Under the pieces are notes generated by a model, which made no database searches, was not told the origin of the DNA, and was given only the letters and a program-made list of their open reading frames with translations. DNA of 64,000 nt from Bordetella trematum (GTDB lineage Bacteria > Pseudomonadota > Gammaproteobacteria > Burkholderiales > Burkholderiaceae_B): the NCBI RefSeq assembly GCF_900078335.1, contig NZ_FKBR01000011.1:1-64000 (forward strand), in the 5' to 3' direction. Each line of letters opens with the position of its first letter. Position 1 is the stretch's first letter. The position numbers and the translations under genes are program-made. This document shows positions 1-64,000 of this stretch, piece after piece.

Positions 1-62
1 ACAGCCATTACAGGGCACGGTGGGGATTAATGTAGTCTGGTAGGAACCGCCACCGCATTTTG

Positions 63-88
63 AGCCAGGGCAGCAGCCCTGGCTTTTT
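63..88 (+). terminator. Rho-independent terminator of an upstream gene outside the window
   Basis: A perfect 9-bp stem (agccagggc, 63-71, with gccctggct, 76-84) closes a 4-base loop and is followed by a short T run. The orientation fits a plus-strand transcript entering from the left. No open frame of useful length runs into it from base 1; the frame ending at 63 is closed by a stop at 28-30. The gene or RNA it terminates therefore probably lies beyond the edge, or is a non-coding RNA. Confidence 0.7.
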
Positions 89-284
89 GCTGTGTGATTC
101 TCCATCGATGCGGCCGGTTTTTTTATCTGGGGAGGATCGGCCGGGATAGCCCAGGCTGTTTTGATGCCAGCCCGGCTCAATGGGAAAGCATTGCGGGCAT
201 AGCGCTAGAGAAAGGCGCAAGCCCTGACCCGCGCCGCCAGCCAGCGCTGCGCCCACACGGGTTCTGCGGCGGACGGCCAGGCAT
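89..284. other. Intergenic stretch with nothing recognisable
   Basis: Between the plus-strand terminator and the minus-strand terminator there is no convincing reading frame, promoter or repeat. The frames that are open here are overlapping shadows in GC-rich DNA with low-complexity Pro/Arg/Ser translations. It is probably spacer between two convergent transcripts. Confidence 0.4.
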
Positions 285-310
285 AAAAAAGCCCGCGCAA
301 AGCGCGGGCC
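285..310 (-). terminator. Rho-independent terminator of the Tim44-like gene
   Basis: An 8-bp GC stem (gcccgcgc, 291-298, with gcgcgggc, 302-309) has a 3-base loop. Read on the minus strand it is followed by six T residues (A run at 285-290). It lies 38 bases past the stop codon of the Tim44-like gene. An A run on the other side (311-316) could let it work in both directions. Confidence 0.8.
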
Positions 311-347
311 AAAAAACAGGATTGGGGTACTACAGAACTGCCGCCAA

Positions 348-1355
348 TCAGCTGGCGTACTCGACCGGAATCTGTTGAATCCCGGCCAGCAGCCAACCGC
401 CGCTGTTGGGTTTGAACAGGTTCCAGACTTCTTCAAAGCGGAAGGCCTCAGTACCTGGGGCTTCACGCAGCATGCCGGAGAAACGCACACTGGCCAGGTG
501 ACCGTCGGAGACGGTTTCGATGCCCAGGAGTTCGGCGTTCAGCAGCACGACTTCGGTTTTGTTGGCTTGCTCGCCACGGGCTTCAAGCTGCGGCTTGAGT
601 TCGGCGATCAGATCGTCGGTCAGCAGATCGCGCAGCTGGCTGACGTCGCCGCTGTCCCAGATGCCCTGGATGCGAACGAACTGGTCCTTGGCCTGCTGCA
701 GAAAGCGCGGGGTGTCGAAATCGCCCGGCACGAACCAGTTGCCGTCGTCGCCCGCCTTGGGCGCAGCGGCATCCTGGACCGGCGCAGCGGGCGCAGCGGC
801 AGCCGCAGGCGCGGCAGCCGGCTTCAGCGCCTCACGCCACATGGGTTGCTGGCCTTGCTGGCCGCCTTGCGGCGCATTGTTGCCGCCATAGGCACCTTGC
901 ATGGCCTGGCGCGGCGCGGAAGCCCCCCGCAGACGGCGCACGATGAACAGCACGGCAAAAATGACCAGGCCGATCAGCAGGGCGCTGCTGAGGAATTCGG
1001 CCAGCGCACCGCCCAGCCCGAGGCTGGAGAACAGCGCAGCCAGGCCCAGGCCCGCGGCGATGCCGGCGATGGGGCCGAGCCAGCGGGATGCGCCGCTCTT
1101 GGCGGCCGCGCCTGCCGCGGCCGTACCGGCGGCAGCCGTACCCGCGGCGCCTGCCGTGGTGGCGCCAGCGCTGGGCGAAGTGGGCGGCTTGGTGGCCTGA
1201 CGTTGGGTGGTTACGTTGGAAGATTGACGCCCGACGCTCATGCCGCCGCCAGCGCGACGGGCTTCGGCGTCAAAGGACGCGGTGACGAGCGCTGCGCCGG
1301 ACACGGCGATCAGCGCTGCAGCCAGCCCACGGGACAGGCCAGACTTGATGGACAT
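348..1355 (-). CDS. Tim44-like domain membrane protein
   Basis: A protein of 335 residues. The N-terminus (about 1-30) looks like a signal sequence or membrane anchor. An Ala/Thr/Gly-rich linker follows (55-90), then two hydrophobic segments at about 93-112 and 120-140 ending in a basic VRRLRG stop-transfer. A Gln/Gly/Ala-rich stretch leads to a C-terminal domain (about 215-335) with the feel of the bacterial Tim44-like fold (PDFAM-style NTF2-like: FLQQAKDQF, LRDLLTDDL, RFEEVWNL). The start at 1355 is chosen because AGGAG precedes it with good spacing; the frame stays open upstream but with no plausible protein. The exact role of bacterial Tim44-like proteins is not settled. It lies downstream of ubiE on the same strand, 133 bases away. 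Confidence 0.8.
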   Translation of the reverse strand: MSIKSGLSRGLAAALIAVSGAALVTASFDAEARRAGGGMSVGRQSSNVTTQRQATKPPTSPSAGATTAGAAGTAAAGTAAAGAAAKSGASRWLGPIAGIAAGLGLAALFSSLGLGGALAEFLSSALLIGLVIFAVLFIVRRLRGASAPRQAMQGAYGGNNAPQGGQQGQQPMWREALKPAAAPAAAAAPAAPVQDAAAPKAGDDGNWFVPGDFDTPRFLQQAKDQFVRIQGIWDSGDVSQLRDLLTDDLIAELKPQLEARGEQANKTEVVLLNAELLGIETVSDGHLASVRFSGMLREAPGTEAFRFEEVWNLFKPNSGGWLLAGIQQIPVEYAS

Positions 1356-1416
1356 TAAAGAAGCTCCTCTTGTAGTACGCGCCCGAAAGCGCGGGCGGCG
1401 GACGATCGCCACCGCT

Positions 1417-1443
1417 TTCTTACAACAAACTGAATGGTGACAA
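1417..1443 (-). promoter_or_regulatory. Weak candidate promoter for the Tim44-like gene
   Basis: On the minus strand TTGTCA (1438-1443) is followed after 15 bases by TAAGAA (1417-1422), about 60 bases upstream of the start. The spacer is shorter than the usual 17, so this is only a suggestion. Confidence 0.25.
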
Positions 1444-1488
1444 GAATAACGGACAAGCGTATGCGCCACAAGTTCCGAATTTCTTTTT

Positions 1489-2259
1489 TCAGGCCAGCCG
1501 GGTTCCTTCGTGCAGGGCGGCCACACCGGCAGTCATGTTGAAGTACTGCACGCGCTCGAGCCCGGCAGCGCGCATCATGTCGGCCAGGGTGTCCTGGTCG
1601 GGATGCATGCGGATGGATTCGGCCAGGTAGCGGTAACTTGCCTCGTCCTGGGCCACCTTCTTGCCCAGCCAGGGCAGCACATTGAAGGAATACCAGTCGT
1701 AGGCCGGCGCCAGCGGCTTGGCGACCCGCGAAAACTCCAGCACCAGAAGCTTGCCGCCCGGCTTGAGCACACGCGTCATTTCGGCCAGGGCACGATCCTT
1801 GTGCGTCATGTTGCGCAGGCCAAAAGCCACGCTGACCCGGTCGAAATGGCCGTCCGGAAAGGGCAGTTTCTCGGCGTCACAGACCGCCACCGGCAACAGC
1901 AGGCCCTGGTCGGCCAGACGATCCCGCCCGACACGCAGCATCGAGTCATTGATGTCTGTCAGCCAGACCTCGCCCGTAGGGCCGGCGCGCTTGGCGAAAG
2001 CCCGCGCCAGATCACCCGTGCCGCCGGCAATGTCCAGCACCTTCATGCCGGGGCGCACGGCCGCGCGGCTGATGGTGAAGGCCTTCCAGACGCGGTGCAG
2101 GCCCGCCGACATGAGATCGTTCATGACGTCATAGCGGGAGGCCACCGAGTGGAAGACCTCGGCCACTTTGCGGGCTTTGTCGCTTTCAGGCACGGACTGG
2201 AAGCCGAAGTGCGTGCTGCCAGACGGGGACGAATCAGGGGAGGAGGAAGGGTTTTGCAT
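1489..2259 (-). CDS. ubiE: UbiE, demethylmenaquinone/2-polyprenyl-benzoquinol C-methyltransferase
   Basis: A 256-residue class I SAM-dependent methyltransferase that carries out the C-methylation step of ubiquinone (and, where present, menaquinone) synthesis. The SAM-binding loop DIAGGTGD is at about 76-83, preceded by the UbiE signature YDVMNDLMS (43-51). Further family blocks are VAFGLRN and LEFSRVAKP. The length matches the family (about 250). I start at 2259 (MQNPSSSP) because the upstream extension is not family-like and would run into the phoB promoter region. It is divergent from phoB. Confidence 0.93.
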
Positions 2260-2321
2260 AGAGAATTCCCGGAATTTGGCCCAATGGTAGCCGATTGGCG
2301 CGGGACGATCGGCGCCGCCGT

Positions 2322-2355
2322 CAGTCACATACCTGAAATATTGCGGCCATACTAT
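2322..2355 (+). promoter_or_regulatory. Candidate Pho box and -10 element of phoB
   Basis: Two heptads resembling the Pho-box consensus CTGTCAT/C lie exactly 11 bases apart: CAGTCAC (2322-2328, 6 of 7 against CTGTCAC) and CTGAAAT (2333-2339, 5 of 7 against CTGTCAT), with a 4-base spacer. A -10-like TACTAT (2350-2355) follows 10 bases after the second heptad, the usual geometry for PhoB-activated promoters. The start codon of phoB is at 2401. This would give positive autoregulation. Confidence 0.45.
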
Positions 2356-2400
2356 GGCAACGTTCGCGCCATCTGGCGCATTGCAACGAACCTCGCCACC

Positions 2401-3099
2401 ATGTCTAGCACCATTCTTGTCGTCGAAGACGAACCCGCCATCCAGGAATTGATCGCGGTGAACCTATCTTTCGCCGGCCACAAGGTTCTGCGGGCTTTCG
2501 ACGCCGAACAGGCCCAGACCCTGATCCGCGCGGAACTGCCCGATCTCATTCTGCTGGACTGGATGCTTCCCGGCATTTCCGGCCTGGCTCTGGCGCGCAA
2601 GCTGCGCGACGATGAACGCACCCGCAACGTCCCGGTGATCATGCTGACGGCCAAAGGCGCCGAGCAGGACAAGGTCGATGGCCTGGAGGCCGGCGCCGAT
2701 GACTACATCACCAAGCCGTTCTCGCCCAAGGAACTGATGGCCCGCATCAAGGCTGTGCTGCGCCGCCGTGCGCCCCAGCTGACGGACGACCTGATCGACG
2801 TCGGCGGCCTGCGCCTGGACCCGGTCACGCATCGGCTGTCCGGCAACGGCCTGGCACTGCAGATCGGGCCAACCGAATTCCGCCTGCTGCACTTCTTCAT
2901 GACGCACCCGGAACGCGTTTTCTCGCGCTCGCAGCTGCTGGACCAGGTGTGGGGCGATCACGTCTTCGTCGAAGAGCGTACGGTCGACGTGCATATCCGC
3001 CGCCTGCGCAAAGCGCTGGAACCCAGCGGCCACGACATCCACGTGGAAACCGTGCGCGGCAGCGGCTATCGTTTCACGGCTCAGGTGCCGGCGCGGTAA
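2401..3099 (+). CDS. phoB: PhoB, phosphate regulon response regulator
   Basis: A 232-residue OmpR/PhoB-class response regulator. Receiver domain 1-120: acidic pocket E9/D10, phospho-acceptor D53 in LLDWMLPG, T83 and K105 (TKPFSPKEL). A winged-helix DNA-binding domain occupies about 130-230, with [22 protein letters not shown] and VRGSGYRF. The motif combination and the adjacent phoR support PhoB rather than another OmpR-type regulator. When phosphorylated it binds Pho boxes; one candidate lies in its own promoter. The ATG at 2401 begins the conserved receiver sequence, and a longer upstream frame is an artefact antisense to ubiE. Confidence 0.94.
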
Positions 3100-3115
3100 G
3101 CTACCCTCCCTGCCC

Positions 3116-3132
3116 TAGAATCCGCGACGATG
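3116..3132 (+). promoter_or_regulatory. -10-like TAGAAT immediately before the phoR start
   Basis: TAGAAT (3116-3121) ends nine bases before the phoR ATG, and no purine-rich ribosome site precedes that ATG. If used, transcription would start at or next to the start codon and give a leaderless phoR message in addition to read-through from phoB. No good -35 element is visible. Confidence 0.3.
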
Positions 3133-4446
3133 ATCTGGTTGCGCACGCTTACGCTGATCGCCCTCTGGGGCATCCTCAGTCTTCTGCTTCACAGTGTGGC
3201 CGGTTCCCCGGCCGGCTGGGTGTTGTTCTCGGCTGCCATGATGGCCATGGTGCTGTGGCGCAGCTGGCGACTGCAGCGGGTCTCTGCCTGGGCCCACGAC
3301 CCGGACTCCGCCCCCCCGGCAGGCGTGGGGCCCTGGGAAGACATCCTGGCGCCGCTGTATCGCTACACGCGCGCGCGCCGTCGCGAACTGGCCGAGCAGC
3401 AGGAAACCATGCGCAGCATGCTGGCTGCCGCCCAGGCCCTGCCCGATGGCGTGGTCACCCTGAACGAAGAATTCCAGATCGAGTGGGCCAACCGGATGGC
3501 CCGCCGCCATCTGGTGCTGCGCCTGCCGGCCGATCGTGGCCAGAACATCCTGAACCTGCTGCGCGCGCCTGAATTCGTGGCCTATGCGCACCGCGGCCAC
3601 TGGCCCGAACCCATGCTGGTTCGCCTGGGCCACAACGGTCAGGAACGGGTCATGATGATCCAGCTGGCGGCCTATGGCAGCAACCGCCGTTTGCTGATCT
3701 CGCGCGATGTCACGCAGATCGAAAAGCTGGAAACCACCCGGCGCGACTTCGTGGCCAACGTCTCGCACGAATTGCGCACGCCCCTGACGGTGCTGGCCGG
3801 TTTCCTGGAAACGCTGCAGGACATGCCCGACGATGCGCTGGACGAGGCCCAGCGGGCCCAGTACATGGCCATGATGCTGGAGCAGGCGCAGCGCATGAAG
3901 GCCATCGTCGAGGACCTGCTGACGCTTTCCACGCTGGAGTCATCACCCGAGTCGGACCCGCAGGCCGTGGACATTTCCTCGCTGCTGCAGACCATACGCC
4001 AGCAGGCTGAGGCGCTGTCGGCAGGCCGACATCAGTTTCATTGGGACATCGCCCCGGGCCTGGATGTCCTGGGCAGCGCCACCGAGCTGTCCTCGGCGCT
4101 GGCCAATCTGCTGACCAACGCGGTGCGCTACACCCCGGAAGGGGGTGACATCACCATCACCTGGCAAGGGCACCCCGAACAGGGCGCGCGCTACAGCGTG
4201 CGAGACACCGGCATCGGCATCCCGGCGCGCCATATCCCCCGCCTGACGGAGCGTTTCTATCGGGTGGATCGCGGCCGCTCGCGCGCCGTAGGCGGCACCG
4301 GTCTGGGGCTCGCCATCACCAAGCACATCGCCTTGCGTCACGATGCCGAACTGCTGATCGAAAGCGAGCCGGGCAAGGGCAGTACGTTCTCGCTGCAGTT
4401 TCCCGCCGACCGTGTCACGCCGGCCGACAGCGACGCCAAGGACTGA
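3130..4446 (+). CDS. phoR: PhoR, phosphate regulon sensor histidine kinase
   Basis: A 438-residue membrane histidine kinase that pairs with PhoB. Two hydrophobic segments fill residues 4-45 (DUF3329-like PhoR N-terminus), followed by a PAS-like region (about 95-190). The HisKA block NVSHELRTPL carries the phospho-acceptor near H213. The HATPase domain has NLLTNAVRYTPEGG, DTGIGIP and GGTGLGLAI. Length and layout match PhoR of proteobacteria. It lies 30 bases after phoB on the same strand. No pst or phoU genes lie in this window. Confidence 0.93.
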   Translation: MIWLRTLTLIALWGILSLLLHSVAGSPAGWVLFSAAMMAMVLWRSWRLQRVSAWAHDPDSAPPAGVGPWEDILAPLYRYTRARRRELAEQQETMRSMLAAAQALPDGVVTLNEEFQIEWANRMARRHLVLRLPADRGQNILNLLRAPEFVAYAHRGHWPEPMLVRLGHNGQERVMMIQLAAYGSNRRLLISRDVTQIEKLETTRRDFVANVSHELRTPLTVLAGFLETLQDMPDDALDEAQRAQYMAMMLEQAQRMKAIVEDLLTLSTLESSPESDPQAVDISSLLQTIRQQAEALSAGRHQFHWDIAPGLDVLGSATELSSALANLLTNAVRYTPEGGDITITWQGHPEQGARYSVRDTGIGIPARHIPRLTERFYRVDRGRSRAVGGTGLGLAITKHIALRHDAELLIESEPGKGSTFSLQFPADRVTPADSDAKD

Positions 4447-4486
4447 GCCCGGCCGACGAACGAGCCGGACTATGATGCGCCCATCA

Positions 4487-4506
4487 CCCCGCAGCAGGCT
4501 GCGGGG
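4487..4506 (+). other. Short perfect hairpin between phoR and the DUF411 gene
   Basis: CCCCGCAG (4487-4494) and CTGCGGGG (4499-4506) form an 8-bp stem with a 4-base loop. No T run follows, so it is a poor intrinsic terminator. A TATGAT box at 4471-4476 would place the hairpin at the very 5' end of the DUF411 message, where it could stabilise the RNA. Confidence 0.4.
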
Positions 4507-4533
4507 CCTGTACGACTGACTTCGAGGCGAATC

Positions 4534-5007
4534 ATGACCCACCTTGTTGCTTCCCGCCGCCGGCTGCTGGCCGCCGCGCTGCTTGCCCCCTTGTCTGCGC
4601 CGCTGATGGCGCAGAGCGCGCCGGTGCTGGAGGTCTGGAAGACCCCCTCCTGCGGCTGTTGCGGCGTCTGGGCCGAACGCATGCGCCAGGCCGGTTTCTC
4701 ACTGCGCCTGCATGATGTGCCCGATACCGCGCCGGTGCGCGCCCGCGCCGGGCTGGCGCCCCGCTATGCCTCCTGCCACACGGCCCTGATTGGCGCTTAC
4801 GCCATCGAAGGCCATGTGCCGGCCGAAGATATCCAGCGCCTGCTACGCGAGCGCCCCCAGGCCGTGGGCCTGGCCGTGCCGGGGATGCCGATTGGTTCGC
4901 CCGGCATGGACGACCCGGCCTACGGCGGACGCCGCGACGCCTATGCCGTCCTGTTGGTGCAGGCGGATGGCGGCGCCAGCGTATGGCGCAGCATCGCCGG
5001 CGCGTAG
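4534..5007 (+). CDS. DUF411 periplasmic metal-binding-type protein
   Basis: A 157-residue protein with a twin-arginine-like or Sec signal peptide (SRRRLLAAALLAPLSAPLMAQSA, about residues 7-29, arginines at 8-10). The DUF411 core follows: VWKTPSCGCCGVW with cysteines at about 40, 42 and 43, then SCHTAL and the C-terminal GMPIGSPGM block. DUF411 proteins are often encoded near copper or other metal-handling genes, and the Cys cluster with the Cys-His pair suggests metal binding, but no metal genes adjoin it here. A GAGG ribosome site lies 6 bases before the ATG. Its function is unproven. Confidence 0.85.
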   Translation: MTHLVASRRRLLAAALLAPLSAPLMAQSAPVLEVWKTPSCGCCGVWAERMRQAGFSLRLHDVPDTAPVRARAGLAPRYASCHTALIGAYAIEGHVPAEDIQRLLRERPQAVGLAVPGMPIGSPGMDDPAYGGRRDAYAVLLVQADGGASVWRSIAGA

Positions 5008-5066
5008 GCCACACTGTTACCGGGGGATTGCGGCCCTGCAGCAAAAATCTGAGCCACAATGGGGCT

Positions 5067-5121
5067 GCCAGTGCCAGCCGGCACTGGCGCCGGGAAATTC
5101 CCCGGCGCTTTCTCTTTCTTT
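5067..5121 (+). terminator. Tandem hairpins with T-rich tail in the DUF411-serA gap
   Basis: Hairpin one pairs GCCAGTGCC (5067-5075) with GGCACTGGC (5080-5088). Hairpin two pairs GCGCCGGG (5087-5094) with CCCGGCGC (5101-5108) and runs straight into a pyrimidine tract (tttctctttcttt, 5109-5121). The pair fits a terminator for the DUF411 gene. It also sits just before serA, so it could be part of a serA leader (a CACAAT box lies at 5055-5060). Confidence 0.6.
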
Positions 5122-5134
5122 ACGGCAAGCATCC

Positions 5135-6334
<1,200 letters not shown>

Positions 6335-6342
6335 AACCGGCC

Positions 6343-7215
6343 TCAGGCCGCTGGCGCAGGGGGCCTGAGCGCCGCCTGCGCCAGGCAGTCGATCATGCTT
6401 TGTACCAGTGGCGAGCGCGAGGGACGGCCGATCACGCCGATCTCGCGCTCGAATGCCGCCTCATCCAGCGTCAGCAGACGCAAGCCCCGGCCGTCCAACA
6501 GGCGGGTGCGCGGCAGCAGGGCTACGCCCAGACCGGCGCGAGCCAGGTGAGCCAGGGCATCGATTTCATCCAGTTCGACCGCCTCCTGCACGCGCACGCG
6601 ATGGCGGCGCAGAAAGCCTTCGACCAGACGCCCCCCGAATGACGCGCGATCGTAGCGAATGAAGGGCTGAGTCTGCAGCAGCTCGCGCCATGGCAGCAGC
6701 GGCAGCGTGTCCGCCACAGCCAGGACCATCGGCTCGCGCAACAACACCTGCCAATCCAGTTCGGGCGGCAAGGCGAAAGGCGGACGGATCAGCACCACCA
6801 GATCGAGTTCGCCGGCATCGACCTGCCCAAGCAAAGACAGCGACACCCCCGGCACCACACGCACCTGCACTTCGGGAAAGGCGGCGCGGAAATCCATCAG
6901 CGCGCGCACCAGCAGATCCTGTTGCACTGAAGCAATGGCCCCGATACGCAGCACCCCGCGCACCCGCCCGCCGGCCTGCGATACCGTGCGATCGGCCAGC
7001 GCCAGCAAGGCTTCGGCCTGCGGCAGCAGCTCACGGCCGTGGGCATTGAGCAGCGCCGTCCTGGCCCCCCGGTCAAACAGCGCCAGGCCCAGCTGCTCTT
7101 CGAGCCGGCGGATCTGCGCACTGACGGCCGACTGGGTCAAGCCCAACTGCCGCCCGGCCGCGGTGAAGCTGCCTTCGCGGACCACCGCAATGAACGTCCT
7201 GAATTCTCTGAGCAT
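6343..7215 (-). CDS. LysR-family transcriptional regulator
   Basis: A 290-residue regulator. The N-terminal winged helix-turn-helix (about 1-60) has the LysR pattern TFIAVVREGSFTAAGRQLGLTQSAVSAQIRRLE, written here only as a description of residues 8-40. The effector domain (about 88-290) contains LRIGAIASVQ and the LARAGLGVALLP block. An ATG at 7215 is preferred over the GTG one codon upstream. It is divergent from the VOC/pxp operon with a 146-base AT-rich gap, so it may regulate that operon; this is inference. Confidence 0.88.
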   Translation of the reverse strand: MLREFRTFIAVVREGSFTAAGRQLGLTQSAVSAQIRRLEEQLGLALFDRGARTALLNAHGRELLPQAEALLALADRTVSQAGGRVRGVLRIGAIASVQQDLLVRALMDFRAAFPEVQVRVVPGVSLSLLGQVDAGELDLVVLIRPPFALPPELDWQVLLREPMVLAVADTLPLLPWRELLQTQPFIRYDRASFGGRLVEGFLRRHRVRVQEAVELDEIDALAHLARAGLGVALLPRTRLLDGRGLRLLTLDEAAFEREIGVIGRPSRSPLVQSMIDCLAQAALRPPAPAA

Positions 7216-7361
7216 CACGCATGCCTGGTTGGAGCAAGTGGAAAAGCATCAATTATTTTGTTGCTTAGGGCAAAAAATTATCGTTTTTCTATCAAAAAAA
7301 CAATACGTACACTATCCAGGCCGCAGCCTCCCGCGCTGCCTGATGCAATGGAAATCCAGCC
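7216..7361. promoter_or_regulatory. AT-rich divergent promoter region, LysR gene and VOC-pxp operon
   Basis: The gap is markedly AT-rich against its surroundings (7245-7320). An imperfect dyad AAGCA...TGCTT (7244-7266, 13-base spacer) resembles a LysR-type site. No single promoter stands out. Confidence 0.35.
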
Positions 7362-7787
7362 ATGACCCAAGCCATCCCGCCCTTTCACCTCGCTTTCCCC
7401 GTGCGCGACCTGGCCGAGGCCCGCCGTTTCTATGGCGAGCTGCTCGGCTGTCCGGAGGGGCGCAGCTCCCCCGAATGGATCGATTTCAATTTTTATGGCC
7501 ACCAGATCGTGGCTCACCTGGCCCCTGGCGAGTGCGGCGCGAATGCCACCAATGCCGTAGACTCTCACAACGTTCCGGTGCGCCATTTCGGGGTCGTGCT
7601 CTCCATGGACCAATGGGAAGCCCTGGCCGACAAACTCAAGGCCGCCGGCACGGAATTTGTCATCGAGCCCTATATCCGCTTCAAGGGCGAAGTGGGTGAG
7701 CAGGCCACCATGTTCTTCCTCGACCCGTCGGGCAACGCCCTGGAGTTCAAGGCCTTCAAGCACATGGAATCCCTGTTCGCCAAATAA
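7362..7787 (+). CDS. VOC (glyoxalase/dioxygenase superfamily) protein
   Basis: A 141-residue single-domain vicinal-oxygen-chelate protein. It has [19 protein letters not shown] at the N-terminus (possible metal ligand H9), RHFGVVLS in the middle, and [15 protein letters not shown] near the end, carrying the usual C-terminal glutamate. These fit the His-His-Glu metal triad of the fold, but the substrate cannot be read from the sequence. It is followed 24 bases later by pxpB on the same strand and probably shares its message. Its role in oxoproline metabolism is unknown. Confidence 0.85.
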
Positions 7788-7811
7788 GCCCTGGCGCCAT
7801 GCAGGTTTGCC

Positions 7812-8549
7812 TTGTCCGAGACTGTTGCCGCTTCTCCCTGCCTCGCCCCTGCCTGGCGCCTCCAACCCCAGGGTGACCGCTGTGTGCTCGTCAGCCTGGA
7901 GGACGACCTGAATGAGTCGGCCGCCCGCCGCTGTCTGGCCCTGGCCCGCCAGATCCGTCAGGCAGGCTGGCCGGGCGTCAGCGACGTGGTGCCTGCCTTC
8001 ACGTCAGTAGCCGTGCACTATCAGCCGCAGGAGCCCGGCAACCTCGACCATGCCGAACTGACACGGCGCCTGCAGGCCCTGCTCGCAAAGCCGCTGCCTG
8101 ACACGGCGCAGACAGGACGCCTGATCGACATCCCGGTCTGTTACGGCGGCATCCACGGCCCGGACCTGGCGCAGGTAGCACAGGCCAGCGGCCTTAGCGA
8201 GGCCGAGGTCATCGCCCTGCACAGCCAGACCCCATGTACGGTGCTGATGCTGGGCTTTGCACCCGGCTTCGCCTATCTGGGCATCCATGACGCCCGCCTG
8301 GACATCCCGCGCCGCGCCGAGCCCCGCACCGAAGTGCCTGCCGGCTCGATCGCCGTGGCTAACCGGCAGAGCGTGATCTATCCCGGCCGGCTGCCCGGCG
8401 GCTGGAACATCATCGGCGCGACCACGCTGACCCTTTTCGACCCCGCCCGGGAACCCGCCGCGCTGCTGCAGCCCGGCGACCGGCTGCGCTTCGTGCCGAT
8501 CACGGCCGATGCCTTCGCAGTTGCCCGACGCAAGGCAGCCACGCCATGA
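7812..8549 (+). CDS. pxpB: PxpB, 5-oxoprolinase subunit B (KipI-like)
   Basis: A 245-residue AHS1/KipI-family protein. With PxpA and PxpC it forms the bacterial ATP-dependent 5-oxoprolinase that opens 5-oxoproline to glutamate. Family blocks are visible: SVAVHYQP near residue 75, then LGFAPGFAYLG, IPRRAEPRTEVPAGS, and YPGRLPGGWNIIG. The likely start is a TTG at 7812; no in-frame ATG precedes the conserved region. Its stop overlaps the pxpC start by 4 bases. Confidence 0.9.
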   Translation: MSETVAASPCLAPAWRLQPQGDRCVLVSLEDDLNESAARRCLALARQIRQAGWPGVSDVVPAFTSVAVHYQPQEPGNLDHAELTRRLQALLAKPLPDTAQTGRLIDIPVCYGGIHGPDLAQVAQASGLSEAEVIALHSQTPCTVLMLGFAPGFAYLGIHDARLDIPRRAEPRTEVPAGSIAVANRQSVIYPGRLPGGWNIIGATTLTLFDPAREPAALLQPGDRLRFVPITADAFAVARRKAATP

Positions 8550-9565
8550 GCCTGAGCGTGCTGAAACCCGGCTTGCTGTCGACCTTCCAGGACGCAGGCC
8601 GCCACGGCCACCAGCACCTGGGCATCCCGGTCAGCGGCGCCATGGACTGGCGCGCCCACGCCCTGGCCAATCTGCTGGCCGGCAACGACACCCGGCCGGC
8701 AACGCTGGAAATCACCCTGGCCGGCCCGGTGCTGCGCTTCGAGGCGCCGACCTGTTTCGCGCTGGCCGGCGCCGATCTGAGCGCTACGCTCGATGGCGAA
8801 CCGCTGGCCTGGAGCCGCCCGCAATGGGCCCAGGCCGGGCAGGTACTGGCCTTCGGGGCTCCGCGCCACGGCGCCCGCACCTATCTCGCAGTCCACGGCG
8901 GTTTTGCGCTCACTCCGGTCATGGGCAGTTGCAGCACCTATGTCCGCAGCGCCCTGGGCGGCTGGCAGGGACGTGCCCTGCGCGCCGGCGACCGTATCGG
9001 CCTGGCCCGCGCCCTGCCCCCGCATGTCGATGGCCTCCAGGCGCTGCTGGACAACCTGCGCATCTATCTGCCTGCGGCGCTGGGCGACCCGGCCCGGGCG
9101 CGCCTGCGCGTACTGCCCGGCGCCCACTGGGATGCCTTCAGCACCGTCAGCCAGCAGACATTGCTGGAAGCCGAGTTCCGCATCAGCGCCCAGGCCGATC
9201 GCATGGGCTATCGCCTGCAGGGACCTATGCTGGCCCTGAGTTCGCCGCGCCAGTTCCTCTCCGAAGCCGTGAGTTTCGGCACCGTCCAGGTACCCCCCGG
9301 CGGCGAGGCCATCGTGCTCATGGCAGACCGCCAGACCACGGGCGGCTACCCCAAGCTGGCGCAGGTGGCCAGTATCGATCTGCCTGCCCTGGCCCAGCGC
9401 CTGCCGGGCGCCACGCTGCGTTTTTCCCTGATCGACCTTGAGACGGCGCAGCGTCTGGATCAGGCCCGCCACGCCGCCCTGATGACGCTGCACGATGCCC
9501 TGCAACCTTTGCGCGCCTGCCTGCACGCTGCGCGCCGCCCGCTGCCCGAGGAAAATACCCCATGA
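8546..9565 (+). CDS. pxpC: PxpC, 5-oxoprolinase subunit C (KipA-like)
   Basis: A 339-residue AHS2-family (biotin-dependent carboxyltransferase-like) protein, the partner of PxpB. Diagnostic blocks are LSTFQDAGRHGHQHLGIP near the N-terminus, SGAMDWRAHALANLL, LAVHGGF, and the C-terminal TGGYPKLAQV. It shares ATGA overlaps with pxpB on one side and pxpA on the other, which indicates translational coupling and a fixed subunit ratio. Confidence 0.9.
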   Translation: MSLSVLKPGLLSTFQDAGRHGHQHLGIPVSGAMDWRAHALANLLAGNDTRPATLEITLAGPVLRFEAPTCFALAGADLSATLDGEPLAWSRPQWAQAGQVLAFGAPRHGARTYLAVHGGFALTPVMGSCSTYVRSALGGWQGRALRAGDRIGLARALPPHVDGLQALLDNLRIYLPAALGDPARARLRVLPGAHWDAFSTVSQQTLLEAEFRISAQADRMGYRLQGPMLALSSPRQFLSEAVSFGTVQVPPGGEAIVLMADRQTTGGYPKLAQVASIDLPALAQRLPGATLRFSLIDLETAQRLDQARHAALMTLHDALQPLRACLHAARRPLPEENTP

Positions 9566-10326
9566 CCATCACCACGCTCGACCTGAACTGCGATATGGGC
9601 GAGAGCTACGGCGCCTGGCGCATGGGCGATGACGCCGCCGTGCTGCCACTGGTGAGCTCGGCCAATATCGCCTGTGGCTTCCATGGCGGCGATCCCGGCA
9701 CCATGCGCCAAACGGTGGCGCTGGCCCTGCAGCATGGCGTGGCGCTGGGCGCCCATCCCAGCTTGCCTGACCTGGCAGGCTTTGGCCGACGGGTCATGCA
9801 GCTCTCACCTCAGGAGGCCTATGACGCGGTGGTGTACCAGATCGGCGCCCTGGCCGGCGTTGCCGCCTCGCAAGGCGCACGCCTGCATCATGTGAAAGCC
9901 CACGGCGCGCTCTACAACATGGCCGCCCGCGACCCCGCACTGGCACGGGCCATCTGCGCAGCGGTGCGCGACGTCGACCCCGGCCTGATGCTCTATGGGC
10001 TGGCCGGCAGCGCATGGATAGAACAGGGCCATGCAGCCGGGCTGCGCGTGGCCCAGGAAGTGTTCGCCGATCGGTCATACCAGGATGACGGCAGCCTCAC
10101 GGCGCGCCATCAGCCGGGCGCCATGATCACCGACCCCGCACAGGCCGTGGCGCAAGTACTGCAGATGGTGCGCGAGGGCAGTGTGACCAGCGTGTCGGGC
10201 AAGACCGTGCGTCTGCAGGCCGACACCTTGTGCATCCATGGCGATCAGCCGGGCGCGGCCGACTTTGCCCGCGCCATCCGCCAGGCCTTGCAGACCGCCG
10301 GCATCGCCGTGCGCGCAGCGGCCTGA
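9562..10326 (+). CDS. pxpA: PxpA, 5-oxoprolinase subunit A (LamB/YcsF family)
   Basis: A 254-residue LamB/YcsF-family protein. The N-terminal LDLNCDMGESYGAW and the block VKAHGALYN (about 111-119) are diagnostic. EVFADRSYQDDGSL and VRLQADTLCIHGD complete the family pattern. It is the last gene of the VOC-pxpB-pxpC-pxpA run and overlaps pxpC by 4 bases. The GntR gene ends 3 bases beyond it on the other strand. Confidence 0.92.
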   Translation: MTITTLDLNCDMGESYGAWRMGDDAAVLPLVSSANIACGFHGGDPGTMRQTVALALQHGVALGAHPSLPDLAGFGRRVMQLSPQEAYDAVVYQIGALAGVAASQGARLHHVKAHGALYNMAARDPALARAICAAVRDVDPGLMLYGLAGSAWIEQGHAAGLRVAQEVFADRSYQDDGSLTARHQPGAMITDPAQAVAQVLQMVREGSVTSVSGKTVRLQADTLCIHGDQPGAADFARAIRQALQTAGIAVRAAA

Positions 10327-10329
10327 CGC

Positions 10330-11007
10330 TCAGCCGGGCTCGCCCTCGATAGCCGCGGCATCCTGAGCGCTGACCGCGGGCTGGATCATATCCAGCACTC
10401 CCTGTCTGGCCGCCTCGGCAGCGGCGCCCGTATCTGCCTGAGCCAAGGCAGCGAGGATGCCGCCGTGAAAACGGTCATAAGCCAGGCTGCCCATCGCTGT
10501 GCGCAAGTACAGGTAGTGCACCGGTTCGAGTTGCGCGCACAGACGGCTCAGCGTATCGAGCAGCGCCTGGTCGCCCAGCAGACGACTTGGCGCCAGATAG
10601 CTGTCGCGAAGCCGGGCCACGTAGGTGTCGATGTCACCGGCCCCATGGGCCTGGCGCAGCTGCTCATCCAGCTCGCGCAGCTGCGTCTCCAGCTGGGCGA
10701 TCTCGGGTGCTGACTGGATCTGGCGCAGGCCATAGGCAGCCAGTTCGGCATAAAGCGCATAGAGATGACGGATTTCAGTGACGGAATAGTGCCGCACGCG
10801 AAATCCCTTGCGCTGGATGTGCTGGACCATGCCCGAGAGCTCCAGCAGCCGCAATGCCTCGCGAATCGGGCTGCGGCTGGTGCCGAAGCGCTGTTCCAGG
10901 TCCTGCTCGCGCAGTGGTTGTCCGGGCCGGAACGTACCGTCAATGATCAGACTGCGAATCTGATCTTTGAGAAAGTAGGGGATCGTGGCAAGTGCTTGAA
11001 AGGGCAC
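10330..11007 (-). CDS. GntR-family regulator (FCD type)
   Basis: A 225-residue regulator. A winged helix-turn-helix at about 10-75 contains IRSLIIDGTFRPGQPL and FGTSRSPIREALRLLE; an all-helical FCD ligand domain fills the rest. I choose the GTG at 11007 because GAGGA sits 7 bases before it; a longer upstream frame is unlike the family. It converges on pxpA, so it is a positional candidate for control of oxoproline genes, though it does not share their promoter. Confidence 0.85.
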   Translation of the reverse strand: MPFQALATIPYFLKDQIRSLIIDGTFRPGQPLREQDLEQRFGTSRSPIREALRLLELSGMVQHIQRKGFRVRHYSVTEIRHLYALYAELAAYGLRQIQSAPEIAQLETQLRELDEQLRQAHGAGDIDTYVARLRDSYLAPSRLLGDQALLDTLSRLCAQLEPVHYLYLRTAMGSLAYDRFHGGILAALAQADTGAAAEAARQGVLDMIQPAVSAQDAAAIEGEPG

Positions 11008-11128
11008 GAAGGGTTCCTCAATCGGACCAGTGGCAGGATTTGCTCGCAAGAATGACACAAATGAAATTTTATTCAATAAAAATTTCACTGTTAGACGATT
11101 TATCCATGGATTACCGCTTTCTTGCCGC

Positions 11129-11161
11129 AAAAAAAACTCAACCGGCAGTTGCCGGTTGAGT
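11129..11161 (-). terminator. Strong terminator of the DUF3683 dehydrogenase gene
   Basis: A near-perfect stem (actcaaccgg, 11136-11145, with ccggttgagt, 11152-11161) is followed on the minus strand by eight T residues (A run 11129-11136). It lies 20 bases past the stop codon of the dehydrogenase gene. Confidence 0.9.
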
Positions 11162-11180
11162 ATCTGCTAGCCCGGGTGGA

Positions 11181-14100
11181 TCACACCAGTACGCGTTCGA
11201 TGCCGCCGGTATTGGCCTGGCGCACGTAATCCTCCATCCAGGTGTCGCCCAGGATGTGGCGCGCCATTTCGACCACGATGTAGTCGGCGTCCATGCCGGT
11301 GTCGCCCTGGTAGCGCGACAAGCCCTGCAAGCAGGAGGGGCAGGACGTCAGGACCTTGACCTCGCCGTCGTAACCGTCGCTGCGCACCGCCTCGCGGCCC
11401 TTGAGCAGCTCTTCCTGCTTGCGGAAGCGCACCTGGGTGGAAATATCCGGGCGGGTAACCGCCAGCGTGCCCGACTCGCCACAGCAGCGATCGCTCTTGA
11501 TGGCTTCTTCGCCCACCAGCGAACGCACCGTCTTCATCGGATCCTGTTGCTTCAGGGGGCTATGGCAAGGATCGTGGTACATGTAGCGCACGCCCTTGGC
11601 CCCCTCCAGCTTGAGCCCCTTTTCGAGCAGGAATTCGTGGATGTCGATCAGGCGACAGCCGGGGAAGATCTTCTCGAATTCATAGCCGGCCAGCTGGTCA
11701 TAGCAGGTGCCGCAGCTCACCACCACCGTCTTGATGTCCAGGTAGTTGAGCGTGGTGGCCATCCGGTGGAACAACACCCGGTTGTCGGTGATGATCTGCT
11801 CGGCCTTGTCCATCTGGCCATTGCCGCGCTGCGGATAGCCGCAGCACAGATAGCCCGGCGGCAGCACCGTCTGCACGCCTGCATGCCAGAGCATGGCCTG
11901 CGTGGCCAGGCCGACCTGCGAGAACAAACGCTCCGAACCGCAACCCGGGAAGTAGAACACCGCTTCGGTATCCACCGTCGTGGCCTTGGGGTCACGAATG
12001 ATGGGCACGTAGTTGGCGTCCTCGATATCCAGCAGCTTGCGCGCCGTCTGCTTGGGCAAGCCGCCCGGCATCTTCTTGTTGACGAAGTGCACCACCTGCT
12101 CGCGCAGGGTTGGTTTGCCCACCGATGCGGGCGGGTGCGCGGTCTGTTTGCGCGCGGCACCGGCCAGCAGATCGTGGGCGGCGCGCTGGACCTTGTAGCC
12201 CACGCCTACCATCGCCTTACGGGTGACGTTGATGGTGGCCGGATCCTTGGCGTTGAGGAAGAACATCGCCGCCGCCGTGCCCGGATTGAAGGACTTGCGA
12301 CCCATGCGCTGCAACAGCGCGCGCATGTTCATCGACACGTCCCCGAAGTCGATATCGACCGGACAGGGGGTATAGCACTTGTGGCAGACCGTGCAGTGGT
12401 CGGCCACGTCTTCGAATTCTTCCCAGTGCCTCAGGCTCACGCCACGGCGGGTCTGCTCTTCGTACAGGAAGGCCTCGACCAGCAACGACGTCGCCAGAAT
12501 CTTGTTGCGCGGCGAGTAGAGCAGGTTGGCGCGCGGCACGTGGGTGGCGCACACCGGCTTGCACTTGCCGCAACGCAGACAGTCCTTGACCGACTCGGAT
12601 ATCGCCCCGATGTCGCTTTGCTGCATGATGAGCGACTCGTGGCCCATCAGGCTGAAGCTGGGCGTCCAGGCATGGCGCAGGTCCGCGCCCGGCATGAGTT
12701 TGCCGGCGTTGAAGTGGTTGTTGGGATCGACGCGGCGCTTGTAATCCTGGAAGGGAGCCAGCTCCGCTTCGGTCAGGAACTCATATTTGGTCAGTCCGAT
12801 GCCATGCTCGCCCGAGATCACGCCATCGAGATCGCGCGCAATCTGCATGATGCGATCGACCGCCTCGTGGGCCTCGCGCAGCATGCCGTAGTCATCCGAG
12901 TTGACCGGCAGATTGGTGTGCACGTTGCCATCGCCGGCGTGCATGTGCAGGGCCACGAATACGCGGCTCTTGAGCACGCGCGCGTGCGTGGCCTTGATGC
13001 CATCCAGGATGGGCTTGGCAGCCGCGCCGGCAAAGATGCCCTGCAGCCCCGCCAATACTTCTTTCTTCCAGGACACGCGGACCGTGCGGTCCTGCACGAC
13101 GTCAAAGACGCGCGCCTGGGGCTGGCTGCGCAGACGCTCGGTCAGCACCCCGGCCAGGCTGGCCAGACCGACGTCGCCCAGCTGCGGGATGGCAGCCGCC
13201 AGCGGCAGGTCCAGGTTGTCCAGCAACCACTGCCAGCGCAGACGCGCCTCGGTCAGCAGTTCGGCCGCCAGACGCGTACGCTCGCTCAGGACCTCTTCGC
13301 GGGTCAGGGCGGCGTCGGCGGCATCTTCGGGCTTGCCCACCGGCAGCGGCTGGGCCAGATACTCGCTCAAGGCGTCGAGCAGACGCAGCTTGTTGCGCGT
13401 GGACAGTTCGATATTGATGCGTTCGATATGGTCGGTGTACTCGCCCATGCGGTCGAGCGGAATCACCACGTCTTCGTTGATCTTGAAGGCGTTGGTGTGC
13501 CGCGCGATGGCCGCCGTGCGGGCACGATCGGCCCAGAATTTCTTGCGCGCCTCGGGGCTGACGGCCACGAAGCCTTCGCCATGGCGGCTATTGGCCAGAC
13601 GCACCACTTCGCTGGCTGCCGCGGCCACGGCGTTCTCGTCGTCGCCGACGATGTCGCCGATCAGCACCATCTTGGGCAGCTCGGCGCGCTTGCTCTTGGT
13701 GGCATAACCCACCGCGCGCAGATAGCGCTCGTCAAGGTGCTCCAGCCCGGCCAGGATGGCGCCGCGCTTGCGGCCTTCGCCATCCAGGTAATCCTTGACC
13801 TCGACGATGGACGGAATCGCATCGCGCGCCTGGCCGAAGAACTCCATACAGACCGTGCGCGTGTGGCTCGGCATACGATGCACTACCCAGCGCGCCGAAG
13901 TGATCAGGCCATCACAGCCTTCTTTCTGCACGCCCGGCAGGCCGGCCAGGAATTTGTCGGTCACGTCCTTGCCCAGGCCTTCCTTGCGGAAGACGCGACC
14001 CGGAATTTCCAGGGTTTCGCTGCGCAGGGGACGGGCGCCCGGGGCGGCCTTGCCATCGAACCACTGCAGTTCGAAGCGCGCCACCTCGACATCATGGATC

Positions 14101-15143
14101 TTGCCCATGTTGTGGTCCAGGCGCGTGACCTCGAGCCAATCGCCCTGCGGATCGACCATCCGCCACCAGGCCAGGTTGTCCAGCGCCGTACCCCAGAGCA
14201 CGGCTTTCTTGCCGCCGGCGTTCATGGCGATGTTGCCGCCCACACAGGAGGCCTCGGAAGACGTGGGGTCCACCGCGAATACGAAACCGCCGCGTTCGGC
14301 CGCCTCGGCCACGCGCTTGGTGACCACGCCGGCGCCGGTGTCGATCACGCCGACCTCGTCGTCGCGCCCGGGCAGACGCACGCGCTGCACTTCGCTGATC
14401 TGGTCGAATTTTTCGGTGTTGATCACCGCCGAGCGCCAGGTCAGGGGGATGGCGCCGCCGGTGTAACCGGTACCGCCTCCGCGCGGCACGATGGTCAGGC
14501 CCAGTTCGATACAGGCGCGCACCAGAGCGGCCGTTTCAGCCTCATTGTCCGGCGTGAGCACCACAAAGGGGTACTCCACCCGCCAGTCGGTGGCATCGGT
14601 GACGTGCGCCACGCGCGACAGGCCATCGAACTTGATGTTGCCCCGGTGCGTGATGCGTCCCAGCTCCTTGACGGCCTGCTTGCGCAGTTGCTCGGTCAGA
14701 TCGAACTGGGCTTCGAACTCGGCCACGGCGGCGCGGGCGCGCTTGAGCAGCTCGACCACCTTGGCATCGCGTTGCGGGTCGTGCCCCTCTTCGGCCACTG
14801 CACCCGGCTCGCGACGCTTGTCCACTTCGCCCAGGCGATGGTGCAAAGCATCGATGAGCAAGCGGCGGCGCTTGGGATTGTGCAGCAGGTCGTCCTGCAG
14901 ATAGGGGTTGCGGCGCACCACCCAGATATCGCCCAGCACCTCGTAGAGCATGCGGGCGGAACGGCCGGTGCGACGTTCACCGCGCAGATCGGAAATCAAC
15001 CGCCAGGCGTCATCGCCCAACAGCCGGGCGACGATCTCACGGTCGGAGAACGACGTGTAGTTGTAGGGAATTTCACGCAGGCGCGCGCCGGTTGCCGGCG
15101 GGATCGCCGAAGTCAGTATTTGGCTGGCGAGAGGGGCATTCAT
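11181..15143 (-). CDS. Giant FAD-linked oxidase with Fe-S and two CCG domains (DUF3683 family)
   Basis: A 1320-residue multidomain dehydrogenase. Residues 1-185 form a DUF3683-like N-terminal region. An FAD-binding type 4 (PCMH) domain follows with [11 protein letters not shown] at 220-230, then an FAD-oxidase C-terminal domain with [12 protein letters not shown] (about 734) and [13 protein letters not shown]. Two ferredoxin-type motifs come next: [11 protein letters not shown] (about 853) and [12 protein letters not shown] (about 915). Two CCG (GlpC/HdrB) modules end the protein: PGCGSE (about 1063) with LCCGYPQRG (about 1097), and HDPCHSPL (about 1190) with RCCGESG (about 1216). It should oxidise a 2-hydroxyacid and pass electrons through Fe-S centres, as in GlcD/GlcF or LdhD systems fused in one chain. 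The substrate is unknown. It stands alone with its own terminator. Confidence 0.9.
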
Positions 15144-15388
15144 GAGAGCAACAGGGAGGGGCCCTAAAAAAGCATTTTAAGACATTACAAAAAACCTTTC
15201 TTTCCGCCTTATAAATGACACCCCGTGCGCCAGCGGGTAAAGCCCTCGAATTATTAAGGGACACATGGACAAAGCCTTGTGAATCTGCCCCCCTCCCTGC
15301 CGGGACCCGGCCGGCGGACGCGCCGGGCGGGGCTTTTCGCTGTGGTAATCTGCCCCACGCTCATTTTCTACGCACCTACGGCTGTACC
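15144..15388. promoter_or_regulatory. Divergent promoter region, dehydrogenase gene and ilvA
   Basis: 245 bases without a gene. The left half is AT-rich and likely carries the dehydrogenase promoter. The right half has a GC-rich dyad-rich run (about 15296-15335) followed by TTTT. I see no leader peptide rich in branched-chain amino-acid codons, so classical attenuation is not supported. Confidence 0.35.
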
Positions 15389-16897
15389 ATGTCCACCGAC
15401 TATCTGAAACGCATTCTGACCTCCAAGGTCTACGACGTCGCTGTCGAATCCCCGCTTGAACCCGCTCCCCTGGTGTCCCAGCGAATTTCGAACACGGTGT
15501 TGCTAAAGCGCGAAGATACGCAGCCGGTGTTCAGCTTCAAGTTGCGCGGCGCCTACAACAAGATGGCCAATCTGCCCGCTGCCGCGCTGGCGCGGGGCGT
15601 GATCGCCGCCTCGGCGGGCAACCATGCGCAAGGCGTGGCCCTGGCCGCCAAGCGCCTGGGCTGCCGCGCCGTGATCGTCATGCCGACGACCAGCCCGCAG
15701 GTCAAGGTCGATGCCGTGCGCCGCCTGGGCGGCGAGGTCGTGCTGGCCGGCGAAAGTTTCACCGATGCCTACCAGCATTCGCAGAAGCTGGAAAAGGAAG
15801 AAAAGCTCACCTTCGTACACCCCTTTGACGACCCCGACGTGATCGCCGGGCAAGGCACCGTGGGCATGGAGATCCTGCGCCAGCACCCCGGTCCCATCGA
15901 AGCGGTTTTCGTGGCCATCGGCGGCGGCGGCCTGATCGCCGGCGTGGCCGCCTACATCAAGCAATTGCGCCCCGAGATCAAGATCATCGGCGTGCAGACC
16001 GAAGACTCCGACGCCATGGTACGCAGCGTGCGCGCCGGGCGCAGGGTAACGCTCAACGACGTGGGCCTGTTCTCCGACGGCACGGCCGTCAAGCTGGTCG
16101 GCTCGGAAACCTTCCGCCTGACCCGGCAATACGTCGATGACTTCGTGGTGGTCAACACGGACGCCATCAGCGCCGCCATCAAGGATGTCTTCCAGGATCG
16201 CCGCAGCGTCCTGGAGCCGGCCGGCGCGCTGGCTCTGGCCGGAGCCAAGCAGTACGCCGCCGAGCACAAGCTCAAGGGCAAGACCCTGATCGCCATCACC
16301 AGCGGCGCCAACATGAACTTCGACCGCCTGCGCTTCGTCTCCGAGCGCGCCGAGGTGGGCGAAATGCGCGAAGCCGTCTTCGCCGTCAGCATGCCGGAGC
16401 AGCGCGGCAGCTTCCGCCGCTTCTGCGAACTGGTCGGGGCTCGCAACGTGACCGAGTTCAACTACCGCATCTCCGACGCCGAGCAGGCGCATGTCTTCGT
16501 CGGGCTGCAGGTGGACTCGCCCGCCGAGCCGGCCAAGATCGCGGCCCACTTTCGCAAGCACGGGTTCGAGACGCTCGACCTGACCCACGACGAAATGGCC
16601 AAGACCCACTTGCGCCACATGGTCGGCGGCCGCTCGCCACTGGCGCGCAACGAACTGCTCTATCGCTTCGAGTTTCCCGAACGGCCGGGCGCCCTGATGC
16701 GCTTTCTGAACGCCATGAACGCCGACTGGAACATCAGCCTGTTCCATTACCGCAACCAGGGCGCCGACTACGGCCGCATCCTGATCGGCATCCAGGTGCC
16801 GCCCTCCGACAAAAAACTGTTCCGCGCCTTCGTGGCCGAGCTGGGCTACCCCCACTGGAACGAATCGGAGAACCCGGCGTACAAGCTGTTCCTCTAA
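15389..16897 (+). CDS. ilvA: IlvA, biosynthetic threonine dehydratase
   Basis: A 502-residue PLP enzyme that deaminates threonine to 2-oxobutanoate, the first committed step to isoleucine. The PLP lysine is K51 in FSFKLRGAYNK, and a glycine-rich phosphate loop (IGGGGLIAG) lies near residue 175. Two C-terminal regulatory ACT-like domains (about 325-500), including VGGRSPLARNELLYRFEFPE-type repeats, mark the biosynthetic rather than catabolic enzyme. The ATG at 15389 matches the family start. A strong terminator follows. Confidence 0.95.
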   Translation: MSTDYLKRILTSKVYDVAVESPLEPAPLVSQRISNTVLLKREDTQPVFSFKLRGAYNKMANLPAAALARGVIAASAGNHAQGVALAAKRLGCRAVIVMPTTSPQVKVDAVRRLGGEVVLAGESFTDAYQHSQKLEKEEKLTFVHPFDDPDVIAGQGTVGMEILRQHPGPIEAVFVAIGGGGLIAGVAAYIKQLRPEIKIIGVQTEDSDAMVRSVRAGRRVTLNDVGLFSDGTAVKLVGSETFRLTRQYVDDFVVVNTDAISAAIKDVFQDRRSVLEPAGALALAGAKQYAAEHKLKGKTLIAITSGANMNFDRLRFVSERAEVGEMREAVFAVSMPEQRGSFRRFCELVGARNVTEFNYRISDAEQAHVFVGLQVDSPAEPAKIAAHFRKHGFETLDLTHDEMAKTHLRHMVGGRSPLARNELLYRFEFPERPGALMRFLNAMNADWNISLFHYRNQGADYGRILIGIQVPPSDKKLFRAFVAELGYPHWNESENPAYKLFL

Positions 16898-16933
16898 GCC
16901 ACTCCACGGCGCCAGCAAGGCGCCCCGGAAAAG

Positions 16934-16965
16934 AACAGGGCCTCCCTTGCGGGAGGCCCTGTTTT
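16934..16965. terminator. Bidirectional terminator between ilvA and the porin gene
   Basis: A perfect 13-bp stem (aacagggcctccc with gggaggccctgtt) closes a TTGC loop; four T residues end the plus strand side. It lies 37 bases past the ilvA stop and about 110 bases past the porin stop on the other strand, so it mainly serves ilvA. Confidence 0.88.
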
Positions 16966-17074
16966 CCAGACGACGGCGGCTTGCCGCCACAAACCGGCGG
17001 GGGTCGTGTCACTCACGGTCTACGGAGATAGGCGCCGCGAATTCCTGCAAGCAGAGGCGGCCAGCCGTCGTCGC

Positions 17075-18187
17075 TTAGAACTTGTGACGCAGGCCGACGG
17101 CCACGGCCGTGTCGCGCGCATCGCGCTGGAAGGCGTAGTTGTCGGCGTAGGCAGCGTAGGCGTAGAGGTTGGTACGCTTGCTCAGGTCGTAGGTGTAGCC
17201 CAGGCTGTAGACGTTGAAAGTGGCGTCGTCACCCGTGAGCTTGCTGTTCTTGGGCTCGGCACGTTGCCAGGAGCCGAACACCGCGTGGCGGCCCATCGGC
17301 ACCGTGGCGCCCAGCATGTAGGAGTTGGCGCGGAATCCGTCGGCGCCCCGGAAAGAACCCAGGTCCTGCATGCCGTTGGGGGTCGTGCCCATGTCCTGGC
17401 CGACGAACCAGCCGTTGCGGGTCTGGCCGAAGGCAGCAGCCACCTTGACCACTTCGAAATCGTACGAACCGGCGATGGCATAAGCCTGAACGGAGTCGGT
17501 CGTCTTGCCGCCCTTCAGGTTGTTGCTGACGTTCATGCGGTCATAGACCACCGCAACGTTGACCGGGCCATTGAGGTACTGCAGGCCGGTCGTGATGACG
17601 CGGTTGTTGTCGTTGGTCTGGAAGCCCTTGCTGCCGTCTTCGTCCAGCGTGTCATCGGCATTGAAGGCATAACCGATGCCGAACTTCAGGCCATCAAAGC
17701 TCGGGGTCTGGTACAGCACCATGTTGTCCAGGCGCATGGTGTTGGCCGAGCTGAACGTGGTACCCAGGTTGGCGGTGTTGTAGCTGATCGAGAACGGATC
17801 GATGGAGCCGAGGAACTTGGACGCCATATTGGTCTGGCGGCCGAACTCCAGGCGCCCCCAGTCGTCGCTGTCCAGGCCCACCGTGGCCTGACGGCCGAAC
17901 AGACGACCGTTCTGGGCCGACTTGCCGTTCATCGGGCCAAAACCGGCTTCCAGGGTGAAGATGGCGCGCACGCCATCGCCCAGATCCTCGACGCCACGCA
18001 TGCCGAAACGCGAGCCGCTGCTCACGCCCTGCACCGTGCCGACGCGGCTTTGCTTGTGGCCCTTGAACTTGACTTGCTCGTAACCCATACCGGCGTCGAT
18101 CAGGCCATACAGCGTGACCGAGTCAGCCGCCTGTGCCGCGCCGCCAAAGCCAGCCAGCAGCGCCATGGCCAAAAATGTCTTTTTCAT
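17075..18187 (-). CDS. General porin, trimeric 16-strand type
   Basis: A 370-residue outer-membrane porin of the Burkholderiales/Neisseria type. A 20-residue Sec signal peptide ends AAQA before ADSVTLYGLIDAG. Typical porin blocks are SRFGMRGVEDLGDG, GRLFGRQATVGLDS, FGRQTNM and a C-terminal aromatic (GLRHKF) needed for BamA-mediated assembly. The start at 18187 gives the signal peptide; a longer frame upstream is not family-like. A long upstream region separates it from the divergent LysR gene. It resembles the porin at 60860-61927 but is clearly a different paralogue. Confidence 0.94.
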   Translation of the reverse strand: MKKTFLAMALLAGFGGAAQAADSVTLYGLIDAGMGYEQVKFKGHKQSRVGTVQGVSSGSRFGMRGVEDLGDGVRAIFTLEAGFGPMNGKSAQNGRLFGRQATVGLDSDDWGRLEFGRQTNMASKFLGSIDPFSISYNTANLGTTFSSANTMRLDNMVLYQTPSFDGLKFGIGYAFNADDTLDEDGSKGFQTNDNNRVITTGLQYLNGPVNVAVVYDRMNVSNNLKGGKTTDSVQAYAIAGSYDFEVVKVAAAFGQTRNGWFVGQDMGTTPNGMQDLGSFRGADGFRANSYMLGATVPMGRHAVFGSWQRAEPKNSKLTGDDATFNVYSLGYTYDLSKRTNLYAYAAYADNYAFQRDARDTAVAVGLRHKF

Positions 18188-18743
18188 CGTGAATTCCCAT
18201 GGTGAAAGGGATTGAACAGGCTTGCGCGCGCAACACCCTGAAGAGTGCCTACGCCGTCGCAGCTTGCGTCGGCCCGGCGCGCACCTATGCAGTGTCAGGC
18301 AGCGCACGGGACGCGAATAAGCCCGTATCTTGGGAACACTTTTTCATCAATGGGATTATTTGGACGATATTTGTAGATAAAGGGCATTCGTGGGAAGACG
18401 CTTTCCCCAGAAAAATCCGGGGTTTGCATACCTCGTCACGAAGCTTCTCGACCCTGCTTCGTCTTATCCGTTGGGCTGGAAAGAATCCGTGCTCCTGTTG
18501 TAACCAGGCATCAAACGGAAGCGAACAACCTGCCTGGGCAGCTCATCGCCGTGCCAGCCATCCCGATCTCAATATTTCCATAAATGGAAAAAAGACCGCC
18601 ATATTGGAGATAAATGTCCAATTCACATAGCAATCAGCGCCCTCTCCGAGCATGCTGCCGCTGCGATGAAATTGAGATTTCCACTGACGCAATAAATGGC
18701 GCACGTATGATAGAAAGCTAGCAAGTTTGTTTCGGGAAACACC
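18188..18743. promoter_or_regulatory. 556-base divergent regulatory region, porin and LysR gene
   Basis: No credible gene is present: the open frame within (18199-18630) has no family-like features. The region is less GC-rich than its neighbours, especially from 18330 to 18400 and 18570 to 18740. Two inverted repeats lie in the half nearer the LysR gene, TTTCCAT-aa-ATGGAAA (18575-18590) and ATTGGA-8-TCCAAT (18603-18622). They could be binding sites for the adjacent LysR regulator. A long 5' leader on the porin message is also possible. Confidence 0.45.
18575..18622. promoter_or_regulatory. Pair of inverted repeats, possible LysR-type operator
   Basis: TTTCCAT/ATGGAAA (7-bp arms, 2-base spacer) is followed 12 bases later by ATTGGA/TCCAAT (6-bp arms, 8-base spacer). 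Both repeats share the half-site TGGA/TCCA. They lie 120-170 bases upstream of the LysR start codon. Confidence 0.4.
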
Positions 18744-19640
18744 ATGGACATACAGCTCAACGACATCGCGCTATTCGTCGAGGTCGCCAAGCGCAAAAAT
18801 TTCAGCCATGCAGCCGAGGCACTGAGCATCCCCACCTCCACGCTGTCGCGCCGCGTCAGCGAACTGGAACGCAGCATCGGCATGAAGCTGCTGAACCGCA
18901 GCACGCGCCGCATCGACCTGACGGAAGCCGGGGTGATCTATTTCGAGCGTTGCCGCCACATCGTCGAAGAAGCCCGCGTAGCCCACGAACAGCTGCAGGA
19001 CATGGCGGCACAGCCCAAGGGCAGGCTGCGCATTTCCATGCCGACCAGCCTGGCACAGTTGTTCCTGCCGATCGTCATCCGCGACTTCCGCGAGCAGTAC
19101 CCCGACATCGAGTGCGACTTCGATCTGAGCATGCGGCCGATCGATCCGATCAGCAACCCCTTCGATCTGGTGCTGCGCTTCGGCCCCCAACCGGACTCCA
19201 GCCTGGTGGCCAGGCAGATCGTGCTGATGACGCAGCAGCTCTACGCCTCGCCGGAATATCTGGAGCGCCACGGCGAGCCCCGCGTGCCAGCCGACCTGGG
19301 GCACCACGAATGCCTGCGCCCGGCCATGAACGAAGCCTATTCGTACTGGGTGCTGCACTCAGGGGAGAAGGTCGAACGCGTTCAAGTCACCGGCCGCTTG
19401 GCGGCCAACAACGTCGGCATGCTGGGCAGATTGGCCAGCAACGGCTTGGGCATCACGCCCTTGCTGGTCTTCGATGCGATGGAACGGGCCATTTCGCAAG
19501 GGGGGCTGCTGCGGGTGTTGCCACAGTGGAGCCTGACCCCGATCCCGCTGTTTGCGCTGCTGCCCTCGCGCCGCATTCCGGCCAAGACGAGGGCATTCCT
19601 GGATTTCATCCAGCCGCGCCTGGCAGAAGCCGACGCTTGA
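18744..19640 (+). CDS. LysR-family transcriptional regulator
   Basis: A 298-residue LysR regulator. The DNA-binding domain (1-60) contains IALFVEVAKRKNFSHAAEAL and STLSRRVSELE. The effector domain (about 90-295) starts GRLRISMPTSLAQLFLP, typical of the large CrgA/DsdC-like clade of LysR proteins. It is divergent from the porin and convergent with apt (6-base gap). The target is unknown; the porin promoter and its own promoter are the nearest candidates. Confidence 0.9.
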   Translation: MDIQLNDIALFVEVAKRKNFSHAAEALSIPTSTLSRRVSELERSIGMKLLNRSTRRIDLTEAGVIYFERCRHIVEEARVAHEQLQDMAAQPKGRLRISMPTSLAQLFLPIVIRDFREQYPDIECDFDLSMRPIDPISNPFDLVLRFGPQPDSSLVARQIVLMTQQLYASPEYLERHGEPRVPADLGHHECLRPAMNEAYSYWVLHSGEKVERVQVTGRLAANNVGMLGRLASNGLGITPLLVFDAMERAISQGGLLRVLPQWSLTPIPLFALLPSRRIPAKTRAFLDFIQPRLAEADA

Positions 19641-19646
19641 TGCCGG

Positions 19647-20195
19647 CTATTCGCCGGCGTCGAACTGACAGACGGTGTAGAGCGGCGTGCCGGTATCGGC
19701 GATATGTTGCGAACCGCCCAGATAGGGCAGGTCGATGATGGCTGCAGCCTCGACCACGTTAGCGCCCAGGCGCTGCAACAATTTGATGGCTGCCACCATG
19801 GTCCCGCCGGTGGCGATCAGATCATCGACCAGCAGCACGCGTTGACCGGTGCGCACGGCATCGGTATGCATCTCGACCGTGGCGTTGCCGTATTCGAGCG
19901 AGTATTCCTCTGCCACCGTACGGTAGGGCAGCTTGCCCTTTTTGCGCACCGGCACAAAACCCAGGTTGAGCTCGTAGGCCAGCACGCTGCCCAGGATGAA
20001 GCCGCGCGCATCGACGCCGGCCACCAGATCCAGGCGCTGGCGCATATAACGGTAGACGAAGAGATCGATCAGAACGCGGAAGGTGCGCGGATCCTGCAGC
20101 ACGGGGGTAATGTCACGAAAGGTCACCCCAGGCTGCGGCCAGTCGGGGACGCTGCGGATTGTGCGCCGGATCAGCTCGGCGTAGTCGGTCTGCAT
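19647..20195 (-). CDS. apt: Apt, adenine phosphoribosyltransferase
   Basis: A 182-residue type I phosphoribosyltransferase that converts adenine and PRPP to AMP in purine salvage. The N-terminal [19 protein letters not shown] is diagnostic of Apt, and the PRPP loop [14 protein letters not shown] lies at about 121-134. Conserved DARGFILG and RKKGKLP are also present. It lies 51 bases downstream of cydC on the same strand, so it may receive read-through from the cyd operon but is probably independent. Confidence 0.94.
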
Positions 20196-20246
20196 GGAGA
20201 TACCCCCGGTTTTGAAGCAAGGCGAACTATACCCGCGCCGGCGCGC

Positions 20247-21896
20247 CTAGGCCAGCCGCCCGTCATGCAGGCGCAACACCCTGTGGACAGCCCCCTCGGG
20301 CAGGCGCGCATGCGTCGCCAGCACCACGCTGCGGCCGCCGCAGGCGTGGGCAAGATCAGCCAGAAAGGCCTCCTCGTTGTCGCGGTCCAGGCCCGCCGTC
20401 GGTTCGTCCAGGAGGATGACCGTAGCCGGCGACAGCAGGACCCGCGCCAGACACAGGCGACGCGCCTGGCCCGCCGACAGACCCGCACCGGTCTCACCGA
20501 CCCAGGTATCCAGCCCCTGAGGCAAGGAGCGCACGAAGTCGGCCAGACGCGCAGCCTGCAATGCGCGCCACAGCGCCGGCTCGTCTGCTTCGGGCGCGCC
20601 GATCAGCAAATTGCTGCGCAAGGTGCCCAGAAACACCGGAGAGTCCTGAGAAAGCAGGCCGATACGGGCGTGCACCTCGGCCTGGGCCGCCTGGCGCAGA
20701 TCCTGCCCGCCATAGCTGACCACGCCTTCAAGGGGGTCTTCCAGACGCAGCAACAGGTGCAGCAGGGTCGATTTTCCGGATCCGCTGGGGCCCACGATGG
20801 CGACCCGCTCGCCGGGCGCCACGCACAACGACACCCCATCGAGAACGGCGGCCGCACGCCCCGGATAAGCAAAGCGCAGGTCCGCTGCCGCCAGGTCGCC
20901 GGCTTGCGGCAGAGGCCGGGCCAGCGGCGGGTCCTGCAGATCGGGCTCGGCGCGGGTAAGGTCGCCGATGCGGCGCGCCGCGGCGCGCGCGGCTCCCAGG
21001 CGCGAGACGCCGCGCATGATGGGACCGGCCACCTCGAACACGGCCAGCGTGGCCAACACCAGACCTGCCATCAGCGGCCCGGAAATCTCCCCCGCCGCCA
21101 GCGCCGGCAGGCCATACCAGAGCACGGCCACCACGGCGGCCCCGGCCGCCAGCTGCACCAGCCACAAGCCCAGCGCCGCCACGTTGGCCTGCGCCTTGCG
21201 GGCAGACTGCACCTGGGCGCAATGTTCTGCGAACCGGGCACGCACCGGCCCCTGCGCATGCAGGGCGGCGATGTCCACATGCCCCTCGACGGCTTCAAGC
21301 ACCGCATGGCGCATTGCCCCCGAACTGGCCTGGATGCGCTCGCCGGGACGGCGCGCGGCGCGCGACAGCCACCCGGGCACGAGCACGCAAGCCAGCAGCA
21401 ACGCCAACGCCAGCGCCAGGCCGGCGGCCGGCACGTGATAGCCCATCACCAGACAGAAGATGGCGCCGCCCAGCACGGCCGTGCCGACCGGAATGATCAC
21501 AAACAGGAAGATCGTATCCAGCGCATCGACGTCGCCGGTAAGCCGCGCCACCAGATCGCCGGCCCGGTAGCGTGCCAGCTGGCGCGGCGTCAGACGCAGC
21601 AGGGAGCGGAAGACGGTAGCGCGCAGGTCGGCCAGAAGGCGCAGGGTGGCCGAGTGGCCGGCCAGGCGTTCCGCATAGCGCGAGATGATGCGCAGAAAGG
21701 ACAGCCCGCGCACCAGCGCCGAGGGCACGAACAGATTGAAGGCCACGCCCACGCCGGCCAGGGCGGTCGCCGTGAGGAACCAGCCCGCAACGCCCAGCAG
21801 CCCCACCCCGGCAGCCAGCGTCAGCACTGCCAGCAGCAATGCGCCCAGAAGCGCGCCGCGGCGTTTGCCATACAGGTTTTTCAGCAACGCCCACAT
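20247..21896 (-). CDS. cydC: CydC, subunit of the CydDC cysteine/glutathione exporter
   Basis: A 549-residue ABC half-transporter with a membrane domain (about 1-310) and an ATPase domain: Walker A GPSGSGKST, Walker B VILLDEPTAGLD. The signature reads LSAGQ, a conservative variant of LSGGQ. With CydD it exports thiols to the periplasm, needed for assembly of cytochrome bd and c-type haems. The start codon lies 1 base after the cydD stop, so the two are coupled. Slightly shorter than the E. coli protein (573). Confidence 0.93.
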   Translation of the reverse strand: MWALLKNLYGKRRGALLGALLLAVLTLAAGVGLLGVAGWFLTATALAGVGVAFNLFVPSALVRGLSFLRIISRYAERLAGHSATLRLLADLRATVFRSLLRLTPRQLARYRAGDLVARLTGDVDALDTIFLFVIIPVGTAVLGGAIFCLVMGYHVPAAGLALALALLLACVLVPGWLSRAARRPGERIQASSGAMRHAVLEAVEGHVDIAALHAQGPVRARFAEHCAQVQSARKAQANVAALGLWLVQLAAGAAVVAVLWYGLPALAAGEISGPLMAGLVLATLAVFEVAGPIMRGVSRLGAARAAARRIGDLTRAEPDLQDPPLARPLPQAGDLAAADLRFAYPGRAAAVLDGVSLCVAPGERVAIVGPSGSGKSTLLHLLLRLEDPLEGVVSYGGQDLRQAAQAEVHARIGLLSQDSPVFLGTLRSNLLIGAPEADEPALWRALQAARLADFVRSLPQGLDTWVGETGAGLSAGQARRLCLARVLLSPATVILLDEPTAGLDRDNEEAFLADLAHACGGRSVVLATHARLPEGAVHRVLRLHDGRLA

Positions 21897-21897
21897 C

Positions 21898-23643
21898 TCA
21901 GTGCGTCTCCAGGCGACCGTCGGTCAACTGCCAGCGACGCGGCAGGCGTTCGGCCACGGCGGCCGAATGGGTGGCCAGCACCAGGGTGCGGCCCTGGGCA
22001 AAGGCCAGGATCTCATCGATGACGCGCGCCTGGGTGTCTTCATCGAGATGGGCCGTGGGCTCATCCAGCAGGATAAGCGCCGGATCGCGCAGAAAGAGAC
22101 GCGCCAGCGCCAGACGCTGGGCCTGCCCGCCCGACAAGCCGCGTCCGCGGTCGTCCAGCGGCGTTTGCAGCCCCTCGGGCCAATCCTGGATGAATTCCAG
22201 CACCCGGGCGCGCCGGGCAGCCTCGGCCACTGCGGCATCGTCGGCCAGCGGACGCGCCAGGCGGATGTTGTCGGCCAGGGTGCCGGCCAGGAGATAGGGC
22301 CGCTGCCCGATGAAGGCCACGCGCTCGCGCAAGGCCGCCTCATCCCAGTCGGCCAATGGCCTGCCATCCAGCCAGAGGCCGCCCTCGGCCTGTACGCCCA
22401 GGCGTCCGAGCACCTGCAACAGAGAGGATTTGCCCGCGCCGCTGGCGCCCATGAGGGCCACGTGATCGCCAGGCAGCAGTTCGAATGCGGCGCCCTCAAA
22501 TACCGGTTGCGGACGCCCCGGCATGCGTAGCGACAGGTCCTGCGCCCGCAGGCCGGCTGCCTGGCTGGCGCCCTCGTGCGAGGACGGCGCCTGCGGCATG
22601 GCCGGCGTCGTGTCGGGCAGCTCGTCGAACAAGGCGGCCAATTGATGAACGGCCGCTCGCGCCGTACCGCGATCATGGTAGTGCGCAGCAAACTGGCGCA
22701 GCGGCGCATAGACCTCGGGCGCCATCAGCAGACAGAAGAACGCCGCCTGCAGGGTCAGGGGCGTACTGCGGATATCGATATAGCCCAGAAAGGTCAGGCC
22801 GATATAGACCGCCACGCCTGCCACACCCAGGGCCGCGAAGAATTCGAGCACGGCCGAAGACAGAAAGGCAATGCGCAGCACCGAGAGCGTGCGCCGGCGC
22901 AGCGATTCGCTGGCCTGCACTACGGTTTCGGCCTCGGCCTCGGCGCGGCCGAACAGCTTCAGGGTGGCCATGCCGCGCAAGCGGTCGGCGAAAAAGCCCG
23001 ACAGGCGTGCGAAGGCCTGCAGATGGCGACGGCTGGCGGCCTCTGCGCCCCAGCCGACCAGCGCCATGAACAAGGGAATCAGCGGCGCGGTCACCAGCAG
23101 CAGCAGGCCGGAGACCACATCGAAAGGCAGCACCACCACGGCAAAGGCGACCGGCAACACCGCGGCCGCCCCCATGGCGGGAATGTATTTGGAGAAAAAG
23201 CCATCCAGCGCATCGACCTGCTCGATCATGCCGCTGGCCAGTTCACCGGAGGCGCGCTCGCGCGACCATTGCGGGCCACGTGCCAGCAGGTTGGCGAACA
23301 ATGCCTCACGCACCTGGCGCTTGATGGTTTCGGCAGCGCTGGCGCCCGCCCGCTCGCCCACCCAGCCCAGGCAGGCGCGCAGCACGATCAGGCCCGCGAT
23401 GGCAAGAATGGGCGTCAGCAGGACTTCCCGCGTGACACCCTCCATGATGGCCCTGTGCAGCACCTGGGCCAGCAGCCAGGCCTGCACCACCAGCAACACC
23501 CCGGACAACAAGGGCGCCAGCGCAGCCAGGCCGATGGCCCGGCTGGCCAGCCGTCGACGCGACATCAGCCAGCGCGACTGCTCCTTGGGAAGCTGCAGGA
23601 GCACGGCCGAGGGGTCGTGCTCCATTGCCGAACGGCCGCTCAC
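21898..23643 (-). CDS. cydD: CydD, subunit of the CydDC cysteine/glutathione exporter
   Basis: A 581-residue ABC half-transporter. The membrane domain fills about 30-330, and the ATPase has Walker A GASGAGKSS, signature LSGGQAQRL and Walker B LILLDEPTAHLD. I use the GTG at 23643, which overlaps the cydX stop (GTGA); an ATG six codons later (23625) is a possible alternative. The heterodimer partner CydC follows directly. Confidence 0.92.
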   Translation of the reverse strand: MSGRSAMEHDPSAVLLQLPKEQSRWLMSRRRLASRAIGLAALAPLLSGVLLVVQAWLLAQVLHRAIMEGVTREVLLTPILAIAGLIVLRACLGWVGERAGASAAETIKRQVREALFANLLARGPQWSRERASGELASGMIEQVDALDGFFSKYIPAMGAAAVLPVAFAVVVLPFDVVSGLLLLVTAPLIPLFMALVGWGAEAASRRHLQAFARLSGFFADRLRGMATLKLFGRAEAEAETVVQASESLRRRTLSVLRIAFLSSAVLEFFAALGVAGVAVYIGLTFLGYIDIRSTPLTLQAAFFCLLMAPEVYAPLRQFAAHYHDRGTARAAVHQLAALFDELPDTTPAMPQAPSSHEGASQAAGLRAQDLSLRMPGRPQPVFEGAAFELLPGDHVALMGASGAGKSSLLQVLGRLGVQAEGGLWLDGRPLADWDEAALRERVAFIGQRPYLLAGTLADNIRLARPLADDAAVAEAARRARVLEFIQDWPEGLQTPLDDRGRGLSGGQAQRLALARLFLRDPALILLDEPTAHLDEDTQARVIDEILAFAQGRTLVLATHSAAVAERLPRRWQLTDGRLETH

Positions 23644-23765
23644 TCGCCGGCCGGCGTATGACGCGGATCGTGGGCATGGCCCTCGCGCAGCTCAAACCAC
23701 ATTGCATTGAGGATGGCAAAGGCGCATGCCAGACCCAGGCCGAGAATCCATGAGAAATACCACAT
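23640..23765 (-). CDS. cydX: CydX, small subunit of cytochrome bd oxidase
   Basis: A 41-residue single-pass membrane protein between cydB and cydD. It begins MWYFSWILGLGLACAFAI, matching the CydX/YbgT signature MWYFxWILG, with one hydrophobic helix (about 4-24) and a polar tail. In E. coli CydX binds CydA-CydB and is needed for stable oxidase activity. It starts 15 bases after the cydB stop and overlaps the GTG start of cydD by 3 bases. It is short enough to be missed by automated calling. Confidence 0.92.
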   Translation of the reverse strand: MWYFSWILGLGLACAFAILNAMWFELREGHAHDPRHTPAGE

Positions 23766-23780
23766 GACCGGGCTCCTTCT

Positions 23781-24932
23781 TCAGTATGAGTTGGGCGTGT
23801 CGCCGACGGTTTCCGGGGTCACCTTGCCACGCATGACGCGGTACACCCAGGCGGTGTAGGCCGTCACGATGGGCAGGAACACCACCACGGCAATGACCAT
23901 GATCCACAGGGTGAGATGGCTGGACGACGCATCCCAGACCGTCAGACCGGCGACCGGGTTGACCGAGGAAGGCATGATAAACGGAAACAGCGCAAAACCG
24001 ACCGTCAGGATGATGCCTGCCAGCGTCAGCGACGACGCCAGGAAGGACAGCACGTTGGCGCGCATGGCCAGCAAGGCGATGGTCAGCAGCGCGCCGCCCA
24101 CGCCCAGCGCCGGGGCGATCCAGAACAGCGGCCATTTGTCGAAATTGTGCAACCAGGCTCCCTGCTCGGCGACGACCGTCTTGATCATGGGATTGGCCGG
24201 GCCGTTGGGATCGATGGCGCTGGTGATGACATAGCCATCCAGCTTGGCCACCCAGAAGCCGGCCGCCACGAACAGCACCGCCGTCAGCAATGCGGCCAGC
24301 TGACCGATGCTGCGCGCACGCCCCGAGATCGGGTCGGTGGTACGCCAGGCCAGCAGCACGGCGCCGTGCATCACCAGCATCAGCACACTGATCACACCGG
24401 CGAGCAGCGCAAAAGGCGTGAAGAGCTGGAAGAAATGGCCTTCCCAGAAGGGGCGCAGGGTGATGGCGTCAAAGTTCTGGGGCACGCCCAGGATGACGTT
24501 GCCCATGGCCACGCCGAACACCAGCGAGGCGACCACGCCGGAGAAGCACAGCACGTAGTCCCAGTTGTTGCGCCAGCGCGGGTTCTCCATCTTGCTGCGG
24601 TACTTGAAAGCCACCGGACGCAGGATGAGCGCCAGCAGCAGCAGCAGCATGGCCAGGTAGAAGCCCGAGAACGAGGCGGCGTAAAGCAAGGGCCAGGCCG
24701 CGAAGATCGCGCCGCCGGCGGTCACCAGCCAGACCTGGTTGCCTTCCCAGACCGGGCCGACCACGTTGATGACGACACGGCGCTCGGTGTCGTTCTTGGC
24801 GACGACCGGCAGCAGCGCGGCCACGCCGAGGTCAAAGCCGTCCATGATGGCGAAGCCGATCAACAGGGCGCCGAGCAGCACCCACCAGATCACGCGCAGC
24901 GTGTCCAGCTCCAGGGGAATCAAGGTATCCAT
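23781..24932 (-). CDS. cydB: CydB, cytochrome bd ubiquinol oxidase subunit II
   Basis: A 383-residue polytopic membrane protein. N-terminal LRVIWWVLLGALLIGFAIMDGFDLG is the CydB signature region, with GPVWEGNQVWLVTAGGAIFAAWP following (residues described, not all listed as one motif). About eight transmembrane segments are visible. It is the second subunit of the high-affinity terminal oxidase that reduces oxygen with quinol. It lies 14 bases after cydA. Confidence 0.95.
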   Translation of the reverse strand: MDTLIPLELDTLRVIWWVLLGALLIGFAIMDGFDLGVAALLPVVAKNDTERRVVINVVGPVWEGNQVWLVTAGGAIFAAWPLLYAASFSGFYLAMLLLLLALILRPVAFKYRSKMENPRWRNNWDYVLCFSGVVASLVFGVAMGNVILGVPQNFDAITLRPFWEGHFFQLFTPFALLAGVISVLMLVMHGAVLLAWRTTDPISGRARSIGQLAALLTAVLFVAAGFWVAKLDGYVITSAIDPNGPANPMIKTVVAEQGAWLHNFDKWPLFWIAPALGVGGALLTIALLAMRANVLSFLASSLTLAGIILTVGFALFPFIMPSSVNPVAGLTVWDASSSHLTLWIMVIAVVVFLPIVTAYTAWVYRVMRGKVTPETVGDTPNSY

Positions 24933-24946
24933 ATGCGTTCTCCGGA

Positions 24947-26524
24947 TCAGGCGTCAACAGCGGCGATGACAGGGTTGGCGTCGCGTCCCTGCGGACCCTC
25001 GCCCTTCTCGGGCTTGGGACCGGCCTTGATGGCATGCGTCATGACCTTGATGCCGATGATCAGCAGCACGGTGTAGAGCACGATGAACACCGTCAGGCTG
25101 ATGGCCAGGTCCAGCACCGACAGGCCAGAGGCGGCGTAATACGTCGGCAGCACGCCCTCGATCACCCAGGGCTGGCGGCCGTACTCGGCCACGAACCAGC
25201 CGCACTCGATCGCCACCCACGGCAGCGGCATGCTCCAGAAGGCAATCTTCAGCAGGCGCGGATGCGCAGCCAGCTTGCCCCGGGTCGACAGCCAGAAGGC
25301 GACTGCGAAGAACACGATGAAATAAAAGCCCAGCGCCACCATGATGCGGAAGGTCCAGAACAGCGGCGCCACGGTGGGCACCGTGTCCACGGCAGCCTGC
25401 CGGATATCGGCGTCCGTCACCTTGCTCATGTCGGACTGGTAGCGTTTGAGCAGCAGGGCGTACCCGAGGTCTTCCCAGGTGCGGTCGAAGATGGCGCGCG
25501 CCTCGGCATCCTTGGGATTGGCGCGGATGCGTTCGAGCGCCTCGGCCGCCACCATGCCGTCGCGGATGCGCGTTTCGGCGCGGGCGATGAGGTCATCGAT
25601 GCCCAGCAGCGGCGTGGTGAGCGAACGCGTGCCGATCAGGCCCATCACATAGGGGATGGAGATCGAGAAGTCGTTCTTGCGATCTTCCTGGTTGGGCCAG
25701 GCGATCAGGTGAAAGCCGGCCGGAGCAGGTTCGGTCTCCCACATCGCTTCAATGGCTGCAACCTTCATTTTCTGGTGTTCGGTGGTGAGGTAGCCGCTTT
25801 CGTCACCCAGCACCACGACCGACAGCGCCGAGGCCAGGCCGAAGCTGGCCGCCACCGCCATCGAGCGCTTGGCCAGATCGATGTGACGGCCGCGCAGCAG
25901 ATACCAGGCGCTGATCGCCATGACGAACATGGCCGCACAGACATAACCGGCGCTGACGGTGTGCACGAACTTGGCCTGCGCCACGGGGTTGAACAGCACC
26001 GCCGCGAAGTCGGTCATTTCCATGCGCATGGTGTCGGGGTTGAAAACCGCGCCCACCGGGTTCTGCATCCAGCCGTTGGCAATCAGGATCCACAGCGCCG
26101 ACAGGTTGGTGCCCAGCGCGACCAGCCAGGTGACCACCAGGTGGGACACCTTGGACATGCGGTTCCAGCCGAAGAAGAACAGGCCGACGAAGGTGGCTTC
26201 CAGGAAGAAAGCCATCAGGCCCTCGAGCGCGAGCGGGGCGCCGAAGATGTCACCCACGTAGTGGCTGTAGTACGACCAGTTCATGCCGAACTGGAACTCC
26301 ATCACCACGCCGGTGGCCACGCCAAGGGCAAAGTTGATGCCGAAGAGCGTGCCCCAGAAGAGGGTCATCTTTTTCCAGATGGCCCGCCCGGTCATCACAT
26401 AGACGCTCTCCATGATGGCCACCAGGAAGGACAGGCCCAGCGTGAGCGGCACGAAGATGAAGTGATAGAGGGCCGTCGCCGCAAATTGAAAACGCGACAG
26501 GTTGACGACATCGAGGTCAATCAT
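24947..26524 (-). CDS. cydA: CydA, cytochrome bd ubiquinol oxidase subunit I
   Basis: A 525-residue membrane haem protein that binds haems b558, b595 and d. The N-terminal LSRFQFAATALYHFIFVP includes the axial His region. The conserved GRQPW motif lies in AEYGRQPWVIEGVLPT, and a long hydrophilic Q-loop (about 255-390) places it in the E. coli-like long-Q-loop type. The start at 26524 (MIDLDVVNLSRF) has GAGGAG 7 bases upstream; the longer frame is rejected. With cydB, cydX, cydD and cydC it forms one operon. Confidence 0.95.
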   Translation of the reverse strand: MIDLDVVNLSRFQFAATALYHFIFVPLTLGLSFLVAIMESVYVMTGRAIWKKMTLFWGTLFGINFALGVATGVVMEFQFGMNWSYYSHYVGDIFGAPLALEGLMAFFLEATFVGLFFFGWNRMSKVSHLVVTWLVALGTNLSALWILIANGWMQNPVGAVFNPDTMRMEMTDFAAVLFNPVAQAKFVHTVSAGYVCAAMFVMAISAWYLLRGRHIDLAKRSMAVAASFGLASALSVVVLGDESGYLTTEHQKMKVAAIEAMWETEPAPAGFHLIAWPNQEDRKNDFSISIPYVMGLIGTRSLTTPLLGIDDLIARAETRIRDGMVAAEALERIRANPKDAEARAIFDRTWEDLGYALLLKRYQSDMSKVTDADIRQAAVDTVPTVAPLFWTFRIMVALGFYFIVFFAVAFWLSTRGKLAAHPRLLKIAFWSMPLPWVAIECGWFVAEYGRQPWVIEGVLPTYYAASGLSVLDLAISLTVFIVLYTVLLIIGIKVMTHAIKAGPKPEKGEGPQGRDANPVIAAVDA

Positions 26525-26563
26525 GAGTACGCTCCTCAATAGGCGAGAGGCCGGCGCCGCCGA

Positions 26564-26593
26564 CATGGCCGTCCGGCATCCTTGTCGGCCATG
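26564..26593. promoter_or_regulatory. Inverted repeat in the cydA upstream region
   Basis: CATGGCCG (26564-26571) and CGGCCATG (26586-26593) form an 8-bp inverted repeat with a 14-base spacer, within the 98-base gap between the GbsR-type gene and cydA. It may be an operator or a leader hairpin; no clear promoter is resolved. Confidence 0.4.
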
Positions 26594-26622
26594 ATACGGC
26601 CCGTGTATACAGCTTCATAGAC

Positions 26623-27195
26623 TTATTCCCGATTGCTCGCGGGCCGGCCCGAATTCCTGCCCCGCAACTTCCCGGCAAAATCCAGCACCTTCTGGACCTT
26701 GGACCCCAGGCGCATCAGGTTCTGGAGGGTCTCGGGCGGCAGGCGCTGCACCTCATCGAACCAGCCGGTAGACAGCTCGATGAGTTCCAACATTTCGTAC
26801 ATTCGTTGTTGCGCATAAGCCTCGTCTTCGCCCGAGGCGGGCGCCAGCAAGGTGTCGCGCAACAACGTGAGCGTGGGATCGATTTCGCGTTTGCGCTTTT
26901 CTTCCATGAGGATGCGGAAGATCTCCCAGACATCCTTGGGCGTCTCGAAGTACTCCCGGCGATCCCCCACCTGGTGCATCAGCTTGACCAGGCGCCACGA
27001 CTGCAGCTCTTTGAGGCCCATGCTCACGTTGGAGCGCGAGAACCCCAGCGCCTCGGCGATGTCATCGGCATGCAGCGGGCGGGGCGACAGGAACAGCAGC
27101 GCATAGATCTGACCGACCGTGCGGTTGACCCCCCAACGGCTGCCCATTTCACCGAAATGCAGCACAAAACGTTCAATCTGGGGAGATAGCGCCAC
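26623..27195 (-). CDS. GbsR/MarR-type winged-helix regulator
   Basis: A 190-residue regulator of the GbsR branch of the MarR superfamily. The helix-turn-helix region (about 40-80) reads DDIAEALGFSRSNVSMGLKEL, described here as residues near 50-70. A helical C-terminal half follows, including REYFETPKDVWEIF. The GTG at 27195 is preferred because AGGA precedes it by 6 bases and the upstream extension is not family-like. It is directly upstream of cydA on the same strand, 98 bases away, and so is a strong positional candidate for control of the cytochrome bd operon. Confidence 0.85.
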   Translation of the reverse strand: MALSPQIERFVLHFGEMGSRWGVNRTVGQIYALLFLSPRPLHADDIAEALGFSRSNVSMGLKELQSWRLVKLMHQVGDRREYFETPKDVWEIFRILMEEKRKREIDPTLTLLRDTLLAPASGEDEAYAQQRMYEMLELIELSTGWFDEVQRLPPETLQNLMRLGSKVQKVLDFAGKLRGRNSGRPASNRE

Positions 27196-27214
27196 GAAAA
27201 ATCCTGTTACTTTG

Positions 27215-27245
27215 ATTTCAGAAATTCCTGAAATTATCGAATTTC
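27215..27245. promoter_or_regulatory. Overlapping inverted repeats upstream of the GbsR-type gene
   Basis: ATTTCAG (27215-27221) and CTGAAAT (27228-27234) form a 7-bp inverted repeat with a 6-base spacer. A second pair, GAAATT (27221-27226) and AATTTC (27240-27245), overlaps it. They begin 20 bases upstream of the regulator start codon and fit an autoregulatory operator. Confidence 0.5.
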
Positions 27246-27431
27246 GTGAACAAAAAGGCAAGTTGCAGGCGCCATCGCCCTCTTTACTCTACGTCAGCAG
27301 GCATTGTCGTGCGTCGGCGCGCAAAAAGTTCACACGGCCGGCGCACTCCTTTGATCTGGAGCAAACCGGCCGTGCTTGAGGCCATCGGGCAAGGCCGACG
27401 CCAGGGCAGGAAACAGCAGCGCGAAGCGGGC

Positions 27432-28649
27432 TCAGCCCGGCTGCACGCTCACGGCAGCGGACACCCGGCGGGCCTTCTCGCGCGCAGCCTCCGGCGTCTC
27501 GGCCGTCGCCAGGCCAACGCCCATGCGGCGTTTGGCAAAGGCTTCGGGCTTGCCGAAAAGGCGCAGATCGGTGCCCGGCTCGGCCAGCGCCTGGGCCACG
27601 CCATGGTAGGTCACGCCACGGCCGTCCTGGCCGCCGTAGATGACACTGCTGGCGCCCGGCTGCCGCAGGCTGGTGTCGACCGGCAGCCCCAGCAGAGCGC
27701 GGGCATGCAGTTCGAATTCGTTCTGGACCTGGGTGATCATGGTCACCATGCCGGTGTCATGCGGACGCGGGCTGACCTCGGAGAACCACACCTCGTCGCC
27801 CGCCACGAACAGCTCGACGCCAAAGATGCCCAGGCCGCCCAGATTCTGCGTCACCTTGAACGCCATGTCCTGGGCGCGCGACAGCGCCAGGGCAGACATC
27901 GGATGAGGCTGCCAGCTCTCGACGTAGTCGCCATCGACCTGCAGATGGCCGATAGGGTCGCAGAAACGGGTCTGCACCTGACCGTCGGCGCCACGTGCGC
28001 GCACGGTCAGCAGGGTGATTTCATAATCGAAATCGATGAAACCCTCGACGATGACCCGGCCCGCGCCATTGCGCCCGCCTTCCTGGGCGTAGCGCCAGGC
28101 CGGGGCGACGTCCTCGGGCCGGCGGATGACCGACTGCCCCTTGCCGGAGGAGGACATCACGGGCTTGATCACGCAGGGGTAGCCGATGGCCTCGTCGATG
28201 GCGGCCTGCAGCGCCTGCTCGGTGTCCACGAAGCGATAGGGCGAGGTGGCCAGGCCCAGCGTCTCGGCGGCCAGCCGGCGGATGCCCTCGCGATCCATGG
28301 TCAGGCGCGCCGCGCGCGCGGTGGGCGTGACACGCACCTGGCCGGCGTTCTCGAGCTCCACCAGCACGTCGGTGGCGATGGCCTCGATCTCGGGCACCAC
28401 TACCTGCGGCCGTTCCTGTTCGATCACGGCGCGCAGGGCGACGGGGTCGGTCATGGGGATGACATGGGCGCGATGCGCCACCTGGTGGCCCGGCGCGTCC
28501 GCATAGCGGTCGACCGCGATGACTTCGACGCCCAGGCGCTGCAGGGCAATGATGACTTCCTTGCCCAGTTCGCCGCTGCCAAGCAGCATGACGCGGGTAG
28601 CCGAAGCCGACAAGGGGGTGCCAAGCACCGGAGCGGGGAAAGTGGTCAT
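27432..28649 (-). CDS. purT: PurT, formate-dependent GAR transformylase
   Basis: A 405-residue ATP-grasp enzyme that formylates glycinamide ribonucleotide using formate and ATP, the formate-dependent alternative to PurN in purine synthesis. The N-terminal [12 protein letters not shown] and [14 protein letters not shown] blocks are diagnostic, with [14 protein letters not shown] and [13 protein letters not shown] in the ATP-grasp core. The start at 28649 fits the family length (about 392-400); a much longer frame upstream overlaps kdsD and is rejected. It is divergent from kdsD. Confidence 0.94.
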
Positions 28650-28763
28650 GGAATGAGCAGAAGAGACAGGCGACAATGACGGCGGGCGGCCCGGCGCCGC
28701 CCCAAAATCGAGCCGCCAGAATGCCATAGCCGCCCGCGCCGGGCAAATGCGCCGGGCTGCGTT

Positions 28764-28778
28764 TAAAATCGGTCCATG
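28764..28778 (+). promoter_or_regulatory. -10-like TAAAAT directly before the kdsD start
   Basis: TAAAAT (28764-28769) ends 7 bases before the kdsD ATG (28776), and no ribosome site is visible between. Transcription would begin at the start codon. No convincing -35 element is seen. Confidence 0.35.
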
Positions 28779-29762
28779 AGCGAACATGTCCCTTCTTCCG
28801 CCGATGCGCTGACATCCGCGCGCAACACCCTTCAGACCGAGGCGCAGGCCATCCTGGACCTGCGCGAGCGCCTGGACACCAGTTTCTTCCACGCCGTGGC
28901 CATGCTGCTGGCCTGCAAGGGGCGGGTCGTGGTCAGCGGGCTGGGCAAGACGGGACACATCGCACGCAAGATCGCCGCCACCCTGGCCTCGACCGGCACG
29001 CCCGCTTTCTTCATGCATGCGGCCGAAGCCGCCCATGGCGATCTTGGCATGCTGACCGCCGACGATGTGCTGGTGGCGCTGTCGCACTCCGGCAGCAGCA
29101 GCGAGTTGCTGACCATTCTGCCGCTGGCCCGCCGCCTGGGCGCGGGCGTGATCGCGATTACGGGCAACCCCGACTCCGAGCTGGCGCAACAGGCCGACAT
29201 CCACCTGGACGCCAGCGTCGAACACGAGGCCTGCCCCCTCAACCTGGCCCCGACCGCCAGCACCACCACGGCACTGGCGCTGGGCGATGCCCTGGCGGTC
29301 GCCTGTCTGGAGGCGCGCGGTTTCGGCCCGGCCGACTTCGCCCGCTCGCATCCGGGCGGCGCCCTGGGCCGCCGCCTGCTGACCCATGTGCGCGACGTCA
29401 TGCGCCACGGATCGGCGCTGCCCACGGTGGCCAGCACCGATCCGCTGTTCCGCGCCCTGGAGGAAATGTCGGCCAAGGGCATGGGCATGACGGTCGTGGT
29501 CGATGATCACTTCCGCCCGGTGGGCATCTTCACCGACGGCGACCTGCGTCGCCTGATCGAGCGCCAGGGCGACGTACGCGGCCTGATGGTGGCCGAAGGC
29601 ATGACGCGCAATCCACGCAACATCGATCCCAATGCGCTGGCCGCCGAGGCAGCCGGCATCATGGACACACACCGCCTGAACCAGATGCTGGTCGTCGACG
29701 ACGACGGCGTGCTGATCGGCGCCCTCCACATGCATGACTTGATGGCAGCCAAAGTAGTATGA
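28776..29762 (+). CDS. kdsD: KdsD, arabinose-5-phosphate isomerase
   Basis: A 328-residue enzyme that converts ribulose-5-phosphate to arabinose-5-phosphate, the first step to Kdo. A SIS domain (about 30-180) has [14 protein letters not shown] and [11 protein letters not shown]. Two CBS domains (about 205-328) follow, with HVRDVMRHG and [11 protein letters not shown]. Position at the head of the kdsC-lptCAB operon supports KdsD rather than GutQ. It overlaps kdsC by 4 bases (ATGA). Confidence 0.94.
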
Positions 29763-30370
29763 CGATGACGACGCCCCCCCGCCTTGCCCATCCGGCCGAA
29801 GCCCTGCTGCTGGCCCGTGTCGCCCAGCCGGTACGCGAACGCGCAGCCGCCGTACGCCTCATGGTGTTCGATGTCGACGGCGTGCTGACCGACGGCAGCC
29901 TATACTTCGGCGAACAGGGCGAGATGCTCAAGCGTTTCAATGCGCTGGACGGCCATGGCCTGCGTCTGCTGATGGAAAGCGGCATCAAAGTGGCGTTGAT
30001 CACCGGGCGCGCCGGCCCGATCACGGCGCGCCGGGCCGCCGAACTGGGCATTGCCGAACTGATGCAGGGCGTGCGCGACAAGGGCGCAGCCCTGACTGAA
30101 CTTGCGCAACGCCTGGGCATCCAACTCAATCAGACCGGGTTCATGGGCGATGACATCATCGACCTGCCCGCCATGCAGCGCGCCGGCTTTGCCGCCAGCG
30201 TAAGCAACGCGCCGGCCTATGTGGCGCAGGCTGCGCACTGGGTATCGACCCAGCCGGGCGGCAGCGGTGCGGCACGCGAGTGCTGCGACCTGCTGCTGGC
30301 AGCCCAGGGCCGGCTGGGTGCCTTCCTGAACACGCCCGCCGTCCTGACCGGCCCCGGCGCCATCCAGTAA
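29759..30370 (+). CDS. kdsC: KdsC, Kdo-8-phosphate phosphatase
   Basis: A 203-residue HAD-family (subclass C0) phosphatase that removes phosphate from Kdo-8-phosphate. The nucleophile motif is [16 protein letters not shown], followed by [14 protein letters not shown] and [12 protein letters not shown]. The cap-less HAD form and length fit KdsC. It lies between kdsD and lptC in the LPS operon. Confidence 0.93.
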
Positions 30371-30383
30371 CCCATAGGTTTCC

Positions 30384-31013
30384 ATGAAAGACCGCTTCCC
30401 CTCGCTGATTGCGCTGTTCCTGCTGCTGAGCCTGGTGGCCGGCACCTGGTGGGCAGCCGATTATGCGCAGCGGGCCATCCCCATCGATCCGCCGCGCCGC
30501 ATCACCCACGAAAAGGACGCCTGGTCGCGTAATTTCGTGATGTTGCGCACCGACGCGCAGGGCAAGCCCATCAACCGCCTGGAGGGCGCCTACGGCGAGC
30601 ACTTCCCGGACGACGACTCGTATCACATCACCTCGCCACGGGCGATCGGCCAGCAGGCCAACAACCCCATCACGGTGGCGGTCTCCAAGACCGCCATCAT
30701 GGAAGACGGCGGCAAGCGCATCGTCATGAATGGCCAGGCGCACGTCTCGCGCAGCGCCGATGCCCGCAATGACGCGCTCGATGTACGCAGCGAGCAGCTG
30801 ATCCTGCTGCCCGACGACGACGTGGTCTATACCGACCTGCCCGCCCGGGTCGTCAAAGGCAACTCACGCATGAACGGCACCGGCATGCGATACAACAACA
30901 AGACGCGCCAGCTGGAAGTGCATGCCTCGACCGGTGTCGAGATCGCCCCGGCCGACTCCCGCCCGGCGGCCCCCCGCAGCGCGCCTGACAACCAGAACCC
31001 GACAACACCATGA
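30384..31013 (+). CDS. lptC: LptC, LPS transport periplasmic bridge protein
   Basis: A 209-residue inner-membrane-anchored protein. A single N-terminal helix (about 7-28) precedes a beta-rich periplasmic domain (LptC/YrbK family), with MLRTDAQGKPINRLEGAYGEHFPDD and HITSP near the start and YNNKTRQLEVHA near the end. It accepts LPS from LptB2FG and passes it to LptA. It overlaps lptA by 4 bases. Confidence 0.88.
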   Translation: MKDRFPSLIALFLLLSLVAGTWWAADYAQRAIPIDPPRRITHEKDAWSRNFVMLRTDAQGKPINRLEGAYGEHFPDDDSYHITSPRAIGQQANNPITVAVSKTAIMEDGGKRIVMNGQAHVSRSADARNDALDVRSEQLILLPDDDVVYTDLPARVVKGNSRMNGTGMRYNNKTRQLEVHASTGVEIAPADSRPAAPRSAPDNQNPTTP

Positions 31014-31609
31014 CCCCTTTCCGGACTTTCCTGGCGTCCAGCCTGGCCGGCCTCGCCACGGCCCTGTGCACGCCGGCCCTGGCCCAATCATCCTCGGCCG
31101 AAGCTCCCAGCACGCTGATTCTCTCCGACTCGCTGCACTATGACGACGTCAAGCGGCAAAGCGTCTTCACCGGCAACGTGTCCCTGACCCGCGGCCTGAT
31201 GACCCTGCATGCCGACAAGCTGGACGTACGCGAAGACGCCAAGGGCGGCCAGTTCGGCACCGCCACCGCCAACAAGGGCAAGCTGGTACGCATCCGCCAG
31301 GAGCGGCCCGAAACCTTCGAGGTGATCGAGGGCGAAGGCCTGCGGGCCGAGTACGACGGCAGCAAAAGCCAGTTCGATCTGATCGGCAAGGCCGTGGTCA
31401 CGCGCTTCATCTGTGGCAAGCCCTTCGACACCATTCGTGGCGAACGGGTGCGCTACAACGAAAAAACCGGCACCTACCAGGCCGAAGGCGGACCCAACTC
31501 GTCGGCCCCGGGAGGACGGGTGCGTTCGTTCTCGCCGCCGCGCGCCAAGGCCGACGCCGCCATCGCCGAATGCCGCGCCCAGTCCGGCCGTGGCGCCAAA
31601 TCGAAGTAA
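31010..31609 (+). CDS. lptA: LptA, periplasmic LPS transport protein
   Basis: A 199-residue OstA-fold protein with a Sec signal peptide (about 1-24, cut near ALAQS). The beta-jellyroll blocks [22 protein letters not shown] and [15 protein letters not shown] are typical of LptA. It bridges LptC and LptD across the periplasm. The gap to lptB is 16 bases. Confidence 0.9.
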
Positions 31610-31625
31610 ATCGCCGCCCCCACTT

Positions 31626-32417
31626 ATGACGCACCCTTTCGCGAACACCTCCTCCGCCACGCTTGCCGCGGGCCAGCAAGGCAATCTGCGCGCCACCGGA
31701 CTGCGCAAGACCTATAACGGCCGCACTGTGGTGCAGGACGTCTCGCTATCCGTGCAAAGCGGCGAAGTGGTCGGCCTGCTTGGCCCCAACGGCGCTGGCA
31801 AGACAACCAGCTTCTACATGATCGTCGGGCTGGTGCCGGCCGATGCCGGACGCATCGAGATCGACGGCGACGACATCACGGCCATGCCCATCCACAAGCG
31901 CGCGCGCAAGGGGTTGTCGTACCTGCCCCAGGACGCCTCGGTGTTCCGCCGCCTGACGGTAGAGCAGAACATCCGCGCCGTGCTGGAACTGCAGCTCGAT
32001 GCGCAGGGCAAACCGCTGTCGGGCCCGCGCATCAACGAGGGCCTGGAAGCCCTGCTGGACGAATTGCAGATCGGCCATATCCGCAGCAGCACCGCCATCT
32101 CGCTGTCGGGTGGCGAGCGCCGGCGCGTCGAGATCGCGCGCGCCCTGGCCACCAACCCGCGCTTCATCCTGCTCGACGAACCGTTTGCCGGCGTGGACCC
32201 GATCGCGGTCATCGAGATCCAGCGCATCGTGCGCTTTCTCAAGGGCCGGGGCATCGGGGTGCTGATCACCGACCACAACGTGCGTGAAACCCTGGGGATC
32301 TGCGACCGGGCCTACATCATCAGCGAAGGCAAGGTGCTGACCGACGGCCACCCCGACGAGATCGTGGGCGATCCGGCCGTGCGGCGCGTCTATCTGGGCG
32401 AACACTTCCGCATGTAG
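31626..32417 (+). CDS. lptB: LptB, ATPase of the LPS transport ABC complex
   Basis: A 263-residue ABC ATPase. Walker A is [10 protein letters not shown], the Q-loop region is [20 protein letters not shown], the signature is [15 protein letters not shown], and Walker B is [13 protein letters not shown]. The ATG at 31626 gives a slightly long N-terminus; the conserved domain starts at about residue 24. The partner genes lptF and lptG are not in this window. A strong terminator follows. Confidence 0.95.
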
Positions 32418-32440
32418 CCATGCCCCCGCTGCGTCCTGCA

Positions 32441-32470
32441 AACCGCTGTCCCGCGACAGCGGTTTTTTTT
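32441..32470 (+). terminator. Strong rho-independent terminator after lptB
   Basis: A perfect 10-bp stem (aaccgctgtc with gacagcggtt) closes a CCGC loop and is followed by eight T residues (32463-32470). It ends the kdsD-lptB operon and separates it from hpf. Confidence 0.93.
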
Positions 32471-32736
32471 GCCTGCGCAGTGTGCAGCGCAACACGGGAG
32501 GGTCAGTCCCCGGAGAGATCGGCCAACGCCGGATACCCCTTGTCAGAAGCGCTATCCGTCTCTTTCCAAGGCTTGATCCAACACCCTTGTATTCGGGCAA
32601 GGAGTCTATACACTAGTACTCAAGGAGCCGGATTTTCCGGCCCGTATCCGCAAAGCAAAGGAGGCTGTCCAACGCGGTACAACGCGCAATCTGCGCAACC
32701 TGTTTTCCCATTCTCTTTCTGGAAGGAGAGCGCACT
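32471..32736 (+). promoter_or_regulatory. hpf promoter and leader region
   Basis: A candidate promoter has TTGTAT (32587-32592) and TACACT (32609-32614) with a 16-base spacer. This implies a leader of about 115 bases before hpf, whose start has a good GGAGAG ribosome site. No sigma-54 -24/-12 element and no remnant of rpoN is visible in this gap. Confidence 0.5.
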
Positions 32737-33075
32737 ATGAACCTGAGCATCAGCGGTCGTCGCCTCGACGTCACCCCGGCCATCCGGGAATATGTCACGA
32801 ACAAACTGGCGCGTGTATTGCGACACTTCGACCATGTGATCGATACCCAGGTCATGCTCTCGGTGGAGCCCCTGCGGCACAAAGCCGAAATCACGATGCA
32901 TCTCAGCGGCAAGGATATCCATTGCGAAGCCGTGGATGAGAACCTGTACGCCGCGATAGACCTTCTGATCGACAAACTGGACCGCCAGGTCATCAAGCAC
33001 AAGGACAAGCTGCAAAATCACGCCAACGAGTCCGTGAAGCGACACAGCGCCGCCGAAAGCGCGCCGCAACCCTAA
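32737..33075 (+). CDS. hpf: Hpf, short-form ribosome hibernation promoting factor
   Basis: A 112-residue S30AE/Hpf protein that binds the 30S subunit and promotes 100S dimer formation in slow growth. It begins MNLSISGRRLDVTPAIREYV and has KAEITMHLSGKDIHCEA and the DLLIDKLDRQVIKHKDK helix. Length fits the short Hpf/YhbH type. It sits in the usual lptB-(rpoN)-hpf-ptsN context, but rpoN is absent. Confidence 0.93.
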   Translation: MNLSISGRRLDVTPAIREYVTNKLARVLRHFDHVIDTQVMLSVEPLRHKAEITMHLSGKDIHCEAVDENLYAAIDLLIDKLDRQVIKHKDKLQNHANESVKRHSAAESAPQP

Positions 33076-33123
33076 TCCCGCGCCTCACACCCTCTCGTGG
33101 CGGCCCGCCGCCCATCCTGACCT

Positions 33124-33185
33124 GAGCTGAAACAGCTCGTATCGGAACCGATGTCCCCCCTTTTGCATTACCGGGCGGACATCGG
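33124..33185 (+). other. Two hairpins in the hpf-ptsN gap
   Basis: GAGCTG-aaa-CAGCTC (33124-33138) is followed by a longer inverted repeat, CCGATGTCC (33148-33156) with GGACATCGG (33177-33185). No T tract follows, so these are not classical terminators; they could stabilise the hpf 3' end. Confidence 0.45.
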
Positions 33186-33280
33186 CCCCCTTCCCCGGCT
33201 TTCCCAAAATCCAACACCTCGCTTCCCACCAGTGCGCAGTCGGTCTATGCTTGCGTGCTCATCGCCTGCATCGCCTTTTT

Positions 33281-33317
33281 TTGCACCGCGTCATATAACC
33301 CTATAATGATCCGCATG
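33281..33317 (+). promoter_or_regulatory. ptsN promoter with consensus -10 at the start codon
   Basis: A perfect TATAAT (33302-33307) has TTGCAC (33281-33286) upstream with a 15-base spacer. The -10 box ends 8 bases before the ptsN ATG at 33315, so the transcript would begin at or within a base of the start codon. No ribosome site precedes that ATG. Confidence 0.6.
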
Positions 33318-33770
33318 AATCACTTGTCGCGCATCCTCCCCGCCGGCAACGTCGTGCTCGATATGCTCGCTACCAGCAAAAAACGGGCGTTCGAACAAGC
33401 CGGTCTGCTCTTTGAAAACCACCATGGGCTGGCCCGATCGGTCGTGTTCGACAGCCTGTTCGCCCGCGAGCGTCTGGGCTCCACGGCGCTGGGGCAAGGC
33501 GTGGCCGTGCCGCACGGCCGCGTCAAGGGCCTGGACCAGGCTGTGGCCGCCTTCATCCGCCTGGCGCAGCCCATTCCCTTCGATGCGCCTGACGGCCAAC
33601 CCGTTTCGATGCTGCTGTGCCTGCTGGTCCCCGAGACCGCAACGCAGCAGCACCTGGACATCCTGGCCGAACTGGCGCAGCTGATGTCCAACAAGACCCT
33701 GCGTGAAGCACTGGCCACCGAGACAGACCCGGCCGAAGTGCACCGCATCCTCACGACAGGTCAGCTCTGA
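33315..33770 (+). CDS. ptsN: PtsN, EIIA-Ntr phosphotransferase regulator
   Basis: A 151-residue EIIA-Ntr protein of the nitrogen-related PTS. The phosphorylated His is in [10 protein letters not shown] (about H67). It begins [18 protein letters not shown], the conserved start; an in-frame ATG three codons earlier (33306) overlaps the -10 box and is less likely. It is a regulatory phosphoryl acceptor that in other proteobacteria controls potassium uptake and nitrogen or envelope responses. hprK follows 11 bases later. Confidence 0.92.
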
Positions 33771-33781
33771 GGCACCGTCCC

Positions 33782-34708
33782 ATGCTCACCGTCCAGGAAC
33801 TGATCGACGACAACGCCGACACCATCCCCTTTCACTGGATTGCCGGGCAGGGGTCGGCCGATCGCAGCATCTCCGACGACGGCCTGGGCGCCGCCGACCT
33901 GGTCGGCCACCTGAATCTGATCCACCCCTCGCGCATCCAGGTCTTCGGCCAGGAAGAACTGGCCTACTACACCCGCTTTGACCTGCGCCGCCGCATCCAT
34001 CACATGGATGAGTTGCTGATCGGCGGCGTGCCGGCGATCCTGCTGGCCGATGGCCTGTCCCCTCCCCAGGACCTGATCGACCAGTGCGACCAGCATCAGG
34101 TGCCGCTGTTGTCCACGCCGGTGGCGGCAGCCCAGCTCATCGACCTGCTGCGCATCTATCTGGGCAAGAAACTCGCCCCCACCACCACGGTGCACGGCGT
34201 GTTCATGGACGTGCTGGGCGTGGGCGTGCTGATTACCGGCGAATCCGGCCTGGGCAAGAGCGAGCTGGCGCTGGAACTGATCTCGCGCGGGCACGGCCTG
34301 GTGGCCGATGACGCGGTCGAGTTTTCCCGCACCGCCCCCAACATGATCGAGGGCCACTGCCCGCAACTGCTGCAGAACCTGCTGGAAGTGCGCGGCCTGG
34401 GCCTGCTCGATATCCGCACCATCTTCGGCGAGACCTCGGTGCGCCGCAAGATGCGCCTGAAGCTCATCGTGCACCTGGTGCGTGCCACGGCCCAGGACAA
34501 ATTCGAACGCCTGCCGCTGCAGGACATCACCCAGGACATGCTGGGCCTGCCGGTGCGCAAAGTGATGCTGCAGGTGGCGGCCGGACGCAACCTGGCCGTG
34601 CTGGTCGAGGCGGCCGTGCGCAATACCATACTGAAGCTGCGCGGCATCGATACCCTGGGCGAATTCATGGAACGCCAGGCCATGGCGATCCTGCAAAGCA
34701 GCAAATAG
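33782..34708 (+). CDS. hprK: HprK, HPr kinase/phosphorylase
   Basis: A 308-residue bifunctional enzyme that phosphorylates and dephosphorylates a seryl residue on HPr. The Walker A loop GESGLGKSE lies at about 153-161, and the HprK signature [17 protein letters not shown] follows. Its N-terminal DRTGG-type domain is present (about 1-130). It lies with ptsN and rapZ, as in many beta- and alphaproteobacteria that lack a full sugar PTS. HPr and EI genes are not in this window. Confidence 0.93.
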
Positions 34709-34790
34709 GCGGGGCCATACCCCTCATTGATGCATGCGCGCAACCTCGCCGCCGGCGAGGCCGCCGGCCCGGCCGTGGCCGCGCAATTCA

Positions 34791-34808
34791 TGCCACAATC
34801 ACAGCATG
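34791..34808 (+). promoter_or_regulatory. Extended -10 element at the rapZ start codon
   Basis: TGc-CACAAT (34791-34799) is an extended -10 pattern. It ends 7 bases before the rapZ ATG (34806), and no ribosome site is present, so the message would be leaderless. The 97-base gap after hprK leaves room for an independent promoter. Confidence 0.4.
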
Positions 34809-35678
34809 TTAAGAGTCGTCCTCATTACCGGCATCTCCGGCTCTGGCAAGTCGGTGGCCCTGCGTATGCTCGAAGACGCAGGTTTTACCTGCGTGGACAA
34901 CCTGCCGCTGCGCTTTCTGACCGAGTTCGTCGCAGCCGCCCGCGATGACGGCATGGAGCGCGTGGCGGCCGCCATCGACGTGCGTTCGCCGGGCCAGCTG
35001 GCCGAGTTGCCCAACGTCATCACGGCCTTGCGCGCCATGGGCACGCAGCTCTCGGTGGTCTTCCTGGACGCCAGCACCGCCACCCTGACCCAACGCTATT
35101 CCGAATCGCGCCGCCGCCACCCCCTCACCGATCGGGCGGCACGCGGCGGACAATCGCTGTCGCTGGCCGACTGCATCGACATGGAGCGCGAACTGCTCGC
35201 GCCGGTGCGTGACCAGGAACATGTCATCGACACCTCCGACCTGACTCCGGGCCAGCTGCGCGCCTGGATCCGCGAGCTGATCGACGCCGACCGCTCCCCG
35301 CTGGTGCTGACCTTCGAATCCTTTGCGTTCAAGCGGGGCGTACCCAACGACGCCGACCTGGTGTTCGACGTGCGCTGCCTGCCCAACCCCTATTACGACC
35401 GCCACCTGCGCCCGCTCACCGGGCGCGACCAGCCGGTGGCCGAGTGGCTGTCGGGCTTCGAGATCGTCCAGCGCATGGTCGATGACATCGACGGCTTTCT
35501 GCGCCGTTGGCTGCCGCAATACACCCTGGACACCCGCAACTACCTGACGGTCGCCATCGGCTGTACGGGGGGACAGCACCGCTCGGTCTATGTGGTCGAG
35601 GAACTGGCCCGCCGCTTCAGCGAGCACGACCCGCTGCTGGTGCGCCACCGCTCCCAGTTGCCCAAAGACCCGGCATGA
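34806..35678 (+). CDS. rapZ: RapZ, RNA-binding P-loop nucleotidase
   Basis: A 290-residue RapZ/YvcJ-family protein. Walker A GISGSGKS is at 9-16; conserved blocks include CVDNLPLRFL, RRRHPLT and TVAIGCTGGQHRSVYVVEELA near the end. In enterobacteria RapZ directs RNase E to the GlmZ small RNA to control glucosamine-6-phosphate synthase. Whether that applies in Alcaligenaceae is not known. It overlaps rlpA by 4 bases. Confidence 0.93.
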   Translation: MLRVVLITGISGSGKSVALRMLEDAGFTCVDNLPLRFLTEFVAAARDDGMERVAAAIDVRSPGQLAELPNVITALRAMGTQLSVVFLDASTATLTQRYSESRRRHPLTDRAARGGQSLSLADCIDMERELLAPVRDQEHVIDTSDLTPGQLRAWIRELIDADRSPLVLTFESFAFKRGVPNDADLVFDVRCLPNPYYDRHLRPLTGRDQPVAEWLSGFEIVQRMVDDIDGFLRRWLPQYTLDTRNYLTVAIGCTGGQHRSVYVVEELARRFSEHDPLLVRHRSQLPKDPA

Positions 35679-36541
35679 GCGTGCGCCGCCTGCCGACCCT
35701 GGCCGTCCTGATGCTGGTCCTGATCCTGGCCGGCTGCGGCACCAGCAGCAAGCGCGGCGGCGCCTATTACAAGGATGACGGCCCGCACGCTTCGGTGCCC
35801 TCCAACCTGGACAGCATCCCGGACGCCGTGCCACGCCTGGAACCCCTGGCCAGCGGCCCGAACCGTCCCTACGTGGTATTCGGCAAGCGCTATGTGCCCG
35901 ACACCTCGGAGCGCCCCTATCGAAAGGAAGGCCTGGCCTCCTGGTACGGCAAGAAGTTCCACGGCAACCCGACGTCCAATGGCGAGTCCTACGACATGTA
36001 CCAGATGACGGCGGCCCACCCGACCCTGCCCATCCCCAGCTACGCGCGGGTGACGAGCCGGATCAATGGGCGCAGCATCATCGTGCGGGTCAACGACCGC
36101 GGCCCCTTTCACAGCGACCGCATCATGGATCTGTCTTATGTAGCGGCGCACAAACTGGGCATCATCGGCCCGGGCAGCGGCCCCGTGCTGGTCGAGCGCA
36201 TCCTGCCGGCCGAAATCCGCGCCATGCAAAACGCTGAGCCCGGCACAGCGCCGCAGGTCTATGCCCTGCCGCAAGCGCCTGCGGCGCGCCCCGTGACCCT
36301 GGCGACGGGGCCGGGGATCTATCTGCAACTGGGTGCCTTCAGCCAGGCGGACAACGCCCACAAGCTGGCCAACCGGGTCAATGACATCCTGGCCAGCGCC
36401 GGCCCCGCAGCCACCATCGAGCAGACCTCCGGCCTGTTCCGCGTACGGATGGGGCCCTATGCCTCGCGCGAGGCGGCCCAGCAGGCAGCCTCGCAGCTGG
36501 CCGAGCAGACCGGCCTGATGCCCAGCGTGGCCGCGCAATAA
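35675..36541 (+). CDS. rlpA: RlpA, septal lytic transglycosylase lipoprotein
   Basis: A 288-residue lipoprotein. The lipobox LAGC is at 18-21 after a hydrophobic signal. A double-psi beta-barrel (about 88-185) has EGLASWYGKKFHGNPTSNGE and VRVNDRGPFHSDRIMDLS, followed by a C-terminal SPOR domain (about 208-285, GIYLQLGAFSQADNAH). SPOR binds denuded peptidoglycan at the septum. The ATGA overlap with rapZ indicates cotranscription. Confidence 0.93.
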   Translation: MSVRRLPTLAVLMLVLILAGCGTSSKRGGAYYKDDGPHASVPSNLDSIPDAVPRLEPLASGPNRPYVVFGKRYVPDTSERPYRKEGLASWYGKKFHGNPTSNGESYDMYQMTAAHPTLPIPSYARVTSRINGRSIIVRVNDRGPFHSDRIMDLSYVAAHKLGIIGPGSGPVLVERILPAEIRAMQNAEPGTAPQVYALPQAPAARPVTLATGPGIYLQLGAFSQADNAHKLANRVNDILASAGPAATIEQTSGLFRVRMGPYASREAAQQAASQLAEQTGLMPSVAAQ

Positions 36542-36557
36542 GCGCATCCTCGCCTTC

Positions 36558-37115
36558 TTACCAGGGCAGATCCATCTGACCGTCGTTCACACGCCGTGCC
36601 CGGGCGGCCTGGCTGCTGTAGCGGTTACCTTCGTGCAGCAGCAGTTCGCGCTTGCGGGCCAGGCCGCCACCGAAACCGGTCAAGGAGGTGTCGCTGCCGA
36701 TCACCCGGTGACAGGGAATGATGATGGAAATGGGGTTGCGCCCGACCGCCTGGGCCAGGGCGCGCGCCGCGCCCGGCTGCCCCAGCCGGCGCGCCAGTTC
36801 GCCGTAACCGACGGTCGTCCCGAAGGGCAGCGCCAACAGGCCATCCCAGACCTTGCGTTGAAATGGCGTGCCTTGCGGCGCCAGCGGCAGATCGAAATCC
36901 CGCCGCTCGCCGGCGAACCAGGCCTTCAGTTGCCCCGCGGCCTGCACAAGCCAGCGTTGCTGCTGGGGCGAGGCCTCGGCCACGCCAGGCTCTGCCAGAT
37001 CTGTCTGATCCATGAACCACAGGCCACACAGCCCGGCCTCGCTGGCCATCAAGCGCACCGCGCCCAGCGGCGTACCGGTTTCCAGGGCTGCCGCCTCGGC
37101 GATCACCCGGCTCAT
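36558..37115 (-). CDS. ogt: Methylated-DNA-[protein]-cysteine methyltransferase
   Basis: A 185-residue suicide DNA repair enzyme that removes O6-methylguanine. The active-site PCHRV block (IIIPCHRVIGSD) lies at about 132-143, preceded by FQRKVWDGLLALPFGTTVGYGELA. There is no Ada regulatory domain, so it is the Ogt form. The start at 37115 overlaps the rsmI stop by 4 bases. It is convergent with rlpA. Confidence 0.9.
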   Translation of the reverse strand: MSRVIAEAAALETGTPLGAVRLMASEAGLCGLWFMDQTDLAEPGVAEASPQQQRWLVQAAGQLKAWFAGERRDFDLPLAPQGTPFQRKVWDGLLALPFGTTVGYGELARRLGQPGAARALAQAVGRNPISIIIPCHRVIGSDTSLTGFGGGLARKRELLLHEGNRYSSQAARARRVNDGQMDLPW

Positions 37116-38044
37116 GCACGTTCCTTGCGCGCCAGGGCGCGCTGATACAGCACGTCGCGCGGCTGGCCGGTGACCTTGGCGGCCACCCGGGCCGCGTCGC
37201 GCACCGACACGGTTTCCAGCAGCGCATCGAGCAGGGTGTCGACCGCCGGGTCGGCCTGCGCGTCTTCGTCTTCGAGCGGCGCCGCATGCAGGATGAGAAC
37301 GAACTCGCCCTGCTCGCGGTGGCTGTCGGCTGCCAGCCAGGCGGCGGCCTCGCCCAGGGCAAAGGTGTCGATCTCCTCGAAACGTTTGGTGAGTTCGCGC
37401 GCCACGGTGAGCTGGCGTTGCGGGCCGCAGACCTGCAACAGATCGGCCAGGGTGGCCGCCAGCCGATGCGGCGATTCGAACATCAGCACCGGCGCGGGCA
37501 AGGCGGCCCACTGGGCCAGCCAGCGCTGGCGGGCAACCGCCTTGGGCGGCGCGAATCCGGCAAAAGCGAAGGCCGGATTCTCGTCGCTGGTCACGCCGCT
37601 GCCCATGAGGGCGGTGATGACGGCGCTGGGCCCGGGGATGGGCAACACCGGATGGCCGGCGGCCCGCACCGCACGCACGATGCGTGCGCCCGGGTCGCTC
37701 ACGGCCGGCGCACCGGCATCGGACACCAGCGCCACACGCTCTCCGCGAGCCAGACGGTCGCAGATGGCCTGGGCGGCCTGGGCCTCGTTGTGCCGATGGG
37801 CAGCCATCAGCGGCGTACTCACGCCCCAGGCATCGAGCAGCGCACGGCTGGCGCGCGTGTCTTCCGCAGCGATCACATCGGCGCGCGCCAGCGCCTGCCA
37901 GGCGCGCAGCCCCAGATCGCCCAGATTGCCGATCGGGGTGGCCACCACGTACAGCGCGCCCTCGGGCCAATGCTGGCCCGCCACGCGTTCGGCGACCCGA
38001 CGCCAGGCGTCGCCGGCAAGCTGAGGGGTGACTTCTTCATTCAT
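37112..38044 (-). CDS. rsmI: RsmI, 16S rRNA 2'-O-methyltransferase
   Basis: A 310-residue tetrapyrrole-methylase-fold enzyme that methylates the ribose of C1402 in 16S rRNA. It has LYVVATPIGNLGDL, VIAAEDTR, LVSDAGAPAVSDPG and VLPIPGPSAVI. It is divergent from yraN with a 41-base gap, whereas in enterobacteria lpoA lies between them; no lpoA is present here. ogt follows with overlap. Confidence 0.94.
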   Translation of the reverse strand: MNEEVTPQLAGDAWRRVAERVAGQHWPEGALYVVATPIGNLGDLGLRAWQALARADVIAAEDTRASRALLDAWGVSTPLMAAHRHNEAQAAQAICDRLARGERVALVSDAGAPAVSDPGARIVRAVRAAGHPVLPIPGPSAVITALMGSGVTSDENPAFAFAGFAPPKAVARQRWLAQWAALPAPVLMFESPHRLAATLADLLQVCGPQRQLTVARELTKRFEEIDTFALGEAAAWLAADSHREQGEFVLILHAAPLEDEDAQADPAVDTLLDALLETVSVRDAARVAAKVTGQPRDVLYQRALARKERA

Positions 38045-38085
38045 ACGGCAACCACTGCGGGGGGAAAGACTGTCAGTGTAGCCCC
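38045..38085. promoter_or_regulatory. Very short divergent promoter region, rsmI and yraN
   Basis: Only 41 bases separate the two start codons. TACACT read on the minus strand (38075-38080) could serve rsmI, and CAGTGT within TGtCAGTGT on the plus strand (38071-38079) ends 7 bases before the yraN ATG. No ribosome site precedes yraN. The elements are weak individually. Confidence 0.3.
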
Positions 38086-38535
38086 ATGTGTCTGCTGAAA
38101 TCTGCCCTGCGGGGCCTGGCGCGACTGCGCCCTGCGCCCGCCGACCCGCGCCACCGGGACGGCCGCCGCGCCGAGCGCGAGGCCTTGCGCCTGCTGCGCG
38201 CGCAGGGCCTCGCGCTGGTGGCCCGCAACGTGCGCAATCGTTGGGGCGAGCTGGATCTGATCATGCGCGACGGGCCCGTGCTGGTCGTGGTCGAAGTGCG
38301 CTGGCGGGCCGGCACGGCAGCCGGCGGCGCGGCAGCCAGCATCGGCCCGGCCAAGCAGGCGCGTCTGTGGCGCTGCACCCAATGCTGGCTGGCCGGCCTG
38401 CCCTGGCCGCCGCCCGCCGTACGCTTTGACGTGGTGCTGTTCGAGGCCGGCCGGGCACGCTGGCTGCGCGACGCCCTGCCGCCACCCGTTCATATTGCGT
38501 CACAGCACTTACACGGCCGACGGCGGTCACGCTGA
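38086..38535 (+). CDS. yraN: YraN, UPF0102 endonuclease-fold protein
   Basis: A 149-residue restriction-endonuclease-like protein of family UPF0102. GRRAEREALRLL, NVRNRWGELDLIMRDG and LVVVEVRWR carry the E-x(n)-D-x(n)-VEVR catalytic-type residues. Both ends are longer than the typical family member (about 120), and the C-terminus is basic (HGRRRSR). The function of YraN is not established. It lies 33 bases before diaA on the same strand. Confidence 0.85.
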   Translation: MCLLKSALRGLARLRPAPADPRHRDGRRAEREALRLLRAQGLALVARNVRNRWGELDLIMRDGPVLVVVEVRWRAGTAAGGAAASIGPAKQARLWRCTQCWLAGLPWPPPAVRFDVVLFEAGRARWLRDALPPPVHIASQHLHGRRRSR

Positions 38536-38571
38536 TACAGAAAGCGTGCGCGTGAGATAATCCGCGCCATG
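38532..38571 (+). promoter_or_regulatory. diaA promoter with extended -10 at the start codon
   Basis: TGa-GATAAT (38553-38561) is an extended -10 with CTGATA (38532-38537) 18 bases upstream as a weak -35. The box ends 8 bases before the ATG (38569), and no ribosome site is present. Confidence 0.45.
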
Positions 38572-39162
38572 GATATGACCTCTCGCATGACGTCGCACTT
38601 CCGCGATGCGATGACGCTGTTCGAACAAAGCATGCACACGCTGGCCGAGCCCCTGGCCAGCGCCGTGGAGCTGCTTTTCGCGGCCCTGGCCAACAACGGC
38701 CGCATCCTGGCCTGCGGCAACGGCGGCTCGGCTTCGGACGCACAGCATTTCGTGGCCGAACTGGTGGGCCGCTTCGAGCGCGACCGCCTGCCACTGGCCG
38801 GCATCGCCCTGAATACCGACACGTCCATCCTCACGGCCGTGGCCAATGATTACGGCTTTGACGAAATCTATGAGCGCCAGGTCAATGCGCTGGGCCAGCC
38901 CGGCGATGTCCTGGTGGCCATTTCCACCAGCGGCAACTCCCCCAATGTAGTGCGCGCCATGGAAGCGGCGCGCGACCGCGAAATGCACGTCATCGCCCTG
39001 ACAGGCAAGGGCGGCGGCGTCATGGGGGAACTGATCACGCCGCACGACGTCCATCTCTGTGTGCCGCACGATCGCACCATGCGCATCCAGGAAGTCCACA
39101 TCCTGCTGCTGCATGCCCTGTGCGATGGTATCGACGCCCTTCTGCTCGGAGACACTGAATGA
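38569..39162 (+). CDS. diaA: DiaA/GmhA-family SIS-domain protein
   Basis: A 197-residue SIS-domain protein. CGNGGSASDAQHFVAELVGRFE (around 44-66) is shared by phosphoheptose isomerase GmhA and the DnaA-binding initiator DiaA. I favour DiaA because the neighbours match the E. coli run rsmI-yraN-diaA-dolP, but a GmhA role (sedoheptulose-7-phosphate isomerase) cannot be excluded from sequence. It overlaps dolP by 4 bases. Confidence 0.75.
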   Translation: MDMTSRMTSHFRDAMTLFEQSMHTLAEPLASAVELLFAALANNGRILACGNGGSASDAQHFVAELVGRFERDRLPLAGIALNTDTSILTAVANDYGFDEIYERQVNALGQPGDVLVAISTSGNSPNVVRAMEAARDREMHVIALTGKGGGVMGELITPHDVHLCVPHDRTMRIQEVHILLLHALCDGIDALLLGDTE

Positions 39163-39908
39163 TGCTGTCCAAGATCCGCTGCGCCCGTCCCCTGTTGCTG
39201 TCGGCCGCGCTGGCCGCCGCCACGGCTTCGCTGTCGGCCTGCGTGCCACTGGTCATCGGCGGCGCGGCCGCCACCACCGCCGTGGTCGCAACAGACCGCC
39301 GCAGCTCGGGCGTGCAACTCGATGACCAGAACACCACTTTCCGGGTCGAGAGCCAGATTGCCACCAAGCTCGGGCCCACGGCGCGCGTGAACGCCGCCGT
39401 CTACAACGGCCAGGTGCTGCTGACCGGCGATGTGCCCACCGAAGCCGCCAAGGCCGAAGCCGGCGCCATTGCGCAAAGCATCGAACGCGTCAAACGGGTG
39501 AGCAACCAGCTGACGGTCGGTCCGGCCGCCTCCTTCTCGACCCGCTCCAATGACACCTGGCTGACGTCCAAGGTGCGCAGCACCCTGATCAACACCAAGT
39601 ACGTGCCCTCGCGCACCATCCTGGTCACGACCGACAAAGGGGTGGTCTACCTGATGGGGCTGGTCACCCAGGCCGAAGGCGACTACGCCGCCAATGCGAC
39701 GGCTGGCGTGAGCGGCGTGAACAAGGTGGTCAAGTCGTTCGACATCATCAGCCGCGAAGAAGCCCTGCGGCTGTCGGGCAACGACAGCCAACAGGCCGGG
39801 GACAAACCAGCGGTCATCGAAAACAGCAACAGCCCGGCCGGCAGCAGCGGCACGGGCGCCGCAGGCGCCGGTGGCGACGGCGGGCTCGAAATCATGCCCA
39901 TCCAATGA
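39159..39908 (+). CDS. dolP: DolP, dual BON-domain outer-membrane lipoprotein
   Basis: A 249-residue lipoprotein with lipobox LSAC at 25-28. Two BON domains follow (about 62-125 and 135-205), with RVNAAVYNGQVLLTGDVPT and ILVTTDKGVVYLMGLVT. A Ser/Gly/Ala-rich low-complexity tail ends the protein. DolP (YraP) supports outer-membrane integrity and BAM function in enterobacteria. The tail is longer than the E. coli protein (191 residues). ATGA overlaps join it to both neighbours. Confidence 0.9.
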   Translation: MMLSKIRCARPLLLSAALAAATASLSACVPLVIGGAAATTAVVATDRRSSGVQLDDQNTTFRVESQIATKLGPTARVNAAVYNGQVLLTGDVPTEAAKAEAGAIAQSIERVKRVSNQLTVGPAASFSTRSNDTWLTSKVRSTLINTKYVPSRTILVTTDKGVVYLMGLVTQAEGDYAANATAGVSGVNKVVKSFDIISREEALRLSGNDSQQAGDKPAVIENSNSPAGSSGTGAAGAGGDGGLEIMPIQ

Positions 39909-40399
39909 AAAAGCTCGCGATCGTCCTGGCCCTGGCCATCGTGGCCGGCATCGCCGCCTGGTTCGTCTGGCGGCCAGCGCCCTCGGCGCCCCAGGTGACC
40001 TATCAGCTGCTCGACGGCAAGACCCTCACCACCGAAGACCTGAAAGGCAAGGTGGTGCTGGTCAAGTTCTGGGCGACCAGCTGCGTGACCTGCGTCAAGC
40101 AGATGCCCGACACCATCAAGGCCTACCAGGCGTACCAGCCCAAGGGCTATGAAACCATCGCCGTGGCCATGCAATACGACCCGGTCAACTATGTCGAGGC
40201 TTTCGCCCGCTCGCGCGAGCTGCCGTTTCCGGTGGCCCTGGATCGCAGCGGGGAGATCGCGCGCGCCTTTGGCGACGTGCGCCTCACGCCGACAGCCTTC
40301 CTGATCGGCAAGGATGGCCGCATTCTCAAGCGCTATCTGGGTGACTACGACCGTGACGAATTCCACGCCACGGTCGAAAAGGCGCTGGCGGCCGGCTGA
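39905..40399 (+). CDS. TlpA/ResA-like membrane-anchored thioredoxin-fold protein
   Basis: A 164-residue protein with an N-terminal anchor helix (about 4-22) and a periplasmic thioredoxin-fold domain. The redox motif is FWATSCVTCVKQMP (CVTC at about 60-63), and a cis-Pro block LTPTAFLIGKDG follows. It should act as a thiol-disulphide reductase in the periplasm. It overlaps dolP by 4 bases; this partner is not part of the E. coli locus. The stop codon lies inside a strong hairpin. Confidence 0.88.
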   Translation: MKKLAIVLALAIVAGIAAWFVWRPAPSAPQVTYQLLDGKTLTTEDLKGKVVLVKFWATSCVTCVKQMPDTIKAYQAYQPKGYETIAVAMQYDPVNYVEAFARSRELPFPVALDRSGEIARAFGDVRLTPTAFLIGKDGRILKRYLGDYDRDEFHATVEKALAAG

Positions 40400-40414
40400 G
40401 ACGGCCGCCAGCGC
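40382..40414. terminator. Hairpin spanning the stop of the thioredoxin-like gene
   Basis: A perfect 13-bp inverted repeat (gcgctggcggccg with cggccgccagcgc) has a 7-base loop containing the TGA stop. It sits between convergent genes. No T run follows on either strand, so termination activity is uncertain. Confidence 0.45.
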
Positions 40415-40416
40415 TC

Positions 40417-42337
<1,921 letters not shown>

Positions 42338-42338
<1 letters not shown>

Positions 42339-43081
42339 TGCGGGCGCGCCGGCAGTTGAGCGGCCCGGCAACGCGGCCGCGCCGCTCGCCCGGCGCCCCG
42401 CCCAGCGCCGGACGGCTGTGGCTGTTCGACCTGGACAACACCCTGCATGACACCTCGCATGCCATCTTCCCGCGCATCGACGCGGGCATGACGCAGGCCG
42501 TGGCCGAAGCGCTGGAGGTCGACGCCCCCACGGCCGACCGCCTGCGCACGCTCTACTGGAAACGCTACGGCGCCACCGTCATCGGCCTGGTGCGCCACCA
42601 TGGCGTGGACCCGCATGCCTTCCTGCACCGCAGCCATGACTTCGACGTGGCGCCGCTGGTGCGGGCCGAGAAGGCCCTGGCCGACAAACTGCGCCGCTTG
42701 CCCGGACGCAAGGTGCTGCTGACCAACGCGCCGCTGCACTACGCGCGCGCCGTGCTGCGCCATCTTGGCATCCTGCATTGCTTCGATGCGCTGTGGGGCA
42801 TCGAGCAGATGCGCCTGCACGGCGAGTTCCGGCCCAAGCCCTCGCCGGCGCTGCTGCGCCACGTGCTCGCGCGCGAGGGCGTGCCGGCCTGGCGCACCGT
42901 GCTGGTCGAAGACACGCTGGACAACCTGCGCAGCGCGCGCCAGGTGGGCATGCGCACGGTGCATGTCTATCATCCCGGCACGCCGTTCTCGCGCGGCCAT
43001 CGGCAACGCCCGGGCTATGTCGACTTGCGGGTAAACTGCGTCAGTGATCTGCTGCTGCGCCGCCGCCCGCTGCGCCGCTGA
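42338..43081 (+). CDS. HAD-family pyrimidine 5'-nucleotidase-like hydrolase
   Basis: A 247-residue HAD hydrolase. The nucleophile motif is WLFDLDNTLHDTSHAIF (about 28-44), motif II is VLLTNAP, and motifs III and IV lie in RPKPSPALLRH and VLVEDTLDNLRSAR. It resembles the SDT1/PHM8 pyrimidine nucleotidase group. It is tightly coupled to argB and precedes slmA by 30 bases, an arrangement seen in related bacteria. The physiological substrate is not known. Confidence 0.88.
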
Positions 43082-43111
43082 CACCCATACCGTCCTGACC
43101 GCAGCCCAGCC

Positions 43112-43687
43112 ATGGCGACCAAACCCGGCGAGAGAAAAACCCAGATCCTGCAGATGCTGGCAGAAATGCTAGAGCAGCCCCACGCCGCGCGTGTCACGAC
43201 CGCGGCCCTGGCCGCGCGTCTGCAGGTCTCGGAAGCCGCGCTCTATCGCCATTTCGCCAGCAAGGCCCAGATGTTCGAGGGGCTGATCGAGTTCATCGAA
43301 AGCACGCTGTTCACGCTGGTGAACCAGATCGCCGTGGCCGAACCTCAGGCCCTGCCTCAGGCCCGCAAGACCGTCTCGATGCTGCTGGCCTTCTCGGAGC
43401 GCAACCGGGGCATCACGCGGGTGCTGACCGGCGATGCGCTGGTCACCGAAGACAATCGCCTGCAGGAACGCATCAATCACGTCAACGACCGCATCGAGGC
43501 TTCGCTCAAACAATGCCTGCGCAATGCGGTGGCCGAAGGCACCCTGTCAGCCCAGACCGACATCGCCGCCTATGCCAGCCTGCTGACCCACCTGGTCATG
43601 GGACGCTGGCTGCGCTATGCCCAAAGTGGCTGGCGCATTGCGCCCACGCTGCACCTGGACGAACAGCTTCGCCTGGTGCTGCCCTGA
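43112..43687 (+). CDS. slmA: SlmA, nucleoid occlusion factor
   Basis: A 191-residue TetR-family DNA-binding protein. The N-terminal helix-turn-helix (about 10-55, ALAARLQVSEAALYRHFASK) and KTQILQMLAEML are shared with SlmA, and the C-terminal half matches the SlmA rather than a drug-responsive TetR pattern. SlmA bound to chromosomal sites blocks FtsZ assembly over the nucleoid. The context after argB and the HAD gene supports this call. Confidence 0.87.
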   Translation: MATKPGERKTQILQMLAEMLEQPHAARVTTAALAARLQVSEAALYRHFASKAQMFEGLIEFIESTLFTLVNQIAVAEPQALPQARKTVSMLLAFSERNRGITRVLTGDALVTEDNRLQERINHVNDRIEASLKQCLRNAVAEGTLSAQTDIAAYASLLTHLVMGRWLRYAQSGWRIAPTLHLDEQLRLVLP

Positions 43688-43704
43688 AATTTCGGTCAAA
43701 TAAG

Positions 43705-43720
43705 CTTGCCCTTTCGGGCA
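43705..43720. other. Small hairpin downstream of slmA
   Basis: TTGCCC and GGGCAA pair around a 4-base loop, 17 bases past the slmA stop. There is no clear T run, so it is a weak terminator at best. Confidence 0.35.
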
Positions 43721-43852
43721 ACCGTTCAGGATAATCAGACCAACCCACCGCATCCAGCCAGCATTCGGGTCGGCTTGATCGCCCTCAATACGGGTTTTCA
43801 TCTATTTCTTACACTTGTTTCTTCGTAGTCTGACTTAAGAACGGAGATGGAT

Positions 43853-45343
43853 ATGAGCGCGCAAGCCGCCTCCCCTGCCTCGCAAGTCCCCAAGAAAAAA
43901 ATCCCCATTGGCTTGATCGCCGGCATCCTTGCCCTGATTGCGGTGCTGCTGGTTCCCACACCGGACAGCCTGCCCATAGCCGGGCATCGCATGCTGGCCA
44001 TCCTGGTTTTCGCCGTGGTGGTCTGGATCACCGAAGCGGTCTCCTACGAAGCCAGCGCCATCATGGTCACCACCTTGATGGCCTTTCTTTTGGGGACCGC
44101 CCCCGCCGTCAAGAATCCAGAGGTACTGATCGGCACCTCGGCAGCCATCACCATGGCGCTGCAGGGGTTCGCCAACTCGGCGCTCGCGCTGGTGGCTGGC
44201 GCGCTATTCATCGCCGCGGCCATGACCTTCACCGGGCTGGACCGCCGCATCGCCCTGGTCACACTGTCCAAGATCGGCACCAGCACGCGCCGCATTCTGA
44301 TCGGCGCGATCGCAGTGACCATCGTGCTCAGCCTGGTGGTGCCCAGCGCCACGGCCCGCAGCGCCGCCGTGGTGCCCATCATGATGGGCGTGATCGCCGC
44401 CTTCGGCGTGGACAAGCGCTCCAACATCGCCGCCGGCATCATGATCATCGTGGCCCAGGCCACCAGCATCTGGAACGTCGGCATCCAGACCGCCGCGGCC
44501 CAGAACCTGCTGACCGTCGGCTTCATGGAGAAGATGCTCGGCGAGCGTGTGAGCTGGGCCGAATGGCTGATCGCCGGGGTACCCTGGTCGCTCATCATGT
44601 CGGCCGTGCTGATCGTGGTGGTGCTGAAGATGCTGCCGCCGGAAAGCAATGAAATCGCCGGCGGCAAGGAAGCGGTGGAACGCGAGCTGCGCGAGCTGGG
44701 TCCCATGACCGGGCCGCAGAAGCGCCTGATGGCCGTCTCCATCCTGCTGCTGCTGTGCTGGTCCACCGAGAAGGTGCTGCACAACTTCGACACGACCTCG
44801 ACCACTTATTTCGGCCTGGTACTGCTGCTGCTGCCGCGCTTTGGCGTGATGACCTGGAAAGACGTGCAAAGCCGCATTCCGTGGGGCACGGTGATCGTGT
44901 TCGGCGTGGGCATCAGCCTGGGCTCGGCATTGCTCTCGACCCAGGCCGGTCAGTGGCTGGGCAACCAGGTGGTGACGCACACCGGCCTGGACCATGTCAG
45001 CCCCCTCATGATCTTCGGCATCCTGTCGGCATTCCTGATCCTGATCCACCTCGGTTTCGCCAGCGCCACCGCACTGACCTCGGCCATGCTGCCGATCCTG
45101 ATTTCAGTGCTGCAGACGCTGCCGGGCGACTTCAACCGCCTGGGCATGACGATGCTGCTGGGCTTCGTGGTCAGCTATGGCTTCATCCTGCCCATCAACG
45201 CCCCCCAGAACATGGTGTGCCTGGGCACGGAAACATTTACCGCGCGGCAGTTCGCCAAGGTCGGCATCCTGATCACGATCATCGGTTTCGCGCTGATGAT
45301 GGTGATGGGCATGACCTACTGGCGCTGGCTGGGCCTGCTGTAA
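43853..45343 (+). CDS. DASS (SLC13-type) anion:sodium symporter
   Basis: A 496-residue transporter with about a dozen hydrophobic segments. The family motifs are PSATARSAAVVPIM (near 168) and INAPQNMVCLGTETFTARQF near the C-terminus, both typical of DASS carriers for dicarboxylates, tricarboxylates or sulfate-like anions. The ATG at 43853 is preferred because GGAG lies 6 bases upstream; another ATG two codons earlier has no room for a ribosome site. The next gene encodes an Ldh-family dehydrogenase, suggesting uptake and oxidation of one organic acid. Confidence 0.88.
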   Translation: MSAQAASPASQVPKKKIPIGLIAGILALIAVLLVPTPDSLPIAGHRMLAILVFAVVVWITEAVSYEASAIMVTTLMAFLLGTAPAVKNPEVLIGTSAAITMALQGFANSALALVAGALFIAAAMTFTGLDRRIALVTLSKIGTSTRRILIGAIAVTIVLSLVVPSATARSAAVVPIMMGVIAAFGVDKRSNIAAGIMIIVAQATSIWNVGIQTAAAQNLLTVGFMEKMLGERVSWAEWLIAGVPWSLIMSAVLIVVVLKMLPPESNEIAGGKEAVERELRELGPMTGPQKRLMAVSILLLLCWSTEKVLHNFDTTSTTYFGLVLLLLPRFGVMTWKDVQSRIPWGTVIVFGVGISLGSALLSTQAGQWLGNQVVTHTGLDHVSPLMIFGILSAFLILIHLGFASATALTSAMLPILISVLQTLPGDFNRLGMTMLLGFVVSYGFILPINAPQNMVCLGTETFTARQFAKVGILITIIGFALMMVMGMTYWRWLGLL

Positions 45344-45355
45344 GGAAGGATGGGC

Positions 45356-46405
45356 ATGCAAATCCGTATCGAAGACGCCCTGGCCTATGGCCAGGCCATC
45401 CTGACCGCCCTGGACGTGCCGGCCGACATCGCCTTTGATGTGGCCGAGCACCTGGTGGAGTCCGATCGCGTCGGCTACACCAGCCATGGCCTGTCCATCC
45501 TGCCCAACTATGCCCGCGTGCTGCGCGCCGGCAATCTGCGCGGCGACGGCCGCCTGCAGCTGTTGACCGACAGCGGCTCGCTGCTGGCTTTTGACGGCGA
45601 CAACGGCTTCGGCCAGCACATCGGCAAGATGGCCATGAAAGCGGCCATCGAACGCTGCGACGAGACCGGCTCGTGCATCCTGACGCTGCGCCGCAGCCAC
45701 CACCTGGGCCGCATGGGCTATTACGGCGAGATGGCAGCCCATGCCGGCCTGATCCTGCTGGCCTTCACCAACGTGGTCAACCGCGAGCCGACGGTGGCGC
45801 CCTATGGCGGCGCGCGAGCCTGCATGACGACCAATCCGCTGTGTTTCGCCGGCCCGCTGCCGGGCGGACGCCCGCCCTTCATCGTGGATATGGCGACCAG
45901 CTCGATCGCGGTCAACAAGGCTCGCGTACTGGCCACCAACGGCGAGCCGGCTCCGGCCGGCTCCCTGATCGACGCCCAGGGCTTTCCGACCACCGATCCG
46001 GCGGCGCTCTTCACGGATCCGCCCGGCGCGCTGCTGCCTTTCGGCGGGCATAAGGGCTATGCACTGGGTCTGGTGGCCGAATTGCTGGCCGGCGTCCTCT
46101 CGGGCGGCGGCACCATTCAGCCCGAACATCCGCGCCAGGGGGTGGCGACCAACAACCTGTTCGCCGTGCTCTTCAATCCCCAGGTGGACTTCAATACCAG
46201 CTGGCGCACGCACGAAGTGGACGCCTTCATCGAATATTTGCACGCCTGCCCGCCGCAACCCGGCGTGGATCGGGTGCAGTATCCGGGAGAGTACGAGGCC
46301 GCCAACCGTGCGCGCAACGCCACGGCCATCACGTTCGCACCTGCCATCTGGCAATCCCTGCAGGCATTGGGCGATGAACTGGGCGTTGCCGCCCCGCAAG
46401 CCTGA
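45356..46405 (+). CDS. Ldh-family (malate/L-lactate-type) NAD(P)-dependent oxidoreductase
   Basis: A 349-residue member of the Ldh_2 family (malate, sulfolactate or ureidoglycolate-type dehydrogenases). Catalytic-type motif is LRRSHHLGRMGYYGEMA with VAPYGGARACMTTNPLCF and VDMATSSIAVNK. It lies 12 bases after the transporter, with AAGGA well placed for the second of two close ATG codons. Substrate is not determined; an anion imported by its neighbour is likely. Confidence 0.86.
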   Translation: MQIRIEDALAYGQAILTALDVPADIAFDVAEHLVESDRVGYTSHGLSILPNYARVLRAGNLRGDGRLQLLTDSGSLLAFDGDNGFGQHIGKMAMKAAIERCDETGSCILTLRRSHHLGRMGYYGEMAAHAGLILLAFTNVVNREPTVAPYGGARACMTTNPLCFAGPLPGGRPPFIVDMATSSIAVNKARVLATNGEPAPAGSLIDAQGFPTTDPAALFTDPPGALLPFGGHKGYALGLVAELLAGVLSGGGTIQPEHPRQGVATNNLFAVLFNPQVDFNTSWRTHEVDAFIEYLHACPPQPGVDRVQYPGEYEAANRARNATAITFAPAIWQSLQALGDELGVAAPQA

Positions 46406-46412
46406 ACCGAAG

Positions 46413-46434
46413 GCCGGGGCCGCAAGGCCCCGGC
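46413..46434. terminator. Hairpin between Ldh gene and mrdB
   Basis: GCCGGGGCC and GGCCCCGGC form a 9-bp stem around GCAA. It occupies the 28-base gap between convergent genes. No T run follows. Confidence 0.5.
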
Positions 46435-47570
46435 TAGTCCTTGACCGCCCGATGGCGGCTGATGCTCATCATGATGCCGAAGGCCACGCCCATGGTAAGC
46501 AGGGCCGTGCCGCCATAGCTCATGAAAGGCAGGGGCACGCCCACCACCGGCAGGATGCCGGTCACCATGCCGACGTTCACGAAGACGTAGATAAGCATCA
46601 TCATGGCCATGGAACCGGCCATGAGACGCCCGAACTGGGTCACGCTGCGCGCGGCGATGGCCAGCCCGCGCGCGATCAGCAAGGCATAGAGCACCAGCAT
46701 CGCCACCCCGCCATAGAGGCCGAATTCTTCGGCGTAGACCGCGAAGATGAAGTCGGTGGTGCGCTCGGGGATGAAGTCCAGGTGGGTCTGGGTGCCTTGC
46801 ATGTAACCCTTGCCATACAGCCCGCCCGAGCCCACCGCGATCATCGACTGGATGGTGTGAAAGCCCTTGCCCAGCGGATCGGAACTGGGATTGAGCAGCG
46901 TGCAGACCCGATGCTTCTGGTAATTGTGCAGCACCACCCAATCCACATCGGGCTCGCACAGCTGGTCTTCGTAGTAGATCAGGGTACCGATGGCCAGCAC
47001 GCCCGCCACCACCGCCGGCACCAGCAGCTTGAAGGACAGGCCGGCGAAATAGATCACGAAGAAACCGGCGCCAAACACCAGCAAGGCGGTACCCAGGTCG
47101 GGCTGCAGCACGATCAGCACGAAAGGGCCTGCCAGCATCAGGGCCGCCACCAGGAAGTCACGGATGCGCACCTCGCCCTCGTGGCGCTGGAAATACCAGG
47201 CCAGCATCATGGGCACGGCGATCTTCATCATTTCCGAGGGCTGGATGCGCGTAAAGCCCAGATTGAGCCAACGTGTCGCGCCCTTGCTGGTTTCGCCGAC
47301 GAACTCCACGCCTAGCAGCAGCACCACGCCCACGACGTAGAACGGCACTGCCAGCCTGAGCAGCGTTTTGGGAGGCACCAGCGCCGTGATCCACATGGCG
47401 CCGAAGGCGATGACGAAATTGCGCGACTGATCGGAGAAGCGCCAGTCGGTGCTGCCTACTGCCGAATGCATGACCGTAAGCCCCAGCACGGCCAGCAGCA
47501 CCAGCACCAGCAGCAAGGGCCAGTCAAAGGCCGTGAACACACGCAGCAGGATCAGACCCAGACGCTTCAT
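46434..47570 (-). CDS. mrdB: RodA (MrdB), peptidoglycan glycosyltransferase of the elongasome
   Basis: A 378-residue SEDS-family membrane glycosyltransferase with about ten transmembrane segments. Blocks are VLAVLGLTVMHSAVG, GFTRIQPSEMMKIAVPM, LQPDLGTALLVFGAG and VPLPFMSYGGTALLT. RodA polymerises glycan strands during side-wall growth with PBP2. The start overlaps the mrdA stop by 4 bases. Confidence 0.95.
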   Translation of the reverse strand: MKRLGLILLRVFTAFDWPLLLVLVLLAVLGLTVMHSAVGSTDWRFSDQSRNFVIAFGAMWITALVPPKTLLRLAVPFYVVGVVLLLGVEFVGETSKGATRWLNLGFTRIQPSEMMKIAVPMMLAWYFQRHEGEVRIRDFLVAALMLAGPFVLIVLQPDLGTALLVFGAGFFVIYFAGLSFKLLVPAVVAGVLAIGTLIYYEDQLCEPDVDWVVLHNYQKHRVCTLLNPSSDPLGKGFHTIQSMIAVGSGGLYGKGYMQGTQTHLDFIPERTTDFIFAVYAEEFGLYGGVAMLVLYALLIARGLAIAARSVTQFGRLMAGSMAMMMLIYVFVNVGMVTGILPVVGVPLPFMSYGGTALLTMGVAFGIMMSISRHRAVKD

Positions 47571-49579
47571 GGTTTTTCCTCTCCTGCGGCCTGGGGCTTG
47601 GGTTTGGCCCGGGACGGGATCTGGGCCTTGGCCGGGGTATCCTCCGGCGCCTCGGGCGCATCATCTGCCGGCGACGCGGCCGCAGCCGGCAAGGCGTCCA
47701 CCTCGATCGCACGGGCACGCACGATCTTGTCCTGGCGTTGCGGCGAGAGCCAGTAATCGAAGATCTCGCGCGCCACCGGGGCCGCCGCACTCGCCCCCCA
47801 GCCGGCGTTCTCGACGATCAGCGCCACCGCGATCTGAGGGTTGTCGACCGGTGCAAAACCCATGAACAGGGCGTGATCGCGCAGACGCTCCTGCAGGGCG
47901 GCGGCCCGATACTGCCCGCCGCGCAGACTGAACACCTGAGCGGTGCCGGTCTTGCCCGCCGCCTGGTACTTGGTGCCGACGAATGCACGCCGGGCGGTCC
48001 CCACACGCACCACATCGGCCATGGCGTTCTTGATCACGTCCACATTGGCCTGTTTGAGCGGGATACGGTAGTCGGGCGTGGACGGAGTGGCGGTCAGTTC
48101 GCCGGTGCGCGGATCGCGCACCGCGTGCACCAGGTGCGGCCGGCGATACAGGCCATTGTTGGCCAGCGTGGCCGTGCCCTGGGCCAGTTGCAGCAGGGTG
48201 AACGCGTTGTAACCCTGGCCTACGGCGACCGAGATCGTCTCGCCGGCATACCAGCGCTGGCGCTCGCGATCCTTGTAGGTGCGGCGCTTCCATTCGGTGG
48301 AGGGCAGCACGCCGGCCCGCTCGCCCTCCAGATCGATGCCGGTGACTTTGCCGAAGCCGAACTGCTGCACGAAGTCATGCAGCGCATTCACGCCGATCTC
48401 CGGCCCGAGCGAGTAGAAATAGGTGTCGGAGGACACCACCAATGCCCGGTGCAGGTCGGTCATGCCGTAGACCGCACCGCCGGCATTGCGAAAGCGCTGC
48501 CCCCCGAACTCGTAGTAGCCCGGATCGGGGATGCGGTCGGTGGCGCGGCGCTTGCCCAGCTCCAGGGCAGCCAGACCCACGAAAGGCTTGTAGGTCGAAC
48601 CGATGGGGTAGGTACCCGACAGCGGGCGGTTGATCAGGGGATGATCGGGCGATTCGTTCAGACGCCGCCAGTTCTCGACGTCGATGCCATCGACGAACAG
48701 ATTGGGGTCAAACGAAGGCTGCGACACGAAGGCCAGCACTTCCCCGGTATTCGGATCGAGCGCCACCAGCGCACCACGCCGCCCGGCGAAGGCTTTTTCG
48801 GCCACACGCTGCAGGCCCAGGTCGATGGACAACATGATGTCCGAGCCCGGCACCGGATCGATGCGCCGCAGCGTGCGCACCGGACGCCCGCCCGCGGTCA
48901 CCTCGACCTCTTCGAGGCCGGTGCGGCCGTGCAGGGCCTTTTCCCAGGTTTTCTCGATACCCTTCTTGCCGATGACATCCGTGCCGCGGTAGTTGCCGAG
49001 CTGCCCGCTTTTCTCGAGATTCTCGACGTCGTTGTCGGCAATACGTCCGATGTAACCGACGACATGGCCGGCGACCTCGCCCTGAGGATACTCGCGCACC
49101 CAGCGCGCGCGCAGCTCCACCCCGGGAAACTCATAGGCATGGGCCGAGAACCAGGCCGCCTCGGTGTCGTTCAGGTTGTTGCGCAACACCAGGCTGGCAT
49201 AGCGGCTCGACTCGCCTACCCGGCGCCGGAAGCGGCGCTGATCGGCCGGGCTCAGATAGACCACCGGCGTAAGGCGTTCAAACAGTTCGTCGAGGGGGCC
49301 GGCGCGAGCCGGCACGACCTCCAGCGTATAGGTGCGGTAATTGCGGGCCAGCACCTCGCCGTTGCGGTCCAGCACTTCGCCACGGCGCGGCGGGATGGGC
49401 AGCACGGCGATCCGGTTGCGGTCGGCACGCTCGGAGAAGCCTTCGTAGCGATCGACCTGCAAATACCAGAAACGGCCGGTCAGAATGCCGAAGCAGACCA
49501 GCGCAAACAAGCCGCCGACCCAGGCACGCAAGCGGAAGCGCTGCTTCTGCTGCTGACCGGTTTTCTTGAACTCGAACAT
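47567..49579 (-). CDS. mrdA: PBP2 (MrdA), elongation transpeptidase
   Basis: A 670-residue class B penicillin-binding protein. One N-terminal helix (about 18-40), a pedestal dimer domain, and a transpeptidase domain with the nucleophile motif STYKPF (about 329), SSDTYF as the SxN-type second motif, and AAGKTGTAQV as the third. The C-terminal tail (about 620-670) is Pro/Ala/Asp-rich and longer than in E. coli (633). It cross-links glycan made by RodA. Confidence 0.95.
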   Translation of the reverse strand: MFEFKKTGQQQKQRFRLRAWVGGLFALVCFGILTGRFWYLQVDRYEGFSERADRNRIAVLPIPPRRGEVLDRNGEVLARNYRTYTLEVVPARAGPLDELFERLTPVVYLSPADQRRFRRRVGESSRYASLVLRNNLNDTEAAWFSAHAYEFPGVELRARWVREYPQGEVAGHVVGYIGRIADNDVENLEKSGQLGNYRGTDVIGKKGIEKTWEKALHGRTGLEEVEVTAGGRPVRTLRRIDPVPGSDIMLSIDLGLQRVAEKAFAGRRGALVALDPNTGEVLAFVSQPSFDPNLFVDGIDVENWRRLNESPDHPLINRPLSGTYPIGSTYKPFVGLAALELGKRRATDRIPDPGYYEFGGQRFRNAGGAVYGMTDLHRALVVSSDTYFYSLGPEIGVNALHDFVQQFGFGKVTGIDLEGERAGVLPSTEWKRRTYKDRERQRWYAGETISVAVGQGYNAFTLLQLAQGTATLANNGLYRRPHLVHAVRDPRTGELTATPSTPDYRIPLKQANVDVIKNAMADVVRVGTARRAFVGTKYQAAGKTGTAQVFSLRGGQYRAAALQERLRDHALFMGFAPVDNPQIAVALIVENAGWGASAAAPVAREIFDYWLSPQRQDKIVRARAIEVDALPAAAASPADDAPEAPEDTPAKAQIPSRAKPKPQAAGEEKP

Positions 49580-49590
49580 GGACAGCCCGC

Positions 49591-50109
49591 TTAACCGGCG
49601 GACGACTCGCCATCATCGCGGCGGCGTTGCGGTAGTTGCAGGACCCAGCCGCAGACCGGCCAGAGCGCCGTGGTCAACAGCACCCCCAGGGCCCAGTCCC
49701 AGCCGGCCCAGCGCCCGGCCAGCCAGGCCAGGATGATCTGGGGCAGCAGCCGCGCGCCGAAGAACACCGGCAACATATGCAGGGCCTGGCTCCAGAGATC
49801 GAAGCGCTGCATGCGCCGGCTCAGCGCCAGCGCGCCATAGGCGGTCAATGTGTAGGCCAGGGCGTGACCGCCCAGCAGACCGGCGTCATGAACGTCCATG
49901 AGCAGACCGAAGATGAAGGCAGTGAACATGCCGATCCGGCGCGGCTCGTAGGCGCTCCAGAAGGCGATCACCAGCAACAGGATATCGGGCGAGGCCGGCC
50001 ATTGCCGCCACGGCAGCATCGACAGCAGCCAGGCCAGCAACACCGTTCCCCAGACGAAGGCGCCATGCGCCGGTTGCGACAGGCGGTCAGGCTGGACGTT
50101 GCCGGGCAT
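49591..50109 (-). CDS. mreD: MreD, rod-shape-determining membrane protein
   Basis: A 172-residue polytopic protein of the MreD family, with LLLVIAFWSAYEPRRIGMFTAFIFGLLMDVHDAGLLGGHAL in the middle (residues about 50-90) and several membrane segments. The start at 50109 gives a normal length; the frame is open upstream into mreC and an earlier start cannot be fully excluded. It lies between mreC (34-base gap) and mrdA (11-base gap). Confidence 0.88.
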   Translation of the reverse strand: MPGNVQPDRLSQPAHGAFVWGTVLLAWLLSMLPWRQWPASPDILLLVIAFWSAYEPRRIGMFTAFIFGLLMDVHDAGLLGGHALAYTLTAYGALALSRRMQRFDLWSQALHMLPVFFGARLLPQIILAWLAGRWAGWDWALGVLLTTALWPVCGWVLQLPQRRRDDGESSAG

Positions 50110-50143
50110 GCCCAGCGTACGCCGCGAGGGGCGCGCCGGGGAA

Positions 50144-51025
50144 TTAGGGGGTGCCAAGATCGGCCTCCTGGCGGTTGGCTTCCGCCCCCGCGACATCGAC
50201 CTGCAACACCAGGAAGTGGCGGTAGCGCTCGGGATGCGCCAGCGGCTCGGCCAGCGCGCGCGCGAAACCCGAAGCGGTGTCGCGTTCGACCGTCGTGATC
50301 CGTGCGACCGGCAGGCCGGCCGGGAACAGCCCGCCCACGCCGGACGTGACGATGGTGTCACCGGCCTTCAGGTCGGCATTGGCAGCCAGGTAGCGTACTT
50401 CGATCACACCCGGAGTATTGCTGCCGAAGGCGATCAGGCGCAAGCCGTTGCGCAGAACCTGCACCGGAATGGAAACACGCTCATCGGTCACCATGGCGGC
50501 TTCGGCGGTCATGGGCGTGACGCGCACGATCTGCCCGACCACGCCGCCCTCATCGATGACTGGCATGCCGGGCGCGATACCCGCCTCGCTGCCCTTGTTG
50601 AACACCAGGCGCTGATGAAAGGCATTGGGCGGCTCGTACAGCACCTCGACCACGGTAGCCGGCTGGCCGACGGTGTCGGTCACGCCCAGCAGGCGACGCA
50701 GTTGCGCGTTCTCGGCCGCCAGCTGCGCGGCATGGGTGGCCACCTGCGACAGCTCGATGCGCTGACGCTGCAAGGCTTCGTTTTCCGTACGAATACGATT
50801 CGCGGCATTGATCCATTCATCGACCCGCTGGACGGCGTCGCGCGGCCACAGTACGGCACGCTGAAACGGATACAGCCCTTGCGCGACAACATTGCGCACC
50901 GGCTCGAGGATGCGCATCTGCGAATCCACCACGATCAGGACCAGCGCCAACACGACCAGCACCGCCAGCCTGACCTCGGCCGGCGGTCCGCGCCGAAATA
51001 GCGGTGGGGTGCTTTGTCGTTGCAT
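50144..51025 (-). CDS. mreC: MreC, rod-shape-determining periplasmic protein
   Basis: A 293-residue protein. A membrane helix lies at about 14-32, followed by a coiled coil (about 65-110, RIRTENEALQRQRIELSQVATHAAQLAAENAQLRRLLG, described as heptad-rich) and a beta-barrel periplasmic domain with GVVGQIVRVTPMTAEAAMV. It links MreB to PBP2 in the elongasome. It lies 88 bases after mreB. Confidence 0.93.
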   Translation of the reverse strand: MQRQSTPPLFRRGPPAEVRLAVLVVLALVLIVVDSQMRILEPVRNVVAQGLYPFQRAVLWPRDAVQRVDEWINAANRIRTENEALQRQRIELSQVATHAAQLAAENAQLRRLLGVTDTVGQPATVVEVLYEPPNAFHQRLVFNKGSEAGIAPGMPVIDEGGVVGQIVRVTPMTAEAAMVTDERVSIPVQVLRNGLRLIAFGSNTPGVIEVRYLAANADLKAGDTIVTSGVGGLFPAGLPVARITTVERDTASGFARALAEPLAHPERYRHFLVLQVDVAGAEANRQEADLGTP

Positions 51026-51113
51026 GGATGCTCAGCCCGGACCCGCGGGCCCGGCGCCTTCAGGCCGGCCCGGAATGCGCCTGGGCGCCCCGGAAGCCGG
51101 CGGGTAATGAAAC

Positions 51114-52381
<1,268 letters not shown>

Positions 52382-52690
52382 ATGGCGCTAAACGAACAAG
52401 ACGTGGCTCGCATCGCCCGCCTGGCCCGCATCGAGCTGACGCCCGAGCAGCGTGGCCGCGCGCAGGACGAACTGAATGGCATTCTGCACCTGATCGAACG
52501 CCTGCAGGCCGTCGACACCGCCGGCGTGGAACCGCTGGCCCATCCTCTGTCGGCACACGAGGACATTGTGCTGCGCCTGCGCGAGGATGCCGTCACCGAA
52601 CAGGCCTCGGCAGACCAGCGCGAAGCGCTGATGGCCAATGCCCCCGAACAGAACGCCGGCCTCTTCCTGGTTCCCAAGGTCATCGAGTAA
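52382..52690 (+). CDS. gatC: GatC, amidotransferase subunit C
   Basis: A 102-residue helical protein that holds the Asp-tRNA(Asn)/Glu-tRNA(Gln) amidotransferase together. It contains VARIARLARIELTPEQ, LNGILHLIERLQAVDT and LVPKVIE, all typical of GatC. gatA follows after 3 bases. Confidence 0.93.
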   Translation: MALNEQDVARIARLARIELTPEQRGRAQDELNGILHLIERLQAVDTAGVEPLAHPLSAHEDIVLRLREDAVTEQASADQREALMANAPEQNAGLFLVPKVIE

Positions 52691-52693
52691 GCC

Positions 52694-54223
52694 ATGACAT
52701 CCGCACTGCATACTGAATTCGGCGATATCGCCGGCCTGCGCACGGCCCTGGCCGAGCGCCGCGTGAGCGCGGTCGAACTGGCCGAGAGCGGCCTGAAAGC
52801 CGCCCAGGCGGCCGCCTCCCTGAACGCTTTCCTGCACATCGAGCCCGAGCTGACGCTGGCCCAGGCGCGCGCCGCCGATGCGGCGCTGGCCGCCGGCCAG
52901 GCCGGCCCGCTGGCAGGCATTCCCATCGCCCACAAGGACGCCTTCGTCACGCGTGGCTGGCGCAGCACCGCGGGCAGCAAGATGCTGGCCGACTATGTCA
53001 GTCCTTTCGACGCGACCGTGGTCGAGCGTCTGCAGGCCGCCGGCGCCGTGTCGCTGGGCAAACTGAACTGCGATGAATTCGCCATGGGCTCGGGCAACGA
53101 GAACTCGGCCTTCGGGCCGGTGCGCAATCCCTGGGACACGCGTGCCGTGCCTGGCGGCTCCTCGGGGGGCTCTGCCGCTGCCGTGGCGGCCCGCCTGGTG
53201 GCCGCAGCCACCGGCACCGACACCGGCGGCTCGGTGCGCCAGCCGGCCGCCCTGTGCGGCGTGAGCGGCATCAAGCCCACCTACGGCACGGTATCGCGCT
53301 ACGGCATGATCGCCTTCGGCTCCAGCCTGGACCAGGCCGGCCCGCTGGCCGCCAGCAGCCGCGACCTGCTCGAACTGCTGGACGTCATGAGCGGCTTTGA
53401 CCCGCGCGACGCCACCAGCCTGGAGCACTGCGACGGCACGGCCAACGCCCCGGGCCGCATCCGCGGCGCCTTCGAGGCGGCCGTCCAGGCCCAGGAACAA
53501 GCCGCCAGCCAGCCCCTCAAGGGCCTGCGCATCGGCGTGCCGGCCGAGTACTTCGGCGCCGGCCTGGCCCCCGACGTGGCCGCAGCCGTCGAAGCCGCCC
53601 TGCAGCAGTTCGAGGCGCTCGGCGCCGAACGCGTGGCGATCTCGCTGCCGCGCACCGAGCTGGCAATCCCGGCCTACTACGTCATCGCCCCGGCCGAGGC
53701 CTCCAGCAACCTGGCCCGCTTCGACGGCGTGCGCTACGGCCATCGCGCCGCGCAGTACGGCGACCTGAACGAGATGATCAGCCGCTCGCGCGCCGAAGGG
53801 TTCGGCGACGAGGTCAAGCGCCGCATCCTGACCGGCGCCTACGTGCTGTCCCACGGCTACTACGACGCCTACTACCTGCAGGCCCAGCGCCTGCGCCGCC
53901 TGATCGCCCAGGATTTCCAGCGCGCCTTCGCGGGCCAGTGCGACGTGATCATGGGGCCGGTCAGCCCGAGCGTGGCCAAGAACATCGGCGAGAACCGCGA
54001 CGACCCGACGGCCGACTGGCTGGCCGATATCTACACGCTGGGCGTGAGCCTGGCCGGCCTGCCTGCCATGTCGGTGCCTTGCGGCTTCGGCCACGAAGGC
54101 CGCCCGGTGGGCCTGCAGATCATCGGCAATTATTTCGACGAAGGCCGTCTGCTGGCCATCGCCGACCGCTATCAACACGTGACCGACTGGCATCAACGCA
54201 CGCCGGCAACGCAGGACGCCTGA
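52694..54223 (+). CDS. gatA: GatA, amidotransferase glutaminase subunit A
   Basis: A 509-residue amidase-signature enzyme that releases ammonia from glutamine for transamidation. The catalytic triad lies in [10 protein letters not shown] (Lys), [15 protein letters not shown] (cis-Ser) and [13 protein letters not shown] (nucleophile Ser). Length is slightly above the usual 485. gatB follows after 3 bases. Confidence 0.96.
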
Positions 54224-54226
54224 ACC

Positions 54227-55681
54227 ATGGATTGGGAAATCGTCATCGGGCTGGAAACACACGTCCAGCTCTCCACCGAGTCGAAGATCTTCTCCGGCAG
54301 CAGCACGCGCTTTGGCGCCGCGCCCAACACGCAGGCCAATGCGGTCGACCTGGCCCTGCCAGGCAGCCTGCCGGTGATGAACCGCGGCGCGGCCGAGCGG
54401 GCCATCCTGTTCGGCCTGGCCATCGGCGCCAAGATCGCGCCGCGCTCGGTCTTCGCACGCAAGAATTACTTCTACCCCGACCTGCCCAAGGGCTATCAGA
54501 TCAGCCAGTACGAGCTGCCGGTGGTGCAGGGCGGCACGCTGTCCTTCTTCGTGGGCGAAGAAGAAAAAACGATCAATCTCACGCGCGCCCACCTCGAAGA
54601 AGACGCCGGAAAGTCCTTGCACGATGATTTCGCGCTGGCCAATGGCGCCCCGGCCAGCGGCATCGACCTGAACCGTGCCGGCACGCCGCTGCTGGAGATC
54701 GTCACCGAGCCCGAGATGCGCTCGGCGGCCGAGGCGGTCGCCTATGCCCGCGCCCTGCACAGCCTGGTCGTGTGGCTGGGCATCTGCGATGGCAACATGC
54801 AGGAAGGCTCCTTCCGCTGCGACGCCAACGTCTCGGTGCGCCCGCGCGGACAGGCCGAGTTCGGCACCCGCGCCGAGATCAAGAACGTCAACTCCTTCCG
54901 CTTCCTGGAGCGCGCCATCCTGTTCGAGGCGCGCCGCCAGATCGAGCTCATCGAGGACGGCGGCACGGTGGTGCAGGAAACCCGCCTGTACGATGCCGAC
55001 CGCGACGAAACGCGCAGCATGCGCAGCAAGGAAGACGCGCACGACTACCGCTATTTCCCCGACCCCGACCTGCCCACGCTGGTGATCGGCCAGGATTGGG
55101 TCGATGCCGTGCGCAGCACCATGCCCGAGCTGCCCAGCGCCATGCGCGCGCGTTTCGCCGCCGACTATGGCCTGCCGGCCTATGACGCGGCCCAACTGAC
55201 CGTCAGCCGCAGCCTGGCTGCCTACTTCGAGGCCGTGGCGCGCGCGCTGCCGGCCGGGCAGGCCAAGCTGGCGGCCAACTGGGTCATGGGCGAATTCACC
55301 GCCGCCCTGAACCGCGACGAAAAAGACGTTGCCGACGCGCCGGTGCAGGCCGCCGCGCTGGCCGGGCTCATCAACCGCATCATCGACGGCACCATCTCGA
55401 ACAAGATCGCCCGCGATGTCTTCAGCGCCATGTGGGCCGGTGAGCAGGGCGGGCAGGCCGACGCCATCATCGAGGCGCGCGGGCTCAAGCAGATCAGCGA
55501 CAGCGGCGCCATCGGCGCCATGATCGACGAAGTGCTGGCTGCCAACCCTGCCATCGTGGCCGAGTATCGCGCCGGCAAGGAGAAGGCCTTCAACTCGCTG
55601 GTCGGCCAGATCATGAAGGCCGCCCGGGGCAAGGCCAACCCGCAGCAGGTCAACGAGCTGCTGCGCGCCAAGCTGGCTTGA
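54227..55681 (+). CDS. gatB: GatB, amidotransferase kinase/transamidase subunit B
   Basis: A 484-residue protein that phosphorylates and amidates mischarged Glu-tRNA(Gln) or Asp-tRNA(Asn). It has [41 protein letters not shown] and [17 protein letters not shown], with a C-terminal YqeY-like tail domain ending [16 protein letters not shown] strong terminator follows 20 bases later. Confidence 0.96.
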
Positions 55682-55700
55682 GGCCAGGCTTGCCAGCAAC

Positions 55701-55730
55701 AAAAAGGCGGCCCTGGAGGGCCGCCTTTTT
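55701..55730. terminator. Bidirectional terminator between gatB and pyrE
   Basis: A 13-bp stem (aaaaaggcggccc with gggccgccttttt) surrounds a TGGA loop. T runs end both strands, so it can serve gatB on the plus strand and pyrE on the minus strand. Confidence 0.9.
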
Positions 55731-55759
55731 GTTTAACCGACGGGTCACGCCGGCGGCGG

Positions 55760-56428
55760 TCAGACGCCGTATTTTTCGCGATAGGCCTGCACGGCAGGGC
55801 CATGTTCGGCGAACTGGCTGTCATTTTGCAGCAACGCCATGATGTCGGCCAGCGAGGCAATGCTGATGACCGGCATGCCGTAGGTCTGGGCCACATCCTG
55901 GACGGCCGAGTGCGCCGACAGCGCATCATCGGGACCGGCGCGCTCCATGCGGTCCAGGGCAATCAGTACGGCGGCCGGTTCGGCGCCGGCGGCACGGATG
56001 ATATCCACCGACTCGCGCACCGAGGTGCCGGCCGTGATGACATCGTCGATGATCACTACCTTGCCTGCCAGCGGCGCGCCGACCAGCGTGCCGCCCTCGC
56101 CGTGGTCCTTGGCTTCCTTGCGGTTGTAGGCAAACGGGACGTCGCGCCCACGCCCCTGCGGATGCGAGGCCAGCGCCACCGCCGTGGCGGTCGCCAGCGG
56201 GATGCCCTTATAGGCGGGGCCGAACAGCATGTCGAACTGCAGCCCCGAGTTCAGCAGCGCCTGGGCGTAGAACGCGGCCAGCTTGCCGACCGAGCGCCCG
56301 GAATTGAACAGACCGGCATTGAAGAAATACGGGCTCATGCGCCCGGACTTGACCTTGAAACTACCAAAGCGCAGCACGCCCTCGTCAAGGGCGAAGCGGA
56401 CAAAATCAGTGGCGGAAGAGGAAGGCAT
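55760..56428 (-). CDS. pyrE: PyrE, orotate phosphoribosyltransferase
   Basis: A 222-residue enzyme that joins orotate to PRPP in pyrimidine synthesis. It has [21 protein letters not shown] at the N-terminus, [11 protein letters not shown], and the PRPP loop [14 protein letters not shown]. The length matches the E. coli-type enzyme (213). A GATAAT box on the minus strand (56464-56469) could give a leader of about 30 bases. Confidence 0.95.
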
Positions 56429-56497
56429 GCGGAGATTTCCGAAATGGAATGGAAAACCCCGCCATTATCCGCGATCCGTGCCGCCTGCGCCTGCGCC

Positions 56498-57280
56498 TCA
56501 GAGGGAAAAATCGTAGTCGATGGTCAGCGGCGCATGGTCGCTGAAGCGCTGGTCTTTGTAGATCGCGGCCTGGCGCGCCGTCTCGGCCAGTGCGCAGCTG
56601 GCGAGGTGGTAATCGATGCGCCAGCCCACGTTCTTGGCCCAGGCCTGCCCCCGGTTGCTCCACCAGGTATAGCCCTCGCCAGTGGCCTCGGGATGGAGCT
56701 TGCGGTAGACATCCACCCATTGCAGTTCATCGAGCACCCGCGTGAGCCAAGCGCGTTCTTCGGGCAGAAAACCGCTGTTCTTCAGATTGCCTTTCCAGTT
56801 CTTGATGTCGGCTTCCGTGTGAGCAATGTTCCAGTCGCCGCAGATCACGACCTCGCGGCCGCGCGCGATCAGGTCGGCCAGGTGGGCGAAGAAGTGTTCC
56901 ATGAAATGGTATTTCGCCGTCTGACGGTGATCGCCGCTGGAGCCCGAAGGCAGATAGACCGACACCACCGAGAGTTTGGGATAGACCAGCTCGATGTAGC
57001 GGCCTTCGGCGTCGATCTCCGGCACGCCCAGCCCCACGACCACCGACTCCGGCTCATGCGGCGTATAGATCCCGACTCCGCTGTAGCCCTTTTTCTCCGC
57101 GTAATGGAAATAGCCCTTGCAAGGAGCCGGTGCCATCATGGCCTCGCTCAGGTTGGCCTCCTGGGCCTTCAGCTCCTGGACACAGACGAAATCAGGTTTC
57201 TGTTCGGCCATCCATTCGAAGAAGCCCTTATTGTTGGCCGACCGGATGCCATTCAAATTGGCGGAGATCACTCGCAGCAT
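56498..57280 (-). CDS. xthA: Exodeoxyribonuclease III (XthA/ExoA type)
   Basis: A 260-residue AP endonuclease and 3'-5' exonuclease for base-excision repair. It has ISANLNGIRSA, VCVQELKAQEA, VICGDWNIAHTEADI and the catalytic SDHAPLTIDYD. The start at 57280 (MLRVISANL) matches the family; a longer frame upstream is not family-like. It lies 69 bases upstream of pyrE on the same strand. Confidence 0.94.
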   Translation of the reverse strand: MLRVISANLNGIRSANNKGFFEWMAEQKPDFVCVQELKAQEANLSEAMMAPAPCKGYFHYAEKKGYSGVGIYTPHEPESVVVGLGVPEIDAEGRYIELVYPKLSVVSVYLPSGSSGDHRQTAKYHFMEHFFAHLADLIARGREVVICGDWNIAHTEADIKNWKGNLKNSGFLPEERAWLTRVLDELQWVDVYRKLHPEATGEGYTWWSNRGQAWAKNVGWRIDYHLASCALAETARQAAIYKDQRFSDHAPLTIDYDFSL

Positions 57281-57777
57281 AAAAATCCAGAAAGCGCGCG
57301 CGGCGCATGCGTTGCCGAAGTCGCCACTATATCGGGATCGCCCGGATTGCGGCCCGATAGCCACAAAATAAAAAAGGGACGCACCATGGCGGAAAATATT
57401 TTTACGCCACCGAGCCCAGACTCTTCCCTCCCTTGCGCCATAGGGAAAAGCATTGCGGCCCCGCATCTCACCCATCCCCAATAAAATGGGGACGCATAAT
57501 AAAAAAGGCACTTTCCCCAGGGGAAACGCGAAACTGCCGTCCTGACAATCCTGCCTGGCCTGTCATCAGGGGGAAATCATCATAAATGCGTCCCCATTTA
57601 TAAGTCCTTGTTTCGCATGGTGTGACCCCGGTTTCACCCTCTGCCGCACTGCGGAAAACCTTCCTACAATCGCGCTCCGGGTCTGTGCTTTTCGTTACGT
57701 CGACGCAATGCGTCCCCGGATTTGCACCGATTGCCCGCCCCCGCACTGTTTTGCAGCAATACCCGGAGAACTTTTCC
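57281..57777. promoter_or_regulatory. 497-base repeat-rich region upstream of gdhA
   Basis: No credible gene lies here. The region is AT-rich at 57360-57420 and 57480-57600 and contains four copies of GGGGACGCAT or its core (57376-57383, 57488-57497, and inverted at 57586-57595 and 57708-57717). Copies two and three are the arms of a 14-bp inverted repeat 88 bases apart. A TTTCCCC-a-GGGGAAA palindrome lies between them (57512-57526). A TACAAT box (57665-57670) may be the gdhA -10; its leader contains GACGCA-a-TGCGTC (57702-57714). Confidence 0.55.
57484..57599. repeat. 14-bp inverted repeat flanking an 88-base segment
   Basis: AAATGGGGACGCAT (57484-57497) and ATGCGTCCCCATTT (57586-57599) are perfect reverse complements. 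The enclosed segment contains a small G/C palindrome. The form recalls REP or REPIN-like elements, but copy number elsewhere is unknown. Confidence 0.6.
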
Positions 57778-59115
57778 ATGCAGTCACTGAACGACTTCCT
57801 CGGCAGCATCGCCGCCCGCGATCCCCATCAACCTGAGTACCTGCAGGCGGTCGAGGAGGTCATGACGAGTCTGTGGCCCTTCATCGAAAAGAACCCGCGC
57901 TTCGGTCAACAGGCCCTGCTGGAGCGCCTGGTCGAGCCCGAGCGCGTGATTCAGTTCCGTGTCTGCTGGACGGATGACCGCGGCCAGGCCCGGGTCAACC
58001 GCGCTTTCCGCATTCAGCACAATTCGGCCATCGGTCCCTTCAAGGGCGGCATGCGCTTTCACCCCAGCGTGAACCTGTCGGTATTGAAGTTCCTGGCCTT
58101 TGAGCAGACCTTGAAGAACGCACTGACCACCCTGCCCATGGGCGGCGGCAAGGGCGGCTCGGACTTCGATCCCAAGGGCAAGTCAGAGGGCGAGATCATG
58201 CGCTTCTGCCAGGCTCTGATGATCGAACTGTACCGCCACCTGAGCCCGGACACCGATGTCCCGGCAGGCGACATCGGCGTGGGCAGCCGTGAGGTCGGCT
58301 ATATGGCCGGCATGATGAAGAAACTGTCGAACTCGGCGGCCAGCGTCTTTACCGGCAAGGGCCTGACCTTCGGCGGCAGCCTGATCCGCCCGGAAGCCAC
58401 CGGCTACGGCACCGTTTATTTCGCCGAGCAGATGCTGCGCCGCGTGAGCATGTCCTTCGAAGGCCTGCGCGTGTCGGTGTCCGGTTCGGGCAACGTGGCC
58501 CAGTACGCCATCGAGAAAGCCATGTCGATGGGCGCGCTGGTCGTGACCGCCTCCGACTCCGGCGGCACCGTGGTCGACGATGACGGTTTCACCCCCGAGA
58601 AGCTGCACGTGCTCATGCACATCAAGAACGTGCAACGCGGCCGGGTCGAAGACTACGCCCAGCAGATGGGCCTGCGTTTCCTGCCGGGCGCACGCCCCTG
58701 GCAGGTGCCGGTGGACGTGGCGCTGCCCTGCGCCACCCAGAATGAGCTGGATGCCGATGACGCCCGCAGCCTGATCGCCAACGGCGTGAAGTGCGTGGCC
58801 GAAGGCGCCAACATGCCCGCCACCCTGGCCGCCGCCCAGGCCTTCATCGACGCCCACGTGCTGTATGCGCCCGGCAAGGCCAGCAACGCCGGCGGCGTGG
58901 CCGTCTCGGGCCTGGAAATGAGCCAGAACGCAGCCCGCCTGGCCTGGACCCGCGAAGAAGTGGACCAGCGCCTGCGCGCCATCATGTGCGACATCCACGA
59001 GAACTGCGTGCGCCATGGCCATGGCGAGTCGGGTTACGTCAACTATGTCGACGGCGCCAACATCGCCGGCTTCGCCAAGGTGGCCGAAGCCATGCTGCAG
59101 CAAGGCCTGTACTGA
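57778..59115 (+). CDS. gdhA: GdhA, NADP-type glutamate dehydrogenase
   Basis: A 445-residue hexameric glutamate dehydrogenase that aminates 2-oxoglutarate. It has PERVIQFRVCWTDDRGQARVN and LPMGGGKGGSDFDPKGKS (catalytic lysines near 128) and the nucleotide loop VSGSGNVAQYA. The length (447 in E. coli) fits the NADP-dependent assimilatory type. GGAGAA lies 8 bases before the ATG at 57778; the longer upstream frame is rejected. It sits alone with a repeat-rich promoter region. Confidence 0.95.
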   Translation: MQSLNDFLGSIAARDPHQPEYLQAVEEVMTSLWPFIEKNPRFGQQALLERLVEPERVIQFRVCWTDDRGQARVNRAFRIQHNSAIGPFKGGMRFHPSVNLSVLKFLAFEQTLKNALTTLPMGGGKGGSDFDPKGKSEGEIMRFCQALMIELYRHLSPDTDVPAGDIGVGSREVGYMAGMMKKLSNSAASVFTGKGLTFGGSLIRPEATGYGTVYFAEQMLRRVSMSFEGLRVSVSGSGNVAQYAIEKAMSMGALVVTASDSGGTVVDDDGFTPEKLHVLMHIKNVQRGRVEDYAQQMGLRFLPGARPWQVPVDVALPCATQNELDADDARSLIANGVKCVAEGANMPATLAAAQAFIDAHVLYAPGKASNAGGVAVSGLEMSQNAARLAWTREEVDQRLRAIMCDIHENCVRHGHGESGYVNYVDGANIAGFAKVAEAMLQQGLY

Positions 59116-59134
59116 CGGAACGCCCCGCGGCGGC

Positions 59135-59767
59135 TCAGTGCCAGTCGCCGCGGTAGACGAATTTCGGCATCTGCCAATTGAAACGCAGGGCCAGGAGGCG
59201 AAAGGCCAGCCCCACCGTCAGCGCCACCGGCACCGCCAGACCGGCCGCATACTGGTCCAGCACCAGATACAGCGCGCCCGTCACCAGCGACACACTGGCA
59301 TACAGCTCGCGACGGAACAGCAACGGGATGTCATTGCACAGGACATCCCGCAACACCCCCCCGGCGCAGCCGGTGATGCCGCCGCTGATCATCACGATGG
59401 AAAGCGGCAAGTCCATCTGCTGGGCGACTTTGCAGCCGATGATGGTGAACGCCACCAGCCCCAGGGCATCCAGCAGCAGAAACAGCTTGCGCAGGTGGCG
59501 CAACATGGGCGCGCCCAGCGCGGTCAACAGGGCGGCGCCTGCCGTCATCGCCAGATACTCGGGATGCGCCACCCAGGTCAGCGGGTAATGGCCCAGCAGC
59601 ACATCGCGCACCGAGCCGCCGCCCAGCGCGGTGACGCAGGCGATCACGCAGACCCCCACCCAATCCATGTCGCGCCGGCCGGCCACCAGGGCTGCCGTCA
59701 TGGCCTCGGCCACGATGGCGACCAGATACAGCGTATGCAGCAGCAGGGTGGAAGTCTCGGCGGGCAT
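59135..59767 (-). CDS. TRIC-family (UPF0126) membrane protein
   Basis: A 210-residue protein with seven likely membrane helices in two repeats. Each repeat carries the family glycine/RD motif: ALGGGSVRDVLLG and CAGGVLRDVLC. Bacterial members form homotrimeric cation channels in structural studies, but some close families may transport amino acids; the role here is unproven. It is convergent with gdhA. Confidence 0.87.
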   Translation of the reverse strand: MPAETSTLLLHTLYLVAIVAEAMTAALVAGRRDMDWVGVCVIACVTALGGGSVRDVLLGHYPLTWVAHPEYLAMTAGAALLTALGAPMLRHLRKLFLLLDALGLVAFTIIGCKVAQQMDLPLSIVMISGGITGCAGGVLRDVLCNDIPLLFRRELYASVSLVTGALYLVLDQYAAGLAVPVALTVGLAFRLLALRFNWQMPKFVYRGDWH

Positions 59768-59953
59768 GTCGATCAGGGCAGAAAGGCGGGGACGGCAAAG
59801 GCGTCATTGTAGGGGGGAGCAGGGCTTTGCGGACGCCGCGCCCGCCGGCGTTGACGCCAGTCAAGGCCGTGGGGCAGGATAGACGGCAAGATGGCTGTAT
59901 TCCTGCACAGTAAGTGCCCCCTATGGGCCTGAGAGCCCGCTTGGAGACGATGC

Positions 59954-60823
59954 ATGACCCAATCTTGCGGCCCCATCCTGCTGGCCACCGACCTGAGCGC
60001 CCGCAGCGATCGCGCGCTGGACCGCGCGCTGATGCTGGCCCGCCAGTGCGACGCGAACCTGGTGGCGCTGCACGTCATGGAGCCGCCCGGCGCGACGGCC
60101 CTGACCACCCCGGCCTGGCGCCGCCTGACCCCGGATCACAAATCGCTGGCCGAACGCCGGCTGGCCGATGACCTGGCCGATGCCGGCGTGCCCACCGAAG
60201 CCGTCGTGGTCAACGGCCGGCCGGTCGATGCGATTCTCGATACCGTGGCCCATTTCGGCTGCTCGCTGATCGTCACCGGCGTGGCCAGTGAAACCACGCT
60301 GGGCCGGCTGCTGCTGGGCACCACCGTGGAGCGCCTGGCCCGTCAGGCCGCGCAGCCCGTGCTGGTCGTCAAGGCGCGCCCGCGCAAGCCCTACCAGGAC
60401 GTAGTGATCGCCACCGATTTCTCGGAAGGCTCGCGCCAGGCGCTGCAGGCCGCCCTCAAGGTCGCCCACGACGCCCGCATCACCCTGTTCCATGCCTATA
60501 CCGTGCCGCCGCAAAGCAAGGACGTGCCGGCCGACGCGCAAACCCGCAGCTTCTACAACGATGCCCTGCAAAAGGCCCAGGCCTTCCTGGCCGGCATCCC
60601 CGAACTGGCCGGGCGCGCGCAGCCAGACATCGTGCTGGAGGCGGGCCAGCCCGAGAACCTGCTGTCGGAGTTCGTGTTCCAGCGCCGCTGCGACCTGGTC
60701 GTCACCGGCACCCACGGCCTGACCGGCATTCTGCGCACCGCCATCGGCAGCGTGGCCGAGAAGCTGCTCGAGGCCTTGCCCTGCGATGTGCTGATCGTGC
60801 GCCAGAACGGCGCACAAGACTGA
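59954..60823 (+). CDS. Tandem-domain universal stress protein
   Basis: A 289-residue protein with two Usp domains (about 5-145 and 150-285). The second domain keeps the ATP-binding pattern in VTGTHGLTGILRTAIGSVAEKLL; the first has the related VTGVASETTLGRLLLGTTVERL. A GGAGA site lies 7 bases before the ATG. Such tandem forms respond to stress or hypoxia in other bacteria; no specific regulator is visible. Confidence 0.9.
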   Translation: MTQSCGPILLATDLSARSDRALDRALMLARQCDANLVALHVMEPPGATALTTPAWRRLTPDHKSLAERRLADDLADAGVPTEAVVVNGRPVDAILDTVAHFGCSLIVTGVASETTLGRLLLGTTVERLARQAAQPVLVVKARPRKPYQDVVIATDFSEGSRQALQAALKVAHDARITLFHAYTVPPQSKDVPADAQTRSFYNDALQKAQAFLAGIPELAGRAQPDIVLEAGQPENLLSEFVFQRRCDLVVTGTHGLTGILRTAIGSVAEKLLEALPCDVLIVRQNGAQD

Positions 60824-60828
60824 CGAAA

Positions 60829-60855
60829 AAACGCCCGGGCCTGACCCGGGCGTTT
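60829..60855. terminator. Bidirectional terminator, stress protein and porin
   Basis: An 11-bp stem (aaacgcccggg with cccgggcgttt) surrounds a 5-base loop, with A and short T runs outside. It lies in the 36-base gap between convergent genes. Confidence 0.8.
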
Positions 60856-60859
60856 CGCA

Positions 60860-61927
60860 TCAGAAGATGTGGCGGATACCCATGCCTGCGCCCACCTGCG
60901 AGCTGCGGCCGGCGATTTCCACTGACGAGGCGTCGTACACCTTGTTGTAGTCCACGGTGCCATAGACCTGGGTGCGCTTGGACAGCGCGTACTCCGCCAC
61001 GCCCACCAGGGCCAGGCGCTTGCCCTTGTCGCCATCCTTCTGGACGTTCTTGGCACTGTCGAAGTAGGCCGCGCCGGTCAGGCTCCATTGGCCGGTGGCC
61101 TTCCAGGTGGCGCCGGCGAAGTAACCGTTATCCTTGCGCTCGAGCCCCTGCGGATTGACGGCGCTGCCCATCACGGCATTGACCCAACCGGTGCGGTCGC
61201 GGCCATTGAAGTAGCCGGCAAAGACCTTGACGCTGTCGAACTGGTAGCTGGCGTTCAGGTTCCAGACGCGCTGATGGTAGTCGGCGTTGGTGTCGGAATA
61301 GCTCTTCAGGTAGCCGCCGCCGATCGAGAACGGGCCGTCGGTGTAGGCCAACGTACCGCCGAACTGCTTGCCCAGGTTGTGGTCCTTGAAGTCGCTGCCG
61401 AAGGCATACGACAGGATGACATCGAAGCCACCCAGCTTGTTGTTGCGGTAGCGCACCGAATCGGAACTGCGCGCACGCGACATCGCCACCGGCAGCCAGG
61501 AGTTCTCGGCGTAGTTGCCGACCGTCAGCGGATCATAGGAGTCGGCCAGGATCGTAAAGAGCGGCGTGTCCTGGCGACCCAGCGAGATCGCACCGATATC
61601 GCCGCCATCCAGGCCCACATAGGCGTGCCGGTTGAACAAACGGCCTTGATCGGACTCAAGGCCATTCTGCATGTTGAAGCCGCTCTCCAGGCGGAAGAAC
61701 GCACTCATGCCGTTGCCGAGGTCTTCCACGCCGCGCAAGCCCCAGCGGCTGTTGGAAATGGCGCCGTTTTCCATCGAAACACGGCTGCCCTTGACGCCCG
61801 TCGCCCCGCTGCTGGTACTCAGGTAGCGCAGGCTGACGTCGGCGATACCGTAGAGCGTGACGCTGCTTTCGGCATGCAGCGTGGGGGCCAGGCACAAGCC
61901 TGCCAGGGCGATGGCATATCGCTTCAT
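60860..61927 (-). CDS. General porin, trimeric 16-strand type (second copy)
   Basis: A 355-residue porin. A 19-residue signal ends TLHA before ESSVTLYGIADVSLRYL. The blocks NSRWGLRGVEDLGNG, GRLFNRHAYVGLDGG and the C-terminal IRHIF mark it as the same family as the porin at 17075-18187, but the two differ across the surface-loop regions. GAGGAG lies 9 bases before the ATG. It is probably constitutive or separately regulated. Confidence 0.94.
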   Translation of the reverse strand: MKRYAIALAGLCLAPTLHAESSVTLYGIADVSLRYLSTSSGATGVKGSRVSMENGAISNSRWGLRGVEDLGNGMSAFFRLESGFNMQNGLESDQGRLFNRHAYVGLDGGDIGAISLGRQDTPLFTILADSYDPLTVGNYAENSWLPVAMSRARSSDSVRYRNNKLGGFDVILSYAFGSDFKDHNLGKQFGGTLAYTDGPFSIGGGYLKSYSDTNADYHQRVWNLNASYQFDSVKVFAGYFNGRDRTGWVNAVMGSAVNPQGLERKDNGYFAGATWKATGQWSLTGAAYFDSAKNVQKDGDKGKRLALVGVAEYALSKRTQVYGTVDYNKVYDASSVEIAGRSSQVGAGMGIRHIF

Positions 61928-62055
61928 GGGGGGTGTCTCCTCGTGTGCGGGCTGGGTCAGCCCTGTTCGTTTTTCCGTCCCCTCGGACGGCCGGCGAGAT
62001 AGCGCCGTTCGTTACCATATCACCGAAGCCCCATGCCCCCAGTACAGAAAGACCC

Positions 62056-63270
62056 TCAACCCTGGGCGCCGCCACGCTCAAGCGCATCGATATCGTCGCG
62101 CCGATACCACAACAGCAGCAAACCCGGCAGGGCGATCCCCACCGTAACCAGGAAAAACCCGGGCCAGCCCATATAACTGACCAGCACGGGCGTCAGGGGG
62201 CCGGCCAGATAGGTACGCCCGACCGCCGAGAAGGCCGACAGCAGGGCGAACTGGGTCGCCGAAAAGGACTGATTGCACAACGCCATGAGCAGCGCCACGA
62301 AGGCGGCCGTGCCCAGGCCGCCACACAGGTTCTCCACCCCCACCGCCAGGCCCATGAGCCAGATGCTTTTGGGCGCCACGGCGATCAGCCAATAGCCCAG
62401 ATTGGAGACCGCCTGCAGCAGGCCGAAGACCATCAGCGAACGGTACAGGCCCCAGCGGTTCATGAGGACCCCGCCGGCCAGCGCCCCCACGATGGTGGCA
62501 GCCAGGCCGAGGATCTTGTTGACGGTGCCCACATCGGTAGCGCTGAACCCCGCGCCCCGGATCAGGAAGGTCGTCGACAAGGCGCCGGCGAACGCATCAC
62601 CCAGCTTGTAGAGCACGATCAGCAGCAGCAGCGTGAGCGCGCCGCGCCGGCCGAAGAACTCGCGAAACGGCTCCATCACGGCGCTGCCCAGGTTGCGCGG
62701 CGCGGCCACCGGCCGCTCCGGCTCGGGGGCCCACAAGGTGCCGGCCACCCCGGCCAGCATCAGCACCCCCATCAGGACGTAGGTCGGCCCCCAGCCCAGC
62801 CAGCGGTCGGCCAGCACGAGGGCCAGCCCCCCCGAGGCGATCATGGCGAGCCGGTAACCCAGCACCTTCACGGCCGCGCCGGCGCCCCGCTCGTTCTTGT
62901 GCAGGACATCGGTGGAGTAGGCATCGAAGGCAATGTCCTGGGTGGCCGACAGGAACGCCACCAGCACCGCCAGCAGGGCCAGCGGCAGCAGCGACTGCCC
63001 GGGCGAGAAGGCGCCCATGGCCATGATGCTGATGGCCAGCAGGAGCTGCGTCAGCAGCATCCAGCCCCGTCGCCGCCCCAGCAGCGGCGGCGCATAGCGG
63101 TCGATCAGGGGGGCCCAGAGAAACTTGAAGGTATAGGCGCTGCCGATCAGGGTCAGAAAGCCGATCTGCTGCAGGCTCACGCCCTCGACGGTCGCCCAGG
63201 CCTGCAGCGTGCCGCTGATCAGGGCCAGGGGCAGCCCGCTGGCGAAACCCAGCACCAGCAATGGCGCCAC
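62056..63270 (-). CDS. ampG: AmpG, muropeptide permease
   Basis: A 404-residue MFS-type permease that imports GlcNAc-anhydroMurNAc peptides for cell-wall recycling. It has LVLGFASGLPLALISGTLQAW, FLWAPLIDRYAP and QDIAFDAYSTDVL, all AmpG hallmarks. The first canonical in-frame start is the GTG at 63270, with no ribosome site and only a few residues before the first helix. The reading frame continues upstream for at least 15 family-like codons to an AGGAG site where no ATG, GTG or TTG is present (see findings). Confidence 0.9.
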   Translation of the reverse strand: MAPLLVLGFASGLPLALISGTLQAWATVEGVSLQQIGFLTLIGSAYTFKFLWAPLIDRYAPPLLGRRRGWMLLTQLLLAISIMAMGAFSPGQSLLPLALLAVLVAFLSATQDIAFDAYSTDVLHKNERGAGAAVKVLGYRLAMIASGGLALVLADRWLGWGPTYVLMGVLMLAGVAGTLWAPEPERPVAAPRNLGSAVMEPFREFFGRRGALTLLLLIVLYKLGDAFAGALSTTFLIRGAGFSATDVGTVNKILGLAATIVGALAGGVLMNRWGLYRSLMVFGLLQAVSNLGYWLIAVAPKSIWLMGLAVGVENLCGGLGTAAFVALLMALCNQSFSATQFALLSAFSAVGRTYLAGPLTPVLVSYMGWPGFFLVTVGIALPGLLLLWYRRDDIDALERGGAQG

Positions 63271-63383
63271 GCGACGGCTGTAATAAACACGATAGCTATC
63301 GGAGGCGATGATGATTCTCCTGGCGTGGCCCGTCGGGGGCCGGATTGCGGCAATCGGGCATCTTACTACCCGCGCTTCCCCGC

Positions 63384-63986
63384 CTAGGCTTCGAAACGAT
63401 ACAAGGCCAGGGTGCTACGCCAACTCGGGAAAAGCTTTACTTCCTGCGCCTCGTTGAAGGTCGCCCGCTCGAGGATGCGGACCTGCACATCGCGCGCCAG
63501 ATCCTCGAAATCGCGCAGCGTGCACAGGTGGATGTTGGGCGTGTTGTACCACTGGTAAGGCATCTGCCCGGTCACCGGCATGCGACCGCGCAAAATGGAC
63601 CAGCCGTGCGGCCAATAGCCGAAGTTGGGGAAGGACACCACTCCGAAGCGCGCCACCCGGGCCATTTCGCGCAGGATGTGTTCGGTATGGTGCATCGACT
63701 GCAGGGTCTGGGACAGCACCACCGTGTCGAACTGCTTGTCATCGAACAGCGCCAGACCGTCCTCCAGGTTCTGCTGGATCACCTCGACGCCGCGTTGCAC
63801 GCAGGCGATCACATGGGCGTCGCTGATTTCCACGCCCGCGCCGCGCACCTGGCGATAATCGCGCAGATAGGCCAGCAATGCGCCATCGCCGCAGCCCAGG
63901 TCGAGCACCCGCGAGCCGGGCGCGATCCAGCTGGCGATACGTTCAAGGTCGGGGCGCAGCGACGGGGCGCCCAAGGGGGAGTTCAT
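63384..63986 (-). CDS. metW: MetW, methionine biosynthesis methyltransferase-fold protein
   Basis: A 200-residue class I methyltransferase-fold protein. VLDLGCGDGALLAYL is the SAM-type loop (about 27-41), and SQTLQSMHHTEHILREM and FPNFGYWPHGW follow. MetW works with MetX (homoserine acyltransferase) in many proteobacteria and is needed for its activity in some. The start overlaps the stop of the gene to its right by 4 bases (ATGA). Confidence 0.93.
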   Translation of the reverse strand: MNSPLGAPSLRPDLERIASWIAPGSRVLDLGCGDGALLAYLRDYRQVRGAGVEISDAHVIACVQRGVEVIQQNLEDGLALFDDKQFDTVVLSQTLQSMHHTEHILREMARVARFGVVSFPNFGYWPHGWSILRGRMPVTGQMPYQWYNTPNIHLCTLRDFEDLARDVQVRILERATFNEAQEVKLFPSWRSTLALYRFEA

Positions 63987-64000
63987 GCCTGCGCCTCCTG
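63983..64000 (-). CDS. Last codons of a gene overlapping metW, probably metX
   Basis: The final 18 bases, read on the minus strand, encode QEAQA followed by a TGA that overlaps the metW ATG. In Burkholderiales the gene in this position is metX (homoserine O-acyltransferase). Identity rests on position only; the body of the gene is outside the window. Confidence 0.4.
   Translation of the reverse strand, partial: QEAQA

Follow-up and report, generated by a model that had tools for sequence, protein, structure and literature searches.

Candidate leaderless mRNAs from -10 boxes set at the start codons of ptsN, kdsD and gmhA in Bordetella trematum and its family

The genes ptsN, kdsD and gmhA of Bordetella trematum, joined in near genera by rapZ, are best read as genes with leaderless mRNAs, each with a -10 box set at its ATG, and as belonging to a class of about 40 or more such genes in the genome (we put the probability of this reading at roughly 0.86). 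For the first three, transcription very probably starts exactly at the start codon, whereas for rapZ the leaderless reading is moderately supported. An earlier note had proposed five genes; judged from their upstream regions, we would place three firmly in the class, regard one as probable and leave one, phoR, out. An apparently ordinary sigma-70 promoter is kept against the start codon of ptsN, kdsD and gmhA in most of the loci that were sampled, which come from 39 genera of one family, and such findings correct how gene starts and operons are read in this group. Leaderless reading of genes is a known but little-catalogued mode.

Boxes, starts and gene identities

The window is the whole stretch of DNA that was analyzed, 64,000 nucleotides from a 4.44-Mb draft genome in 50 contigs. 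Direct reading of the sequence found all five boxes at the positions and distances that the earlier note had given, and the start codon is ATG in all five genes. The features are as follows.

3116..3121, + strand: TAGAAT before phoR, 8 nt to the ATG at 3130; unconserved
28764..28769, + strand: kdsD -10 box TAAAAT, 6 nt to the ATG at 28776
28776..29762, + strand: kdsD (KpsF/GutQ family sugar-phosphate isomerase; TIGR00393 above cut-off), proposed leaderless
32737..33075, + strand: hpf, control gene, AAGGAG (Shine-Dalgarno core) ahead of the ATG
33280..33285, + strand: ptsN -35-like hexamer TTTGCA, 16 nt from the -10 box; 10/12 matches
33302..33307, + strand: ptsN -10 box TATAAT, 7 nt to the ATG at 33315
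33315..33770, + strand: ptsN (EIIA-Ntr; best model TIGR01419), proposed leaderless mRNA from the A of the ATG
34791..34799, + strand: rapZ extended -10 TGC-CACAAT (hexamer 34794-34799), 6 nt to the ATG at 34806
34806..35678, + strand: rapZ, probably leaderless, with its own promoter
38553..38561, + strand: gmhA (formerly "diaA") extended -10 TGA-GATAAT (hexamer 38556-38561), 7 nt to the ATG at 38569
38569..39162, + strand: gmhA (phosphoheptose isomerase, SIS family; PRK13936), proposed leaderless

The ptsN product scores 135.5 bits against TIGR01419, slightly below the cut-off of 138.7. The gene at 38569 had been named diaA. Its product passes a curated cut-off only for the phosphoheptose isomerase PRK13936 (328 bits versus a cut-off of 276), whereas the DiaA model falls short (186 versus 352); GmhA is therefore the safer name, and the gene is most likely gmhA. 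Two of the three firmly placed genes encode enzymes of lipopolysaccharide (LPS) inner-core sugar supply.

None of the five starts has an AGGA, GGAG or GAGG core at -17 to -4, in line with the earlier claim that they have no ribosome site, and the contrast that had been drawn with other genes holds for hpf, which carries a Shine-Dalgarno core. A missing core is weak evidence when taken alone because just 174 of 517 called starts in a 627-kb sample have one. A promoter scan of the ptsN upstream region returned one promoter-like site (mean in shuffled sequences, 0.1).

We propose that sigma-70 RNA polymerase would bind the -10 boxes of ptsN, kdsD, gmhA and rapZ, assisted by the weak -35 TTTGCA at ptsN and by the extended TGn at gmhA and rapZ. 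Transcription would begin 7-8 nt past the hexamer, which puts it on the A of the ATG, give or take one or two bases. The resulting mRNA would have neither a leader nor a ribosome-binding site and, because it would lack a leader, its translation would have to initiate in leaderless fashion. In this route the ribosome recognizes a 5'-terminal AUG, Shine-Dalgarno recognition is bypassed, and stress may alter translation. The mRNAs of ptsN, kdsD and gmhA would presumably be translated in this way. At rapZ, such a promoter probably acts in addition to presumed read-through from hprK. A terminator was looked for between hpf and ptsN and none was found, so leadered read-through transcripts may coexist at ptsN.

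Conservation in genus and family

We followed the boxes through a genus set of 15 genomes, with identical upstream sequences counted once, and a family set of 40 loci from 39 genera. The family was taken as Alcaligenaceae from the nearest named relatives by RapZ, which are Achromobacter dolens (82%), a Pusillimonas bin, an Alcaligenaceae bin and Advenella. A family locus enters the denominator if the gene could be located there, preceded by sufficient sequence and with a usable ATG. When the alignment put the start at another codon, as happened chiefly in kdsD with its weakly conserved N-terminus, the closest ATG in frame was used instead.

At ptsN, TANAAT lies at a gap of 5-8 nt in 14/14 distinct genus sequences, and the box is present in 31/40 family loci. 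For kdsD, the box is found at this gap in 14/14 distinct genus sequences and in 25/32 family loci, and for gmhA, NANAAT is found there in 15/15 and 26/29, respectively. Shine-Dalgarno cores are absent from the genus sequences of all three genes (ptsN 0/14, kdsD 0/14, gmhA 0/15) and almost so from those of the family (2/40, 0/32 and 0/29). The neighboring genes hpf and hprK have a box at 5-8 nt in 0/37 and 0/38 family loci, and hpf has a Shine-Dalgarno core in 14/14 genus and 37/37 family sequences. When the family upstream regions are read side by side, the fixed spacing of 5-8 nt is kept across genera and the flanks diverge.

For rapZ, the genus count covers the sequences that lay inside the fetched ptsN locus and were matched by tblastn. 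NANAAT at a gap of 5-8 nt occurs in 4/7 of these distinct sequences, and the box in 6/35 family loci, in near genera only. At phoR, NANAAT is found at 5-8 nt in 2/14 genus sequences. TANAAT at this gap occurs in 1/14, the window itself, and phoR was rejected as a class member on this lack of conservation. The stop codon of the upstream response-regulator gene, which from its position we take to be phoB, lies about 10-30 nt before the phoR ATG in 14/14 genus sequences. The leaderless proposal thus stands for ptsN, kdsD and gmhA with boxes across the family, finds moderate support in near genera for rapZ, and is not sustained for phoR.

It is improbable that the boxes are real promoters of proteins that start elsewhere, either behind ordinary leaders or at an ATG inside TATAATG (33306 for ptsN). 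The ATG at 33306 is in frame and was preferred by the codon-based caller, and icd (L264), one of the genome-wide cases described below, is probably an example of this kind. However, conservation of the PtsN N-terminus begins at 33315, and residue 1 is included in the alignments of the 15 best genus hits and of most family hits. Seven family loci (L217, L221, L223, L226, L230, L232 and L236) have the box and no such ATG, and in others, such as L201 and L204, the overlapping ATG is out of frame.

The ptsN box is absent at 5-8 nt in 9/40 family loci, some of which have a -10 further upstream. In the family loci L224, L214 and L205, the ptsN TATAAT lies some 30-40 nt before the ATG, and these are leadered counterparts. 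The ptsN loci L062 and L056, where some 30 nt or more separate TATAAT from the ATG, are likewise natural leadered counterparts. Outside the family, where 50 nt per locus were read, the TATAAT of Polynucleobacter ptsN stands 8-9 nt ahead of the ATG, and that of two Herbaspirillum loci (L013, L033) is at a distance of roughly 35-40 nt. The Paraburkholderia, Cupriavidus and Pandoraea loci have no TATAAT in these 50 nt. Because the box is near the ATG in some loci and 30-40 nt away in others, the promoter architecture of ptsN seems to switch in evolution. The leaderless and the few leadered layouts form matched natural pairs for asking why genes become or stay leaderless.

A genome-wide class with the box at the start codon

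In the whole genome, TANAAT-N6-7-ATG occurs at 57 sites, versus 8 for the reversed pattern. At a control spacing of 12-13 there are 14 sites versus 7 reversed; 2 of these 14 share their hexamer with a site at 6-7, and one (L291) has another ATG at 8 nt. Gene-like open reading frames, defined as at least 50 aa with a mean codon score of 0.08 or more, are opened by 41/57 sites at spacing 6-7 versus 3/14 at 12-13, and under a stricter rule (60 aa, score >0.1) 39 of the 57 sites remain gene-like. Among the 41, icd is presumed from its usual N-terminus to start at a downstream ATG, so that a fair count is about 40. The excess of sites and that of reading frames together point to about 40 genes as a leaderless class in this genome, and the genome-wide scan suggested in the earlier note has thus brought out such a class. 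The count grows with other hexamers, such as those of gmhA and rapZ, or with sites at an 8-nt gap. These genes are new members of a kind published for other beta-proteobacteria.

A Shine-Dalgarno core is found in 3/41 class members, compared with the 174/517 called genes (binomial, 8e-5). The base at -1 is a pyrimidine in 36/41, whereas the share among 438 ATG genes is 69%; this is what a YA initiator would show. A general -35 was not apparent, with a best match of 1-3 of 6 positions in 36/41 sites (a raw count), and only 1/41 has an extended -10 TGn. With GTG or TTG in place of ATG, the bare pattern gives 52 sites (13 GTG, 39 TTG) versus 23 in the control.

The family scan searched 151 genomes, of which 49 were summarized. 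Among these 49, all 33 with a control count of at most 30 have an excess (median ratio 4.15, lowest 2.39; median 54 sites versus 14), and the 8 with a control of 31-70 have a median ratio of 2.0. No clear excess was found in the 8 AT-rich family genomes with a control above 70 (median ratio 1.2, lowest 0.84), so these are uninformative.

Chance matches are an exceedingly improbable account of the boxes as a whole. Weak hexamers are common, and chance is possible for the unconserved phoR box; the 57 versus 8 sites genome-wide and the conservation across the family count against it. For ptsN, kdsD and gmhA we rejected chance, which is contradicted by the genome-wide excess and by family conservation.

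The position of the box was also counted at called starts, in a sample comprising the window and 29 further stretches (627,028 bases, 65% G+C, 546 called genes). Start calls from codon usage mis-set ptsN (33306) and gmhA (38587), and the caller overlooked kdsD under an antisense ORF, which was removed and kdsD entered by hand. Among the 500 best-scoring ATG/GTG starts with enough upstream sequence, TANAAT is found at gaps 6-8 in 7 cases, which include phoR and kdsD, and in none at gaps 0-5 and 9-19. It reappears over the whole range of 20-38, the pattern to be expected of leadered promoters. All 7 occurrences at gaps 6-8 precede the 328 starts without a Shine-Dalgarno core, and none precedes the 172 with one. 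Across 984 near-optimal starts, TANAAT occurs 9 times at gaps 5-8 and ranks first of 60 letter orderings (mean 2.1; next 6). Eight of these are at gaps 6-7 and 1 at gap 8; beyond them, gaps 9 and 14 contribute 2 each.

A loosely thresholded sigma-70 weight matrix was dropped in favor of exact TANAAT and conservation. Its two counts at gap 6-8 were not clearly above those of permuted matrices (31 versus a mean of 22 and maximum of 36; 21 versus a mean of 12 and maximum of 22). The loose matrix blurs the peak, so the signal belongs to good -10 boxes, and weak hexamers such as that of rapZ need conservation as evidence.

These counts also bear on whether the A/T hexamers are AT-rich, S1-binding translational elements of leadered mRNAs instead of promoters. 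Zheng 2011 (PMC3160421) describes, for many groups, upstream signals that are rich in A and T but lack a strong consensus. Here, however, the exact -10 consensus beats its own permutations at gaps 5-8, the hexamers keep a spacing of 6-7 nt, a -35-like hexamer accompanies the ptsN box, and gmhA and rapZ carry the extended TGn, although this is rare in the class. We therefore regard such elements as a very unlikely explanation. For the leaderless reading, we infer where transcription starts and how translation is initiated from what is observed directly: the hexamer, its spacing and conservation, the absence of Shine-Dalgarno cores and the genome-wide excess.

Measured leaderless sets are available for two other beta-proteobacteria. 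In Burkholderia cenocepacia J2315, the transcription start coincides with the start codon in 72 genes and lies no more than 10 nt away in a further 42; tRNAs account for 24 of these transcripts, and regulators are over-represented among the leaderless ones (Sass 2015, PMC4603805). That regulator bias resembles the class described here. The starts of that study were measured by dRNA-seq, whereas ours are deduced from sequence and conservation, and ptsN, rapZ and phoR are absent from its main text. In Cupriavidus metallidurans CH34, 4.67% of primary starts are described as leaderless (5' UTR <5 nt), with a TAnAAT -10 motif and enrichment in the transcription and replication/repair classes (PMC7563307). 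Motif and makeup are shared with our list, although that set is a measured one and names other genes, rpoN included. The computational whole-genome survey of Zheng 2011 interpreted TANNNT at a distance of about 12 bp from the start codon, on its upstream side, as a -10 box and reports such TA-led genes in 9/71 beta-proteobacterial genomes, at a mean of 6.8% of genes (PMC3160421). In contrast, we followed the conservation of single promoters within one family.

Products were assigned by profile scan for 39 of the 41 class members, with ptsN and kdsD scanned separately, and no enrichment is claimed. Seven are regulators: HTH_20 (ArsR-like), HrcA, AraC, LysR, an OmpR-type response regulator, MerR and MarR. 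Replication and division are represented by DnaE, DnaX and FtsK, and RNA and translation by LepA, TsaB, a Dus enzyme, a Trm112-like protein, a pseudouridine synthase and a YhbY-domain protein. Metabolic products include ProC, RibD, biotin ligase, Ham1/RdgB, two NUDIX proteins, an aminotransferase and a UbiA-type prenyltransferase. Envelope products are KdsD, a class A penicillin-binding protein, a lytic transglycosylase, a polysaccharide deacetylase and a cytidylyltransferase-like protein. Five members (L253, L260, L261, L266 and L286) matched no profile at the cut-offs applied.

In function the class is a mixture, and its makeup resembles the bias in C. metallidurans and B. cenocepacia more than an envelope regulon. 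The theme of envelope and regulation put forward in the earlier note was therefore not borne out. That the class forms a functional regulon for these roles, responding to ribosome state via Hpf, is hardly likely. The leaderless layouts of kdsD, gmhA and the cytidylyltransferase-like, penicillin-binding protein and transglycosylase genes would fit it, as would the seven regulators and the position of hpf beside ptsN. Against it, the class also holds dnaE, dnaX, ftsK, lepA, tsaB, the dus gene, proC, ribD and a BrnT toxin gene, and hpf beside ptsN is a common gene order. This adjacency is all that was found of the Hpf link, which is unsupported.

The BrnT toxin gene (L087:1967-2236, + strand), which lacks a ribosome site and carries TACAAT at 7 nt from its ATG, is a leaderless toxin candidate. 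In the product of the leaderless-candidate gene at L105:51-1295 (- strand), TsaB bears a GNAT acetyltransferase domain at its C-terminus and so resembles a TsaB-RimI fusion. The leaderless layout is also seen at KdsD (28776), GmhA (38569) and the cytidylyltransferase-like protein (L267:313-798, + strand). We take the last to be possibly a heptose adenylyltransferase, so that these are perhaps three genes of LPS inner-core supply.

A PhaR-operator-like element at ptsN

The ptsN promoter is overlapped by a further element.

33278..33294, + strand: PhaR-operator-like element TTTTTGCACCGCGTCAT over the -35 and spacer of ptsN, 2 mismatches to the R. eutropha consensus

The R. eutropha PhaR consensus is YTKNTGCRNYGCANMAR, with matches accepted up to 3 mismatches (PMC12849132). 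The ptsN element, compared with this consensus from R. eutropha, lies within that limit. In the sample, a match with at most 2 mismatches occurs near the start of 6/517 called genes. Positions 1-4 from the center are conserved on both sides in a PhaR operator, and ptsN departs from the consensus at one such position. The ptsN element reads GCG where the genus phasin promoters read GCA, in every Bordetella/Achromobacter-like sequence that has the element.

The ptsN promoters of the Bordetella/Achromobacter clade carry TTTTTGCACTGCGNCAT, or a sequence near it, at about -37, with 2 mismatches in the window and most others and 3-4 in L125, L198, L201 and L219. Phasin (PF09361) is encoded in 14/15 genus genomes, including that of the window, and a PhaR box with 0-1 mismatch is found in 13/14 phasin loci (-260 to +20 of the start). 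In the remaining locus (L308) the chosen ORF is evidently on the wrong strand. PhaR-like boxes with 1-2 mismatches, at -15 to -39, also occur upstream of ptsN in four Oxalobacteraceae (L062, L024, L056, L052), where they sit in a different promoter layout, and in L018, L224 and L236. The other ptsN loci examined outside the Bordetella/Achromobacter clade have no such match.

These matches hint at a predicted PhaR operator joined to a leaderless start at ptsN in this clade, which we regard as a lead. PhaR might repress ptsN until polyhydroxybutyrate (PHB) granules titrate it off, coupling EIIA-Ntr to carbon storage; we consider this conceivable and rather doubtful. Mutants of ptsN in other bacteria are reviewed as over-accumulating PHB or PHA (PMC9049629), and the parts of that review used here give no PhaR site at ptsN. 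The link would be sensible because EIIA-Ntr restrains PHB/PHA in those bacteria and, if true, PhaR control of ptsN would close a feedback loop.

The pattern TTGCRNYGCNNCATA has 4 sites genome-wide: the one at ptsN, one before adk and two inside ORFs. Since two of the four are inside ORFs, the adk site may be chance. At this last site (L307, G000 C45:38034-38048), TTGCATTGCGGCATAAT, nearly the same element as that of ptsN, stands before an adenylate-kinase-like gene that we take from its N-terminus to be adk.
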